From positions 4,526,001-4,590,000 of the forward strand of contig NZ_CP152474.1 of assembly GCF_039727615.1 (NCBI RefSeq): a DNA stretch of 64,000 nucleotides, read 5' to 3'. Positions 1-64,000 of the stretch are shown piece after piece. The translations under genes were made by a program, and so were the position numbers. The notes under the pieces are model-generated. The model had not been told where the DNA came from. It was given only the letters and a program-made list of their open reading frames with translations, and searched no databases. Position 1 is the first letter of the stretch. Every line of letters begins with the position of its first letter. The stretch is from Leclercia sp. S52 (GTDB lineage Bacteria; Pseudomonadota; Gammaproteobacteria; Enterobacterales; Enterobacteriaceae).

Positions 1-374
1 TAAGAGAGAGGAAAACTGCGCGCCTCCAGCGGCGCGCTGAGCTGCCGTTTTGTTCGCTCGGCCTCTTTATTAGCCTGCTGTTGCTGTTGCCACGCGGCGG
101 TGTGAATATAAAAAATGCCCGCCTGCTGGCGCATCACCAGCCCGGCACTGGTAACCACCGTCTGGAGCGCCTGCAGCCAGGGGACTTCCTGCAGACGAAG
201 AGAGACGCTGCCGCTGACGTCCGGGGAGATAATGATGTTGCGGTTCTCTTGCTCCGCCAGCGCCTGCAGAAGCTGGGCAACCGGCACCTCATCCACCACC
301 AGACTCACCGGGGCTGGCTCCGCGGCCAGCGCCTGACTGCCTATCAGCAGTAATCCCACGATCCCTGTTTTCAT
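1..374 (-). CDS. hofQ: HofQ, secretin-like outer-membrane DNA-uptake protein (N-terminal part, 3' end outside window)
   Basis: The ATG at 374 opens a frame that runs off the left edge, giving about 124 N-terminal residues. The product starts with a signal peptide (hydrophobic stretch, then QALA) and continues with a secretin/TonB short N-terminal type domain (VDEVPVAQLLQALAEQ, then IISPDVSGSVSL). This matches E. coli HofQ, a PilQ-like secretin linked to use of DNA as a nutrient. It is the last gene of hofMNOPQ and overlaps the end of hofP by about 86 bases, which suggests translational coupling. The pore-forming secretin domain lies outside the window. Confidence 0.93.
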   Translation of the reverse strand, partial: MKTGIVGLLLIGSQALAAEPAPVSLVVDEVPVAQLLQALAEQENRNIIISPDVSGSVSLRLQEVPWLQALQTVVTSAGLVMRQQAGIFYIHTAAWQQQQQANKEAERTKRQLSAPLEARSFPLS

Positions 375-684
375 CCTGTCTCTTTCCTTGTCGTTGCCAT
401 CGCCACTGCGGGGGCTCACACGCCCCGGGCATGTCGATGACCAGTTCCTTTTCATCCAGCGCCCTCACCTGTCCGCCTTGCGCCAGGGTGTCACCGCGCT
501 TAAGGCGCAGCCAGCGCGAGGTTTCATCCCTGACGATCGCCACCGGCACTTTACCCAGCACCGCACCGACATAACGCCACTGACGTAATGCGGCGTCCGG
601 GCAGCGTGAGGTCGGGGGCTGAAAGGGATCGCGCAGGCCGAGCAGCAGCGGCAGTAACAGCAGCACCCCGCACTTAACCCGCAT
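289..684 (-). CDS. hofP: HofP, DNA utilization protein (PilP-like)
   Basis: A small protein of about 131 aa with an N-terminal hydrophobic segment (VLLLLPLLLGL), then RDPFQPP and a CEPPQWRWQRQG segment typical of HofP. PilP-family proteins connect the inner-membrane PilMNO platform to the secretin. Two ATGs are adjacent (687 and 684); the second gives MRVK as in E. coli HofP and is preferred. The start overlaps the end of hofO, and the 3' end lies inside hofQ in another frame. The charged C-terminus is poorly conserved. Confidence 0.88.
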   Translation of the reverse strand: MRVKCGVLLLLPLLLGLRDPFQPPTSRCPDAALRQWRYVGAVLGKVPVAIVRDETSRWLRLKRGDTLAQGGQVRALDEKELVIDMPGACEPPQWRWQRQGKRQDENRDRGITADRQSGAGRGASPGESGGG

Positions 685-1111
685 CATGGCGCTCCAGCTG
701 CATGACTATCTGTAAGCGGTTCTGCTCTGGCTGAATGCTAAAGCGATCCACCGCAACGTCGCGCCGGGCAAGGGTGACAAACAGCGAGGGGATCTGCGCC
801 CAGGTCGCCTCCATCACCAGTTCGCCGCCTCTGCCCCCGGGCTGCCAGCGAACCATCCGCAGCGCATCGGTATCAAACTCCAGCGGCGAAAAAGACCGTG
901 TCGCCACGGCAGTTTGTGCCTCGTCAGGGGGTGAGAGCTTGCGCACCGCACTCCACAGCCGGGCATTGGCCTGCTGCGTCGCTACCGGCTGCGCCTGCAT
1001 TCGCCCCTGCCATAGGGTGGCGCAGATCAGGAGTAATGCTGAACTGAGGCCCCAGCACAGGCAGCGCCCGCGCGGGGTCATGGCATACCAGCTGTCAGGA
1101 TGGATCCGCAT
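674..1111 (-). CDS. hofO: HofO, DNA utilization protein (PilO-like)
   Basis: A protein of about 145 aa: short cytoplasmic N-terminus, one transmembrane helix (about residues 17-35), then a periplasmic domain, the layout of PilO-type inner-membrane platform proteins. The ATG at 1111 is preferred because it gives MRIHPDSWYAMTPRGR; a GTG two codons upstream also exists. As read, the hofN stop overlaps this ATG (TGATG). If the hofN frame is corrected, hofN overlaps hofO by 17 bases. It lies inside a tightly overlapping minus-strand operon. Confidence 0.88.
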   Translation of the reverse strand: MRIHPDSWYAMTPRGRCLCWGLSSALLLICATLWQGRMQAQPVATQQANARLWSAVRKLSPPDEAQTAVATRSFSPLEFDTDALRMVRWQPGGRGGELVMEATWAQIPSLFVTLARRDVAVDRFSIQPEQNRLQIVMQLERHDAG

Positions 1112-1635
1112 CAGCACTCTCCTTGCGGGTTAGCGTCCAGCTGAACTGCCAGCGCCCCTGGGCATCCTGTCGCATCTCCCCCCGGCGCACCGGGAGTAAA
1201 CCCCGACACCTGCCGCAGCGCTGCCTCCAGCGCCCCCAGCGCGGGTAGCGTGGAGGCGTAGCCGGTCAGGGAGAGGGTCGACTGCTGAAAGCGCAGCTGC
1301 GCCAGCCAGGCCTGCTCCGGCAGGTGGCGGGATAAGGCAATCAGTGCCGGTTGCCAGGCTTCCGTCTTCGCTTTGTGCAGCGCCCAGCGCTGCTGTTGTC
1401 GATGCCGGGCCCGTAACGCCGTCCACTGCTTTTGCCGCTGCTCCAGCCCCTGACGCAGCGCCAGATCGCTGGCATGCCGCAGCGCGCTGCCGCGTGTCAC
1501 CAGAGAAGCGCTGGCCCGGCTGGTGGCACCGATCGTCAGGGTAACCAGCAACGAGCCGGTAAACATCAGCCCCCAGAACCACAGGCAGCGACGCCGTTGC
1601 CGCTGGCGCCACGGCATAAGATTGGCCGTCCTCAT
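1095..1635 (-). CDS. hofN: HofN, DNA utilization protein (PilN-like), frame broken near the 3' end
   Basis: A PilN-like bitopic protein: basic N-terminus (MRTANLMPWRQRQRRR), a transmembrane helix at about 18-38, then a coiled-coil-like Arg/Gln-rich region. The ATG at 1635 overlaps the hofM stop (ATGA). As read, the frame ends at 1111 with an atypical tail. Removing one base from the six-C run at 1178-1183 gives a tail containing QDAQGRWQFSWTLTRKES, very like the E. coli HofN C-terminus, with a stop at 1095 and a total of 179 aa, the E. coli length. The break is therefore probably a sequence error or a very recent +1 insertion. Confidence 0.85.
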
Positions 1636-2414
1636 CGTGATCGCTCTCCGGTCGCCAGCGCCAGCGCGACGCTGAAATCTGCCCCATTTTCCGGCAGCGG
1701 CGGCTGGGTGCGGGATAACACACACCAGGGGTCGAAGTTGCCCGCCCCACAGCAGGCGATTTCGTCGACCCTGAGTGCCAGCATGGCGGCCAGCCGATCG
1801 ACGTCGGGTGCCTCCGTTAGCGCGCGCCTGCCCCACTGGTGACGCATCGCCCAGAGCCACTGATCCCGGTCACGCCAGGCGACGCACTGGGCCGGGGCCT
1901 GCACAAAGGGCAGCAGGTGCGTCAGCGCTCCGGCGTCGGGCGTGACCGAGGCCAGCCGCAGACGCAGTACCCGGGCCAACTCCAGCAGGGTGGCGATCTC
2001 CTTATTCTGAGCCGCCGTCACGTGATAAGACTGGCTGAAGGTCTCTTCCACATAATCAAACCGCAGGGCATCGGGGGGCATCTCCAGCTCGCGGCTTATC
2101 GCCGAGGCGATCCAGGCGGTCTGTTCGCTGTCGCGCAGGGCCATCGACGGGCGCGGTAGCGTGCGCTGTAGGGTGCGAACAGCCGGAAAGGCGAGAAAGA
2201 TTTGATGTTGATGAGGCAGCATCTGACGCCACTCGCGCAGCGCCGCAGCCAGTTGTTCGGGCTGAAGAATTTGCCCGTCGCGGATGATCCCCGCCGCCAG
2301 GGGGAGCTGCCACCAGCGGCGTAGCCCCCACCCTGACTTTTCGCGCACCAGCGCGACGGCCAATACTTTATCCTGTTGAATATGAACGCCTGTATGCCAT
2401 GTTTTAAACGCCAT
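1632..2414 (-). CDS. hofM: HofM, DNA utilization protein (PilM-like)
   Basis: A 260-aa cytoplasmic protein of the PilM/actin-like ATPase family, first gene of hofMNOPQ. It begins MAFKTWHTGVHIQQDKVLAVALV and continues with the HofM pattern around LFLAFPAVRTLQRTLP-type residues. PilM-like proteins assemble on the cytoplasmic side of the PilN/PilO platform. Its stop overlaps the hofN start. It is divergent from mrcA across a 120-base gap that should hold both promoters. A six-C run at 2072-2077 here is in frame and harmless, unlike the runs in neighbouring broken genes. Confidence 0.93.
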   Translation of the reverse strand: MAFKTWHTGVHIQQDKVLAVALVREKSGWGLRRWWQLPLAAGIIRDGQILQPEQLAAALREWRQMLPHQHQIFLAFPAVRTLQRTLPRPSMALRDSEQTAWIASAISRELEMPPDALRFDYVEETFSQSYHVTAAQNKEIATLLELARVLRLRLASVTPDAGALTHLLPFVQAPAQCVAWRDRDQWLWAMRHQWGRRALTEAPDVDRLAAMLALRVDEIACCGAGNFDPWCVLSRTQPPLPENGADFSVALALATGERSR

Positions 2415-2534
2415 GTTTCACGATCTCCTTATCGTCCCGCGGGATGACGGCTATATCAATGCTTCAGGCTTGCCTTTATACTACCGCGCGATTGTTTAGA
2501 AACTGCCCAGTTCAAACTAAATGGGAAATCTCCA

Positions 2535-5087
2535 GTGAAGTTCGTAAAGTATTTATTGATCCTTGCAGTCTGTTGCATTCTGCTTGGAGCAGGCTCGATT
2601 TTTGGTTTGTACAAATATATTGAGCCGCAACTGCCTGATGTCGCTACGCTTCGTGATGTACGGCTCCAGATCCCGATGCAGGTCTACAGCACGGACGGCG
2701 AGCTTATCGCCCAGTACGGTGAGAAGCGCCGTATCCCGCTGACCCTGAATCAGATCCCACCCGTGATGGTGAAAGCCTTTATTGCCACCGAGGACAGCCG
2801 CTTTTATGAGCACCATGGCGTCGATCCGGTGGGGATTTTCCGTGCCGCAAGCGTGGCGCTGTTCTCTGGTCATGCCTCTCAGGGTGCGAGTACCATTACC
2901 CAGCAGCTGGCGCGTAACTTCTTCCTGAGCCCTGAAAAAACGCTGATGCGTAAGGTCAAGGAAGTGTTCCTGGCGATCCGCATCGAGCAGATGCTGAATA
3001 AAGATGAGATCCTCGAGCTTTACCTCAACAAGATCTATCTCGGCTACCGTGCCTATGGCGTGGGCGCGGCAGCGCAGGTCTATTTTGGCAAATCCATTGA
3101 CCAGCTGACCCTCAGTGAAATGGCGACCATCGCCGGTCTGCCGAAAGCCCCTTCCACCTTCAACCCGCTCTACTCGCTGGATCGCGCTACCGCACGCCGC
3201 AACGTGGTGCTGTCGCGTATGCTGAGCGAAGGCTATATCAGCCAGACCCAGTACGATCAGGCGCGTAACGACGTGATTGACGCCAGCTACCATGCGCCGG
3301 AAATCGCCTTCTCCGCGCCGTACCTCAGCGAGATGGTGCGTCAGGAGATGGTCTCCCGCTACGGCGAACAGGCCTACGAAGATGGTTACCGCGTCTACAC
3401 CACCATCACCCGCAACGTCCAGCAGGGCGCGCAGCAGGCGGTGCGTAACAACGTGATTGATTACGACATGCGCCACGGCTACCGTGGCCCGTCAAACGTG
3501 CTGTGGAAGGTGGGTGAATCCGCCTGGGACAGCAAAAAGATCACCGACACCCTGAAGCCACTCCCGGGCTACGGGCCGTTTGTCGCGGCGGTAGTGACCC
3601 AGGCCAATCCGCAGGAAGCCACGGCGATGCTCGCGGACGGTACCTCGGTGTCGCTGCGCATGGAGGGCATCCGCTGGGCGCGTCCGTATCGTTCGGATAC
3701 GCAGCAGGGCGCAACCCCGCGTAAAGTCACCGATGCGGTACAGGTGGGCCAGCAGATCTGGGTTCGTCAGGTTAATGACGCCTGGTGGCTGGGGCAGATC
3801 CCGGACGTTAACTCCGCGCTGGTCTCCATCGATCCGCATAACGGGGCGGTGCTGGCGCTGGTCGGCGGCTTCGATTTCAACCAGAGCAAATTTAACCGTG
3901 CCACCCAGGCGCTGCGTCAGGTCGGTTCCAATATCAAGCCGTTCCTCTATACCGCGGCAATGGACAAGGGCCTGACCCTCGCCAGCGTCCTCAATGACGT
4001 GCCGATCTCCCGCTGGGATGCCGGGGCGGGTTCCGACTGGCGGCCGAAAAACTCACCGCCAGAATACGCCGGGCCGATCCGTCTGCGTCAGGGTCTGGGT
4101 CAGTCGAAGAACGTGGTGATGGTTCGCGCCATGCGCGCCATGGGTGTCGATTATGCGGCGGAGTATCTGCAACGCTTCGGCTTCCCGGCACAGAACATCG
4201 TGCATACCGAGTCGCTGGCGCTGGGTTCAGCCTCCTTTACCCCACTGCAGGTTGCGCGCGGTTATGCGGTGATGGCAAACGGCGGCTTCCTGGTCGATCC
4301 TTTCTTCATCAGCAAAATCGAGAACGATCAGGGCGGCGTCCTGTTCGAAGCGAAACCGAAAATTGCCTGCGCCGAGTGTGATATTCCGGTGATTTATGGC
4401 GATACGCCAAAATCGGAATCCCTGAACAACCAGGACATGGAAGATGTCGCCGTTTCCCAGGCGCAGCAAAACGCGGCGGTGCCGCAGCCGCAACTCGAGC
4501 AGGCTAACCAGGCGCTGGTGGCACAGACCGGGGCTCAGGAGTACGCCCCGCACGTGATCAACACTCCGCTGGCGTTCCTGATCAAAAGCGCGCTGAACAG
4601 CAATATCTTTGGCGAGCCGGGCTGGCAGGGTACGGGCTGGCGTGCCGGTCGCGATCTGCAGCGTAAGGATATCGGCGGTAAAACCGGGACCACCAACAGC
4701 TCGAAAGATGCGTGGTTCTCAGGCTATGGTCCGGGTGCGGTGACCTCGGTGTGGATCGGCTTTGACGATCACCGCCGTGATTTAGGCCGTACCACGGCGT
4801 CCGGGGCGATCAAAGATCAGATTTCCGGTTACGAAGGCGGGGCCAAAAGTGCTCAGCCCGCGTGGGATGCCTTTATGAAAATGCTGCTGGACGGCGTGCC
4901 GGAGCAGCCATTAACCCCGCCACCAGGCGTGGTGACGGTCAATATCGATCGCTACAGCGGTCAGTTGTCCAATGGCGGCAGCAGTCGGGAAGAGTATTTC
5001 ATCGAAGGCACGCAGCCAACGCATCAGGCGGTGCATGAGGTGGGTACTACGCTGATTGATAACGGCGAAACACAAGAGTTGTTCTAA
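2535..5087 (+). CDS. mrcA: Penicillin-binding protein 1A (bifunctional glycosyltransferase/transpeptidase)
   Basis: An 850-aa class A PBP of the cell envelope that polymerises and cross-links peptidoglycan. An N-terminal membrane anchor (about 5-27) is followed by the glycosyltransferase domain with ATEDSRFYEHHG (catalytic Glu near 86) and GASTITQQLARN (near 117). The transpeptidase domain has SNIK (Ser465, Lys468), SKN (524-526) and a KTGTTNSSKDAWF motif in the C-terminal third. The OB-like insert between the domains is present. Length equals E. coli PBP1A. It is transcribed alone, divergent from hofM, and followed by a strong hairpin terminator. Confidence 0.98.
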   Translation: MKFVKYLLILAVCCILLGAGSIFGLYKYIEPQLPDVATLRDVRLQIPMQVYSTDGELIAQYGEKRRIPLTLNQIPPVMVKAFIATEDSRFYEHHGVDPVGIFRAASVALFSGHASQGASTITQQLARNFFLSPEKTLMRKVKEVFLAIRIEQMLNKDEILELYLNKIYLGYRAYGVGAAAQVYFGKSIDQLTLSEMATIAGLPKAPSTFNPLYSLDRATARRNVVLSRMLSEGYISQTQYDQARNDVIDASYHAPEIAFSAPYLSEMVRQEMVSRYGEQAYEDGYRVYTTITRNVQQGAQQAVRNNVIDYDMRHGYRGPSNVLWKVGESAWDSKKITDTLKPLPGYGPFVAAVVTQANPQEATAMLADGTSVSLRMEGIRWARPYRSDTQQGATPRKVTDAVQVGQQIWVRQVNDAWWLGQIPDVNSALVSIDPHNGAVLALVGGFDFNQSKFNRATQALRQVGSNIKPFLYTAAMDKGLTLASVLNDVPISRWDAGAGSDWRPKNSPPEYAGPIRLRQGLGQSKNVVMVRAMRAMGVDYAAEYLQRFGFPAQNIVHTESLALGSASFTPLQVARGYAVMANGGFLVDPFFISKIENDQGGVLFEAKPKIACAECDIPVIYGDTPKSESLNNQDMEDVAVSQAQQNAAVPQPQLEQANQALVAQTGAQEYAPHVINTPLAFLIKSALNSNIFGEPGWQGTGWRAGRDLQRKDIGGKTGTTNSSKDAWFSGYGPGAVTSVWIGFDDHRRDLGRTTASGAIKDQISGYEGGAKSAQPAWDAFMKMLLDGVPEQPLTPPPGVVTVNIDRYSGQLSNGGSSREEYFIEGTQPTHQAVHEVGTTLIDNGETQELF

Positions 5088-5095
5088 AACGTCGG

Positions 5096-5128
5096 CCCCC
5101 CTTTCCCGTTGGGAGAGGGGGGATTTTT
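5096..5128 (+). terminator. Rho-independent terminator of mrcA
   Basis: A 12-bp stem (CCCCCCTTTCCC against GGGAGAGGGGGG, one G-T pair) closes a three-base loop and is followed by ATTTTT. It begins nine bases after the mrcA stop codon. It lies just beyond the convergent nudE stop, but the T-run is only on the mrcA side. Confidence 0.85.
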
Positions 5129-5131
5129 CTG

Positions 5132-5692
5132 CTACAACCTGCCCTGCCCTTTCAGCCACTCCCGCACCAGAAACAGCGCGCTCACGTTCCGGGCTTCGTT
5201 AAAGTCAGGCTCTTCCAGCAGATCCATCAGATGCGCCAGCGGCCAGCGCACCTGCGGCAGCGGCTCGGGTTCATCTCCTTCCAGCGATTCCGGATAGAGA
5301 TCTTCCGCCAGCACGATATTCATTTTGCTGGAAAAGTAGGAGGGAGCCATACTGAGCTTTTTCAGGAAGGTTAACTCCTTCGCACCAAACCCCACCTCTT
5401 CTTTCAGCTCGCGGTTTGCAGCCTCAAAGACCGACTCACCGGGATCGATCAGCCCTTTCGAGAAGCCGAGTTCGTAAGATTCGGTCCCCACCGCATACTC
5501 GCGGATCAGGATCAGGTGCTCGTCAACAATGGGCACAATCATGACGGCTTCGCGCGTGGAGGGACGCATACGCTCGTAGACGCGGCGCACGCCGTTACTG
5601 AACTCCAGGTCCACACTTTCAACATTAAACAGACGCGATTTCGCGACGGTCTCAACATTCAGGATGGTGGGCTTTTGTAAGGGTTTGCTCAT
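5132..5692 (-). CDS. nudE: ADP compounds hydrolase NudE (Nudix)
   Basis: A 186-aa Nudix hydrolase. The Nudix box is complete: G, five residues, E, seven residues, REL, KEEVGF (about residues 81-104). In E. coli NudE cleaves ADP-ribose, Ap3A, Ap2A and NADH to AMP-containing products. Length and ends (MSKPLQKPTILNVETV at the start, REWLKGQGRL at the end) match the family. It is convergent with mrcA and divergent from igaA. Confidence 0.96.
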   Translation of the reverse strand: MSKPLQKPTILNVETVAKSRLFNVESVDLEFSNGVRRVYERMRPSTREAVMIVPIVDEHLILIREYAVGTESYELGFSKGLIDPGESVFEAANRELKEEVGFGAKELTFLKKLSMAPSYFSSKMNIVLAEDLYPESLEGDEPEPLPQVRWPLAHLMDLLEEPDFNEARNVSALFLVREWLKGQGRL

Positions 5693-6017
5693 TTTGACGG
5701 GTCTTTGCTGAGTGAACTGGCGTCATTGTGCGATACGCCGCACGGTTTCGGCAATGTCAATCGCGCTTTATTTACATTTGTGTAACCTGTGCAGATTCAT
5801 TCCTTATTTCAGATAAAATGTCAAGAGCTTGAAATTATTCCAGGAATTTGCTGATATCCCGTCAGGGTTAGCTTTGCTATCATCAGCGATCACTGGGATG
5901 CGCTTCATATTGCTCAAGTTCAACACCTTACATGCCGATAGCCAACCACAGACACGCGTTCACTGTTAAAAAGGTGCTACTGACTACACCTGTAAGAAAA
6001 AGTAAGATGGGGAAAGC
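5693..6017. other. Divergent nudE/igaA intergenic region
   Basis: This 325-base AT-rich spacer has no convincing ORF. A candidate sigma-70 promoter toward igaA is TTGAAA at 5829-5834 and TGATAT at 5852-5857 with 17-base spacing. No operator could be assigned with confidence. Confidence 0.35.
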
Positions 6018-8153
6018 ATGAGCACCATTTTGATTGTCATCGCTGCTATGCTGGCCTGCGCATTCATTGCAGGGTGGTTGTACAGGCGTCGGGCGCAGCG
6101 TCGATATCGCCTGCCTTATCTCAATGCCTTTGCCGGGGCGAGTACCCGCAAGCTCACCGCTGAAGAACGCAGCGCGATTGAGCAATATCTTGAGTCCTTT
6201 AACCGTATTCAGCAGACGCCGGCGACAGGCGCCAGCGCCGCACCGGTCTCGTTAAGCCTCAATGCCCAGAGCAACACCGTGCTCTGCGTGACGCGCTCCA
6301 TTACCCGCTACGGTATTACCACTGACGATCCCAATAAATGGCGTTACTACCTCGATTCGGCTGAGGTCCATCTGCCGCCGTCCTGGGAACAGTACATCAA
6401 TGATGAAAATAGCGTTGAGCTGATCCACACCGACTCCATTCCGCTGGTGATCGCCCTCAACGGTCACTCCATCGCGGAGTATGTCCAGGAAGCGCCCCAC
6501 TTTTCGCTGGAGCACGTCAGTTCCACCCAGGCGTCGATTCGTGGCGAAGAGACCGAGCAGATTGAGCTGCTGAATATTCGTCAGGAGACCCACGAAGAGT
6601 ATGCCCTGAGCCGCCCGGACGGTATTCGCGAAGCGCTGCTGGTTGTCGCCGCGTTCCTGCTCTTTTTCTTCTGCCTGATGAGCCCCGATGTTTTTGCCCC
6701 CTGGCTTGCCGGAGGCGGCGTGCTGCTGCTGGCGGCGGGACTCTGGGGATTATTCGCCCCGCCTGCCAAAAATGCGCTGCGGGAGATCCACTGCCTGCGC
6801 GGCACGCCAAAACGCTGGGGCCTGTTCGGCGAAAACGATCAGGACCACGTCAACAATATCTCGCTGGGCATTATCGACCTGATCTATCCGCGCCACTGGC
6901 AGCCGTGGCTGGCCCAGGATTTAGGGCAAAAAACCGATATCGATATCTATCTGGACCGGCACGTCGTGCGCCAGGGCCGCTATTTATCCCTGCATGATGA
7001 AGTTAAAAACTTCCCGCTGCAGCACTGGCTGCGCAGCACGGTCATTGCCGGTGGTGCCGGTCTGGTGCTGGCGATGCTGGTTTTCCTCGTGCCGCTGGAT
7101 ATGCCAATCAAATTTACCCTGTCGTGGATTAAAGGCGCCCAGACCATCGAAGCCACCAGCGTTGGGGAGCTCGAAAGCGCGGGCGTGCGCATTGGCGATA
7201 CCCTGCGCCTGAAGGGCACCGGGATGTGTAATATCCATGCCCCTGGCACCTGGAACGCCCGTCAGAGTTCACCCTTTACGCCGTTCGATTGCTCGCAGGT
7301 GATCTGGAACGACGCGCCTCCCCTGCCGCTGCCGGAATCCGACATCGTCAATAAAGCCACGGCCCTGACCCAGGCGCTGTCGAGCCAGCTGCATCCTAAG
7401 CCGGAAGATAACTCACGCGTCAGCCCGGCATTACGCTCCGCCATTCAGAAATCGGGCATGATCCTGCTGGATGACTTTGGCGATATCGTGATGAAAACCC
7501 AGGAGCTGTGTGCAGATCAGGATGAGTGTATCAGGCTGAAAAATGCGCTGGTTAACCTCGGCAACAGTAAAGACTGGGATGCGCTGGTGAAACGTGCCGA
7601 TGGCGGCCGTCTCGATGGCGTCAACGTGCTGCTGCGTCCGGTCAGTGCGGAGTCGCTGGAAAACCTGGTCGCCACCTCGACCGCACCGTTCGTCATGCGC
7701 GAAACCTCGCGTGCCGCTCAGGCGCTTAACAGCCCGGCCCCCGGCGGCTTTGTGATCGTCAGCGACGAAGGCAACGAGCTGGTCGATCAGCCCTACCCGT
7801 CAGTGGCGCTGTATGACTATCCGGCCCAGGAGCAGTGGGGCGAGTTTCAGCGCCTGGCACAGATGCTGATGCGTACGCCGTTCAGCGCCGAAGGGATTGT
7901 GACGGGCCTCTTTACCGATGCCAACGGCACCCGCCATGTCGAGCTGCACAGCATGCCGGACAGCGCCGGGCTATGGCGCTACATCGCCACCTCGCTGCTG
8001 ATGCTGACGATGCTCGTCTGCATGCTCTGGAACGCCTTTATGGCGCTGCGCCGCTACCAGCGCTCGCGCACCCGCCTGGCGGATATTCAGCAATACTACG
8101 AAAATTGCCTCAACCCCAAGCTTATCCCTGCGCCTGAGAGCCTGATCGGATAA
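6018..8153 (+). CDS. igaA: IgaA/YrfF, inner-membrane inhibitor of the Rcs phosphorelay
   Basis: A 711-aa polytopic inner-membrane protein, the same length as E. coli YrfF. It has an N-terminal membrane helix (about 3-20), a cytoplasmic region, two helices (about 205-250), another at about 345-365, a large periplasmic domain with paired cysteines, and a C-terminal helix at about 655-675. IgaA restrains RcsD/RcsC/RcsB signalling and is essential in wild-type Salmonella. It precedes yrfG by 64 bases and is probably co-transcribed with it, hslR and hslO. Confidence 0.97.
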   Translation: MSTILIVIAAMLACAFIAGWLYRRRAQRRYRLPYLNAFAGASTRKLTAEERSAIEQYLESFNRIQQTPATGASAAPVSLSLNAQSNTVLCVTRSITRYGITTDDPNKWRYYLDSAEVHLPPSWEQYINDENSVELIHTDSIPLVIALNGHSIAEYVQEAPHFSLEHVSSTQASIRGEETEQIELLNIRQETHEEYALSRPDGIREALLVVAAFLLFFFCLMSPDVFAPWLAGGGVLLLAAGLWGLFAPPAKNALREIHCLRGTPKRWGLFGENDQDHVNNISLGIIDLIYPRHWQPWLAQDLGQKTDIDIYLDRHVVRQGRYLSLHDEVKNFPLQHWLRSTVIAGGAGLVLAMLVFLVPLDMPIKFTLSWIKGAQTIEATSVGELESAGVRIGDTLRLKGTGMCNIHAPGTWNARQSSPFTPFDCSQVIWNDAPPLPLPESDIVNKATALTQALSSQLHPKPEDNSRVSPALRSAIQKSGMILLDDFGDIVMKTQELCADQDECIRLKNALVNLGNSKDWDALVKRADGGRLDGVNVLLRPVSAESLENLVATSTAPFVMRETSRAAQALNSPAPGGFVIVSDEGNELVDQPYPSVALYDYPAQEQWGEFQRLAQMLMRTPFSAEGIVTGLFTDANGTRHVELHSMPDSAGLWRYIATSLLMLTMLVCMLWNAFMALRRYQRSRTRLADIQQYYENCLNPKLIPAPESLIG

Positions 8154-8217
8154 CGCTCCCGCGCGGCAGGATATGCTACCCTGTCGCGCACGTTTCTTCT
8201 GGCTGGAGTATTCCCCC

Positions 8218-8901
8218 ATGCATTTTGATATCGCCTGGCAGGAGGTCGATACCGTCCTGCTGGATATGGACGGCACGCTGCTCGATCTCGCGTTTGATAA
8301 CCACTTCTGGCAAAAACTGGTGCCGGAAACCTACGGCGAGCAGCAGGGGATCTCCCCGGCAGAAGCGCAGGAATTCATCCGCCAGCAATATACCGCCGTA
8401 CAACATACGCTAAACTGGTACTGCCTGGACTACTGGAGCGAACGCCTCGGTCTGGATATTTGCGCGATGACCACCGCTCAGGGCCCGCACGCCGTGCTGC
8501 GTGAAGATACCGTTCCTTTTCTCGATGCACTGAAAGCGAGCGGCAAGCGGCGCATACTGCTGACCAACGCGCATCCGCATAATCTGGCGGTGAAGCTGGA
8601 ACATACCGGTCTGGCCTCACACCTTGATTTATTACTTTCCACCCACACATTTGGTTATCCGAAAGAGGATCAGCGATTGTGGCACGCGGTGGCAGAAGAG
8701 ACCGGCCTGCAGCCAGAAAGAACGTTGTTCATTGATGACAGCGAACCGATTCTGGATGCGGCGGCAACCTTTGGCATTCGTTATTGCCTTGGCGTAACCA
8801 ATCCTGATTCTGGCCTGGCTGAAAAAAGCTATCTGCGGCATCCGGGGCTGAACGACTATCGCCGGATGATCCCCTCACTCACCGTGAAGGAGAAGCCATG
8901 A
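8218..8901 (+). CDS. yrfG: GMP/IMP nucleotidase YrfG (HAD family)
   Basis: A 227-aa haloacid dehalogenase-type phosphatase. HAD motif I is DMDGTLLD with nucleophile Asp near 16; motif II lies in ILLTNAHPH, and motif III/IV in FIDDSEPILDAA. E. coli YrfG dephosphorylates GMP and IMP. An in-frame upstream ATG at 8173 would add a non-conserved stretch; the ATG at 8218 has GGAG about ten bases upstream and gives the usual N-terminus. Its stop overlaps the hslR start (ATGA), so translation is probably coupled. Confidence 0.93.
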   Translation: MHFDIAWQEVDTVLLDMDGTLLDLAFDNHFWQKLVPETYGEQQGISPAEAQEFIRQQYTAVQHTLNWYCLDYWSERLGLDICAMTTAQGPHAVLREDTVPFLDALKASGKRRILLTNAHPHNLAVKLEHTGLASHLDLLLSTHTFGYPKEDQRLWHAVAEETGLQPERTLFIDDSEPILDAAATFGIRYCLGVTNPDSGLAEKSYLRHPGLNDYRRMIPSLTVKEKP

Positions 8902-9299
8902 AAGAGAAGCCCTCCGAAGGGGTAAGACTGGACAAATGGCTGTGGGCTGCCCGCTTTTACAAAACGCGCGCCCTCGCCCGCGAAATGATTGAAGGCGGCA
9001 AAGTGCATTACAACGGGCAGCGCAGCAAACCGAGCAAGCTCGTGGAGCTGAACGCCACCCTGACTCTGCGTCAGGGCAACGACGAACGGACGGTGATTGT
9101 GAAAAACATCACCGAACAGCGTCGCCCGGCAACGGAAGCCAGCACCCTGTATGAAGAGACGGCAGAAAGCGTTGAAAAGCGCGAGAAGATGGCGCAGGCG
9201 CGAAAGCTGAATGCGCTGACCATGCCGCATCCCGACAGGCGACCGGACAAGAAAGAACGTCGCGATCTGATTAAATTTAAAAATGGCGAGAATGAGTGA
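8898..9299 (+). CDS. hslR: Ribosome-associated heat shock protein Hsp15
   Basis: A 133-aa basic RNA-binding protein with an S4 domain at about residues 9-65 ([23 protein letters not shown], then [10 protein letters not shown]) and a charged C-terminal tail. Hsp15 binds free 50S subunits that carry a nascent chain after stalled translation and helps recycle them. It overlaps yrfG by four bases and precedes hslO by 17 bases, the conserved heat-shock order. Confidence 0.96.
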
Positions 9300-9316
9300 T
9301 TCTTGCTGAACGAGAG

Positions 9317-10201
9317 ATGACTATGGCCCAACACGACCAATTACACCGCTATCTGTTTGAACAATTTGCCGTTCGCGGCGAGCTGGTAACGGTATCCGAA
9401 ACCTGGAAACAGATCCTGGAAAACCACAACTACCCGCTGCCGGTGAAAACCGTGCTGGGCGAGCTGCTGGTTGCCACCAGCCTGCTGACCGCCACCCTGA
9501 AATTTGCCGGTGATATCACCGTGCAGCTGCAGGGTGATGGCCCGATGAGCCTGGCGGTGATCAACGGCAACAACCAGCAGCAGATGCGCGGCGTAGCGCG
9601 CGTACAGGGCGAGATCCCGGAAGGCGCAGACCTGAAAACCCTGGTCGGTAACGGCTACCTGGTGATCACCATCTCTCCGGAAGAGGGTGAACGCTATCAG
9701 GGCGTGGTCGGTCTGGAAGGTGATACGCTTGCCGCCTGCCTGGAAGATTACTTCATGCGTTCCGAACAGCTGCCCACCCGTCTGTTCATCCGTACCGGTG
9801 AAGTGGATGGCCAGCCTGCAGCCGGCGGTATGCTGCTCCAGGTGCTGCCTGCGCAGGATGCTCAGACCAATGATTTTGAACATCTGGCGACCCTGACCGA
9901 AACCATCAAGGCCGAAGAGCTGCTCACCCTGCCGGCGAACGAGGTGCTGTGGCGCCTGTATCACGAAGAAGAGGTGACGCTGTACGATCCGCAGGATGTC
10001 GAGTTCAAATGCACCTGTTCCCGTGAACGCTGTGCGGGCGCGCTGAAAACCCTGCCGGATGAAGAGATCGACAGCATCATGGCCGAAGAGGGCGAGATCG
10101 ACATGCACTGCGACTACTGCGGTTCGCACTACGTCTTCAACTCGATGGACATTGCTGAGATCCGTAATAACGCCTCCCCGGCCGATCCTCAGCTGCACTA
10201 A
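9317..10201 (+). CDS. hslO: Redox-regulated holdase chaperone Hsp33
   Basis: A 294-aa Hsp33. The C-terminal redox switch is intact: Cys232-x-Cys234 and Cys265-x2-Cys268, which bind zinc when reduced and form disulfides under oxidative stress, turning on chaperone activity. The start ATG at 9317 gives [14 protein letters not shown], as in E. coli; a GTG at 9296 in the same frame would add an unsupported extension overlapping hslR. A weak hairpin follows the stop. Confidence 0.97.
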
Positions 10202-10212
10202 GTTGTTCCGTT

Positions 10213-10236
10213 AACTGCCCTCTCGCGGGGGCAGTT
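10213..10236 (+). terminator. Possible terminator after hslO
   Basis: AACTGCCC (10213-10220) and GGGCAGTT (10229-10236) form an 8-bp stem with an 8-base loop, starting 12 bases after the hslO stop. The following bases are only moderately T-rich, so efficiency is uncertain. Confidence 0.5.
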
Positions 10237-10444
10237 GACCTTCTCCTCCGCTCGGCTACCCTTTCTTTTTATTCACTATTCCTTCCAATCCTGCTGAATC
10301 GTTATCAGCGATGTAAGTCTTTCGTAATTTACTTTCATGTATGCGCTTACACTCACATTCTCACAGTTAAATTTACCGGCAATTAACCTTTTAAGAACAT
10401 TTTCACCAACCAAAAAGTGAATCCTGCCATAATCTGCTCCGCGA

Positions 10445-10460
10445 AGTGACAGGAGTCACA
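10445..10460. promoter_or_regulatory. Candidate CRP-binding site upstream of pckA
   Basis: AGTGA, six bases, TCACA matches the CRP consensus TGTGA-N6-TCACA at nine of ten conserved positions and is centred about 128 bases before the pckA start. Catabolite control of pckA is known in E. coli; the role of this particular site is inference. The remainder of the 379-base hslO-pckA spacer shows no ORF. Confidence 0.55.
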
Positions 10461-10580
10461 GCGTTTTCCGTCATAAAGGGTTTTTGTCCAGATACGCAAA
10501 TCTATGAGCCCGGTCGCGGTTAACATTCGAGGAAAAACCCTACAATTTCAGGCAGTATATATTGGCTAAGGAGCAGTGAT

Positions 10581-12197
10581 ATGCGTGTTAATGGTTTAAC
10601 CCCGCAGGATCTCAAGGCTTATGGTATCAACGACGCTCACGATATCGTCTACAACCCCGATTACGATACGCTGTATCAGGAAGAGCTCAATCCAGCACTG
10701 GAAGGATACGAACGCGGTATATTGACGACCACCGGCGCTATCGCTGTCGATACCGGTATCTTTACCGGCCGTTCGCCAAAAGATAAGTACATTGTCCGTG
10801 ACGACACCACCCGCGACACCCTGTGGTGGGCGGATAATGGCAAAGGGAAGAACGACAACAAAGCGATCTCCCCGGAAACCTGGCAGCAGCTGAAATCCCT
10901 CGTTACTCAACAACTCTCCGGCAAGCGTCTGTTCATCATCGATGCTTACTGCGGCGCCAACGCCGACACCCGTCTTTCCGTCCGCTTTATTACCGAAGTC
11001 GCCTGGCAGGCGCATTTCGTGAAGAACATGTTCATTCGCCCCACCGATGAAGAGCTGCAGAGCTTCGAACCTGACTTTGTGGTGATGAATGGTGCGAAGT
11101 GCACCAACCCGAACTGGAAAGAGCAGGGTCTGAACTCGGAGAACTTTGTCGCCTTTAACCTGACCGAGCGTATCCAGCTGATCGGCGGGACCTGGTACGG
11201 CGGCGAAATGAAGAAAGGGATGTTCTCGGTGATGAACTACCTGCTGCCGTTACAGGGCATTGCCTCCATGCACTGCTCGGCGAACGTCGGCGAGAAAGGT
11301 GATGTGGCGGTGTTCTTCGGCCTGTCCGGCACCGGTAAAACCACCCTCTCCACCGATCCGAAACGCCGCCTGATTGGCGACGATGAGCACGGCTGGGATG
11401 ATGACGGCGTATTTAACTTCGAAGGCGGCTGCTACGCCAAGACGATTCGTCTGTCGGCAGAAGCGGAGCCGGATATCTTCCAGGCGATCCGCCGCGATGC
11501 GCTGCTGGAGAACGTGACGGTGCGTGCCGACGGCTCGGTCGATTTTGACGATGCGTCAAAAACCGAGAACACCCGCGTCAGCTACCCTATCTACCACATC
11601 GATAACATCGTGAAGCCGGTGTCGAAAGCAGGCCATGCGACCAAGGTGATCTTCCTCACCGCCGACGCGTTCGGCGTGCTGCCGCCGGTTTCACGCCTGA
11701 CCGCCAGCCAGACCCAGTATCACTTCCTCTCCGGTTTTACCGCCAAGCTGGCCGGTACCGAGCGCGGCGTGACTGAGCCAACCCCAACCTTCTCCGCCTG
11801 CTTCGGTGCGGCCTTCCTGTCGCTGCACCCGACGCAGTACGCCGAGGTGCTGGTGAAACGCATGCAGGCCGCGGGCGCGCAGGCGTATCTGGTGAACACC
11901 GGCTGGAACGGCACCGGCAAACGTATCTCAATCAAAGATACCCGCGCCATTATCGACGCCATTCTGAACGGTTCGCTGGATGAAGCGGAAACCTTCACCC
12001 TGCCGATGTTCGACCTGGCAATCCCGACCGAACTGCCGGGCGTGGACAGCCGTATTCTCGATCCGCGCAATACCTATGCGTCACCGGAGCAGTGGCAGGA
12101 AAAAGCCACCACCCTGGCGAAACTGTTCGTGGAAAACTTCGAGAAGTACACCGATACGCCGGCAGGTGCGGCATTGGTGAGTGCGGGACCAAGGTAA
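10581..12197 (+). CDS. pckA: Phosphoenolpyruvate carboxykinase (ATP)
   Basis: A 538-aa ATP-dependent PEP carboxykinase, which converts oxaloacetate and ATP to PEP, CO2 and ADP at the entry to gluconeogenesis. The P-loop-like kinase-1a motif GLSGTGKTT is at about 247-255, followed by [11 protein letters not shown] (kinase-2 region), FEGGCYAK and the adenine-binding [11 protein letters not shown] segment. E. coli PckA is 540 aa. The start has a good ribosome site (AAGGAG). It has its own promoter region and a strong terminator. Confidence 0.98.
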
Positions 12198-12201
12198 AAG
12201 C

Positions 12202-12228
12202 AAAAAGGCAACGCAAGTTGCCTTTTTT
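12202..12228 (+). terminator. Rho-independent terminator of pckA
   Basis: AAAAAGGCAAC, loop GCAA, GTTGCCTTTTTT. The A/T-rich stem base makes it a likely bidirectional terminator, although a repeat lies between it and the convergent envZ 3' end. Confidence 0.88.
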
Positions 12229-12238
12229 GAGGTTTTCT

Positions 12239-12283
12239 CCCTCTCCCTGTGGGAGAGGGTCGGGGTGAGGGCATCAGGCCGCA
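12239..12283. repeat. Intergenic palindromic repeat, CCCTCTCCC family
   Basis: CCCTCTCCCTGTGGGAGAGGG forms a hairpin, followed by the conserved flank CGGGGTGAGGGCATCAGGCCGCA. The same unit recurs near 42348, 55746 and 56809 (inverted) and, in variant form, near 63354, always between genes. It is distinct from the GCCGGGTAAGGCG-type REP sequences. Confidence 0.8.
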
Positions 12284-12292
12284 CCCCATTTT

Positions 12293-14355
<2,063 letters not shown>

Positions 14356-14582
14356 TGTCAGTACTCCCAAAGGTTCGGATAATCTTGAACAGCGTATTCT
14401 AAAAAAGTGCGCGTCCACGACCAGCTAATTCTGGTATAAATTCTAGTCGAAATTGTTACAAAGCATATTTTACAGCAGCTTATCTGCACAATTCGTCACA
14501 TAACTCATTATTAATCTTGTCTGATAAGCTAAGTGATACGTAATGTGCGCAAGGTATGCAACCTAAGTCGTAAGGCCAGAGA

Positions 14583-15056
14583 ATGAAAACGCCCCTGATC
14601 ACCCGCGAAGGGTATGAAAATCTGAAGAAAGAGATGGACACGCTGTGGCGGGAAGAGCGCCCGGAGGTGACGAAAAAAGTGACCTGGGCCGCGAGCCTGG
14701 GCGATCGCAGTGAAAACGCCGACTACCAGTACAACAAGAAACGGCTGCGCGAAATCGACCGCCGGGTGCGATATCTGACCAAATGCCTTGAGCACCTGAA
14801 AATTGTCGATTACTCCCCGCAGCAGGAGGGCAAAGTCTTCTTCGGTGCGTGGGTGGAGATCGAAAACGACGACGGCGATCTCAAGCGCTTTCGGATCGTC
14901 GGCTACGATGAAATTTTTGGTCGTAAGGATTACATCTCCATCGACTCGCCAATGGCCCGGGCGCTGCTGAAAAAAGAGGTCGGCGATCTGGCCGTCGTGC
15001 AGACCCCGGCCGGGGAAGCGACCTGTTATGTGAACGCCATCGACTATGTGAAATAA
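14583..15056 (+). CDS. greB: Transcript cleavage factor GreB
   Basis: A 157-aa Gre factor: N-terminal coiled coil with the acidic tip region (SLGDRSENADYQYNKKR at about 38-54) and a C-terminal FKBP-like domain (FGAWVEIENDDG, YDEIFGRKDYISIDSPMA). GreB stimulates RNA polymerase to cleave backtracked transcripts of up to about 18 nt. Sequence and length fit GreB rather than GreA. It lies about 100 bases upstream of yhgF and is divergent from ompR. Confidence 0.97.
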   Translation: MKTPLITREGYENLKKEMDTLWREERPEVTKKVTWAASLGDRSENADYQYNKKRLREIDRRVRYLTKCLEHLKIVDYSPQQEGKVFFGAWVEIENDDGDLKRFRIVGYDEIFGRKDYISIDSPMARALLKKEVGDLAVVQTPAGEATCYVNAIDYVK

Positions 15057-15157
15057 CCCGCAAGAACAATCCGAGAGCCTGGCGCGGCGGCTGGCAATTT
15101 GCCGTGTCAGTCCGTATAACTATCCCCTGATTTTTCGACCCACAAGATGAAATAGCC

Positions 15158-17482
15158 ATGATGAAAGATTCGCTCTGCCGCATTATTGCGGGTGAACTTC
15201 AGGCAAGGGCTGAACAGGTAGAAGCTGCCGTTCGCCTGCTTGATGAAGGGAACACCGTGCCGTTTATCGCACGTTATCGTAAGGAAGTGACTGGCGGTCT
15301 GGATGATACGCAGCTGCGTAACCTGGAAACCCGCCTTGGCTATCTGCGTGAACTGGAAGACAGGCGTCAGGCGATCCTGAAATCCATCGGCGAACAGGGC
15401 AAGCTGACCGACGATCTGGCCAAAGCCATCAACGGCACCCTGAATAAAACCGAACTCGAAGACCTCTACCTTCCGTACAAACAAAAACGCCGCACCCGCG
15501 GGCAGATCGCCATTGAAGCCGGCCTGGAGCCGCTGGCGGATCTGCTGTGGACCACACCGTCCCACGACCCGGAAACCGAAGCCGCGAAGTTTGTCGATGC
15601 CGATAAAGGCGTGGCCGACACCAAAGCCGCCCTCGATGGCGCACGCTACATTCTGATGGAGCGCTTTGCCGAAGATGCCGCCCTGCTGGCAAAAGTCCGT
15701 GATTATCTGTGGAAGAACGCCCATATCGTCTCCACCGTGGTCAGCGGCAAAGAGGAAGAAGGGGCGAAATTCCGCGACTACTTCGATCACCACGAACCTA
15801 TTTCTACCACGCCGTCTCACCGCGCGCTGGCGATGTTCCGCGGCCGCAATGAAGGGGTGCTCCAGCTCTCCCTCAATGCCGACCCGCAGTTTGACGAGCC
15901 GCCAAAAGAGAGCCACGGCGAGCAGATCATCACCGACCATCTCGGCCTGCGCCTGAACAACGCCCCGGCGGACAGCTGGCGCAAAGGGGTGGTGAGCTGG
16001 ACCTGGCGTATTAAGGTGCTGATGCACCTCGAAACCGAACTGATGGGCACCGTGCGCGAACGCGCCGAAGATGAGGCGATTAACGTCTTTGCCCGCAATC
16101 TTCACGATCTGCTGATGGCCGCCCCGGCGGGCCTGCGCGCCACCATGGGCCTCGATCCGGGCCTGCGTACCGGCGTTAAAGTGGCGGTGGTGGATGGCAC
16201 CGGCAAGCTGGTTGCCACCGACACCATCTACCCGCACACCGGCCAGGCAGCCAAAGCGGCGGCGGCCGTGGCGGCGCTGTGCGAGAAGCACAACGTGGAG
16301 CTGGTGGCGATCGGCAACGGTACCGCCTCGCGTGAAACCGAGCGTTTCTTCCTCGATCTGCAAAAGCAGTTCCCGAAAGTGACGGCGCAGAAGGTGATTG
16401 TCAGCGAAGCGGGCGCGTCAGTGTATTCGGCATCCGAGCTGGCGGCGCAGGAGTTCCCGGATCTGGATGTTTCTCTGCGCGGTGCGGTCTCTATCGCCCG
16501 CCGCCTGCAGGATCCGCTGGCCGAGCTGGTGAAGATCGATCCGAAATCCATCGGCGTGGGCCAGTACCAGCATGACGTCAGCCAGACGCAGCTGGCGCGC
16601 AAGCTGGATGCGGTGGTGGAAGACTGCGTGAACGCCGTCGGTGTGGACCTGAACACCGCTTCCGTCGCCCTGCTGACCCGCGTGGCGGGCTTAACCCGAA
16701 TGATGGCGCAAAACATCGTCGCCTGGCGTGACGAGAACGGCCAGTTCCAGAATCGCCAGCAGCTGCTGAAGGTGAGTCGCCTGGGGCCGAAAGCGTTTGA
16801 GCAGTGCGCGGGCTTCCTGCGTATCAACCACGGCGACAACCCGCTGGACGCCTCTACCGTTCACCCGGAAGCCTATCCGGTGGTGGAACGCATTCTGGCC
16901 GCCACCCAGCAGGCGCTGAAGGCGCTGATGGGCAACAGCAGCGAGCTGCGTAACCTCAAAGCGGTCGACTTCACCGATGAGAAGTTCGGCGTACCGACGG
17001 TATCCGACATCATCAAAGAGCTGGAAAAGCCGGGCCGCGACCCGCGTCCGGAGTTCAAAACCGCGCAGTTTGCCGAAGGCGTCGAGACCATGAATGACCT
17101 GCTGCCGGGCATGGTGCTGGAAGGTGCGGTTACCAACGTCACCAACTTTGGTGCCTTTGTCGATATCGGCGTGCATCAGGATGGCCTGGTCCATATCTCC
17201 TCCCTTGCCGACAAGTTCGTGGAAGATCCGCACACCGTGGTGAAAGCTGGCGACATCGTGAAGGTGAAAGTGCTGGAGGTGGATCTGCAGCGCAAGCGTA
17301 TCGCCCTGACCATGCGTCTGGACGAGCAGCCTGGCGAAACCAATGCCCGTCGTGGCGGCGGTAACAGCGATGCGCGTCAGCAGCAGCGTCCGGCGGCGAA
17401 ACCGCGCGGGCGTGAAGCCCAGCCCTCCGGCAACAGCGCGATGATGGATGCGCTGGCGGCGGCAATGGGTAAAAAGCGCTAA
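15158..17482 (+). CDS. yhgF: Tex-family RNA-binding protein YhgF
   Basis: A 774-aa Tex protein: N-terminal Tex helical domain, YqgF/RNase H-like domain ([21 protein letters not shown], near 320-350), helix-hairpin-helix repeats ([19 protein letters not shown]) and an S1 RNA-binding domain ([29 protein letters not shown], near 647-720). The C-terminal tail is low-complexity and basic. Tex proteins contact RNA polymerase and nucleic acid; the exact role in enterobacteria is incompletely defined. The match to E. coli YhgF is nearly continuous. Confidence 0.96.
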
Positions 17483-17492
17483 CATACGTAAT

Positions 17493-17557
17493 GCCCGGTG
17501 GCGCTTCGCTTACCGGGCCTGGGGTTTGTAGGCCGGGCAAACGCAGTGCCGCCCGGC
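17493..17557. repeat. REP/BIME pair downstream of yhgF
   Basis: Two REP-like palindromes: GCCCGGTGGCGCTTCG..TACCGGGC at 17493-17518 and GTAGGCCGGGC..GCCCGGC at 17528-17557. They form the opposed pair typical of enterobacterial BIMEs, directly after the yhgF stop. Confidence 0.8.
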
Positions 17558-17695
17558 AGACCGCCAGAATTAAAATAAAAACATACTCGCTTATTTTATA
17601 AATATGAAACCGATTGCATATCCGTATTTAAACCAATAATTATCACTCCATTAACAATAAATCTTTTTATCTCTTACCATCATTGCCCGTAAATA

Positions 17696-17709
17696 TTGAG
17701 CAAGGTCAA
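17696..17709. promoter_or_regulatory. FNR-like site upstream of feoA
   Basis: TTGAGCAAGGTCAA matches the FNR consensus TTGAT-N4-ATCAA at eight of ten positions and lies about 120 bases before the feoA ATG. Anaerobic FNR activation of feo is established in E. coli. This AT-rich 345-base spacer has no ORF. Confidence 0.6.
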
Positions 17710-17763
17710 GCAGCCTGCAAATTAATAGCTCTGGCCACATTCCGTCACATATTTAATATTGAT

Positions 17764-17790
17764 GATAGAAACCATTCTCATTACCATTGT
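17764..17790. promoter_or_regulatory. Possible Fur-binding region of the feo promoter
   Basis: GATAGAAACCATTCTCATTACC contains overlapping GATAAT/ATTATC-like hexamers (reverse strand GAGAATGG). It fits the 19-bp Fur consensus only moderately. Repression of feo by Fur is known in E. coli; the exact site here is tentative. Confidence 0.35.
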
Positions 17791-17818
17791 GTCTGTTGAT
17801 TATTTAACCTTCCGTTAA

Positions 17819-18055
<237 letters not shown>

Positions 18056-18085
18056 CACGCCAGCTCCCGTAGCGAGTCGAACAGA

Positions 18086-20404
18086 ATGAAAAAATTAACC
18101 ATTGGCTTAATTGGCAATCCGAATTCCGGCAAGACCACGTTATTTAACCAGCTTACCGGCGCACGCCAGCGGGTAGGAAACTGGGCGGGTGTCACGGTCG
18201 AACGGAAAGAGGGCCAGTTTGCCACTACCGATAATCAGGTCACCCTCGTCGATCTGCCCGGCACTTACTCATTAACCACCATCTCCTCCCAGACCTCGCT
18301 GGATGAGCAGATCGCCTGCCACTACATTCTGAGCGGTGACGCCGATCTGCTGATCAACGTGGTGGATGCCTCGAACCTCGAGCGCAATCTCTACCTGACG
18401 CTACAGCTGCTGGAGCTGGGTATCCCCTGCGTGGTGGCGCTGAACATGCTCGATATTGCGGAGAAACAGCAGATCCGTATCGACGTCGACGCCCTCTCCG
18501 CCCGCCTGGGCTGCCCGGTGGTGCCGCTGGTTTCTACCCGTGCCCGCGGTATCGACGCCCTTAAGCTGGCCATTGACCGCCACAGCCGTAATGCCGACGT
18601 GGAGCTGGTGCACTATGCTCAGCCGCTGCTGCGGGAAGCGGGAATCCTCGCCCAGGAGATGGCGCACAGCATGCCGTTCAAGCAGCGTCACTGGCTGGGC
18701 CTGCAAATGCTGGAAGGCGATATCTACAGCCGCGCCTATGCCGGTGATGCCGCGCAGTATCTGGATGTCTCCCTCGCGCGGTTGAACGATGAGCTGGACG
18801 ATCCTGCCCTGCACATTGCCGATGCGCGCTATCAAAGCATCAATGCCATCTGCGACGTGGTCAGCAACGCCCTCACCGCCGAGCCGAGCCGCTTTACCCG
18901 GGCGATGGACACCGTGATCCTTAACCGTTTTCTCGGCCTGCCGGTGTTCCTGCTGGTGATGTACGTGATGTTCCTGCTGGCCATCAATATCGGCGGTGCG
19001 CTACAGCCGCTGTTTGATGTCGGCTCGGTGGCCATCTTCATTCACGGCATTCAGTGGCTGGGCTACACCCTGCACCTGCCGGAGTGGTTGACCATTTTCC
19101 TCGCCCAGGGTCTGGGCGGCGGGATCAACACCGTGCTGCCGCTGGTGCCGCAGATCGGCATGATGTATCTGTTCCTCTCGTTCCTTGAGGACTCCGGTTA
19201 CATGGCCCGCGCGGCCTTCGTGATGGATCGCCTGATGCAGGCCCTCGGTCTGCCGGGCAAATCCTTTGTGCCGCTGATTGTCGGCTTCGGCTGCAACGTG
19301 CCGTCGGTGATGGGCGCTCGCACCCTGGATGCGCCCCGCGAACGGCTGATGACCATCATGATGGCGCCGTTTATGTCCTGCGGCGCCCGACTGGCGATCT
19401 TCGCGGTGTTTGCCGCGGCCTTCTTCGGCCAGGAGGGGGCCCTGGCGGTCTTCTCGCTGTACGTGCTGGGCATCGTGATGGCGATCCTCACCGGCCTGAT
19501 GCTCAAACACACCATCATGCGTGGTGAAGCCACGCCGTTCGTGATGGAGCTGCCGGTCTACCACGTTCCGCACCTGAAAAGCCTGCTGATCCAGACCTGG
19601 CAACGGCTGAAAGGCTTTGTCCTGCGGGCAGGTAAAGTGATTGTGGTGGTCAGTATCTTCCTCAGCGCGCTGAACAGCTTTACGCTCAGCGGCCAGGCGG
19701 CGGACAACATTAACGACTCGGCGCTGGCCTCCGTCAGCCGGGTCATCACCCCGCTGTTCAAACCGATTGGCGTGCATGAAGATAACTGGCAGGCCACCGT
19801 CGGGCTGTTTACCGGCGCGATGGCGAAAGAGGTGGTGGTCGGGACGCTGAACACCCTCTACACCGCAGAAAATATTCAGGACGAGGAATTCAACCCGGCG
19901 GAGTTCCACCTCGGGGACGAACTGTTCAGCGCGGTGGATGAAACCTGGCAGAGCCTGAAAGCGACCTTCAGCCTGAGCGTGCTGGCGAACCCGATTGAAG
20001 CCAGCAAAGGCGACGGGGAGATGGCAACCGGTGCGATGGGCGTGATGAGCGAGAAGTTTGGCAGCGCCTCGGCGGCTTACAGCTACCTGATCTTCGTCCT
20101 GCTCTACATTCCATGCATCTCGGTGATGGGGGCCATCGCCCGCGAATCGAGCCGCGGCTGGATGGGCTTTTCCGTTCTGTGGGGGCTGAATATCGCTTAC
20201 TCGCTGGCAACGGTGTACTACCAGACGGTGAACTTCAGCCAGCATCCGCATTACAGCCTGGTCTGTATCCTGGCGGTGGTGCTGTTTAACGTGATGGTGA
20301 TGGGCCTGTTGCGCCGGGCGCGCAGCCGCGTGGACGTCAACCTGCTGGCAAAAGGCAGAACCGCAGCGGCCTGTTGCGATAGCCCGGCCAGCGACTGTCA
20401 TTAG
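18086..20404 (+). CDS. feoB: Ferrous iron permease FeoB
   Basis: A 772-aa protein with an N-terminal cytoplasmic G domain (G1 [12 protein letters not shown] near 10-21, G3 DLPGTYSL, G4-like LNMLD) followed by a polytopic membrane domain with the two Gate-type repeats ([26 protein letters not shown]). It imports Fe2+ across the inner membrane, mainly under anaerobic conditions. A Cys pair near the C-terminus (AACCDS) is typical of enterobacterial FeoB. Its TAG stop sits inside the AGGAGG ribosome site of feoC. Confidence 0.98.
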
Positions 20405-20412
20405 GAGGCGGC

Positions 20413-20649
20413 ATGGCATCGTTAATTGAGGTTCGAGATTTACTGGCGCTACAGGGAAGAATGGAGGCTACCCAGCTCAGCCAGATCCTGCGCACGCCGC
20501 AGGCGATGATCGAGGCCATGCTGCAACGTCTGGAGGCGATGGGAAAAGCGCAGCGCATCCAGGAGGATGCCGACGGCTGCTTAACCGGCAGCTGTAAGAG
20601 CTGCCCTGAAGGAAAAGCCTGCCTCAGGGAGTGGTGGGCGCTTCGGTAA
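20413..20649 (+). CDS. feoC: FeoC, Fe-S containing regulator of FeoB
   Basis: A 78-aa winged-helix protein ([26 protein letters not shown]) with a C-terminal cysteine cluster, C-x5-C-x2-C-x5-C around residues 56-71, the expected iron-sulfur ligand set. In Salmonella and Klebsiella FeoC stabilises or regulates FeoB. A perfect AGGAGG eight bases upstream overlaps the feoB stop, indicating coupling. It is the third gene of the operon. Confidence 0.95.
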
Positions 20650-20680
20650 CCCGAAGCGCCACCCGGCAATCAGCGAGGCG

Positions 20681-20950
20681 TTACTTGAACACTTCTGCCG
20701 TTGCACGAATATCTTTTTCGTTCTTCGTGCCGCTGGTGATCACATAGTAGGTGCCGCCCATTTCATCTGCTTTATCAGACAGCTCTTTTTTGGCGTCCAT
20801 CGGCGCGGTTTTGTCAGAGGTAGAAACATCCCCGACTTTCGTCAGATTCATCTTTTTAGCTTCATCGCGTTGCAGCTCTTTCGCCGCAAAAGCACCAAAA
20901 GACAGCGATCCAATAACCAGTGAAGCGACAATTCCTGTGACAAGTTTCAT
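20681..20950 (-). CDS. DUF1471 (YdgH/BhsA/McbA-like) small periplasmic protein
   Basis: An 89-aa protein with a Sec signal peptide (MKLVTGIVASLVIGSLSFGAFA, cleavage near 22) and a DUF1471 domain: KMNLTKVGDVSTSD, then ADEMGGTYYVITSGTKNEKDIRATAEVFK. Family members (BhsA, McbA, YhcN) are stress-induced periplasmic proteins affecting biofilm and stress tolerance; the role of this one is unknown. The ATG at 20950 has GGAG at good spacing; ATGs at 20955 and 20965 are too close to or upstream of it. It occupies the position where K-12 has yhgA, between feoC and bioH. Confidence 0.85.
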   Translation of the reverse strand: MKLVTGIVASLVIGSLSFGAFAAKELQRDEAKKMNLTKVGDVSTSDKTAPMDAKKELSDKADEMGGTYYVITSGTKNEKDIRATAEVFK

Positions 20951-21061
20951 ATCCATACTCTCCATCGATTGGTAATTGTGTTTATCGCTGGCGTTACCGC
21001 CACCACGACGTAATCAGTATCGTAGCGACAGCCGACTTTTTCCATGATGAACATAAAACAA

Positions 21062-21835
21062 TCAGAGTATTCGTTGACGAAGCGCGGTTAAGGCGGCGCA
21101 AAACGCCTCCGGATGCGAAATGAAAGGCGCATGGGCGGCTTTGGCGATCGTCTGCGATTCGCTTTGCGGCCACAGCGCGTCGAGCAGCGGCACCACCTTG
21201 CGCGGCACCAGCCCGTCCAGCGCGCCATACAGGCGCAGATGCGGCAGCGTCAGCGACGCCAGCGGCGTGCGCAGATCGGTGGTTTTGAGGATCTCCAGCC
21301 CGCCATTCAGCACCTCCACGTCCGGCATCGGCAATGACAGCACCGTGGCTTTCAGCGTCCGGGCGTCCTGACGCGCGGTTTCCGTGCCCATGGTCTGCAG
21401 GGCGAGGAAACGCTCCACCGTGCGCTGGAAGTCGTTGCTCAGCTGCTGCTGGAAACCGGCCAGTACCTCGGGTTTGATCCCCGGCCACTCCGCCTGGGCG
21501 CTAAAACAGGGGGAGGAGGCGACGGTCACGAGGGCCTGCACCCGCTCAGGGTGCGTCAGGGCAATCTGGCTCGCCACCAGCCCGCCAAGACTCCAGCCCA
21601 GCCAGATCGCCTTATCCGGGGCCTGAGCCAGCACCTGCTCCGCCATGTCGGCCAGCGGCATCGCACCGACATCACGGCTGCGGCCAAAGCCCGGCAGATC
21701 CACCAGGTGCAATGTGAATTGCGAGGAGAGTTCCTCGCTGATGCAACGCCAGACTTCGGCATTCAGCCCCCATCCGTGCAGCAGCACAAGATGACAATTT
21801 CCTGTCCCGACGGTCTGCCACCAAAGGTTGTTCAT
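21062..21835 (-). CDS. bioH: Pimeloyl-ACP methyl ester carboxylesterase BioH
   Basis: A 257-aa alpha/beta hydrolase. The nucleophile elbow is GWSLGG (Ser82). A conserved Asp in YGALDGLVP and a His near 235 ([13 protein letters not shown]) complete the triad. [10 protein letters not shown] forms the oxyanion region. BioH hydrolyses pimeloyl-ACP methyl ester, closing the BioC-BioH route to the biotin precursor. It is divergent from gntX, with 36 bases between the starts. Confidence 0.96.
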
Positions 21836-21871
21836 CGTTTACTGTTCTCTTTTTTCACAAGGAGGTTGTCT

Positions 21872-22555
21872 ATGCTAACAGTGCCCGGCTTGTGCTGGCT
21901 ATGCCGGATGCCGCTTGCGCTCAGCCACTGGGGCGTCTGTTCGGTGTGCGAAAAGGGGCTGGCGGGTGGTACAGGCGTTTGCCCGCAGTGCGGCTTACCG
22001 GCCATCCACCCTCACCTGCCCTGCGGGCGCTGCCTGCGCAACCCGCCGCCGTGGCAGGCGCTGGTGGCGGTCTGCGACTACAGGCCGCCGGTGAGCCTGC
22101 TGGTGCATCAGCTGAAGTTTTCCCGCCGCAGCCAGCTGGCAAAACCGCTGGCCAGACTGTTGCTGCTGGCGCTGCTGCGCGCCAGGCGCAGCCGGGGGTT
22201 ACCGGGTGTGGATATGCTGGTTTGCGTGCCGCTGTGGTCCCGGCGTCACTGGCGGCGCGGGTTTAACCAGAGCGACTTGCTCTGTCGCCCGCTGGCCCGC
22301 TGGCTGAACTGCCGCTATGTTCCCGAGGCCATACGCCGGATCCGCGCCACCCCGGCCCAGCATCAGCTCAGCGCCAGATTGCGGAAACGTAACCTGCAGC
22401 ACGCGTTTGCGCTTGAATTCCCGGTCGCCGGACGCCATATCGCTGTGGTGGATGATGTCGTGACAACAGGTGCTACCGTCGCGGAACTCTCCCGCCTGCT
22501 TTTGCGAAGCGGCGCGGCGTCGGTTCAGGTATGGTGTCTGTGTCGAACCTTGTAG
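21872..22555 (+). CDS. gntX: GntX/ComF-family phosphoribosyltransferase-like protein
   Basis: A 227-aa ComF-like protein. The N-terminal zinc-binding region has CWLC, CSVC, CPQC and CGRC pairs within the first 60 residues; the C-terminal PRTase-type motif is VVDDVVTTGAT near 195. In E. coli GntX (YhgH) is linked to DNA used as nutrient and to gluconate metabolism. The ATG at 21872 follows AAGGAGG; a longer frame upstream overlaps bioH and is not used. Confidence 0.92.
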   Translation: MLTVPGLCWLCRMPLALSHWGVCSVCEKGLAGGTGVCPQCGLPAIHPHLPCGRCLRNPPPWQALVAVCDYRPPVSLLVHQLKFSRRSQLAKPLARLLLLALLRARRSRGLPGVDMLVCVPLWSRRHWRRGFNQSDLLCRPLARWLNCRYVPEAIRRIRATPAQHQLSARLRKRNLQHAFALEFPVAGRHIAVVDDVVTTGATVAELSRLLLRSGAASVQVWCLCRTL

Positions 22556-22578
22556 CGCCCTCAGGTTGGGCGTATTAT
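22550..22578 (+). promoter_or_regulatory. Candidate sigma-70 promoter of nfuA
   Basis: TTGTAG (22550-22555) and TATTAT (22573-22578) are separated by 17 bases, about 35 bases before the nfuA ATG. The -35 overlaps the gntX stop. Confidence 0.45.
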
Positions 22579-22613
22579 ACCCAGGTATTTTAGTCAACTA
22601 TTAGGCCAATGCT

Positions 22614-23189
22614 ATGATCCGTATTTCCGATGCTGCACAAGCGCACTTTGCCAAACTGCTGGCAAATCAGGAAGAAGGGACCCAGATCCGCGTGTTCGTG
22701 ATCAACCCGGGCACCCCGAATGCAGAATGCGGCGTCTCTTATTGCCCACCGGATGCTGTGGAAGCAACTGACACTGCCCTGAAATTTGAGCAACTCACTG
22801 CCTATGTCGATGAGCTGAGCTCCCCGTATCTGGAAGATGCGGAAATTGATTTTGTGACCGACCAGCTGGGTTCCCAGTTAACCCTGAAAGCACCCAACGC
22901 CAAAATGCGTAAAGTGACCGATGACGCCCCGCTGATGGAGCGCGTTGAGTACCTGCTGCAGTCCCAGATTAACCCGCAGCTGGCAGGCCACGGTGGTCGC
23001 GTCACCCTGATGGAGATCACCGAAGACGGTCTGGCCATTCTGCAGTTTGGCGGCGGCTGTAACGGCTGTTCCATGGTCGACGTGACCCTGAAAGAAGGGA
23101 TCGAGAAGCAGCTGCTGAACGAGTTCCCGGAGCTGAAAGGCGTGCGCGATCTCACCGAACACCAGCGCGGCGAACACTCCTACTATTAA
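22614..23189 (+). CDS. nfuA: Fe/S biogenesis protein NfuA
   Basis: A 191-aa protein: N-terminal degenerate A-type scaffold domain ([19 protein letters not shown], without the full ligand cysteines) and a C-terminal Nfu domain with [14 protein letters not shown] (Cys149, Cys152) that binds a [4Fe-4S] cluster. NfuA delivers clusters to apo-proteins under oxidative stress or iron limitation. Length and sequence match E. coli NfuA. Confidence 0.98.
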
Positions 23190-23205
23190 GTTGCCGTTAT
23201 CTGTT

Positions 23206-23231
23206 GCCCGGTGGCGCTATGCTTACCGGGC
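23206..23231. repeat. Single REP-like palindrome downstream of nfuA
   Basis: GCCCGGTGGCG..CTTACCGGGC hairpin 16 bases after the nfuA stop. It may protect or end the nfuA transcript. Confidence 0.65.
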
Positions 23232-23316
23232 CTCTCCCCCGTTCTCCCCTGCCTCATAACATGACCTGCGTCTCAGAATTCACATTTTGACCGCCAGGGT
23301 GATTCTCAATCCGCCC

Positions 23317-23332
23317 ATGTTACCCGTATCAT
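23317..23332. promoter_or_regulatory. GntR operator candidate upstream of gntT
   Basis: ATGTTACCCGTATCAT is an imperfect palindrome of the same TGTTACssGTAACA type found twice before gntK (58758-58786). GntR represses gntT and gntKU in E. coli. The remainder of the 305-base nfuA-gntT spacer holds a REP unit and AT-rich promoter-like sequence. Confidence 0.65.
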
Positions 23333-23494
23333 TCTCGTGGGCACTTAAACACCTTTACGCCGACCGACTAAGCTTAATGATTTAGAAGGCAGCCTGTCTT
23401 TGTGCCAGGAAGTACGCTGTTCCCAGTTGGGGCAACATTAATATGTCGTTGAAACAATGACGTTACCCATAACAATTTTAAAGGCCAGATAATC

Positions 23495-24811
23495 ATGCCA
23501 TTAGTCATCGTCGCTATCGGTGTAGTCCTGCTACTGCTCCTGATGATCCGTTTCAAAATGAACGGCTTCATTGCCCTTGTACTGGTGGCCCTTGCTGTCG
23601 GCCTGATGCAAGGGATGCCGCTGGTAAAAGTTATCAGCTCCATTAAAGCCGGCGTCGGCGGTACGCTCGGTAGCCTCGCGCTGATCATGGGCTTCGGTGC
23701 CATGCTCGGCAAAATGCTGGCTGACTGCGGTGGCGCACAGCGCATCGCGACCACGCTGATTGCAAAATTCGGCAAAAAGAACATTCAGTGGGCCGTGGTG
23801 TTAACCGGCTTCACCGTAGGCTTTGCGCTGTTCTACGAAGTGGGCTTCGTGTTGATGTTACCGCTGGTGTTCACCATCGCCGCCTCTGCCAGCATCCCGC
23901 TGCTGTATGTCGGTGTGCCGATGGCCGCTGCGCTGTCCGTGACCCACGGCTTCCTGCCGCCGCACCCGGGCCCGACCGCTATCGCCACCATTTTCCATGC
24001 TGATATGGGTAAAACCCTGCTGTTCGGTACGATCCTGGCGATCCCAACGGTTATCCTGGCTGGCCCGGTATTTGCCCGCACCCTGAAAGGCATCGACAAG
24101 CCGATCCCGGAAGGTCTGTACAGCGCGAAAACCTTTACTGAAGCAGAAATGCCAAGCTTTGCCGTCAGCGTCTGGACCTCTCTGGTGCCGGTGGTGCTGA
24201 TGGCCCTGCGTGCCGTCTGTGAAATGATCCTGCCGAAAGGCCATCCGGTTCTCGGCGTGGCGGAGTTCCTCGGTGACCCGGTTATGGCGACGCTGATTGC
24301 GGTCCTGATTGCGCTGTTCACCTTCGGTCTGAACCGTGGCCGCTCCATGGATCAGATTAACGATACCCTGAGTTCTTCGATCAAAATCATCGCCATGATG
24401 CTGCTGATCATCGGCGGTGGCGGTGCGTTCAAACAGGTTCTGGTTGATAGCGGCGTGGACAAATACATCGCCTCCATGATGCATGACACCAACATCTCCC
24501 CCATCCTGATGGCGTGGTCTATCGCGGCGGTTCTGCGTATCGCGCTGGGCTCTGCAACCGTTGCAGCTATCACCGCGGGCGGTATCGTTGCCCCGCTGAT
24601 TGCCACCACCGGCGTCAGCCCTGAGCTGATGGTCATCGCGGTAGGTTCCGGTAGCGTGATCTTCTCTCACGTAAACGACCCGGGCTTCTGGCTGTTCAAA
24701 GAGTACTTCAACCTGACCATCGGCGAGACCATCAGGTCCTGGTCTATGCTGGAAACCATCATCTCCGTATGTGGGCTGATTGGGTGTCTGCTGTTGGGTA
24801 CGGTGGTTTGA
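23495..24811 (+). CDS. gntT: High-affinity gluconate transporter GntT
   Basis: A 438-aa gluconate:H+ symporter of the GntP family with about 12 hydrophobic helices and the family segments GFLPPHPGPTAIA and SHVNDPGFWLFKEYF. It imports gluconate across the inner membrane for phosphorylation by GntK. Length equals E. coli GntT. It carries its own operator region and is followed by a GC-rich hairpin; malQ is its neighbour in K-12, but here a T6SS island intervenes. Confidence 0.97.
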   Translation: MPLVIVAIGVVLLLLLMIRFKMNGFIALVLVALAVGLMQGMPLVKVISSIKAGVGGTLGSLALIMGFGAMLGKMLADCGGAQRIATTLIAKFGKKNIQWAVVLTGFTVGFALFYEVGFVLMLPLVFTIAASASIPLLYVGVPMAAALSVTHGFLPPHPGPTAIATIFHADMGKTLLFGTILAIPTVILAGPVFARTLKGIDKPIPEGLYSAKTFTEAEMPSFAVSVWTSLVPVVLMALRAVCEMILPKGHPVLGVAEFLGDPVMATLIAVLIALFTFGLNRGRSMDQINDTLSSSIKIIAMMLLIIGGGGAFKQVLVDSGVDKYIASMMHDTNISPILMAWSIAAVLRIALGSATVAAITAGGIVAPLIATTGVSPELMVIAVGSGSVIFSHVNDPGFWLFKEYFNLTIGETIRSWSMLETIISVCGLIGCLLLGTVV

Positions 24812-24821
24812 TGTAATAATA

Positions 24822-24850
24822 AGCCGGGGGGTGCTATTGCTCACCCGGCT
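24822..24850 (+). terminator. Possible terminator after gntT
   Basis: AGCCGGG (24822-24828) pairs with CCCGGCT (24844-24850), ten bases past the gntT stop. The following AGCCTTTCG has only a short T tract. It marks the left edge of the island insertion. Confidence 0.5.
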
Positions 24851-24987
24851 AGCCTTTCGCTTAATCCTTCTTAAGAACTTCGTTCTATCTATCCATTTTC
24901 AGAATTTAACTCCTGTTTCAGCCATTTACAGCCTACCCCCGCCGTGCAACCATCCCTCATTAACCTTACGTTAAATGAGGCTTTGTT

Positions 24988-27754
24988 ATGGATAACTGGC
25001 TGGCCCTTTTCGACGGACAGACGCGCTATACCCTCGAAATTACCGACTCCCCCCGTCACACCTGACGTGCTGCGCTTCAGCGGCCGGGAAGCCCTCAGCG
25101 AGCCCTTCCAGTGGACCATCGACTTCACCACCCCGCAGGGCAATATTCGCCCGGAACAGGTGCTGCTGAAATATGCCACCCTGAGGATGCGCAGCGGCAA
25201 GGCGGTGCACGGCATCCTCACCCGCCTGGAGTGGATTTCCACCACCGCCGACCAGTCTCATTACCAGGTGGTGCTCAGCTCCCGCCTGGCCCTGCTGGCG
25301 CGCACCCGCCAGTGCCGCATCTTTCAGAACCGGTCGGTGCCGGAGGTGGTGGACCAGGTCCTGCGTCAGCACGGCCTGGAGGGCGCGGATTTTGACTTCC
25401 GCCTGGAGCGTGTGTATCCGGCGCGGGAGCTGATTACCCAGTGGCGGGAGACGGACCTCGAATTTATTCAGCGCATTCTGTCGGAGGTCGGGATTTACTG
25501 GCACACAGAGCCGGATGACGGGCGCGGTCTGGATGTTTATATCCTGGCCGACAGCCAGCTGAATTACCGCTTTGATGTCCGCCTGCCGTACAGCGAGCCT
25601 TCCGGCCTGTATGACGGGGCGGCGGAATCGGTGTGGGACGTGCACACCCGGTATCAGGTTGTCGCAGGCAGGGTCAGCACGCGGGACTATAACTGGCGCA
25701 CCGCCACGACACCGATGGATGCGTCCGTCTTCGTGCGCAGTGAGGCGGTAACCACCGGGGAGCAGTACCATTACGCAGAGCCGTACCGGGAGGCCGGCGA
25801 TGACACTGACCCGGAGCCGGAAACCGAATCCGGGGCCTTCTACGCCCGTATCCGGCATGAGCGGGAGCTGAATGCCTCGGCCCGTGTTCATCTGGAGAGT
25901 AACGCCGCCGGCCTGCTGCCGGGCCAGGTGCTGGAGCCGCAGGGGAATGTCATCCGGGACCTGCAGCAGGGCGTGCTCATCACGGAGATAAACTACCACG
26001 CCGCCCGGGATACCCGCCTGCACGTTTCCGTCGGGGGAATGCCCTACACCGAACGTTACTGCTTCCGCCCGGCTGAAACACAGCGCCCGGAAGTGCACGG
26101 CACCCTGCCGGCGCGGATTGAGAGCCGGGAAAAAGATGACATTTATGCGCATCTGGACGACCAGGGCCGCTACCGGGTCAGGCTGGACTTTGACCGCAGT
26201 GACAGTGAGCAGGGCTTCGGCTATCTGTGGCTGCGGATGGCTAAGCCGTATGCCGGCGGGACATATGGCTGGCACACCCCGCTTACTGACGGGACCGAAG
26301 TGGCGATTGCGTACAGCAACGGCGACATCGACCTGCCGTATATCTCCCACGCCCTGCACGACTCTGAACACCCTGACCCCGTCACCCGGGACAACCACAC
26401 CCGCAACGTGCTGCGCACGCCTGCGAACAACAAGATGCGGATGGAAGACCAGCGCGGCGAGGAGCATATCAGGCTCGCCACGGAATATGGTAAAAGCCAG
26501 CTCAACTCCGGGCATCTGGTGGATGCGCAGGGCAGGCCGCGCGGCACGGGCACGGAACTGCGCACCGACGAATATGGCGCCATTCGTGCCGGGAAAGGCC
26601 TGTTTGTCAGCGCTGACGCCCAGCCAAAGGCTGCGGGCGAGGTGCTGGATATGGAGGCGGCCCTGAAGGAAATTGACCAGCTTAATCAGCAGTTGCAACA
26701 GCTGGAGATGGCGGCAGAACAGGCGCAGGCACTGAAGGCACATGTGGAAGACCAGATACAGATGTTTGAACAACGGCTGAAGCCGCTGAATGAGGCCCTC
26801 CTGTTCTCCGCCCCGGAGGGGATGGCGTTCACCAGCGGCGAGCACCTGCAGATGGCGGCCACGAAAAACGTCGCCATGAATGCAGGCGGGGACACCAGCA
26901 TTGGCGTCATGGGCAACATGACCGCCCTGGCCGGGGAGAAGCTGGGGCTGTTCGCCCGGACCGGCCAGCTGAGTCTGAAGGCCAGTGAAGGTCCGGTGGA
27001 GATGCAGGCCCAGAACGGGAGCCTGCAGCTGTTCGCGGAGCAGAAGCTGACCCTGACCTCGGTAAGTGACATCTCTTTTGCCGGGAAGAAGCGCATCACG
27101 CTCATCGGGGGCGGGAGCTACCTGCGTCTGGAGGCGGGGAAAATTGAGTACGGGACCCTGGGGACCTACCTGCGCCGGACGAAGCGGACTATGAAAGCCG
27201 GGCCAGCCTCATTGCCTTTACATTTACCTTTAATGCCCTTGGCAGATCTCTTTATCTCCCGGGTAGCAAGCCAGGCAACGGAGGATTCTCCAGAACAGAA
27301 GAAAACAAAGCTGAAGCCGATACTTCGTATTGCAGAAGCACCGGGAGTCAACGGAATAGTTCAGCCTGGCTATAAGTGGCAAATTGTTTTAGCTGATTCT
27401 TATATGCAGGCCGTGACAACAGATGAAGTCTTAATGAACGGTGAGTCTGATGCAGAAGGTAAAGTGTTGCAGTCTGATGCACAGCAGCTTCAGCTGACAG
27501 AACTGGCGACACAATATGCGAACCAGTTATGGTTGGTTGCCGGGCATCGAGCCCACCGCCTGTATTTCAATGTAATTTCTGATACTACCCACGAAGACGT
27601 TAAAGATTATTGTGCACAGGATACGATGGGATTCCATCGTGCCTTTAATACTATTTCCGGGAAGATAATTCCGGGTGAAAAACTCAACGTGTGTATTAAG
27701 ACCGAGCAGCAGGTGAATGGAACACTGCTCGAATCACTCAGGGAGGGTAAATAA
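24988..27754 (+). CDS. vgrG: VgrG, type VI secretion spike protein with C-terminal extension (frame break near the 5' end)
   Basis: A T6SS tail-spike protein, about 921 aa once one base is removed from the six-C run at 25049-25054. The true start is the ATG at 24988 (MDNWLALFDGQTRYTLEI); as read, that frame stops after some 25 codons and the rest continues in the next frame (TPDVLRFSGREALSEPFQW). Order: gp27/gp44-like base, gp5 OB fold, beta-helix/DUF2345 repeats, then an extension from about residue 733. The extension is AT-richer; its segment around NGESDAEGKV resembles transthyretin-like adaptor domains that bind lipase effectors (inference). The phospholipase gene follows one base later. 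Confidence 0.9.
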
Positions 27755-27755
27755 G

Positions 27756-30191
27756 ATGGGATCGCTTAAGCTTGATGATGGCATGAACCAATGCAGCATC
27801 TACTTTGATGACCAGCACGAAGAAAGTTTCGTGGCAACGGCTACTCATAATCACTGGGTGCACTACACCAGTGGCCCGGAACGTCAGTCAGAAAATTTCT
27901 CAGAATACACAGAAGGTAATGCTGTGAAGGCATTTCTTGGTGGAAAAGAATATTTTGCAGCACTTTTGGCAGCCTTTAAGCAGGCAAAAAGCAGCATTTA
28001 TATCACTGGCTGGCAGGTGAACTGGGATGCACAACTGGCAGAGGGAATTCGCCTGGTTGATGCATTAATGGAGGCTGCGCAGGAATCTTCAGTTGTGAAG
28101 ATTTATATTATGCCTTGGGATAATCCGGCACTGATAATAGAAACCTATGCGGCAGCCACGGAACGCGTATTTGCTGCCATGAATACCCATCTCGGACGAC
28201 AAGCTTTTTATGTTCAGTGTGCAGGTCAGCAATCCGGTGTTTTCTTTTCCCACCACCAGAAATGTGTGATTGTTGATGAAAATATAGCTTTCGTCGGCGG
28301 CATTGATCTCGCGTACGGACGCTATGATGATAATTATGGCCTGCAGGCAAATGCAGAAGGGCGGCAGGGCATGAATATGTACAATCCCTGTATTCCGCCA
28401 ATGGTTCATAGTAAAGGCTATGACCCGATGGATGAATATGTCGTCCCGGATAGCGAATACTCACGAAAACAACACCAGGATACGCTTAAAAAGGCGGAAC
28501 AGCGTCAGGCTGATAGCGTACAGCGCATTATAGATTCGGTTTTAAAACATGGGGTTTGGCAATCTCAGGGCAGTTCAAAGGAAAGTCTTTATTTGAATCC
28601 ACAGATTCAACCACGTATGCCCTGGCAAGATTACCAAGTTCAAATTGAAGGTCCTGCGGTAGACGATCTAATTAAAAATTTTGTACTTCGCTGGAACAGT
28701 TATTCCCATCGTTATCCTCATAATCCGTTACAAACACAAATTCCTGAACTGGAAATGCATGCTACTCGATCCGCAAAAAAAGGCAGCTGCCAGGTACAGG
28801 TTTTACGCAGCGCAGCGCTAAAAATGAGGCTCGCCGAATATCAAAAAACGCCGGATGTTGCACCCAAAGCACGGCTTAAACAAAATGATATCCTGCACAG
28901 CCTTCATCTGCTAATCAGCAAGGCAGAAAATTATATTTATTTTGAAAATCAGTTTTTTGTATCAGCATTTGGGGAGTCCTCCATTGGTGAAAATGTACCT
29001 TTGAGCCCGGTAGCGAAAAGTATCAATCCTTCCTTAAAAGCTTGGGCATCACGGATATTACCGGACGACGAGATACCACAAAACCTGGTGGCGAAATGGC
29101 TGGGCGACAGAATTAAGCGTGCAATTTTTAGCCATATGGAAACACCCTTTCATGTCTATATCGTACTACCGGTATATCCTGAAGGGCGGCTTGATGACCC
29201 GTCTATCGTGGCGCAGATTCATCTGACTCGGCAGTCGCTGGTATTTGGTTCACACAGCCTGTTAAACCGCATCCGGCGCAGCCTGTGGGTAAGGCAGCAG
29301 CTTGAAACACAGGCGATACCGCGCAAGGAATGGAGCACGAAAATTGAGGAGCTGGAAAAACAATGTGATATGAAATATACCAGTATTCCACTGAATGCGT
29401 GCGATAAATATGTGACATTATTAAACCTGCGCGACCATGCGGAACTCAACGGAAAGGCGGTAACTGAGCAGATTTATGTGCACAGTAAACTGACCATTGT
29501 AGACGACCGCTATGTCCTGGTGGGCAGCGCAAATATTAATGACCGTAGCCTGCAGGGCGACAGGGACTCTGAGCTGGCGGTGCTGATATCGGATACAGAA
29601 CATGGATATACCGATCTGGATGGCAGTGGAAACGCTGTGCCTTACCGTCACTTTGCCCGTGAATTGCGGCAAAAGGCGTGGCGTAAATGGCTCGGTAGTG
29701 CTGCAGGGGAATGCGCGGAGGCGCTGGATAAGCCAGCTTCGCCTACCAGTTGGGAGAAGATTCAGGCGTTAGCCAGAGCAAATGCTGATGCTTATGGAAA
29801 AGTATTTAATTATATTCCAAAAGACTATATCAATCAAGGGATTCAGCCTTCTGGAAAGCCACATTCTGTTTCAGGCATTACGAGCACAGCAACTGAGGAA
29901 ATCATTTCTTCAATATGGCCTGTGATAAAATCCAATACCATGATAAACAATTGTGAATTTAAAATGCCTTTCTCCGAGGCTTTTTGGAAGGATTATAATT
30001 TTGTTGATCGTGGTTCTTTAAATGTAGTAAAAGGCTATTTTACTTCTTTACCAACAAAATGGTCTGAAGGCGAGAACAACCTTCTTCCATACAATATGCG
30101 GCTAATTGCCAGTAATTCTACCCTTTATAAGGACATGCAGCTGTTATCCGGAAATAACGATAAAAATAAAAGCCAAGGAGGCCAAGCGTGA
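27756..30191 (+). CDS. T6SS phospholipase D effector, Tle5-like
   Basis: An 811-aa phospholipase D superfamily protein with both HKD motifs: HQKCVIVD (His167, Lys169, Asp174) followed by FVGGIDLAYGRYDD, and HSKLTIVD (His576, Lys578, Asp583) followed by VGSANINDRSLQGDRDSE. Tle5 enzymes such as Pseudomonas PldA/PldB cleave membrane phospholipids of rival bacteria. There is no signal peptide, as expected for delivery on VgrG. The ATG follows GGGAGGG and lies one base past the vgrG stop. Moderately AT-rich. The assignment to Tle5 rather than a housekeeping PLD rests on context. Confidence 0.9.
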   Translation: MGSLKLDDGMNQCSIYFDDQHEESFVATATHNHWVHYTSGPERQSENFSEYTEGNAVKAFLGGKEYFAALLAAFKQAKSSIYITGWQVNWDAQLAEGIRLVDALMEAAQESSVVKIYIMPWDNPALIIETYAAATERVFAAMNTHLGRQAFYVQCAGQQSGVFFSHHQKCVIVDENIAFVGGIDLAYGRYDDNYGLQANAEGRQGMNMYNPCIPPMVHSKGYDPMDEYVVPDSEYSRKQHQDTLKKAEQRQADSVQRIIDSVLKHGVWQSQGSSKESLYLNPQIQPRMPWQDYQVQIEGPAVDDLIKNFVLRWNSYSHRYPHNPLQTQIPELEMHATRSAKKGSCQVQVLRSAALKMRLAEYQKTPDVAPKARLKQNDILHSLHLLISKAENYIYFENQFFVSAFGESSIGENVPLSPVAKSINPSLKAWASRILPDDEIPQNLVAKWLGDRIKRAIFSHMETPFHVYIVLPVYPEGRLDDPSIVAQIHLTRQSLVFGSHSLLNRIRRSLWVRQQLETQAIPRKEWSTKIEELEKQCDMKYTSIPLNACDKYVTLLNLRDHAELNGKAVTEQIYVHSKLTIVDDRYVLVGSANINDRSLQGDRDSELAVLISDTEHGYTDLDGSGNAVPYRHFARELRQKAWRKWLGSAAGECAEALDKPASPTSWEKIQALARANADAYGKVFNYIPKDYINQGIQPSGKPHSVSGITSTATEEIISSIWPVIKSNTMINNCEFKMPFSEAFWKDYNFVDRGSLNVVKGYFTSLPTKWSEGENNLLPYNMRLIASNSTLYKDMQLLSGNNDKNKSQGGQA

Positions 30192-31345
30192 AATCATTAA
30201 CTCTATTATTGCCAGGTTTTATTTTATATTCTTGTTATGCTACTGCACGAGAATGGAAGAGTGAATGCATGGGCTATTACCAGTTAATGTTGCCAGAAAA
30301 TGTGGAGGTAGCGCTGTATCCAATCGGTTTAATCCTGGAGCCGCGTAAAGACCCTGCATGGAGAAAAGATACATTTGTAAGCCGTTATTTATCACCGAAG
30401 ATCTCTTTCGGTGATAACCGATATCAGAATGACAATGACGAAATTCAGGCACAGTTTTCTCAATTTTACTACGGTAATTATGAAATTATTATTTCCTCTG
30501 AAAATAAATCTGCGATTGACTTACTTAGTTATAAAAAGCAATTCAAAGAAAGAATTGATACGCATATACAGGATTACTGGAATTCAAGAGATTATGAATT
30601 ATCACTTAAACTCCCCGTGCTATCAAAAGAAATTGCCATTAAGTCCCTGGCATATAGTTTAGATAACTATACTGATGCTTTTTCGGCATCCGATTCGGGT
30701 GGTTACTCTGTATATATAAACAAAAACAAGCGCCTATATATTTTTAATAAACCGAATGAAACACAATCACTTGATGAACAATTGATATCAAATAAACCGG
30801 AAATACCTTCATTACTTAAACATTTTCAGTCCCGCGAGCTCTATGAAGTTCCCACAGAACAGGGATTCTGTATCCCTTACGGTTTCATTGCAGGTGATTC
30901 AGGCCATGAGCCCCGTAATATGGCAGTGACATACCGGCTTAAAAATCACCCGGATGTGACCATATTTTTTCAGGATTTGGGGATGAAACCCAAAGCAGGG
31001 AAAGAGGACGATATGAATGAAAAGGATTATGTGACCTGGCTGTGGAACTGGCAATACCAGTGGTCAGCCGTTTCAAAAAAGCTGATATCACCAAAGTGGC
31101 GAACAATAGAAATGGATGGACGTAAAGGTGTCGGCACATTTGTCAAATCTATCTATAAAGACGGTAGCCTGAACTACGGCTATGTAGCTTATGTCAAGGG
31201 AGATCGCAGCGCCAGAAACCTTACTCCAGATTTATTACTCTACGTGATGCAGGACAGTCGACAAGCCAAAGAAAATCCGCCAATGGACAAGGATGAACTG
31301 GAAAAAATGGCTGAACGTATTACTAGTTCAATTCGTAAACGATAA
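30188..31345 (+). CDS. Probable T6SS immunity protein (Tli-like), exported
   Basis: A 385-aa protein starting at GTG 30188, overlapping the effector stop (GTGA) with AGGAGG upstream, so it is translated in step with the effector. The N-terminus is a Sec-type signal (MKSLTLLLPGFILYSCYATA); a Cys in LYSC might be a weak lipobox. The later segment FCIPYGFIAGDSGHEPRNMAVTYRL resembles the C-terminal domain of Tli4-type immunity proteins, from memory. Export fits protection of the cell's own periplasmic membrane faces from the phospholipase. Strongly AT-rich. Function inferred from family resemblance and position. Confidence 0.72.
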   Translation: MKSLTLLLPGFILYSCYATAREWKSECMGYYQLMLPENVEVALYPIGLILEPRKDPAWRKDTFVSRYLSPKISFGDNRYQNDNDEIQAQFSQFYYGNYEIIISSENKSAIDLLSYKKQFKERIDTHIQDYWNSRDYELSLKLPVLSKEIAIKSLAYSLDNYTDAFSASDSGGYSVYINKNKRLYIFNKPNETQSLDEQLISNKPEIPSLLKHFQSRELYEVPTEQGFCIPYGFIAGDSGHEPRNMAVTYRLKNHPDVTIFFQDLGMKPKAGKEDDMNEKDYVTWLWNWQYQWSAVSKKLISPKWRTIEMDGRKGVGTFVKSIYKDGSLNYGYVAYVKGDRSARNLTPDLLLYVMQDSRQAKENPPMDKDELEKMAERITSSIRKR

Positions 31346-31378
31346 TTTTTTATTTTCAAAGGATGATGAAGTTTAATT

Positions 31379-32158
31379 ATGGTACGATTATTAACGATTT
31401 TTTCCGTTGTTATATTGGGGATGAGCTATAGCTCATTAGCTCTCTCTGCAACACAAGAAATGCATTTATCCTGCAAAACACTTAGTCATGTACACTCTAA
31501 ATATAATATCCCCTTACCCAGAGAGAAAAATAATGGCACGGAAGAAAACTCACTTTCTGTATCACAGCGGTATGAAATATTCAAAGAATATATCTCCAGT
31601 AAAGATTATGATGAATACGAATGTGATGATGCATTATTTCGTCTATATAAAAACATTGAACGCTCTTTGCTAAAGGATGCATCGGAACAAAGCAAGGATA
31701 AAGCGGAAAATATAGCTTCATCAATGCCTTTAGTGCCTGAGACTTGTCTGGCATATAGAGAGGTTTATATACAACATATGACCTCAAAACTACAAGAACC
31801 GGACACATACCTTTCAGAAATGGTGGCTCTCGTCGATATATCAATACAAAAAATCATGTATAATCAGCCACCAGATATTTTACATAAATACTGTAATTAT
31901 GCCAAGAAAGTATGGGCACGCGATCCTAACATAACACAGAAACAATACCACTCCAGTAAAAAAACATATCCCCTGACTCCGTATTGTGAAAAGGAATTTT
32001 CAACATTTGAAGATATTGTGTTTGACGATTTCGGCCCTGCAGAAAAAGATAAAAGCATTGATGGATGGGGTGTGCTTATTTTGCGGGGGGAAACAAATTT
32101 TCGATTATACGGCATCAGGTCTTATGGAAAGGAGAGCATGGCTATCATTACTTTATAA
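31379..32158 (+). CDS. Exported protein of unknown function behind the effector pair (3' end probably damaged)
   Basis: A 259-aa product with a clear signal peptide (MVRLLTIFSVVILGMSYSSLALSA) and several cysteines; no family recognised. It lies 33 bases after the immunity gene, so a second immunity or accessory protein is plausible. The 3' end looks broken: a six-G run at 32085-32090 precedes a short unusual tail, while the frame one base over reads YKGNEHKMDDACRYNRLN to a stop at about 32210. Removing one G joins the two. Beyond that, the same frame stays open to about 32385 with cysteines (LLCHGAACVIREIHD), as if the gene had once been longer. Confidence 0.6.
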   Translation: MVRLLTIFSVVILGMSYSSLALSATQEMHLSCKTLSHVHSKYNIPLPREKNNGTEENSLSVSQRYEIFKEYISSKDYDEYECDDALFRLYKNIERSLLKDASEQSKDKAENIASSMPLVPETCLAYREVYIQHMTSKLQEPDTYLSEMVALVDISIQKIMYNQPPDILHKYCNYAKKVWARDPNITQKQYHSSKKTYPLTPYCEKEFSTFEDIVFDDFGPAEKDKSIDGWGVLILRGETNFRLYGIRSYGKESMAIITL

Positions 32159-32455
32159 AGGCAATGAACACAAAATGGATGATGCTTGCCGCTATAATCG
32201 TCTTAACTGATGAAATAACGATAGTAATACAGCCCCAGTTGATGAAGGCTTTATTATAAGTGCGCCAGTGGGCGATACTGAACGTCTGCTTTGCCACGGC
32301 GCTGCCTGTGTTATAAGAGAGATACATGATCTGAGGCTGTCACTCAGCAAAAATTCGATTTATTCAACAAAGCGGGAACTCACTCTCTGAGCATAGACGG
32401 CAGGGATATGGCTTCAATAAAAATATCCTTATTGAAGCCATCTTAAACTATCACA
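32159..32455. other. Right edge of the T6SS island, coding-like remnant
   Basis: This 297-base AT-rich stretch between the last island gene and malQ has no complete gene. In one plus-strand frame (about 32220-32385) it reads NNDSNTAPVDEGFIISAPVGD and on to SLSKNS without a stop, after two tandem TGA codons. This suggests a decayed 3' portion of the preceding gene or a lost immunity copy. Confidence 0.35.
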
Positions 32456-34549
32456 TCAGCTTTTAAGTTTCTTACCCACAGCCCTTCTGCGCTTATCCAG
32501 GTCCTTAATCAGCTTATTCACCCCGTCATCAGCAAACATCGCTTCAAGAGAGGTAGACAGCTTGCGACGCCAGTTCTTGTACTGATAGCTGGTGCCCGGA
32601 ATGTTTACCGGCTCCGCCATATCAATCCAGTCTTCCGGCTGCAGACCCAGCAGAGCGCTGTTGCTGTCGGCAATGTAGCGCTGCAACCCGCGATTGAGCG
32701 TCGGAGTCATCGACATCAATGACGCCTTGTGCCCGGTGCGCTTCGGCAGGCAGCCGTGTTCGTGCAGTGCATCGAGCAGCCCCTGCTTCGACAGCTCACG
32801 ATCCTGATACAGGCCGCGCAGCATCACTTCGTCAGGGTAGAGGCCCAGCGTTTTGCCCAGGGTAAGATCGCCGCTGTCCCACCAGCCACGAAGCGTAGGA
32901 AGGTCATGCGTCGTCGCGACTGCCATTGATTGTTCTGGATACGCCTCCGGCGCGCGGAAGTTCTTCTCAAGGTCGTTTTCAAAATAGAGCACTTTGTAGG
33001 AGTAAACGCCGCTGTCACGCAGCTTGCTGACGATTTCCACCGGGACGGTGCCGAGATCTTCCCCGATCACCATGCAGTTATGGCGCTTACTCTCCAGCGC
33101 AAGGATAGAGAGCAGATCGTCGACCGGATAGTGCACGTAGGCCCCGTGGTCGGCGGTTTCACCGTACGGGATCCACCACAGACGCAGGACCGACATCACG
33201 TGGTCGATACGCAGCGCGCCGCAGTTCTGCATGTTGGCGCGCAGCAGTTCGATAAAGGGCTCATAGGCGCGGGCCGCAATGACGTGCGGATCCATCGGCG
33301 GCAGGCCCCAGTTCTGACCCAGCGGGCCCAGAATATCCGGTGGCGCACCGACGGACGCTTTCAGGCAATAGAGTTCGCGATCGCACCAGGTCTCCGCCCC
33401 GCCCTCGGCCACGCCGACCGCCAGGTCACGGTAAAGGCCAATCGGCATGTCGTAGCCCTGGCTCTCCTGCCAGCAGGCGGCAAACTGGCTGTACGCCAGC
33501 CACTGCAGCCAGAGGTAGAAATCGACCTCGTCGGTATGCTCTTCACAAAACGCTTTCACCGCCGGGGAATCAACGGACTGGTACTGCTCAGGCCATACCG
33601 GCCAGCCCCAGCGCATTTCATCCTCTTTCACCTGATACGCATGCAGCGCATCGAACGCCGCCTGCCAGTACAGGCTCTCCCCTTCACGGGCGACAAACTC
33701 GCGGAAGGCCGCCATCTGTTCATCATCACGCTGAGCAAAGCCTTTCCATGCCATACGCAGCGCGGCCATCTTCAGCGCGGTGACGGTGGCATAATCGACC
33801 CACTCGGCGTCGCGGGCGCGTTGCAGCGCCTGCCGGGTGGTCTCCATCTTCCACCAGGCCTGCGCCTCCTCGCTGTTGCGGAAATCTTCCACTGCGTTAA
33901 CGTCGATGTAAATCACGTTCAGCCAGCGGCGGGATGACGGGCTGTACGGGCTGGCGCTCTCCGGGTTCGCCGGATAGAGGGCATGGATCGGGTTGAGGCC
34001 GATAAAGGCCCCACCGCGCTTGCCGACGTCGGTCAGCATCTTTTGCAGATCGCCGAAGTCGCCGATGCCCCAGTTCGCCTCGGAGCGCAGCGTATACAAC
34101 TGCACGCAGGCGCCCCACAGCTTCTTGCCCTCTTTCAGCGCCTGCGGCTCATAGCAGCGTTTTGGCGCGACGATCACCCGGCAGTGCCAGCGATGGGCAT
34201 CCTGGGTCAGCGTCAGGGTGTGGTAACCCTCCGGCAGTTTTGCCGGCAGGTTGAGATTTTTGCCGCCCGTGGCGTGGCCTTTATGCTGATGCCCCTCTTC
34301 GGTGGTCAGCAGCCAGCTAAAGTCGCCGCTGCCTTCAACCATCAGCGGCATCTTTTTGCCCGCGGTATAGACCATCACGTTCGGGACGGCGGTAACCGCC
34401 GCTTTCGCGACGGGTTTGGCTTTGTGCATGGCATCCAGCAAACGCCTCTTGGTCTCAGCACCAATAGACTGCGGTTTACCATGAGCATTGATATAGCTGG
34501 GGCTGATCCCCGCCGCCAGGGCGGCATTATCGAGACGTTTACTTTCCAT
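32456..34549 (-). CDS. malQ: 4-alpha-glucanotransferase (amylomaltase)
   Basis: A 697-aa GH77 enzyme that transfers maltosyl and longer units between maltodextrins, feeding MalP. Family segments seen: GIGDFGDLQ, PASPYSPSSRRWLN-type residues, LRIDHVMSVLRLWW and VVGEDLGTVP-type (here VIGEDLGTVPVEIV), with the acid/base Glu in the last. E. coli MalQ is 694 aa. It begins nine bases after malP and is the second gene of malPQ. It is convergent with the island. Confidence 0.97.
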   Translation of the reverse strand: MESKRLDNAALAAGISPSYINAHGKPQSIGAETKRRLLDAMHKAKPVAKAAVTAVPNVMVYTAGKKMPLMVEGSGDFSWLLTTEEGHQHKGHATGGKNLNLPAKLPEGYHTLTLTQDAHRWHCRVIVAPKRCYEPQALKEGKKLWGACVQLYTLRSEANWGIGDFGDLQKMLTDVGKRGGAFIGLNPIHALYPANPESASPYSPSSRRWLNVIYIDVNAVEDFRNSEEAQAWWKMETTRQALQRARDAEWVDYATVTALKMAALRMAWKGFAQRDDEQMAAFREFVAREGESLYWQAAFDALHAYQVKEDEMRWGWPVWPEQYQSVDSPAVKAFCEEHTDEVDFYLWLQWLAYSQFAACWQESQGYDMPIGLYRDLAVGVAEGGAETWCDRELYCLKASVGAPPDILGPLGQNWGLPPMDPHVIAARAYEPFIELLRANMQNCGALRIDHVMSVLRLWWIPYGETADHGAYVHYPVDDLLSILALESKRHNCMVIGEDLGTVPVEIVSKLRDSGVYSYKVLYFENDLEKNFRAPEAYPEQSMAVATTHDLPTLRGWWDSGDLTLGKTLGLYPDEVMLRGLYQDRELSKQGLLDALHEHGCLPKRTGHKASLMSMTPTLNRGLQRYIADSNSALLGLQPEDWIDMAEPVNIPGTSYQYKNWRRKLSTSLEAMFADDGVNKLIKDLDKRRRAVGKKLKS

Positions 34550-34558
34550 CGCGCTTCC

Positions 34559-36953
<2,395 letters not shown>

Positions 36954-37017
36954 AGGGAATCTGCATCCTGTAGAGAGAAAATGAGGCGTTGGTGCTAGTG
37001 TGCCTGGCTCCTCATGC

Positions 37018-37068
37018 CTCTTCCTCCTCCTGGCAGGGATTAGACAGGGAGGAGTAGCGGGGATGAGC
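37018..37068. promoter_or_regulatory. malPp: Candidate MalT boxes of the malPQ promoter
   Basis: GGGAGGAG (37047-37054) and GGGGATGAGC (37059-37068) on plus, and GGAGGAGGAA on minus (about 37021-37030), resemble the MalT box GGGGA(T/G)GAGG. They lie 65-115 bases upstream of the malP ATG, as in E. coli malPp. Spacing was judged by eye. Confidence 0.6.
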
Positions 37069-37399
37069 GCTAAAGTGTGATCGCGGCCACTTTCTGCAGC
37101 GGGAGTGTGGGGCATTCGCGCCGTGTTTTCCGGGAAGGGAGTCAAAAAAATGAAATGCGGTTTCGCCTGAAATATAGGCGCACGGAAATAATTACTTACC
37201 CGACGTAATATTGCTCAGAATTTACTGCATCTCAGAATGTTATTTCAGCCCCGTAACCTTCCCGGAACTTTATTAACTTTCCACCGCATTTACGCTTCTA
37301 TATTCCTTTTTATGCTTAACCTCCTGGAAACACGCCACGCCAGTATCCATGCGCTTTCGAGGCCCATCGGAAAAGTTCCCTCTCCCATCGATATATTTT

Positions 37400-37415
37400 T
37401 GTGACAGAGTGCAAA
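37400..37415. promoter_or_regulatory. CRP site of the malT promoter
   Basis: TGTGA-CAGAGT-GCAAA lies about 130 bases before the malT ATG and closely resembles the K-12 malT CRP site in both sequence and position. The 585-base malP-malT spacer otherwise contains AT-rich promoter DNA and no gene. Confidence 0.7.
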
Positions 37416-37475
37416 TTAAGGGACATAAAACCCGGACATAACTTGCAATAAAAGGGTTTCTGACCGACCTTATAA

Positions 37476-40244
<2,769 letters not shown>

Positions 40245-40250
40245 TTCATT

Positions 40251-40319
40251 GCCCGGCGGCGCTACGCTTGCACGGGCCTACGGTTTTGTAGGCCGGGTAA
40301 GGCGAAGCCGCCACCCGGC
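40251..40319. repeat. REP/BIME pair between malT and glpR
   Basis: GCCCGGCGGCGC..CACGGGC (40251-40277) and GTAGGCCGGGTAAGGCG..CCACCCGGC (40288-40319) form opposed palindromes between convergent genes. Confidence 0.8.
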
Positions 40320-40325
40320 ACAAAC

Positions 40326-41084
40326 TCAGCACAGCTCTAACTGCAACTTATTATCCTTAATCACCTTCAACACCCCTTCAGGCGGCATCACGTCGGTATA
40401 GACCGCGTTCACCATGCTGATGCTGCCCATATTGACCATCGCGTTTCGGCCAAACTTCGAGTGATCCACCACCAGCATGACGTGGCGCGAGTTCTCAATG
40501 ATCGCCCGCTTGGTGCGCACCTCATGGTAGTCAAACTCCAGCAAGGAGCCGTCGGTATCGATGCCGCTGATGCCCAGAATGCCGAAATCGAGGCGGAACT
40601 GGGAGATAAAGTCGAGGGTCGCTTCGCCAATAATGCCGCCGTCACGGCTGCGCAGCTCGCCACCCGCGAGGATGATGCGGAAGTCCTCTTTCTGCATCAG
40701 GGTGGTGGCAACGTTGAGGTTGTTGGTAACGACCCGCAGGTTCTCATGGTTCAGCAGGGCATGCGCTACCGCTTCCGGCGTAGTGCCGATGTCGATAAAC
40801 AGCGTCGCGCCGTTCGGGATCTGGCTCGCCACCTTGCGGGCGATACGCTCCTTCTCGGAGGTCTGCGTCGCCTTGCGATCGTGCCAGGGGGTGTTCACCG
40901 AGCTGGACGGCAGCGCCGCGCCGCCGTGGTGGCGCAGGATGCGGTTCTGATCGGCCAGGTCGTTGAGATCCCGGCGGATGGTCTGCGGGCTGACGGCAAA
41001 CTGCTCCACCAGCTCTTCGGTGCTGACGTATCCCTGCTTTTTCACCAGATCGATAATGGCGTCATGACGTTGTGTTTGTTTCAT
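40326..41084 (-). CDS. glpR: Glycerol-3-phosphate regulon repressor GlpR (DeoR family)
   Basis: A 252-aa DeoR-type repressor: N-terminal helix-turn-helix (RHDAIIDLVKKQGYVSTEELVEQFAVSPQTIRRDLNDL) and a C-terminal sugar-phosphate sensor domain (LFIDIGTTPEAVAHAL, GGELRSRDGGIIGEATLDF). Glycerol-3-phosphate releases it from operators such as the one before glpD. It is the last gene of glpEGR, 18 bases after glpG. Full length, unlike the defective glpR of some K-12 lines. Confidence 0.97.
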   Translation of the reverse strand: MKQTQRHDAIIDLVKKQGYVSTEELVEQFAVSPQTIRRDLNDLADQNRILRHHGGAALPSSSVNTPWHDRKATQTSEKERIARKVASQIPNGATLFIDIGTTPEAVAHALLNHENLRVVTNNLNVATTLMQKEDFRIILAGGELRSRDGGIIGEATLDFISQFRLDFGILGISGIDTDGSLLEFDYHEVRTKRAIIENSRHVMLVVDHSKFGRNAMVNMGSISMVNAVYTDVMPPEGVLKVIKDNKLQLELC

Positions 41085-41102
41085 CAGAGTTCCCTGCCAG
41101 AA

Positions 41103-41933
41103 TTATGTTCGTTTTCGCGCATTTAGCGTATCGGCAAACGCCATCGCCAGCCCGACCGCCAGCCCGGCCACGTGTGCGCCGTTGGCAATCGCCATGCCAA
41201 ACAGATCAAACCATCCGGCAATAATCCAGATTAATGCAAAGGTCATCAAACCGCGCTGCAGATAGATACCGCTCTGCGGATCGCGCTCGCCGCGCAGCCA
41301 GACATAGCCCATCAGCGCATAGACCACGCCGGAGAGGCCGCCAAACCACGGGCCGCCAAACTTATGCTGGATAAAGCCGCTGAGCAGCGCGCTGATAAGG
41401 GTGAGCACGATGAGCTTGCCGCTGCCGAGCCGCTTCTCCACCGCCCCGCCGAGATACCACCACCACAGCAGGTTAAAGAGAATATGCAGCACCGAGAAGT
41501 GCATCAGCGCGTGGGTGAAGTAGCGCCAGAACTCGAACTCAACGGAGGCATCATACGGCCAGGCCAGCATCAGCATCACCTGCTGATCGCCTACCACATT
41601 CATCAGAATGAAGACCAGGATACAGGCCGCCATTAACACCAGGGTGAAGGGCCCCGCGCGTTCGCGCAGGGTCGCAAGGAAAGGAAAGCGCTGGTAGTGC
41701 AATCCGCTGCCGGTATGGCCGGACTGCCAGCTTGCCGCCAGATAGCGCGCATCGCCGGGATTTTCCAGAAAACGCGCCAGCTCGGCGTTGACCCGTGAGG
41801 CCTGGCTTTCATCCGCCAGCCAGACGTCGGTCTGGGTATGTTGTTGAATGGTGAGGATAACACCCTGCGTCGCCATGTAGTCGACAAACGCCTGGGCGAC
41901 GCGCGGGTTGGTAAAAGAGGTAATCATCAGCAT
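41103..41933 (-). CDS. glpG: Rhomboid intramembrane serine protease GlpG
   Basis: A 276-aa rhomboid protease: N-terminal cytoplasmic domain (about 1-65), six transmembrane helices, catalytic Ser201 in [15 protein letters not shown] and His254 in [11 protein letters not shown]. It cleaves membrane-protein substrates within the bilayer. The ATG at 41933 gives [16 protein letters not shown], identical in layout to E. coli GlpG; an upstream in-frame start adds unconserved residues. Confidence 0.97.
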
Positions 41934-41977
41934 CGGCGGCAGTCGCTTATTCCACACAAAAGGGGACAGTATATACC

Positions 41978-42307
41978 CTAAATGTCCGCGTGCTCGACTT
42001 CTGCCGGGAAATGGCGATGCCAGGCATCGAATCCACCGTCCACGCTGTAGACCGCTTCAAAGCCCTGCTGGAGCAAATATTGCGCCGCGCCTTTGCTGCT
42101 GTTGCCGTGATAGCACATCACCATCACCGGGGTCTCGAAATCGTTATCGCGCATAAATTCGCTCAGGGAGGCGTTGGTCAGGTGAAACGCGCCCGGCGTA
42201 TGGCCCATCGCAAAGCTTTGCGGATCGCGAATGTCCACCAGCACCGCCAGTCCCTGGTGCATCTTCTGGTGGGCTTCTTCTACGTTAATACATTCAAAAT
42301 GTTCCAT
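41978..42307 (-). CDS. glpE: Thiosulfate sulfurtransferase GlpE
   Basis: A 109-aa single-domain rhodanese. The active-site loop is CYHGNS with Cys near 65. It transfers sulfane sulfur from thiosulfate to acceptors such as cyanide or thioredoxin in vitro. It is the first gene of glpEGR, 44 bases before glpG, and divergent from glpD. Confidence 0.96.
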
Positions 42308-42347
42308 GATGCTCTCTGTTGTTTATTCAGGGCCAGTGCGGTCTGGG

Positions 42348-42435
42348 CCCCTCTCCCTTGCTCTCTCCGCAAGGGAGAGGGAAATGTGCCCCCCTCTCCC
42401 CGTGGGAGAGGGTTGGGGTGAGGGCATCAGACCGC
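42348..42435. repeat. Intergenic palindromic repeats, CCCTCTCCC family, double unit
   Basis: Two hairpins in a row: CCTCTCCCTTGC..GCAAGGGAGAGG and CCCTCTCCCCGTGGGAGAGGG, the second followed by the family flank GGGGTGAGGGCATCAG. They occupy the glpE-side half of the glpE-glpD spacer. Confidence 0.75.
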
Positions 42436-42545
42436 ATCATTTTACCGGCTAGTGTACGTCCTGGCGGCGGGTAAACGCCATTATGTTAGCTATATCACTC
42501 AAATTTGTTTTTTTGATGTTACTAAAATCCATTTCCTTTGCTAGT

Positions 42546-42583
42546 ATGAGCGATATCGAACATTTTTGAGCTTTTACGAAAGT
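42546..42583. promoter_or_regulatory. GlpR operators of glpD
   Basis: ATGAGCGATATCGAACAT (42546-42563) is close to the GlpR consensus ATGTTCGATATCGAACAT. A second, weaker match overlaps downstream (TTTTTGAGCTTTTACGAAAG, about 42563-42582). They end 14 bases before the glpD ATG, as in E. coli. Confidence 0.75.
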
Positions 42584-42596
42584 GCGTGAGGATACA

Positions 42597-44106
42597 ATGG
42601 AAACCAAAGATCTGATTGTTATCGGTGGCGGAATTAACGGGGCGGGCATTGCGGCGGACGCTGCCGGGCGCGGGCTGTCTGTCCTGATGCTGGAAGCGCA
42701 GGATCTCGCCTGTGCCACCTCCTCCGCCAGCTCTAAGCTGATCCACGGTGGCCTGCGTTATCTGGAGCACTACGAGTTCCGCCTGGTGAGTGAGGCGCTG
42801 GCCGAGCGTGAAGTGCTGCTGAAAATGGCCCCCCCATATCGCTACCCCAATGCGTTTTCGTCTGCCGCACCGCCCGCATCTGCGTCCGGCCTGGATGATC
42901 CGCATTGGTCTGTTTATGTACGACCACCTGGGCAAACGCACCAGCCTGCCCGCCTCTGCCGGTGTGCGTTTTGGCGCAGACTCGGTGCTGAAGCCTGAAA
43001 TCGTGCGCGGATTCGAATATTCCGACTGCTGGGTGGACGATGCCCGCCTGGTGCTCGCGAATGCGCAAATGGTTGAACGTAAAGGCGGCGAGGTGAAAAC
43101 CCGCACCCGCGCTGTCTCCGCGCGTCGCGAAAACGGGCTGTGGATTGTTGAAGCAGAAGACATTGATACCGGCGAGCGTTTCAGCTGGCAGGCGCGCGGT
43201 CTGGTGAATGCCACTGGCCCGTGGGTGAAGCAGTTCTTCGACCAGGGCATGCAGCTGCCGTCACCGTACGGCATCCGCCTGATCAAGGGCAGCCATATCG
43301 TGGTGCCGCGGGTGCATACCCAGAAGCAGGCCTATATTCTGCAAAACGAAGACAAGCGCATCGTGTTTGTGATCCCGTGGATGGATGAGTTCTCCATCAT
43401 TGGTACTACCGACGTGGAGTACAAAGGCGATCCGAAAAGCGTCGCCATCGACGAGAGCGAAGTCAGCTATCTGCTGAAGGTCTATAACGCCCACTTTAAG
43501 AAGTCGCTGGCGCGCGATGATGTGGTCTGGAGCTACTCCGGTGTGCGTCCGCTGTGCGATGACGAGTCCGATTCACCGCAGGCCATCACCCGCGACTACA
43601 CCCTCGATATTCACGATGACCACGGCAAGGCGCCGCTGCTGTCGGTGTTTGGCGGCAAGCTCACCACCTACCGCAAGCTGGCAGAGCATGCGATGGAAAA
43701 ACTGGCCCCGTTCTATCAGGGTATCGGTCCGGCATGGACCAAAGGCGCGGTGCTGCCGGGCGGTGATATCGGTGGCAACCGCGATGACTACGCGGCGAAA
43801 TTGCGCCGTCGCTATCCGTTTATCAGCGAATCCATGGCCCGCCACTTTGCCCGCACCTACGGCAGCAACAGTGAGCTGATCCTGAGTGACGCGAAGGATC
43901 TCAGCGATCTGGGCGAACATTTTGGTCACGAGCTCTACGAGGCGGAGTTACGTTATTTAGCCGACCACGAATGGGTACGCCGCGCGGACGATGCGCTGTG
44001 GCGTCGTACTAAAGAGGGGATGTGGCTGAATGCGGAGCAGCAGTCCCGCGTAGCGCTGTGGCTGGCTGAGCGTACGGGAAAGCGTGAGCTATCGTTGGCG
44101 TCGTGA
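42597..44106 (+). CDS. glpD: Aerobic glycerol-3-phosphate dehydrogenase (frame broken)
   Basis: A membrane-associated FAD enzyme oxidising glycerol-3-phosphate to DHAP and reducing quinone. The N-terminal FAD Rossmann motif GGGINGAGIA is at about 10-19. As read, the frame breaks after LLKMAP at a seven-C run (42829-42835); removing one C gives APHIATPMRFRLPHRPHLRP and a continuous protein of 502 aa (E. coli 501). The downstream part (PYGIRLIKGSHIVVPR, VFGGKLTTYRKLAEHA) is intact. Ribosome site GAGGA precedes the ATG. If the insertion is real the strain should not use glycerol-3-phosphate aerobically. Confidence 0.93.
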
Positions 44107-44113
44107 GAGTAAT

Positions 44114-44191
44114 GCCCGGTGGCGCTAACGCTTACCGGGCCTACAAAAGACACAGAATCGTAGGCCGGGTAAGGCGAAGCCGCCACCCGGC
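44114..44191. repeat. REP/BIME pair between glpD and glgP
   Basis: GCCCGGTGGCGCTAACG..ACCGGGC (44114-44140) and GTAGGCCGGGTAAGGCG..CCACCCGGC (44160-44191), between convergent genes; the second is followed by ATTTTTTAC and may help end glpD transcription. Confidence 0.8.
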
Positions 44192-44196
44192 ATTTT

Positions 44197-46644
44197 TTAC
44201 AACTTCACCGGATCAATATGCCAGATGGTATCGGCATACTCTTTGATGGTGCGATCGGATGAGAAGTAGCCCATGTTGGCGATGTTGTGCATCGCTTTGG
44301 TGGTCCACTCTTCCGGCTTGCGGTACAGCTCGTCGACCCTGTCCTGGCAGTCCACATAGCTGCGGTAGTCTGCCAGCACCTGGTAGTGGTCCCCGAAGTT
44401 AATCAGCGAATCCACCAGGTCGCGATAGCGGCCAGGCTCGTCCGGGTTGAAGACCCCGGTACCGATCTGGGTCAGCACCTGACGCAGCTCTTCATCCTGC
44501 TCGTAATAATCACGCGGCGAGTAGCCCTTCGCACGCAGCGCCTCAACCTCTTCCGTGGTGTTGCCGAATATGAAGATATTCTCTTCGCCTACGTGCTCCA
44601 GCATCTCGACATTGGCGCCATCCAGCGTGCCGATGGTAAGTGCGCCGTTGAGGGCAAACTTCATGTTGCTGGTGCCGGAGGCTTCGGTGCCCGCGGTGGA
44701 GATCTGCTCCGAGAGATCGGCGGCCGGAATGATCAGCTGGGCCAGACTCACGCTGTAGTTCGGGATAAAGACGACCTTCAGCTTGTCACCAATCTGCGGA
44801 TCGTTGTTGATCACCTTCGCCACGTCGTTGATCAGGTGAATGATGTGCTTCGCCATGTAATAGGCCGAGGCCGCTTTACCGGCGAAGATGTTCACACGCG
44901 GCACCCAGTCGGCATCAGGATCGGCCTTGATGCGGTTGTAGCGGGTGATCACGTGCAGCACGTTCATCAGCTGACGCTTGTACTCGTGGATACGTTTGAT
45001 CTGCACGTCGAACAGCGCTTTGGGATTGGCGACCACGTTGAGATGCAGCGCCATCCACACCGCCAGCCGCTTTTTGTTCAGCAGCTTGGCATCACGCACC
45101 GCTTTATTCACCGTCGGGAAATCGGCGTGCTGTTCCAGCTCGCTCAGCTGGCTTAAGTCGGTACGCCAGTTGCGGCCGATGTTCTCGTCGAGCACGTCGG
45201 AGAGCGGCTGATTAGCCAGCGCCAGCCAGCGGCGCGGCGTCACGCCGTTAGTGACGTTGCAGAAACGCATCGGGAAGATTTTAGCGAAGTCGGCAAACAG
45301 CGACTGCACCATCAGGTTGGAGTGCAGCTCCGATACGCCGTTGACCTTGTGGCTGATCACCACCGCCAGCCACGCCATGCGCACCCGGCGGCCGTTGGAC
45401 TCTTCAATGATGGAGGTGCGGCTCAGCAGTCCGGTGTCGTGCGGATACTGCTCCTGCAAGGTTTTCAGGAAGAAATCGTTGATCTCAAAGATGATCTGCA
45501 GATGGCGCGGCAGAATTTTGCCGAGCATGTCCACCGGCCAGGTTTCCAGCGCTTCGCTCATCAGGGTGTGGTTGGTGTAGGAGAAGACCTGGCAGGTCAC
45601 CTCGAACGCCTCTTCCCAGCTGAACTTATGTTCGTCGATCAGTACGCGCATCAGCTCCGGGATCGACAGCACCGGGTGGGTGTCGTTGAGGTGGATGGCG
45701 GTTTTTTCCGCCAGGTTGGCGTAGGTTTTGTGCAGCTGGTAGTGGCGGCTCAGGATGTCCTGAATGGTCGCGGAGACCAGGAAGTACTCCTGGCGCAGAC
45801 GCAGCTCGCGCCCGGAATAGGTGGAGTCATCCGGATACAGCACGCGGGAGACGTTCTCGGAGTGGTTTTTGTCTTCCACCGCCGCGAAATAGTCGCCCTG
45901 ATTGAATTTACCGAGGTTAATCTCGCTACTGGCCTGGGCATTCCAAAGACGCAGCGTGTTGGTGGCATCGGTGTCGTAGCCGGGGATGATCTGGTCGTAG
46001 GCCACGGCCAGGATCTCTTCGGTTTCGACCCAGCGGATTTTTTTACCTTCCTGCTGGATACGCCCACCGAAGCGAACCTTATAGCGGGTGTTGTGACGCT
46101 TGAACTCCCACGGGTTGCCGTACTCCAGCCAGTAGTCAGGGGACTCTTTCTGCCGTCCGTCGACGATGTTCTGTTTGAACATGCCGTAATCGTAGCGAAT
46201 ACCGTAGCCGCGTCCCGGCAGGGCGAGGGTCGCCAGCGAGTCGAGGAAGCAGGCGGCCAGACGACCGAGACCGCCGTTGCCAAGGCCGGGGTCGTTCTCT
46301 TCGTCAATCAGCTCTTCTAAATCCAGCCCCATCTCTTCCAGTGCGGTCTTGACGTCGTCATAGATACCCAGCGACAACAGCGCATTGGAGAGGGTGCGGC
46401 CAATCAAAAACTCCATCGACAGATAGTAAACCTGACGGGTCTCCTGTGAGAGCTGGGCGCGGTTAGAGCGCAGCCAGCGTTCAACCAGCCGGTCGCGCAC
46501 GGCAAACAGGGTGGCGTTGAGCCATTCGTGTTTGTTGGCAATCACCGGATCTTTGCCGATGGTGAACATCAGCTTGTAAGCAATTGAGTGCTTTAATGCC
46601 TCTATGCTTACCGTGGGAGACGCATAGGAAAAAGGTGCATTCAT
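44197..46644 (-). CDS. glgP: Glycogen phosphorylase
   Basis: An 815-aa GT35 phosphorylase releasing glucose-1-phosphate from glycogen. The PLP site region [27 protein letters not shown] is near the C-terminus, and [15 protein letters not shown] is in the N-terminal half. Length equals E. coli GlgP. It is the last gene of glgBXCAP, 19 bases after glgA. About 45% identical by eye to MalP in the same window, a paralogue. Confidence 0.98.
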
Positions 46645-46663
46645 ATCTCTGATTCCAGCATTG

Positions 46664-48097
46664 TTACATCAAGCGTTGATAAAGATCGCGGTAGGACTGC
46701 GCCGCAACTTGCCAGCTAAAATCCATGGCCATCGCCTGGCGCTGAACAAAACGCCACAAGGAAGGACGAGACCACAACACGAAGGCACGACGAATCGCGC
46801 GTAACAGCGACCAGGCATTGCTGTCCTCAAAGACAAATCCGCTGGCGATGCCGTCTGCCAGGTTCTCCAGCGAGGTGTCGGATACGGTATCCGCCAGCCC
46901 GCCGGTACGCCGCACCAGCGGCAGCGTGCCGTACTTCAGGCCATACAGCTGGGTTAAGCCGCAGGGCTCAAAACGACTCGGCACCAGGATAACGTCGGCG
47001 CCCGCCATGATGCGGTGCGAAAACGCTTCGTGATAGCCAATCTGGACGCCAACCTGACCCGGATGCTCGGCGGCCGCCGCAAGGAAGCCCTCCTGCAATA
47101 CCGGATCGCCCGCGCCCAGCAGCGCCAGCTGTCCGCCCTGCTCCAGCAGGCCCGGCAGCGCTTCGAGCACCAGATCGAGCCCTTTCTGGCTGGTCAGACG
47201 GCTCACCACCGCAAACAATGGCACCTTGTCGTTAACCTTCAGCCCCATGGCGACTTGCAGTTGACGTTTGTTCTCGGCCTTGTCTTCCACCGAATCGCGG
47301 TTGTAGCGCGCGGTCAGCAGCAGATCCGACTCCGGACTCCAGATCTTTTCATCCACGCCGTTGAGGATGCCCGACAGACGCCCTTCGCGCTGGCGCTGCG
47401 CGAGCAGTCCCTCCATGCCGTAGCCAAACTGCGGCTCGGTGATCTCCCGCGCGTAGGTCGGACTCACGGCGGTGATGTGGTCGGCGTAGTACAGCCCGGC
47501 CTTAAGGAACGAAATCTGCCCGTTAAACTCCAGCCCATGGATGTTAAAGAACGACCATGGCAGATCGATGTCATCCATATGTTTGGCTAAATACAGCCCC
47601 TGATAGGCCAGGTTATGCACGGTAAAGACCGACTTCGCCGGATGGCCACGCGCCGCCAGATACGCCGGTGCCAGCCCGGCGTGCCAGTCGTGGGCATGCA
47701 CGACGTCCGGGCGCCAGAACGGATCCAGCCCGGAGGCCATCTCCGCCCCGACCCAGCCGAGCAGCGCGAAACGCAGCACGTTATCGGTATAGGCAAATAA
47801 GTTGGTGTCGTGGTACGGGCTCCCTGGGCGGTCATACAGGTGCGGGGCATCAATCAGGTAGATGCCCACGCCGTTGTAATGACCAAACAGTAATGTGATG
47901 CGCCCGGCAAAGGTATCGCGGCGGCTGACAATCTGGGCGTCAGGGATGCCGCGACGAATATCGGGAAAAGCGGGTAACAGCACGCGAGTATCGACCCCAC
48001 CGGCAATTTGCGCCGCCGGTAGCGCCCCAATCACATCCGCCAACCCGCCGGTTTTCAGCAGCGGGAACATCTCAGAACAAACGTGTAAAACCTGCAT
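46664..48097 (-). CDS. glgA: Glycogen synthase GlgA
   Basis: A 477-aa GT5 synthase elongating alpha-1,4-glucan from ADP-glucose. It has the N-terminal KTGGLADV motif (about 15-22), [14 protein letters not shown], and the C-terminal nucleotide-binding [20 protein letters not shown] and [10 protein letters not shown]. Two adjacent ATGs occur at 48100 and 48097; the second gives [12 protein letters not shown] as in E. coli and overlaps the glgC stop (TGATG). Confidence 0.97.
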
Positions 48098-49392
48098 CAT
48101 CGCTCCTGTTTGATCTGCAGTTTACGCAGCATTTCACGCGTAACCAGCACGATGCCTTCTTCTGAGCGGTAGAAACGGCGCGCGTCCTCTTCCGCGTTTT
48201 CTCCAATTACCATGCCTTCCGGAATGACGCAGGCACGGTCGATAACGCAACGACGCAGGCGGCACGAGCGGCCAACCCAGACGTCGGGTAACAATACTGA
48301 CGAATCAATGTTGCAGAAGGAGTTCACCCGCACGCGCGGGAACAGCACCGACTGCACCACCACCGAGCCCGAGATAATGCACCCGCCGGAGACCAGCGAG
48401 TTCAGCGTCATGCCGTGGCTGCCCGAGCGGTCCTGGACAAATTTCGCCGGCGGCAGAGACTCCATGTGGGTACGGATCGGCCAGTTGTGGTCGTACATAT
48501 CCAGTTCCGGGGTCACCGAGGCCAGATCGAGGTTAGCCTTCCAGTACGCCTCCAGGGTGCCGACATCGCGCCAGTACGGTTCTGAATTAGGATCGGACTG
48601 CACGCAGGAGAGTGGGAACGGATGTGCATAGGCCATGCCAGATTTGGTGATTTTCGGGATGATATCTTTGCCGAAGTCGTGGCTGGATTTCTCATCCTTG
48701 TCGTCTTCTTCCAGCAGCTGATAAAGGTAATCTGCATCAAAGACATAGATCCCCATACTGGCCAGCGCTTTGGTGTCGTCACCCGGCATTGATGGCGGGT
48801 TCGCCGGTTTTTCAACGAAATCGATCACTTTGTCGTTTTCATCTACCGCCATCACGCCAAAGGCCGTCGCCTCGGCAACGGGCACCGGCATACAGGCCAC
48901 GGTGCAGCGTGCCCCTTTTTCGACGTGGTCGATGAGCATGCGCGAGTAGTCCTGCTTGTAGATGTGGTCCCCGGCGAGGATCACCACGTACTCGGCGTCG
49001 TAGCGACGAATAATGTCGAGGTTTTGCGTCACCGCATCGGCGGTACCGCGATACCAGTTTTCGCCATGCACGCGCTGTTGGGCAGGTAACAGGTCGACAA
49101 ACTCGTTCATCTCCTCACTGAAGAACGACCAGCCGCGCTGAATATGCTGCACCAGGGTGTGTGACTGGTACTGGGTGATCACGCCAATACGGCGAATGCC
49201 TGAATTCAGGCAGTTTGACAGGGCAAAATCGATAATACGGAATTTCCCACCGAAGTGGACGGCGGGCTTGGCGCGCTTAATCGTTAAATCTTTTAATCGG
49301 GTACCGCGGCCACCAGCAAGAATCAGGGCAACAGACTTCAATGGCAGCTGACGCGCCAACATTAGAGGGTCGTTCTTATCTAACCTAACCAT
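48097..49392 (-). CDS. glgC: Glucose-1-phosphate adenylyltransferase GlgC
   Basis: A 431-aa ADP-glucose pyrophosphorylase, the committed and allosteric step of glycogen synthesis. The N-terminal nucleotidyltransferase has [11 protein letters not shown] and WYRGTADAV; the C-terminal left-handed beta-helix carries hexapeptide repeats ([22 protein letters not shown] region). The ATG at 49392 follows AGGAG with six-base spacing and gives [16 protein letters not shown]. Its stop overlaps the glgA start. Confidence 0.97.
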
Positions 49393-49410
49393 GATCAACT
49401 CCTTTTATTA

Positions 49411-51388
49411 TCATCTCTGGAATACACATACACCGTGCGCAGGCCCATGCCAGGCAGTCATAACGACCGGATTATCCTCTCCGGCAAATGGGGGGGATGG
49501 CCCGCCACTCCCCTTCGGGTAAAACAATTTCTGCGACCTCATCTGTGGCGTTAAGCGTGATAAGCCAGCTATCCGAAAGCAGGATTTGCAGGCACGGCAC
49601 GCCGCTTTGCCACTCACGCGCTTCCAACGGTTGCGCCTCTTTATTCAGCCAGCAAACATTGCCGTCGCCCTCTTCCCACCACTGGTTCAGGGTGAGCGCC
49701 GGGATCTGCTGACGCAGATGGATCAGCGCAGCGGTAAAGTCGGCTAATCCACTGTTGGCCTGTTGCCAGTCCAGCCAGGTTAACGGGTTATCCTGGCAAT
49801 ACGCATTGTTGTTACCGTGCTGGCTGTGGCCATGTTCATCGCCTGCCAGCAACATCGGCGTTCCCTGCGACAAAAGCAGCGTGGAGAGCAGCGCGTGCAC
49901 GCTGGCGCGGCGCCGCTCAATCACATTCAGATTGCCACTTAATCCTTCGATACCATGGTTAAAACTATGGTTATTGAAGGTGCCGTCACGATTTTCTTCG
50001 CCATTGGCTTCATTGTGTTTCTGATTGAAACAAACGCAGTCACGCAGGGTGAACCCATCGTGCGCGGTAACCAGGTTTATCGACGCGGAGGGCAGTCGCC
50101 CGTTGCGCTTGAACAGATCGCTGGAAGCGGCAAAACGCCCGGCAAACTGACCGAGTGACAGATCGCGCGCCAGCCAGAAGCGGCGTGCGGTATCACGATA
50201 GTGGTCGTTCCACTCGGCAAACGGCGGCGGGAAATTCCCCACCTGGTAGCCGCCAGGGCCGATATCCCACGGCTCCGCAATCAGCTTCACGCCCGACAGC
50301 AGCGGGCAGTTCTTAATCGCCTCGAACAGCGGTGCCTGCGGGCTGTATTCCGGCGTGCGTCCAATCACTGACGCCAGGTCAAAACGAAAGCCGTCGATAT
50401 GGAAGGTTTCCACCCAGTACTTCAGGCATTCATACGCGTACTGCACCACCGCCGGATGGCTGAGATTAAGGGTGTTACCGCAGCCGGTCCAGTTGTGGTA
50501 ATCGCCATCCTCTCTTAACCAATAATAGCTAGGGTTATCAATTCCGCGCAGGGAGAACGTCGGGCCTTCCAGATCCAGCTCGGCACTGTGGTTGAGGACG
50601 ATATCCAGAATGACCTCAATACCCGCTTCGTGTAGCGCCTTCACCGCATCACGAAACTCATCCCGGGCCCGCTCAGGATGCGAGGCATAGCGCGGGTCGA
50701 GGGCAAACATCGCCATCGGGTTGTAGCCCCAGTAGTTGCTAAGACCCAGACGCTGCAGGCGCGGCTCGGAGGCAAAATGGGCTACCGGTAATAATTCCAG
50801 GGCGGTGATCCCGAGATGCTTAAAATAAGCAATCATCACCGGGTGACCGAGCGCCCGGTAGGTGCCGCGGATCGCCTCCGGAATGCCGGGGTGCAGATAC
50901 GTCAGCCCTTTCACGTGGGCTTCATAGATAACCGTCTTGCCCCAGGGCGTATTGGGAGCAGCGTCCTCTTCCCAGTCGTAACGATCGTCGCTGACCACCA
51001 CGCTGCGGGGCGCCACCGCGGCACTGTCCCGGTGATCGGCGGTCACTTTGCCACTGTGCAGCAGAACATCGTCCTTCAGCGTCCCTTCAACCTGATACGC
51101 ACAGGGGTCGAGCAGCAGCTTGGCGGGGTTAAAGAACAGTCCTCTGGACGGTTCCCAGGGACCATGCACCCGAAAACCATAATGGGTGCCGGGCCGGGCA
51201 TGCTCGAGGTAGCCATGCCAGATATCGCCAGTGCGGCCCACCAGATCGTAACGGTGTTCAATGCCCTTATCGTCAAACACGCAGAGTTCAACCCGATCCG
51301 CATGGGCGGAAAAGAGGGTGAAGTTCACCCCTTTGCCATCGTAGCGTGCGCCGAGCGGCGCCGGGTTACCTGCAGCGAGCTGCGTCAT
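49411..51388 (-). CDS. glgX: Glycogen debranching enzyme GlgX (C-terminal frame break; fused in frame to glgB as read)
   Basis: A GH13 isoamylase-type enzyme trimming phosphorylase-limit branches of glycogen. It starts [23 protein letters not shown] at ATG 51388. Catalytic-region segments seen: [24 protein letters not shown] and [17 protein letters not shown], then [12 protein letters not shown]. The C-terminus breaks at a seven-G run on plus (49490-49496); removing one base restores [28 protein letters not shown] in separate steps, 658 aa in all. Without the correction it ends IPPICRRG. A second extra base at 51390-51395 fuses it to glgB. Confidence 0.92.
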
Positions 51389-53572
51389 TCCCCCCTCCCG
51401 CACCAGCCAGATCGTGGACAGCGGCGGCAGGGTAAGGCTCAGGGACTGTGGTCGACCATGACTCTCCTGCTCATCGCTCTGCACCAGTCCGCCATTGCCC
51501 GCGTTGCTGCCGTGGTAATGCATGGAGTCGGTGTTCAGCACTTCACGCCATTTGCCCGGCTGATTGATGCCGAAACGGTAGTGATGACGCGTTACCGGGG
51601 TGAAGTTACTGGCGACAATAATTTCGTTACCCACTTTGTCACGACGGACAAAGATCAGCACCGAGCGTTCGTTGTCATCCACCACCAGCCACTCGAAGCC
51701 GTAATCGTCAAAGTCCAGCTCGTGCAGGGCCTTGTGGTGACGGTAGGTATGGTTGAGGTCACGCACCAGGCGCTGAACGCCGTGGTGCCAGTTGTCACCC
51801 CCTTCCAGCAGGCTCCAGTCGAGGCTGGAATCGTGGTTCCACTCCCGGCCCTGGGCGAACTCGTTGCCCATAAACAGCAGTTTTTTGCCCGGGAAGGCGA
51901 ACATCCAGCCGTAGTAGGCGCGCAGGTTGGCAAACTTCTGCCAGGCGTCGCCCGGCATGCGGTCGAGAATGGATTTTTTGCCGTGGACCACTTCGTCGTG
52001 GGAGAGCGGCAGGACAAAGTTTTCGGTGCCGTTATAGAGCATGCCGAAGGTCAGTTTGTTGTGGTGATACTGGCGATGCACCGGATCCAGCTTCATGTAA
52101 TCCAGGGTGTCGTGCATCCAGCCGAGGTTCCATTTGAACCAGAAGCCGAGACCGCCCATGGATGGCGGACGGGAGACGCCCGGGAAGTCCGTGGACTCTT
52201 CCGCCATCGTCACCGCGCCCGGCGTCTGCTCGCCGAGAATACGGTTGGTGTTACGCAGGAACTCAATGGCTTCCAGGTTTTCCCGGCCACCGAATTCGTT
52301 CGGGATCCACTCACCCTCTTTGCGGCTGTAGTCGCGGTAGATCATCGAGGCGACGGCATCCACGCGCAGGGCATCAATGCCGAAACGCTCGATCCAGTAG
52401 AGGGCGTTGCCCACCAGATAGTTGGTCACTTCCCGGCGGCCGTAGTTGTAGATCAGGGTGTTCCAGTCCTGATGATAGCCTTCGCGCGGATCGCTGTGCT
52501 CATACAGGTTGGTGCCGTCGAATTCCGCCAGACCAAAGTCATCGGACGGGAAGTGGCCCGGCACCCAGTCGAGGATCACGTTCAGCCCGGCAGCGTGTGC
52601 GGCGTTGATAAAGTAGCGGAAGTCGTCGCGGGTGCCGAAACGGCGGGTTGGGGCATACATGCCGGTCGGCTGATAGCCCCAGCTGCCGTCAAACGGGTGT
52701 TCGTTAATCGGCAGCAGCTCCAGATGGGTAAAGCCCATCCATTTCACATACGGGATCAGCTGGTCGGCCAGCTCCCGGTAGCTGAGCCAGAAGTTGTTAT
52801 CGGTATGACGACGCCAGGAGCCAAGATGGACTTCGTAAATGGAGATCGGCATATCGAACTGGTTGGCGCGGATGCGCTCTTCGCTCTGGGCGACTTTCTC
52901 CGGCAGGCCGCAAATGAGCGATGCGGTTTCCGGGCGCATTTGCGCTTCGAAGGCATAGGGGTCGGCTTTGATACGCAGCTTGCCGTGGGCATCGATCAGC
53001 TCGTATTTATACAGCTGGCCGTTTTGCGCACCGGGGATAAACAGCTCCCAGATGCCGGTCTCGCGACGCAGGCGCATCGGGTGGCGACGGCCATCCCAGT
53101 AGTTGAACTGCCCCACCACCGACACGCGCCGGGCATTCGGTGCCCAGACGGTAAAGCGGGTGCCGGTCACGCCGTCCATGGTGTCGGCGTGGGCCCCGAG
53201 CGTCTCGTAGGGACGCAGGTGCGTACCTTCAGACAGCAGCCAGGCATCCATCTCCTGCAGCAGCGGACCGAAGCGATAGGGATCGTCGATCAGGTTCTGC
53301 TGACCATGCCAGATGACGGCGAGCTGATAACGGAAGAAGTTTTTACGGCGGGCCATCACGCCAGCGAAGAAGCCGCGTGAATCGATACATTCAAGTTTAC
53401 CGACCTTGCGCCCGGTTTTGGGTTCGATGACCCACACTTCCGTCGCGTCAGGAAGCAGTGCCCGGACTTCCAGTCCAGCTTCAGTGCGGTGCATGCCAAG
53501 TACAGAAAAAGGATCCGCAAAGTGACCCGCAATAAGCGCATTAATCACGTCTCTATCAATACGAACGGACAT
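51385..53572 (-). CDS. glgB: 1,4-alpha-glucan branching enzyme GlgB (stop codon lost to a +1 run as read)
   Basis: A 728-aa GH13 branching enzyme, first gene of glgBXCAP. N-terminal CBM48 modules (about 1-220) precede the TIM barrel with [22 protein letters not shown] (nucleophile Asp), [10 protein letters not shown] (acid/base Glu) and [12 protein letters not shown]. The ATG at 53572 has AGGA eight bases upstream. As read, a six-C run (51390-51395 on plus) carries the frame through REGG into GlgX, giving a 1369-aa ORF. With five C's it ends REGE-stop and overlaps glgX by ATGA, the normal arrangement. Confidence 0.95.
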
Positions 53573-53779
53573 GGTATTCATCCTGTTTTTTTAGTTGCCG
53601 CCCCTTTCGCGCACCGGGTACGACCTTAATGTGACCTGGACGGAACAGCACCTTGTGCATCCTCTCTGTTCCATCCAACCTCCAGGCGGAATATGTGACA
53701 TCCCGCATAAAGCATAGCCAACGCTTTATATGACTCCCGAAAAATAATGAATCATTTGCGTTTTCGTCCTTTAGTACGC

Positions 53780-53805
53780 AAAAAAAGGGGTGATAAATCA
53801 CCCCT
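53780..53805 (-). terminator. Rho-independent terminator of asd
   Basis: On minus: GGGGTGA, loop TTTA, TCACCCC, followed by a run of seven T's (plus-strand A's 53780-53786). It lies 17 bases past the asd stop and separates asd from the glg promoter region. Confidence 0.88.
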
Positions 53806-53821
53806 AAGTATTAAGTATTTA

Positions 53822-54925
53822 TTACGCCAGCTGGCGTAGCATCCTGCGCAGCGGCTCTGCGGCACCCCACAGAAGCTGATCGCCGACGGTAAAGGCGGAA
53901 AGGTACTCCGGGCCCATATTTAGTTTACGCAGGCGTCCTACAGGGGTAGATAATGTGCCGGTGACCGCAGCCGGGGTCAGCTCGCGCATGGTGATGTCGC
54001 GATCGTTAGGGATGACTTTCGCCCACTGATTGTGAGAGGCGAGCAGCTCTTCCACTGTCGGAATAGACACATCTTTTTTCAGTTTAATGGTGAATGCCTG
54101 GCTGTGGCAGCGCAGCGCGCCGATGCGCACGCACAGGCCGTCAACCGGGATTGCGGAAGCGGTGCGCAGGATTTTGTTGGTCTCGGCCTGGCCTTTCCAC
54201 TCTTCGCGGGTCTGGCCGTTGTCCAGCTGTTTGTCGATCCACGGGATCAGGCCACCGGCCAGCGGTACGCCGAAGTTATCTACCGGCAGCTCGCCGCTGC
54301 GGGTCAGCTGAGTCACTTTACGCTCGATATCCAGAATCGCGGATGCCGGGTTTGCCAGCTCTTCCGCCACGCTGTGGTGCAGCTGGCCCATCTGGGTCAG
54401 CAGCTCGCGCATATGGCGCGCGCCGCCGCCGGAGGCCGCCTGGTAGGTGGCCACAGAGACCCACTCCACCAGATCCTGGGCAAACAGACCGCCCAGCGAC
54501 ATCAGCATCAGGCTGACCGTACAGTTACCGCCGACGAAGGTTTTGACGCCTTTGTTCAGGCCGTCGGTGATAACGTCCTGGTTAACCGGATCCAGAATAA
54601 TGATCGCGTCGTCTTTCATGCGCAGCGAAGAGGCCGCGTCAATCCAGTAGCCCTGCCAGCCGCTTTCACGAAGCTTTGGATAAATTTCGTTGGTATAATC
54701 GCCGCCCTGGCAGGTGACGATAATGTCCAGCGCCTTCAACGCTTCCAGATCGTAAGCATCCTGCAACGTGCCTGTGGTACCCCCAAAGGACGGTGCAGCT
54801 TGGCCGAGCTGGGAAGTGGAGAAGAAGACCGGGCGGATAGCGTCGAAATCGCGCTCTTCAACCATGCGTTGCATGAGTACAGAGCCGACCATACCGCGCC
54901 AGCCGATAAAACCAACGTTTTTCAT
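53822..54925 (-). CDS. asd: Aspartate-semialdehyde dehydrogenase
   Basis: A 367-aa NADPH-dependent enzyme of the lysine/threonine/methionine/diaminopimelate pathway. N-terminal Rossmann motif [13 protein letters not shown] (about 5-17), catalytic Cys in [10 protein letters not shown] (about 135), substrate His in [16 protein letters not shown] (about 274). Length equals E. coli Asd. It is monocistronic, with its own terminator, and divergent from yhgN. Confidence 0.98.
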
Positions 54926-55102
54926 AGCATTTTTTTCCTGCAGAGGGTGTGTGCTGTTTATGCAAGCCAGTATTGAACTGGGATATGCTTCACATTACAA
55001 AATGCTGCCAAAGTCGCAAGCGAAATTAATCGATGATTGCCCGGCTATCAGAAAAAGCGCTAATCATCGGGATAACCATACAAGTATCAGGGATAATCTA
55101 CG

Positions 55103-55696
55103 ATGAGTGAAATCATTTCCGCAGCTGTTTTATTGATCCTAATTATGGATCCACTCGGAAACCTGCCTATTTTCATGTCGGTGCTGAAGCACACCGAGCC
55201 AAAGCGCCGTCGGGCCATCATGATCCGCGAGCTGCTCATCGCCCTGCTGGTGATGTTTATCTTCCTTTTCGCTGGCGAAAAAATCCTCGCGTTCCTGAAT
55301 TTACGCGCTGAAACGGTCTCCATTTCCGGCGGGATTATTCTGTTCCTGATTGCCATCAAAATGATTTTCCCGAGCAGCGAAGGCAGCAGCAGCGGCCTGC
55401 CTGCCGGTGAAGAGCCCTTTATTGTGCCGCTGGCGATCCCACTGGTCGCCGGGCCGACGATTCTGGCGACGCTGATGCTGCTGTCGCATCAGTACCCGAA
55501 TCAGATGAGCCATCTGGTGATTGCCCTGCTGATTGCCTGGGGCGGGACCTTTATCATCCTGCTGCAGTCGTCGCTGTTTTTACGCCTGCTGGGCGAGAAA
55601 GGGGTCAATGCGCTGGAGCGGCTGATGGGATTGATTCTGGTGATGATGGCGACGCAGATGTTCCTGGACGGGATTAGGGCGTGGATGAAGGGCTAG
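55103..55696 (+). CDS. yhgN: MarC-family inner-membrane protein YhgN
   Basis: A 197-aa membrane protein with six predicted helices (MSEIISAAVLLILIMDPLGNLPIFMSVL at the N-terminus; IVPLAIPLVAGPTILATLML in the middle). It belongs to the MarC/UPF0056 family, whose transport function is unproven. Length equals E. coli YhgN. It is divergent from asd and followed by a clear terminator. Confidence 0.95.
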   Translation: MSEIISAAVLLILIMDPLGNLPIFMSVLKHTEPKRRRAIMIRELLIALLVMFIFLFAGEKILAFLNLRAETVSISGGIILFLIAIKMIFPSSEGSSSGLPAGEEPFIVPLAIPLVAGPTILATLMLLSHQYPNQMSHLVIALLIAWGGTFIILLQSSLFLRLLGEKGVNALERLMGLILVMMATQMFLDGIRAWMKG

Positions 55697-55708
55697 CAAG
55701 GTAAAAGC

Positions 55709-55735
55709 AAAACGACAACGAAAGTTGTCGTTTTT
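55709..55735 (+). terminator. Rho-independent terminator of yhgN
   Basis: AACGACAAC, loop GAAA, GTTGTCGTT followed by TTT(T); 13 bases past the yhgN stop. Confidence 0.88.
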
Positions 55736-55745
55736 AATGTCTGCA

Positions 55746-55790
55746 CCCTCTCCCTGTGGGAGAGGGCCGGGGTGAGGGCATCAGGCCGCA
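55746..55790. repeat. Intergenic palindromic repeat, CCCTCTCCC family
   Basis: CCCTCTCCCTGTGGGAGAGGG hairpin with the GGGGTGAGGGCATCAGGCCGCA flank, same orientation as the copy after pckA. Confidence 0.8.
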
Positions 55791-55813
55791 CAGACTTCCC
55801 AGCCCCCAGCCAT

Positions 55814-55896
55814 GCCGGGTGGCGGCTTCGCCTTACCCGGCCTACAAATGCTCCCGGTACGAAATGTAGGCCGGGTAAGCGCAAGCGCCACCCGGC
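55814..55896. repeat. REP/BIME pair left of the P4-like cassette
   Basis: GCCGGGTGGCGGCTTCGCC..CCCGGCCTAC (55814-55845) and GTAGGCCGGGTAAGCGC..CACCCGGC (55866-55896). Together with the pair at 56711-56794 it brackets the 148-aa cassette. Confidence 0.8.
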
Positions 55897-55899
55897 TTT

Positions 55900-56346
55900 T
55901 TACAGCAGCACGACACCTTCATCTGTGCGCAGCCAGCGCGGTGCTTTCAGCGTATCGCTATAAAACCCAACCAGTTCCTGGAGTAAATCTCCCGCCACTC
56001 TTTCATCACTTTTTGTCAGCGATTGATTCAGGATCAGCTGTGTTAACAGCTGGCAAAAACGTCCTAACTGATCCACTTCCGGTTCAAATACGGGCAGCGC
56101 CAGCGGTAAGTCATCCACCGTCAGGCTCGTCTTTAAATACTCTGGAACAGGTTCAAGCAGCGTTGACTGAAGCAAAGCAAGGCAGGCAGAAAGCCGCCCG
56201 CACACCGCCATTTTCTGGGCCGGATCGTCGCATTCAACCAGTGCGTCAACAAATTGCGCGCAGTTGTCTGCCAGCTCGGTGAAATCGGTGTTGTGATTGA
56301 ATGGCGTGGTAAATAAAAAATGAGAAAAGCTAAGGGTAGTAGTCAT
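55900..56346 (-). CDS. Uncharacterised 148-aa protein of a satellite-phage-like cassette
   Basis: The ATG at 56346 follows GGAGG with seven-base spacing. The product (MTTTLSFSHFLFTTPFNHNTDFTELADN, ending APRWLRTDEGVVLL) is acidic, mostly helical by composition, has three to four scattered cysteines and lacks a signal peptide or membrane helix. No family is recognised. The long structured leader upstream resembles the P4 immunity region, and its last element contains this gene's ribosome site, so expression is probably RNA-controlled. The cassette sits between yhgN and gntU, flanked by REP pairs; no integrase or other phage gene is adjacent. Confidence 0.75.
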   Translation of the reverse strand: MTTTLSFSHFLFTTPFNHNTDFTELADNCAQFVDALVECDDPAQKMAVCGRLSACLALLQSTLLEPVPEYLKTSLTVDDLPLALPVFEPEVDQLGRFCQLLTQLILNQSLTKSDERVAGDLLQELVGFYSDTLKAPRWLRTDEGVVLL

Positions 56347-56353
56347 AAGACAG

Positions 56354-56573
56354 CCTCCAAAGAGTAGTTTTTATCCACCACTGGAGAGGCTAATCTCGCT
56401 GGTGGCGGAACCGAGCAGGGTTAGCCTTACCGGCCTCTTTGGATACCGGCGCGTCTTGCGACGCCCCCGCTCGGCCCACCGTTGGAGTGTAGCTAAGCGC
56501 GCGACACAAAAATACTTGTGTCACCAAAGAGGTAGTACAGGAGGCTAATCCTGACGCCTGATTTTGCAGGCGT
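56354..56573 (-). ncRNA. P4 CI-like regulatory leader RNA with three alternative pairing elements
   Basis: On minus, in order: A' TTAGCC (56548-56543), A CCTCTTTGG (56532-56524), hairpin GACACAA..TTGTGTC (about 56522-56503), B CCAAAGAGG (56442-56434), B' GGCTAA (56426-56421), C' TTAGCC (56393-56388), C CTCTTTGGAGG (56364-56354). A'A can pair with BB' or BB' with C'C, correctly nested. C contains the GGAGG of the 148-aa gene. This matches the seqA-seqB-seqC plan by which phage P4 CI RNA controls transcription. A 5' hairpin (CGCCTG..CAGGCG, about 56570-56553) precedes it. Confidence 0.6.
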
Positions 56574-56710
56574 GGCAAAAAGATACCGCTTTGCTGATGG
56601 TCTATCAAGCGAGGCTCTGGAAGGCTGCTCGCATAACCAGAAATTAAATCTCCAGCGGCGATTTTCTTTGCCGGGAGCAGAGGTCTACGTTTCCTGCACA
56701 CACAAAAAAA

Positions 56711-56794
56711 GCCGGGTGGCGCTTACGCTTACCCGGCCTACGGTTCGAAGTTTTGTAGTTTTGTAGGTCGGGTAAGGCGAAGCCGCCACCCGAC
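56711..56794. repeat. REP/BIME pair right of the P4-like cassette
   Basis: GCCGGGTGGCGCTTACG..CCCGGCCTAC (56711-56741) and GTAGGTCGGGTAAGGCG..CCACCCGAC (56763-56794). Confidence 0.8.
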
Positions 56795-56808
56795 AAACAT
56801 ACCCGCTC

Positions 56809-56853
56809 TGCGGCCTGATGCCCTCACCCCAACCCTCTCCCACAGGGAGAGGG
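56809..56853. repeat. Intergenic palindromic repeat, CCCTCTCCC family, inverted
   Basis: TGCGGCCTGATGCCCTCACC flank then CCCTCTCCCACAGGGAGAGGG: the reverse complement of the copy at 55746-55790. The two copies thus form a 1.1-kb inverted repeat around the P4-like cassette. Confidence 0.8.
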
Positions 56854-56865
56854 AGACAAGAAACA

Positions 56866-58207
56866 CTAGCTCAGCAGCGTAAACGCAATCATCCCGACAA
56901 TCGCCCCGGTGGTGCCGAGGATGGTTTCCATCATCGTCCAGGTCTTCAGGGTTTGCGCTTCTGTCGCCCCGGTGAATTTACCGAACAGCCAGAAGCCCGC
57001 ATCGTTAACGTGCGACACCACAATCGAGCCACCCGCGATACAGATAGACAGGGCTGCCATCTGCGCACCGGAGTAGTTCAGCTGTTCAATCACCGGCATC
57101 ACCAGTCCGACGGCGGTTAAGCAGGCCACGGTCGCAGAGCCCTGAATGATACGCACCGCCGCAGCCAGCACGAAGCAGGTCACCGCAATCGGCAGGCCCA
57201 TCCCGGTCAGGGCGCTGCCCAGTGCCGGGCCGACGCCGGAATCTACCAGCACCTGCTTGAACACCCCGCCTGCACCGATCACCAGCAGAATAATCCCTGC
57301 CGGCTGCAGCGCCGCACCGCAGATCTCCATCACCCGGTCTTTCGCCATGCCCTGACGCATCGCCAGGCCATAGATGGCAACCAGACAGGCGACCAGGATC
57401 GCGGTGAACGGATGGCCGATAAACTCAAACCACTCATAAGCACTCGAGCCTACCGGCACAAAGCGCGCGGCGATGGTTTTCAGCCCTACCAGCACCAGCG
57501 GCAGCAGGATCAGCGACAGGCTGAAGCCGAACGACGGCATTTTGCCCTCGCCCAGGTGCGGCTCGGTAACGTCGTCCGGAATGTGCAGTTCAACGTAACG
57601 GCTGATGAAGTTGCCCCACAGCGGACCGGCGATAATCATTCCCGGGATCGCGGCGCAGAGACCAATCAGGATCATCCAGCCGAAGTCAGCGTGCATCTGC
57701 GAGGCCAGCAGCATCGGCGCAGGCCCCGGCAGCAGAAATGCCGCCGCCGCTGCCACACCGGCAAACAGAGGAATAACCAGCTTCACCAGGTTGGTGCCGG
57801 TATGACGCGCCATGGAGAAGGCCACGCTAATCAGCAGCACGACGGCCACCTCAAAGAACAGCGGCAGCGCGCAGATCAGACCGGCCAGACCAATTGCGTA
57901 GTGCGCCCGGCTGTGGCCGAACGATTTCAGCATTTTGACGGCGATCTGATCGACCGCGCCGGTTTCATGCAGGATTTTGCCAAACATCGCGCCAAGCGCG
58001 ACCACAATCGCCAGGAAGCCTAACGTGCCCCCCCATCCCCTTTTCCATGGTCGCGGCGATTTTGTCGAGCGGCATTCCGGAAAAGAGACCTGCACCAATG
58101 GATACCACCATCAAAGCGACGAAGGCGTGCATACGGGCCTTCATCACCAAAAACAGCAGCAACAGCACGGAGCCGACTGCTGTTAAAACAAGCGTTAACG
58201 TACTCAA
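56866..58207 (-). CDS. gntU: Low-affinity gluconate transporter GntU (frame broken)
   Basis: A GntP-family gluconate permease. The start is TTG 58207 (MSTLTLVLTAVGSVLLLLFLV), four bases after the gntK stop. As read, the first frame ends in a divergent tail after EKGMGG, at a seven-C run (58028-58034 on plus); removing one base restores GGTLGFLAIVVALGAMFGKIL and a total of 446 aa, the E. coli length. The remainder has GPAPMLLASQM and SHVNDAGFWLFGKFTG. It forms gntKU with gntK under GntR control. Confidence 0.92.
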
Positions 58208-58210
58208 AAC

Positions 58211-58738
58211 TTACTGCCTTTTGTTAATGACCTCAATGGTGCTGGCAACAACACCGTCCAGCGGCTGATCGATATCCACGACCAGTACATCGCTTTCGTC
58301 CGCACCCGGTTCCTGCAGAGTTTCAAACTGCGTAACCAGCATCTGGGTTTTAAAGAAGTGCCCTTTACGCGCTTTCAGACGGGTTTCGATCACGTCGAAA
58401 TCGCCCTTCAGGTAGATAAAGGAGAGATTAGCGTTACCTTCGCGCAGCTGGTCGCGGTAGGTCTTTTTCAGCGCGGAGCAGACGATCAGCGACACTTTGT
58501 TGGTGCGCTGCATGGCAAAAGCGGCATCGTTCAGCGCCTGCAGCCACGGCTTACGATCGTCGTCGTTCAGCGGCTCGCCAGAGGCCATTTTGGTGATGTT
58601 GCTGCGCGGATGGAGAAAGTCACCATCAAGAAACGCGGCATGAATTTGATGCGCCACTTCGCTGGCAACGGCAGATTTACCGCTACCGGAAACGCCCATC
58701 AGGACATAAACGTGGTGATCTGGATTTGTGGTGCTCAA
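58211..58738 (-). CDS. gntK: Thermoresistant gluconokinase GntK
   Basis: A 175-aa P-loop kinase making 6-phosphogluconate. Walker A GVSGSGKS at about 15-22, lid-region RKGHFFKTQMLVTQFETL. The start is TTG 58738 (product MSTTNPDHHVYVLMG), with GAGGG about seven bases upstream; a TTG at 58756 would add six unconserved residues. Two overlapping GntR-type operators lie 20-48 bases upstream. Co-transcribed with gntU. Confidence 0.96.
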   Translation of the reverse strand: MSTTNPDHHVYVLMGVSGSGKSAVASEVAHQIHAAFLDGDFLHPRSNITKMASGEPLNDDDRKPWLQALNDAAFAMQRTNKVSLIVCSALKKTYRDQLREGNANLSFIYLKGDFDVIETRLKARKGHFFKTQMLVTQFETLQEPGADESDVLVVDIDQPLDGVVASTIEVINKRQ

Positions 58739-58757
58739 AGTATGTCCCTCAGTCAAT

Positions 58758-58786
58758 TGTTACGGGTAACAGTTATCGGTAACATT
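58758..58786. promoter_or_regulatory. Tandem GntR operators upstream of gntK
   Basis: TGTTACGGGTAACA (58758-58771) is a near-perfect palindrome; AGTTATCGGTAACATT (58771-58786) is a second copy sharing its edge. Both match the gntT-side site at 23317-23332. Confidence 0.75.
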
Positions 58787-58864
58787 GTCCTGCCGGGGCT
58801 GATGAGAAGCAATATCCAAACGTGTGCGAAGTGAATAAGTGTGAGCTAGTTCAAACTTGTCACG

Positions 58865-59860
58865 CTAAATAGATCCACCTGGTGACAGCGTGAAACCTAA
58901 ATCTAACATTTTAGGCGTCACCGTTTCGCCACGAATGCGCGCCAGCAGGCGTTCCGCACCGATACGGCCCATGCGCTCACGCGGGGTCAGGACGCTCGCC
59001 AGACGCGGCTCCATGACCTGACCGATGTCGTGACCGTGGAAACCGGCAATCGCCATGTCACCCGGGATAGAAAGCCCCAGACGCTGGCATTCAAAGGCGG
59101 CGCCTACCGCGAGGTCATCGTTGGTACAGAAGATGCCATCAAGCTGCGGGTACTCGCGACGGGCCTGGCGCATCAGCTCAATGCCGGAGGTGTAGGAGGA
59201 GGACTGCTCGACCATCACGCTGTAGGGCGTTAAGTTGGCGTCGAGCATCGCCTGCTCGTATCCCTTCTGTTTGATGATAGTACGTTCATCCAGACGTGCG
59301 CCAAGATAGGCGACATGACGATGACCGCGGGCGATGATCGCTGCCGTCATCTGACGGGCGGCTTCGAAGTTATCGAACCCGACGGCGATATCGAGGCAGG
59401 GCGACTGACTGTCCATCAGCTCGACCACCGGAATGCCCGCCACTTCAATCATTTTGAGCGTGCGTGGGGTGTGGGTGCGTTCAGTAAGGATCAGGCCATC
59501 AATGTTCCAGGAGAGCATCGACTCCAGACGCTCCTCTTCCAGTTCCGGTTTGTAGCCGTAGTGAGCGAGCATGGTCTGATAGCCAAAGGCGTCGGTGACG
59601 CTTTCGATGCCGCGGAGCACTTCCGCGAAGACCTGGTTGGTTAAGGAGGGAAGCAGGACGCCGACCGCGCGGCTGGTCGCATTGGAGAGAATATCGGGGG
59701 CGCGGTTGGGGATATAACCCAGTTCATCGAGAGCAGCGGCAATCTTGCCACGTAACGCCACGGACACCTGTTCCGGGTTACGTAAGAAACGGCTGACCGT
59801 CATTTTAGTCACACCGACGCGATCGGCTACATCCTGAAGTACGGGTCTTTTCTTTTTCAT
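58865..59860 (-). CDS. gntR: Gluconate utilization repressor GntR (LacI family)
   Basis: A 331-aa LacI-type repressor: helix-turn-helix VLQDVADRVGVTKMTVSRFLRNPEQVS (about 6-32), hinge, and a periplasmic-binding-like sensor domain (FCTNDDLAVGAAFECQRLGLSIPGDMAIAGFHG). It represses gntT and gntKU; gluconate relieves repression. Length equals E. coli GntR. It lies upstream of gntKU on the same strand with a 126-base gap. Confidence 0.98.
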   Translation of the reverse strand: MKKKRPVLQDVADRVGVTKMTVSRFLRNPEQVSVALRGKIAAALDELGYIPNRAPDILSNATSRAVGVLLPSLTNQVFAEVLRGIESVTDAFGYQTMLAHYGYKPELEEERLESMLSWNIDGLILTERTHTPRTLKMIEVAGIPVVELMDSQSPCLDIAVGFDNFEAARQMTAAIIARGHRHVAYLGARLDERTIIKQKGYEQAMLDANLTPYSVMVEQSSSYTSGIELMRQARREYPQLDGIFCTNDDLAVGAAFECQRLGLSIPGDMAIAGFHGHDIGQVMEPRLASVLTPRERMGRIGAERLLARIRGETVTPKMLDLGFTLSPGGSI

Positions 59861-59961
59861 CGTCCTGAGAGAAACCGGTAGTGATAGATTCCCTCAGTTT
59901 ATCACGGACAAAGACCAACCTTCCCCTGTGATAAGGGAAGGCTGGACATTTTATTCAGGAT

Positions 59962-60657
59962 TTAGACCGGCGGCAGGTCGAACAGCAGAATCTCAGCGGC
60001 GCTGTCGGCATGCACGGAGATCGCCTGCTCGTCCCAGATAGCCAGACCATCGCTGGTGGTCGCTTTGGTGCCGTTGATGGTCACCTCGCCTTTCACCACC
60101 TGGATCCACACTTTGCGGTTCGCGGCGATCTGGTGCACAGACTGCTCGTCTTTCGCCAGCGCCCAGCGATACAGCTCCATGTCCTGATGCACTTTCAGCG
60201 AGCCGTCACGGGCATCCGGAGACAGAACCAGCTGTTTCCCCTGCTCGGCGTCAAAGCGGCGTTGCTCGTAGCGCGGGGTGATGCCTTTCGCTTCCGGAAT
60301 GATCCAGATTTGATACAGGTGCAGTTTTTCAGTTTTGCTTGGGTTGTATTCGGAGTGACGCACCCCGGTACCCGCACTCATAATCTGGAACTCGCCCGCC
60401 GGCACCTGCTCTTTGTTACCCATACTGTCCTGGTGCTCAACCGCGCCTTCCAGAACGTAGGTCAGAATTTCCATGTCTTTATGCGGATGGGTACCAAAGC
60501 CCTGCCCGGCATCAATCACGTCGTCGTTAATGACGCGCAGTGCCGAGAAACCCATAAAGTTCGGGTCATAATAATCGGCAAACGAGAAGCTGTGCCATGA
60601 GTCCAGCCAACCATGATTTGCGTGACCGCGGTCGTTTGCTTTGCGTAAGAAGATCAT
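59962..60657 (-). CDS. yhhW: Pirin-family protein YhhW (quercetin 2,3-dioxygenase-like)
   Basis: A 231-aa bicupin pirin. The metal-binding cupin motif is GTHPHKDMEILTYVLEG (His57, His59), with later His/Glu in GVRHSEYN. E. coli YhhW degrades quercetin in vitro. The ATG at 60657 gives MIFLRKANDRGHANHGWLDS; an upstream frame is not conserved. It is followed by gntR in the same direction with about 100 bases between. Confidence 0.95.
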   Translation of the reverse strand: MIFLRKANDRGHANHGWLDSWHSFSFADYYDPNFMGFSALRVINDDVIDAGQGFGTHPHKDMEILTYVLEGAVEHQDSMGNKEQVPAGEFQIMSAGTGVRHSEYNPSKTEKLHLYQIWIIPEAKGITPRYEQRRFDAEQGKQLVLSPDARDGSLKVHQDMELYRWALAKDEQSVHQIAANRKVWIQVVKGEVTINGTKATTSDGLAIWDEQAISVHADSAAEILLFDLPPV

Positions 60658-60780
60658 TGTTTTTACCCTCAGTTCGTTTCGATGGAGTAAGTGTGGACGC
60701 AATCGACCTGGGATCATAGAGGGTGAAAATTGACTCCTCTGTTCAAAATATCTGAATAAGTACAGAGGAGTCGTTCAGGC

Positions 60781-61819
60781 CTATTTGGCAAGGGTTACCG
60801 TGGCAGGTGAAGCCTGCTCAAAGGCCCGTTCAAGGATTTCCAGGTTGGTCATCAATTCAATTTCCTTGACGTAATTAGGGGTACCTTTTGTGAGCGTATC
60901 ATAGAGCGCATCGTAGACCTGACCGTAGTCGCCGGTGCCCGGTTTGATCTCCTCTTTCACCGTCACGCCCGCGTCGTTAACGTACTCCAGCACGCCCACG
61001 GACTCATCCGCCGCAAACCCCGGTTCACCCGGCATGATGTTGGCCTTCAGGCTGGTCTCCTGCTGGTCGATGCCGTACTTGATAAACGAGCCTTTGGTGC
61101 CATGGACGATGAATTTCGGGTAGTCGATCTTCACCAGGTGGCTGGTTTTGACGATCGCTTTCAGGTCGCCGTAGAACAGCTGGGCTTCGAAGGTATCGTC
61201 CGGGTTGGCTTTATTGCGCAGGCTGCGGATGTCGTAGGCCACATGGTCCGGACGGCCGAACAGGCTGATAACCTGATCCATGGTGTGCACGCCGAGGCCA
61301 TAGAAGGAGCCATCCTGCGGCAGGCCGGGTTTCGTCTCCGCCACCGGACGGTAGTAATCGAAGTGGCTTTCGAACTCGACGATCTCGCCCAGCTTGCCGC
61401 TCTCAATCGCCTGTTTCGCGGTCAGGAAGCAGGTGTCAAAGCGACGGTTCTGATACGGGCTTACGGTCAGCCCTTTGCTGCGGGCAAGTTCGAACAGCTC
61501 TTTTGCTTCGGCCATCGTCGGGGTGAAGGGTTTTTCCACCAGCACGTTTTTACCGGCTTCCAGAGCGCGTTTCGCGTACTCAAAATGGCTGTCGGCGTGG
61601 GTACAGACGATCACCAGCCTGACCTCAGGGTCGTTCAGCACCTCGTCAAGATCGCTGGTGAAATGAATATGGGAGTACTGGGGGGGACTGCTCTTCCGGT
61701 TTCGGGTGGCGGCGGAAGATATGCGCCACATGCCAGCTGGCTTTACGGGTGAGAACGTACGGAAGGTGATAGCGGGTGGTGCTTTTGCCAAATCCAATAA
61801 ATGCGCAGTGTAGTGTCAT
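60781..61819 (-). CDS. yhhX: Gfo/Idh/MocA-family oxidoreductase YhhX (frame broken near the 5' end)
   Basis: A putative NAD(P)-dependent oxidoreductase with an N-terminal Rossmann fold (FIGFGKSTTRYHLPYVL) and the EKPFTPT motif near residue 95. The start is ATG 61819 (MTLHCAFIGFG). As read, the frame breaks after KPEEQSP at a seven-G run (61680-61686 on plus); removing one base gives PEEQSPQYSHIHFTSDLDEVL and 345 aa, the E. coli length. The substrate of YhhX is unknown. Confidence 0.92.
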
Positions 61820-61992
61820 AGTGGTTTTCCTGGCTTAGGTCTCTGCTTTCAACCATAGCGCAACCTGGCGGTGAAATATATTTCTATAACGAATCCTAAA
61901 ATGGCGGTCGGAACCTTGATCCTGACCGGAATTACCAGGATAAGGGGACGGCCAAAACCCCATGCTCGCGAAAGGAGTCGCGCTCATTTTCT

Positions 61993-62644
61993 ATGGACAG
62001 AAAATATCTCGCGTTAAATAGCGCCCTTCTCTTCTGGCTGCTCGCGCTGGTCGCCTGGTGCTTAGATGCCCGCTTCCTGGCGTGGCTGTTCGCTGCAGTA
62101 TCCTTGCTGAGCTTTGGCATCTCCCTTCTACTTAATCAGGTCAAGATCATGTTTAAAAAGAGTAAAACCCCCCGAGACTGGCAAGCCAGAAATCATCCTT
62201 CCTCCGGTGCCCGTCATTGAAAAAGAGCCTACCGCCACGGAGAAACACGGCACCACAGTTATTGCCAGCGATGTCCGCTTTGAAGGCAACGTCGTTTCCG
62301 GCGGTCACGTCTACGTTCACGGGACGCTTATCGGCAATATCGACTCTAAAGAGAGCCTGATAAAGATCATGCGTGGGGGTCAGGTGGAGGGGAATATCAC
62401 CTGCCGGGAGCTGATCGTTGATGGCAAAGTGATGGGCCAGTGCAGCAGCGATGTCATTGAGATCTGCGAGAACGGTCAGGTCACGGGAACCCTTGCCTAC
62501 CGCACTCTGGCGGTTAAAAAAGGCGGCCTGTTTTCCGGCCAGGCGGAGGTGCTACCGGCTGTCGCGGAAAAGACCAACGTGGTGGGCCTGATGAAAGAGA
62601 GCACCCCCGACCCGCTCGATCTCGTGCCGCTGCAAAAGCTTTAG
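61993..62644 (+). CDS. Bactofilin-like polymer-forming protein with N-terminal membrane helices (frame broken)
   Basis: The ATG at 61993 opens two hydrophobic helices (LALNSALLFWLLALVAWCL and FLAWLFAAVSLLSFGISLLL), then MFKKSKT. A six-C run (62168-62173) breaks the frame; removing one base joins it to PETGKPEIILPPVPVIEKEP and a bactofilin beta-helix with repeats at six-residue spacing (VRFEGNVVSGGHVYVHGTLIGNI, IMRGGQVEGNITCRELIVDGKVMGQC), 216 aa in total. Bactofilins polymerise into membrane-associated cytoskeletal filaments. Absent from this position in K-12. It is convergent with ryhB. Confidence 0.85.
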
Positions 62645-62647
62645 GGC

Positions 62648-62741
62648 AAAAAAAAGCCAGCGATAAGCTGGCTAAAATAATACTGGAAGCAATGTGAGCA
62701 ATGTCGTGCTTTCAGGTTTCCGTAGAGGTCTTCCTGAATGC
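62648..62741 (-). ncRNA. ryhB: RyhB small RNA
   Basis: On minus, the conserved core CCTGAAAGCACGACATTGC and on through TCACATTGCTTCCAGTATTA matches E. coli RyhB, followed by a terminator hairpin (AGCCAGC..GCTGGCT) and eight T's. The 5' end, GCATTCAGGAAGACC, is a slightly diverged version of the K-12 start. About 94 nt. RyhB pairs through Hfq with mRNAs of iron-using proteins under iron starvation. A Fur box overlaps its promoter. Confidence 0.95.
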
Positions 62742-62743
62742 AG

Positions 62744-62762
62744 GACAATAATAATCATTCTC
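62744..62762. promoter_or_regulatory. Fur box of ryhB
   Basis: GACAATAATAATCATTCTC matches the 19-bp Fur consensus GATAATGATAATCATTATC at 16 positions and lies immediately upstream of the predicted ryhB start. Fur-Fe2+ repression of ryhB is established in E. coli. Confidence 0.85.
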
Positions 62763-62862
62763 ATTCGCACTTGTCCACTCATTTTTTGCAAAAAATGCTT
62801 GTTGACTCACATTTCAATCTCATGGATGTTGAAAGGGAACCTAACTAACTGAGGAAGAAGGA

Positions 62863-63351
62863 ATGAGTGAGATAGTGATACGCCACGTTGAAGCCGCCGA
62901 TGCCGAAGCTTTACGCCTGATTAACGCCCATCCAGGGGTGTATCACGATACTCTACAACTTCCTCACCCTGCGATGGACATGTGGAAGGAACGTGTCGCG
63001 CAGAAACCCGGCAGACGCCAGCTGGTGGCCTGCCTGGACGGACAGGTTATCGGCCATCTGGTGCTGGACGTGATGGAAAATCCACGCCGCAGCCATGTGG
63101 CGACCTTCGGGATCGGTGTTTCAGCCGAGGTGCAGGGCCGGGGTGCGGGCAGCGCGTTAATGCGTGAGATGATCAACCTGTGCGACAACTGGTTGCGCAT
63201 CGAACGCATCGAGCTGACGGTGTTTGTCGACAATGCCTCCGCCATTGCCCTGTATCGTAAATACGGCTTTGTGGTGGAAGGCACCGGGAAGAAGTTCGCC
63301 CTGCGTAACGGCGAGTTTGTGGATGCGCACTTTATGGCGCGGGTGAAGTAA
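62863..63351 (+). CDS. yhhY: GNAT-family N-acetyltransferase YhhY
   Basis: A 162-aa GNAT enzyme with acetyl-CoA motif A VSAEVQGRGAGSALM (about 86-100) and motif B near VDNASAIALYRKYGF. E. coli YhhY acetylates amino acids such as phenylalanine and methionine and confers resistance to some peptide-like compounds. The length equals E. coli YhhY. Convergent with ggt. Confidence 0.96.
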   Translation: MSEIVIRHVEAADAEALRLINAHPGVYHDTLQLPHPAMDMWKERVAQKPGRRQLVACLDGQVIGHLVLDVMENPRRSHVATFGIGVSAEVQGRGAGSALMREMINLCDNWLRIERIELTVFVDNASAIALYRKYGFVVEGTGKKFALRNGEFVDAHFMARVK

Positions 63352-63353
63352 TC

Positions 63354-63432
63354 TCCCCCCTCACCCCGGCCCTCTCCCCATAGGGGAGAGGGTGTAGTAT
63401 ATCCCCTATGGGGAGAGGGTTAGGGTGAGGGG
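63354..63432. repeat. Double palindromic repeat, CCCTCTCCC family variant
   Basis: CCCTCTCCCC-ATA-GGGGAGAGGG (63370-63392) is a perfect palindrome, followed by the half CCCCTATGGGGAGAGGG (63403-63419). The outer arms CCCCTCACCCC and GGGTGAGGGG also pair, so the block can form one long cruciform between convergent yhhY and ggt. Confidence 0.75.
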
Positions 63433-63438
63433 ACAAAC

Positions 63439-64000
63439 TCAATATCCCGCCGTCAAATCCCCCCGGCGTGCGTGGATCCGATGCGCCATACAGCGCGCCA
63501 TCCGGCCCGACCATAATGCTCTGGGTGCTGCCCATCGCCTCTTTCACCGCCACCTTTTGCCCGCGCTGCTCCAGCAGCTTCAGCGTATCCGGGCTAAAGC
63601 CCTTCTCCACCCGCAGCTCATCCGGCAGCCACTGGTGATGGAAGCGCGGCGCGTTGGTGGCCTCTGCCACGTTCATCCCATAATCGATGCTGTTGACCAC
63701 CATTTGCAGCACGGTGGTGATAATGCGGCTGCCGCCAGGGCTGCCGGTCACCAGCCAGGTTTTGCCGTCTTTCACCACGATGGTCGGTGACATCGACGAC
63801 AGCGGACGCTTCTTCGGCCCCACGGCGTTGGCGTCCCCGCCCACCAGCCCGTAAACGTTCGGCACGCCCGGCTTGGCGGAGAAATCATCCATCTCATTGT
63901 TGAGCAGAATGCCGCTGTTGCCCGCCACGATCCCGGTGCCAAATACGGTATTCAGCGTGTAGGTCACCGCCACCGCGTTACCATCTTTATCCACCACCGA
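63439..64000 (-). CDS. ggt: Gamma-glutamyltranspeptidase (3' part; 5' end outside window; frame break near the stop)
   Basis: The small-subunit region of periplasmic GGT, which hydrolyses and transfers gamma-glutamyl groups of glutathione. Seen: VVDKDGNAVAVTYTLNTVFGTG, PLSSMSPTIVVKDGK and the oxyanion loop GSPGGSRIITTVLQ. The catalytic Thr lies a few residues upstream, outside the window. As read, the end runs through into repeat sequence; removing one base from the six-C run at 63459-63464 gives DPRTPGDLTAGY and a stop at 63439, as in E. coli (DDLTAGY). Confidence 0.93.

Follow-up and report, generated by a model that had tools for sequence, protein, structure and literature searches.

A C4-family antisense RNA, identified by a match above the curated cut-off of Rfam, lies at 56486-56398(-) in the leader of a 148-aa open reading frame (ORF) within the window, that is, the whole stretch of 64,000 nucleotides of the Leclercia chromosome that was analyzed. 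This RNA probably silences an element-derived effector that occupies the position of kil in satellite phage P4 and of icd in phage P1. The first-pass annotation of the locus had proposed a solitary cassette with the logic of P4 CI; beyond that reading, the RNA is a member of a named family, and the protein belongs to a large, multicopy family, members of which are also found on integrative islands. The cassette consists of the following elements.

56580..56608, minus strand: sigma-70-type promoter match TTGATA-17-TATCTT, just 5' of the first hairpin (hexamer match)
56554..56573, minus strand: 5' hairpin ACGCCTG-CAAAAT-CAGGCGT, probable transcript start (sequence, fold, isrK and c4-a1b1 alignments below their cut-offs)
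56543..56548, minus strand: b1, TTAGCC, within the hairpin loop 56553-56538 (sequence, covariation, fold)
56524..56532, minus strand: a1, CCTCTTTGG (sequence, covariation)
56503..56522, minus strand: hairpin of GACACAA (56522-56516) and TTGTGTC (56509-56503), between a1 and C4 (fold of 56573-56427)
56398..56486, minus strand: C4 antisense RNA (RF01695), a long outer stem closing two inner hairpins (Rfam, fold)
56434..56442, minus strand: a' loop of C4, CCAAAGAGG (sequence, covariation)
56421..56426, minus strand: b' of C4, GGCTAA (sequence, covariation)
56388..56393, minus strand: b2, TTAGCC (sequence, covariation)
56354..56364, minus strand: a2, CTCTTTGG, running into the Shine-Dalgarno sequence GGAGG (56358-56354) (sequence, covariation)
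55900..56346, minus strand: target ORF, 148 aa, unnamed family (ORF, profile search, dN/dS)
55830..55899, no strand: REP-like GC-rich palindrome directly 3' of the stop codon (by eye), possibly a terminator and recombination site

Architecture of the leader

The elements follow the order expected for C4, b1-a1-C4-b2-a2, with the Shine-Dalgarno sequence overlapped by a2. Two triplets of complementary elements had been described at this locus, and the sequence check reproduced them to the base, CCTCTTTGG (56532-56524), CCAAAGAGG (56442-56434) and CTCTTTGGAGG (56364-56354) in one, and TTAGCC (56548-56543), GGCTAA (56426-56421) and TTAGCC (56393-56388) in the other; the GACACAA/TTGTGTC hairpin and the ORF (56346-55900) were also located as described, and the last element of the first triplet indeed lies at the ribosome-binding site. 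The suggested kinship with P4 CI was borne out by the match to RF01695 (66.5 bits against a curated cut-off of 45; E 7.9e-12 for the 5 kb searched), and the same model matches P4 at 8507-8420(-), within the annotated cI gene in the immunity region (74.9 bits), and phage P1 at 48337-48422 (68.8 bits). By this model, P4 CI and the window RNA are members of one RNA family. Folded alone, the C4 RNA reaches -49.8 kcal/mol (z -4.4), and the fold of the 147-nt leader (56573-56427) is dominated by long-range pairing between a1 and a'. Two other families were considered for the 5' part of the leader and rejected: c4-a1b1 (RF03163), which works alike but scores 37.3 bits, below its cut-off of 46.7, and isrK (RF01394), with 45.6 bits against a cut-off of 50. 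Among the 115 anchored leaders, a subset of the 128 collected leaders with C4 described below, the best-scoring hexamer pair is located 11 nt 5' of the CTG anchor of the first hairpin in 88, and the promoter spacer is 17 nt in 94.

A separate observation concerns annotated coding sequences in such leaders. A leader ORF in the window, 56393-56701(-), weakly matches Phage_ASH (PF10554; 17.7 bits, cut-off 26), and E. coli genes annotated as "ash family protein" overlap the C4 RNA at L069 (9091-9264), L070 (9140-9298) and L071 (9143-9301, with C4 at 9139-9226). Part of this family may be translated C4 leader.

Covariation and turnover of the pairing code

In total, 169 cassettes, each a unique combination of leader and protein, were collected, a non-random sample with loci taken from the matches listed by the search tools rather than from all matches, and local alignment identified C4 in 128 of them. 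In these 128 leaders, the mean longest exact complement to C4 was 8.0, 8.1, 7.1 and 7.2 nt at a1, a2, b1 and b2, respectively, compared to 4.9, 4.5, 5.0 and 4.6 nt when the C4s were dealt out randomly (highest mean 5.35 nt in 5,000 permutations). Matches of at least 7 nt were present in 114 leaders at a1, 112 at a2, 127 at b1 and 126 at b2, so that the loop match was shorter in 14 leaders at a1 and in 16 at a2. The leader elements are beyond chance because the Rfam score, the z value of the fold and the cognate matches, which exceed those of all 5,000 permutations, say so jointly.

Covariation was assessed in a structural alignment of 40 leaders, namely, that of the window plus every other one of the remaining leaders in a set of 79 with distinct codes. 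In the upstream half (a1-a' and b1-b'), 96.1% of 588 cells were paired and 134 had changed on both sides, against 37.7 in shuffles; the covariation score was 0.622, compared to 0.220 in shuffles (none of 500 reached the observed value) and at most 0.117 in slid versions. The downstream half (a'-a2 and b'-b2) behaved alike, with 97.8% of 546 cells paired, 134 changed on both sides against 35.5 in shuffles, and a score of 0.640 compared to 0.203 (again reached by 0 of 500) and at most 0.108 in slid versions; relatedness is kept by the slid versions but not by the shuffles. The number of further pair types, a weak measure, was barely above the shuffles, 34 of 500 (upstream) and 37 of 500 (downstream) of which reached the count. 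The covariation implied by the initial reading of the triplets is accordingly present, with changes on both sides in 13 of 15 upstream and 11 of 14 downstream pairs.

The code itself is highly diverse: the 128 leaders contain 60 a loops and 18 b strings, the latter falling into eight b classes, in 82 a/b pairs. Both codes were common to just 16 of the 85 cassette pairs with proteins more than 85% identical; when single letters are counted, a differs in 66 of these pairs and b in 52. Requiring at least 2 letters for a difference in a, and another class for a difference in b, lowers these numbers to 57 and 49, respectively, and 67 pairs then differ in at least one of the two codes. For example, at a single Citrobacter locus, L017 and L018 encode 96.6% identical proteins behind leaders that are 77.6% identical and differ in a, and L018 and L019 differ in b as well as in one letter of a. 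In a quickly built protein tree, the minimum number of changes is 55 for b, compared to 68.6 with shuffled labels (minimum 60), and 87 for a, compared to 105.1 (minimum 99); the corresponding minima are 15 for the presence of C4 and 14 for that of HTH. By these sequence comparisons, turnover is faster for the pairing code than for the protein, and the code shows some inheritance, though close to random. Of 101 cassette pairs within the same genome, 1 had both codes in common, where 4.2 would be expected, a difference that is not significant (P 0.076). Nine of 21 island codes recur among 66 solitary codes; none of the 21 sampled island codes equals that of the window, and six exact IMG/VR matches to the 16-base string around the window a loop were judged by eye not to be C4-like in context.

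The protein family and its genomic settings

No family with a useful E value was found for the 148-aa protein in Pfam, NCBIfam, PADLOC or PHROGs, no fitting family was found in Pfam or PHROGs for 28 diverse members of its family, and a test for anti-phage defense returned 0 PADLOC families at E 1. The predicted structure is helical (mean pLDDT 88.8), and a structure search with this model yielded no informative match. Profile search assigned 969 clusters to the family (among 8,000 scored candidates), with at least one match in 87 of 294 Enterobacteriaceae genomes and 46 of 147 genera and up to 13 matches per genome, counts that can include fragments. In 968 of 5,426 complete E. coli genomes, one place covers at least 80% of the 951-base leader-plus-ORF query. 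The family is nearly missing from phage collections and was found in 7 of 72,556 plasmid records, three of them longer than 1 megabase. Judging from dN/dS, the ORF is under purifying selection, with a median of 0.28 across 502 cassette pairs, 0.09 to 0.52 (5 to 95%) among 404 pairs with C4, 0.10 to 0.72 among 13 pairs without C4, and ∼0.16 between the window ORF and L007.

Beyond its start, the 148-aa protein shows no similarity to the 13 annotated P4 proteins. Codons 1 to 10 are identical to the P4 ORF start ATGGCTACAACCCTTACC at a mean of 18.1 of 30 nt across the 169 cassettes (20 of 30 in the window), compared to 9.8 for codons 11 to 20 and 7.6 (maximum 15) for in-frame control stretches, and the 20 nt 5' of the start match P4 at a mean of 8.4 of 20 ungapped, little above chance. 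The P4 record annotates only the longer cI product where ATGGCTACAACCCTTACC begins, after the a2-like site; we take the ORF that follows this site to be kil and the first P1 ORF after a2 to be icd. About 10 codons of the ORF may thus still belong to the regulatory module, beyond which different proteins would be attached.

The cassettes come in two forms, a mobile one (C4-ORF-HTH_35, often beside integrases and defense cargo) and a solitary one at intergenic sites. Of the 128 C4 cassettes, 29 have an HTH_35-like gene, in some cases fragmentary, 3' of the ORF; in 28 of these 29, the ORF stop lies within ATGA, the configuration of a four-base gene overlap. Integrase genes or fragments lie nearby in the annotated island examples. 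A tRNA gene accompanies three of the five, and in four the cargo comprises AbiE, restriction-modification, reverse transcriptase, or RelE-, MazF- or Rhs-type genes. By the HTH_35 test, the other 99 C4 cassettes are solitary, although an integrase homolog was detected in the available flank of three (L049, L053 and L190). Among the cassettes, with and without C4, whose flanks extend 3 kb or more in both directions, 111 of 132 lacked homologs of the sampled island proteins, a screen that would miss other integrases. The description of the window cassette as solitary and integrase-free agrees with searches of the 64 kb at E 1e-3, in which neither the 13 P4 proteins nor 7 island proteins (integrases and HTH_35) found a match. 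By this search, the neighborhood shows no sign of the integrase, alpha primase and helper-hijacking genes of a P4-like satellite, and the cassette is not assigned to that class.

The window cassette is flanked by the genes for MarC (yhgN) and a GntP-type permease (gntU), an interval that is one of several sites and where both the presence and the orientation of the cassette vary. A cassette or remnant adjoins yhgN in 7 of 24 genomes that carry the same genus code as the window (its own included; ∼1.5 kb examined), and intervals of ∼50 to 95 bases without a cassette also exist. The window cassette and one remnant point toward yhgN and the other five away from it; L010, from another collection, points to yhgN. 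The interval appears plastic by eye in L210, L222, L225 and L228, where REP-like arrays, an IS-like gene or an integrase-like ORF adjoin yhgN. L009 and L012, two closely similar cassettes from different sites, have in common a stretch from about -331 to +480 around the start codon that ends near REP-like repeats, which suggests that cassettes may move or invert via such repeats.

Homologs were expected to carry this leader, as is the case for 128 of the 169 cassettes; the remaining 41 have no recognizable C4, and C4 control is therefore dispensable. Several of the 41 lost C4 by visible deletion, and the fusion of b1 to b2 in L217 suggests that such loss can occur between the direct repeats of C4. 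Proteins of 135 to 180 aa are still encoded by 35 of them, 15 of which belong to a longer, 159- to 177-aa class. Five paralogs (L111, L126, L130, L156 and L187) have no C4 leader at all, and dN/dS values of 0.10 (L126/L187) and 0.15 (L130/L156) indicate purifying selection. By eye, the DNA immediately upstream in L111, L126 and L130 ends in an acetyltransferase-like ORF.

The window's own genome also contains decayed cassette copies, an orphan C4 (L059; 2176496-2176582(+)) whose ORF lacks a start, and a C4-less paralog (L272) that starts at 1589680(+). The orphan C4 is perfectly complementary to the ribosome-binding region of the paralog over 12 nt (CCGTGCATAAAG), and no equally long match to L272 was found among 154 C4s from other genomes; this complementarity could reflect trans-silencing or shared descent of a2. 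In the same genome, L060 (3801000-3808000, with C4 at 2912-2998) has another C4 with a different code and an ORF that has diverged to 37% identity; this pair seems to lie between genes resembling hydN and hyc, beside an IS3-type transposase-like ORF (by eye).

Candidate mechanism, alternatives and significance

C4 and CI RNAs are classic immunity regulators of phages and satellites. The P1/P7 immI region (C4-icd-ant) resembles the window in its Rfam family, target order and first ORF directly after a2; however, the P1 ORF is different, the P1 b code is TTGACAG, and the window has no ant and lies outside a phage. P4, with CI RNA (seqA/seqB/seqC) and kil, shares RF01695 and similar first ten codons, but no P4 protein homolog is present in the window. 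The 5' hairpin element resembles isrK of the Salmonella Gifsy-1 isrK-orf45-anrP-antQ region, below the cut-off as noted, whereas the 148-aa ORF behind the window leader belongs to another family. The E. coli and Salmonella islands (Integrase_1, HTH_35, defense cargo) encode a 153- to 156-aa homolog with a C4 leader, followed by HTH_35 (in some cases fragmentary) and, in most, integrases, with a tRNA gene in three of five; the window has none of these. Published work describes repression of Ant synthesis in trans by P1 C4, which binds around the ribosome-binding site, as well as processing of P4 CI and its pairing with seqA and seqC, leading to premature termination (PMC8546580, PMC12197685, PMC4825925); SeqA is presented there as a structural homolog of IsrK (PMC4825925), and c4 antisense RNA is listed for Proteobacteria and phages (PMC2864571). 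Among the matches listed in the openly licensed literature, no title or abstract dealt with this protein family or with C4 cassettes that are solitary and chromosomal, which is weak evidence that a C4-controlled, unnamed gene family is novel.

Under the favored explanation, one promoter would produce a single leader-plus-ORF transcript from which the C4 RNA is probably excised. Its a' loop and b' strand would pair with a1 and b1 upstream and with a2 and b2 downstream; pairing at a2 would mask the Shine-Dalgarno sequence and leave the ORF untranslated, transcription would probably end early, as in P1 and P4, and C4 could act in trans on any transcript of the same code. In islands, the ORF would be translationally coupled to the HTH_35 regulator, and the solitary form in the window would be a stranded, still selected descendant of islands, encoding an antirepressor- or kil-like effector that is set free when C4 falls. 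Sequence supports the RNA family, the pairing code and its covariation, the promoter match, the Shine-Dalgarno overlap, the island gene overlap and purifying selection; the silencing mechanism is carried over from the published P1 and P4 work.

The position and start that the ORF shares with P4 kil, together with the AbiE, restriction-modification, reverse transcriptase or toxin-antitoxin cargo of islands, would also suit an RNA antitoxin-toxin pair, in which an unstable C4 restrains a kil-like growth inhibitor that is freed when a phage shuts off host transcription, causing abortive infection. This is a possible but unlikely alternative: some C4-less ORFs remain intact under purifying selection (the two pairs above), which would be unlikely for a strong toxin, the 35 proteins encoded without C4 are at odds with a simple toxin, and PADLOC gave no match. 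Alternatively, the C4 RNA could be the selected product, silencing incoming islands or prophages of the same code in trans, with the ORF as a passenger. The faster turnover of the code, the sharing of nine island codes with solitary cassettes and the nonsignificant deficit of code sharing within genomes fit this version, which we nevertheless regard as distinctly unlikely given purifying selection on the ORF, the absence of the window code from the sampled island codes and the lack of C4-like context around the IMG/VR matches.

A functionless remnant of a P4-like satellite or prophage that has since been lost would account for the solitary state, the flanking REP-like repeats, the patchy distribution in the genus and the decayed copies in the same genome, but is improbable given that the promoter match, C4, Shine-Dalgarno sequence and ORF are all intact, that dN/dS is ∼0.16 and that covariation persists in a set dominated by solitary cassettes (99 of 128). 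Even less probable is a purely cis-acting attenuator or riboswitch without a diffusible RNA; the dominance of a1-a' pairing in the leader fold speaks for it, whereas two separate target sets flanking one compact fold constitute C4 architecture, and P1 C4 acts in trans (PMC8546580).

A bolder and unlikely, though not fanciful, extension is that enterobacteria keep a repertoire of solitary C4 cassettes whose individual (a,b) codes provide RNA-based exclusion, with mobile islands of the same code silenced as they enter, the code being swapped wholesale over a conserved protein and evolving like a heteroimmunity type. The orphan C4 of the window's own genome may already work purely in trans on the C4-less paralog elsewhere in the chromosome. 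What is new here is a C4-type switch that is chromosomal, multicopy and tied to an uncharacterized protein family, which names a gene family of common enterobacteria for study. With eight classes of b and dozens of different a loops, the 128 leaders amount to natural sets of matched and mismatched antisense pairs, with which RNA-based heteroimmunity outside phages becomes directly testable.
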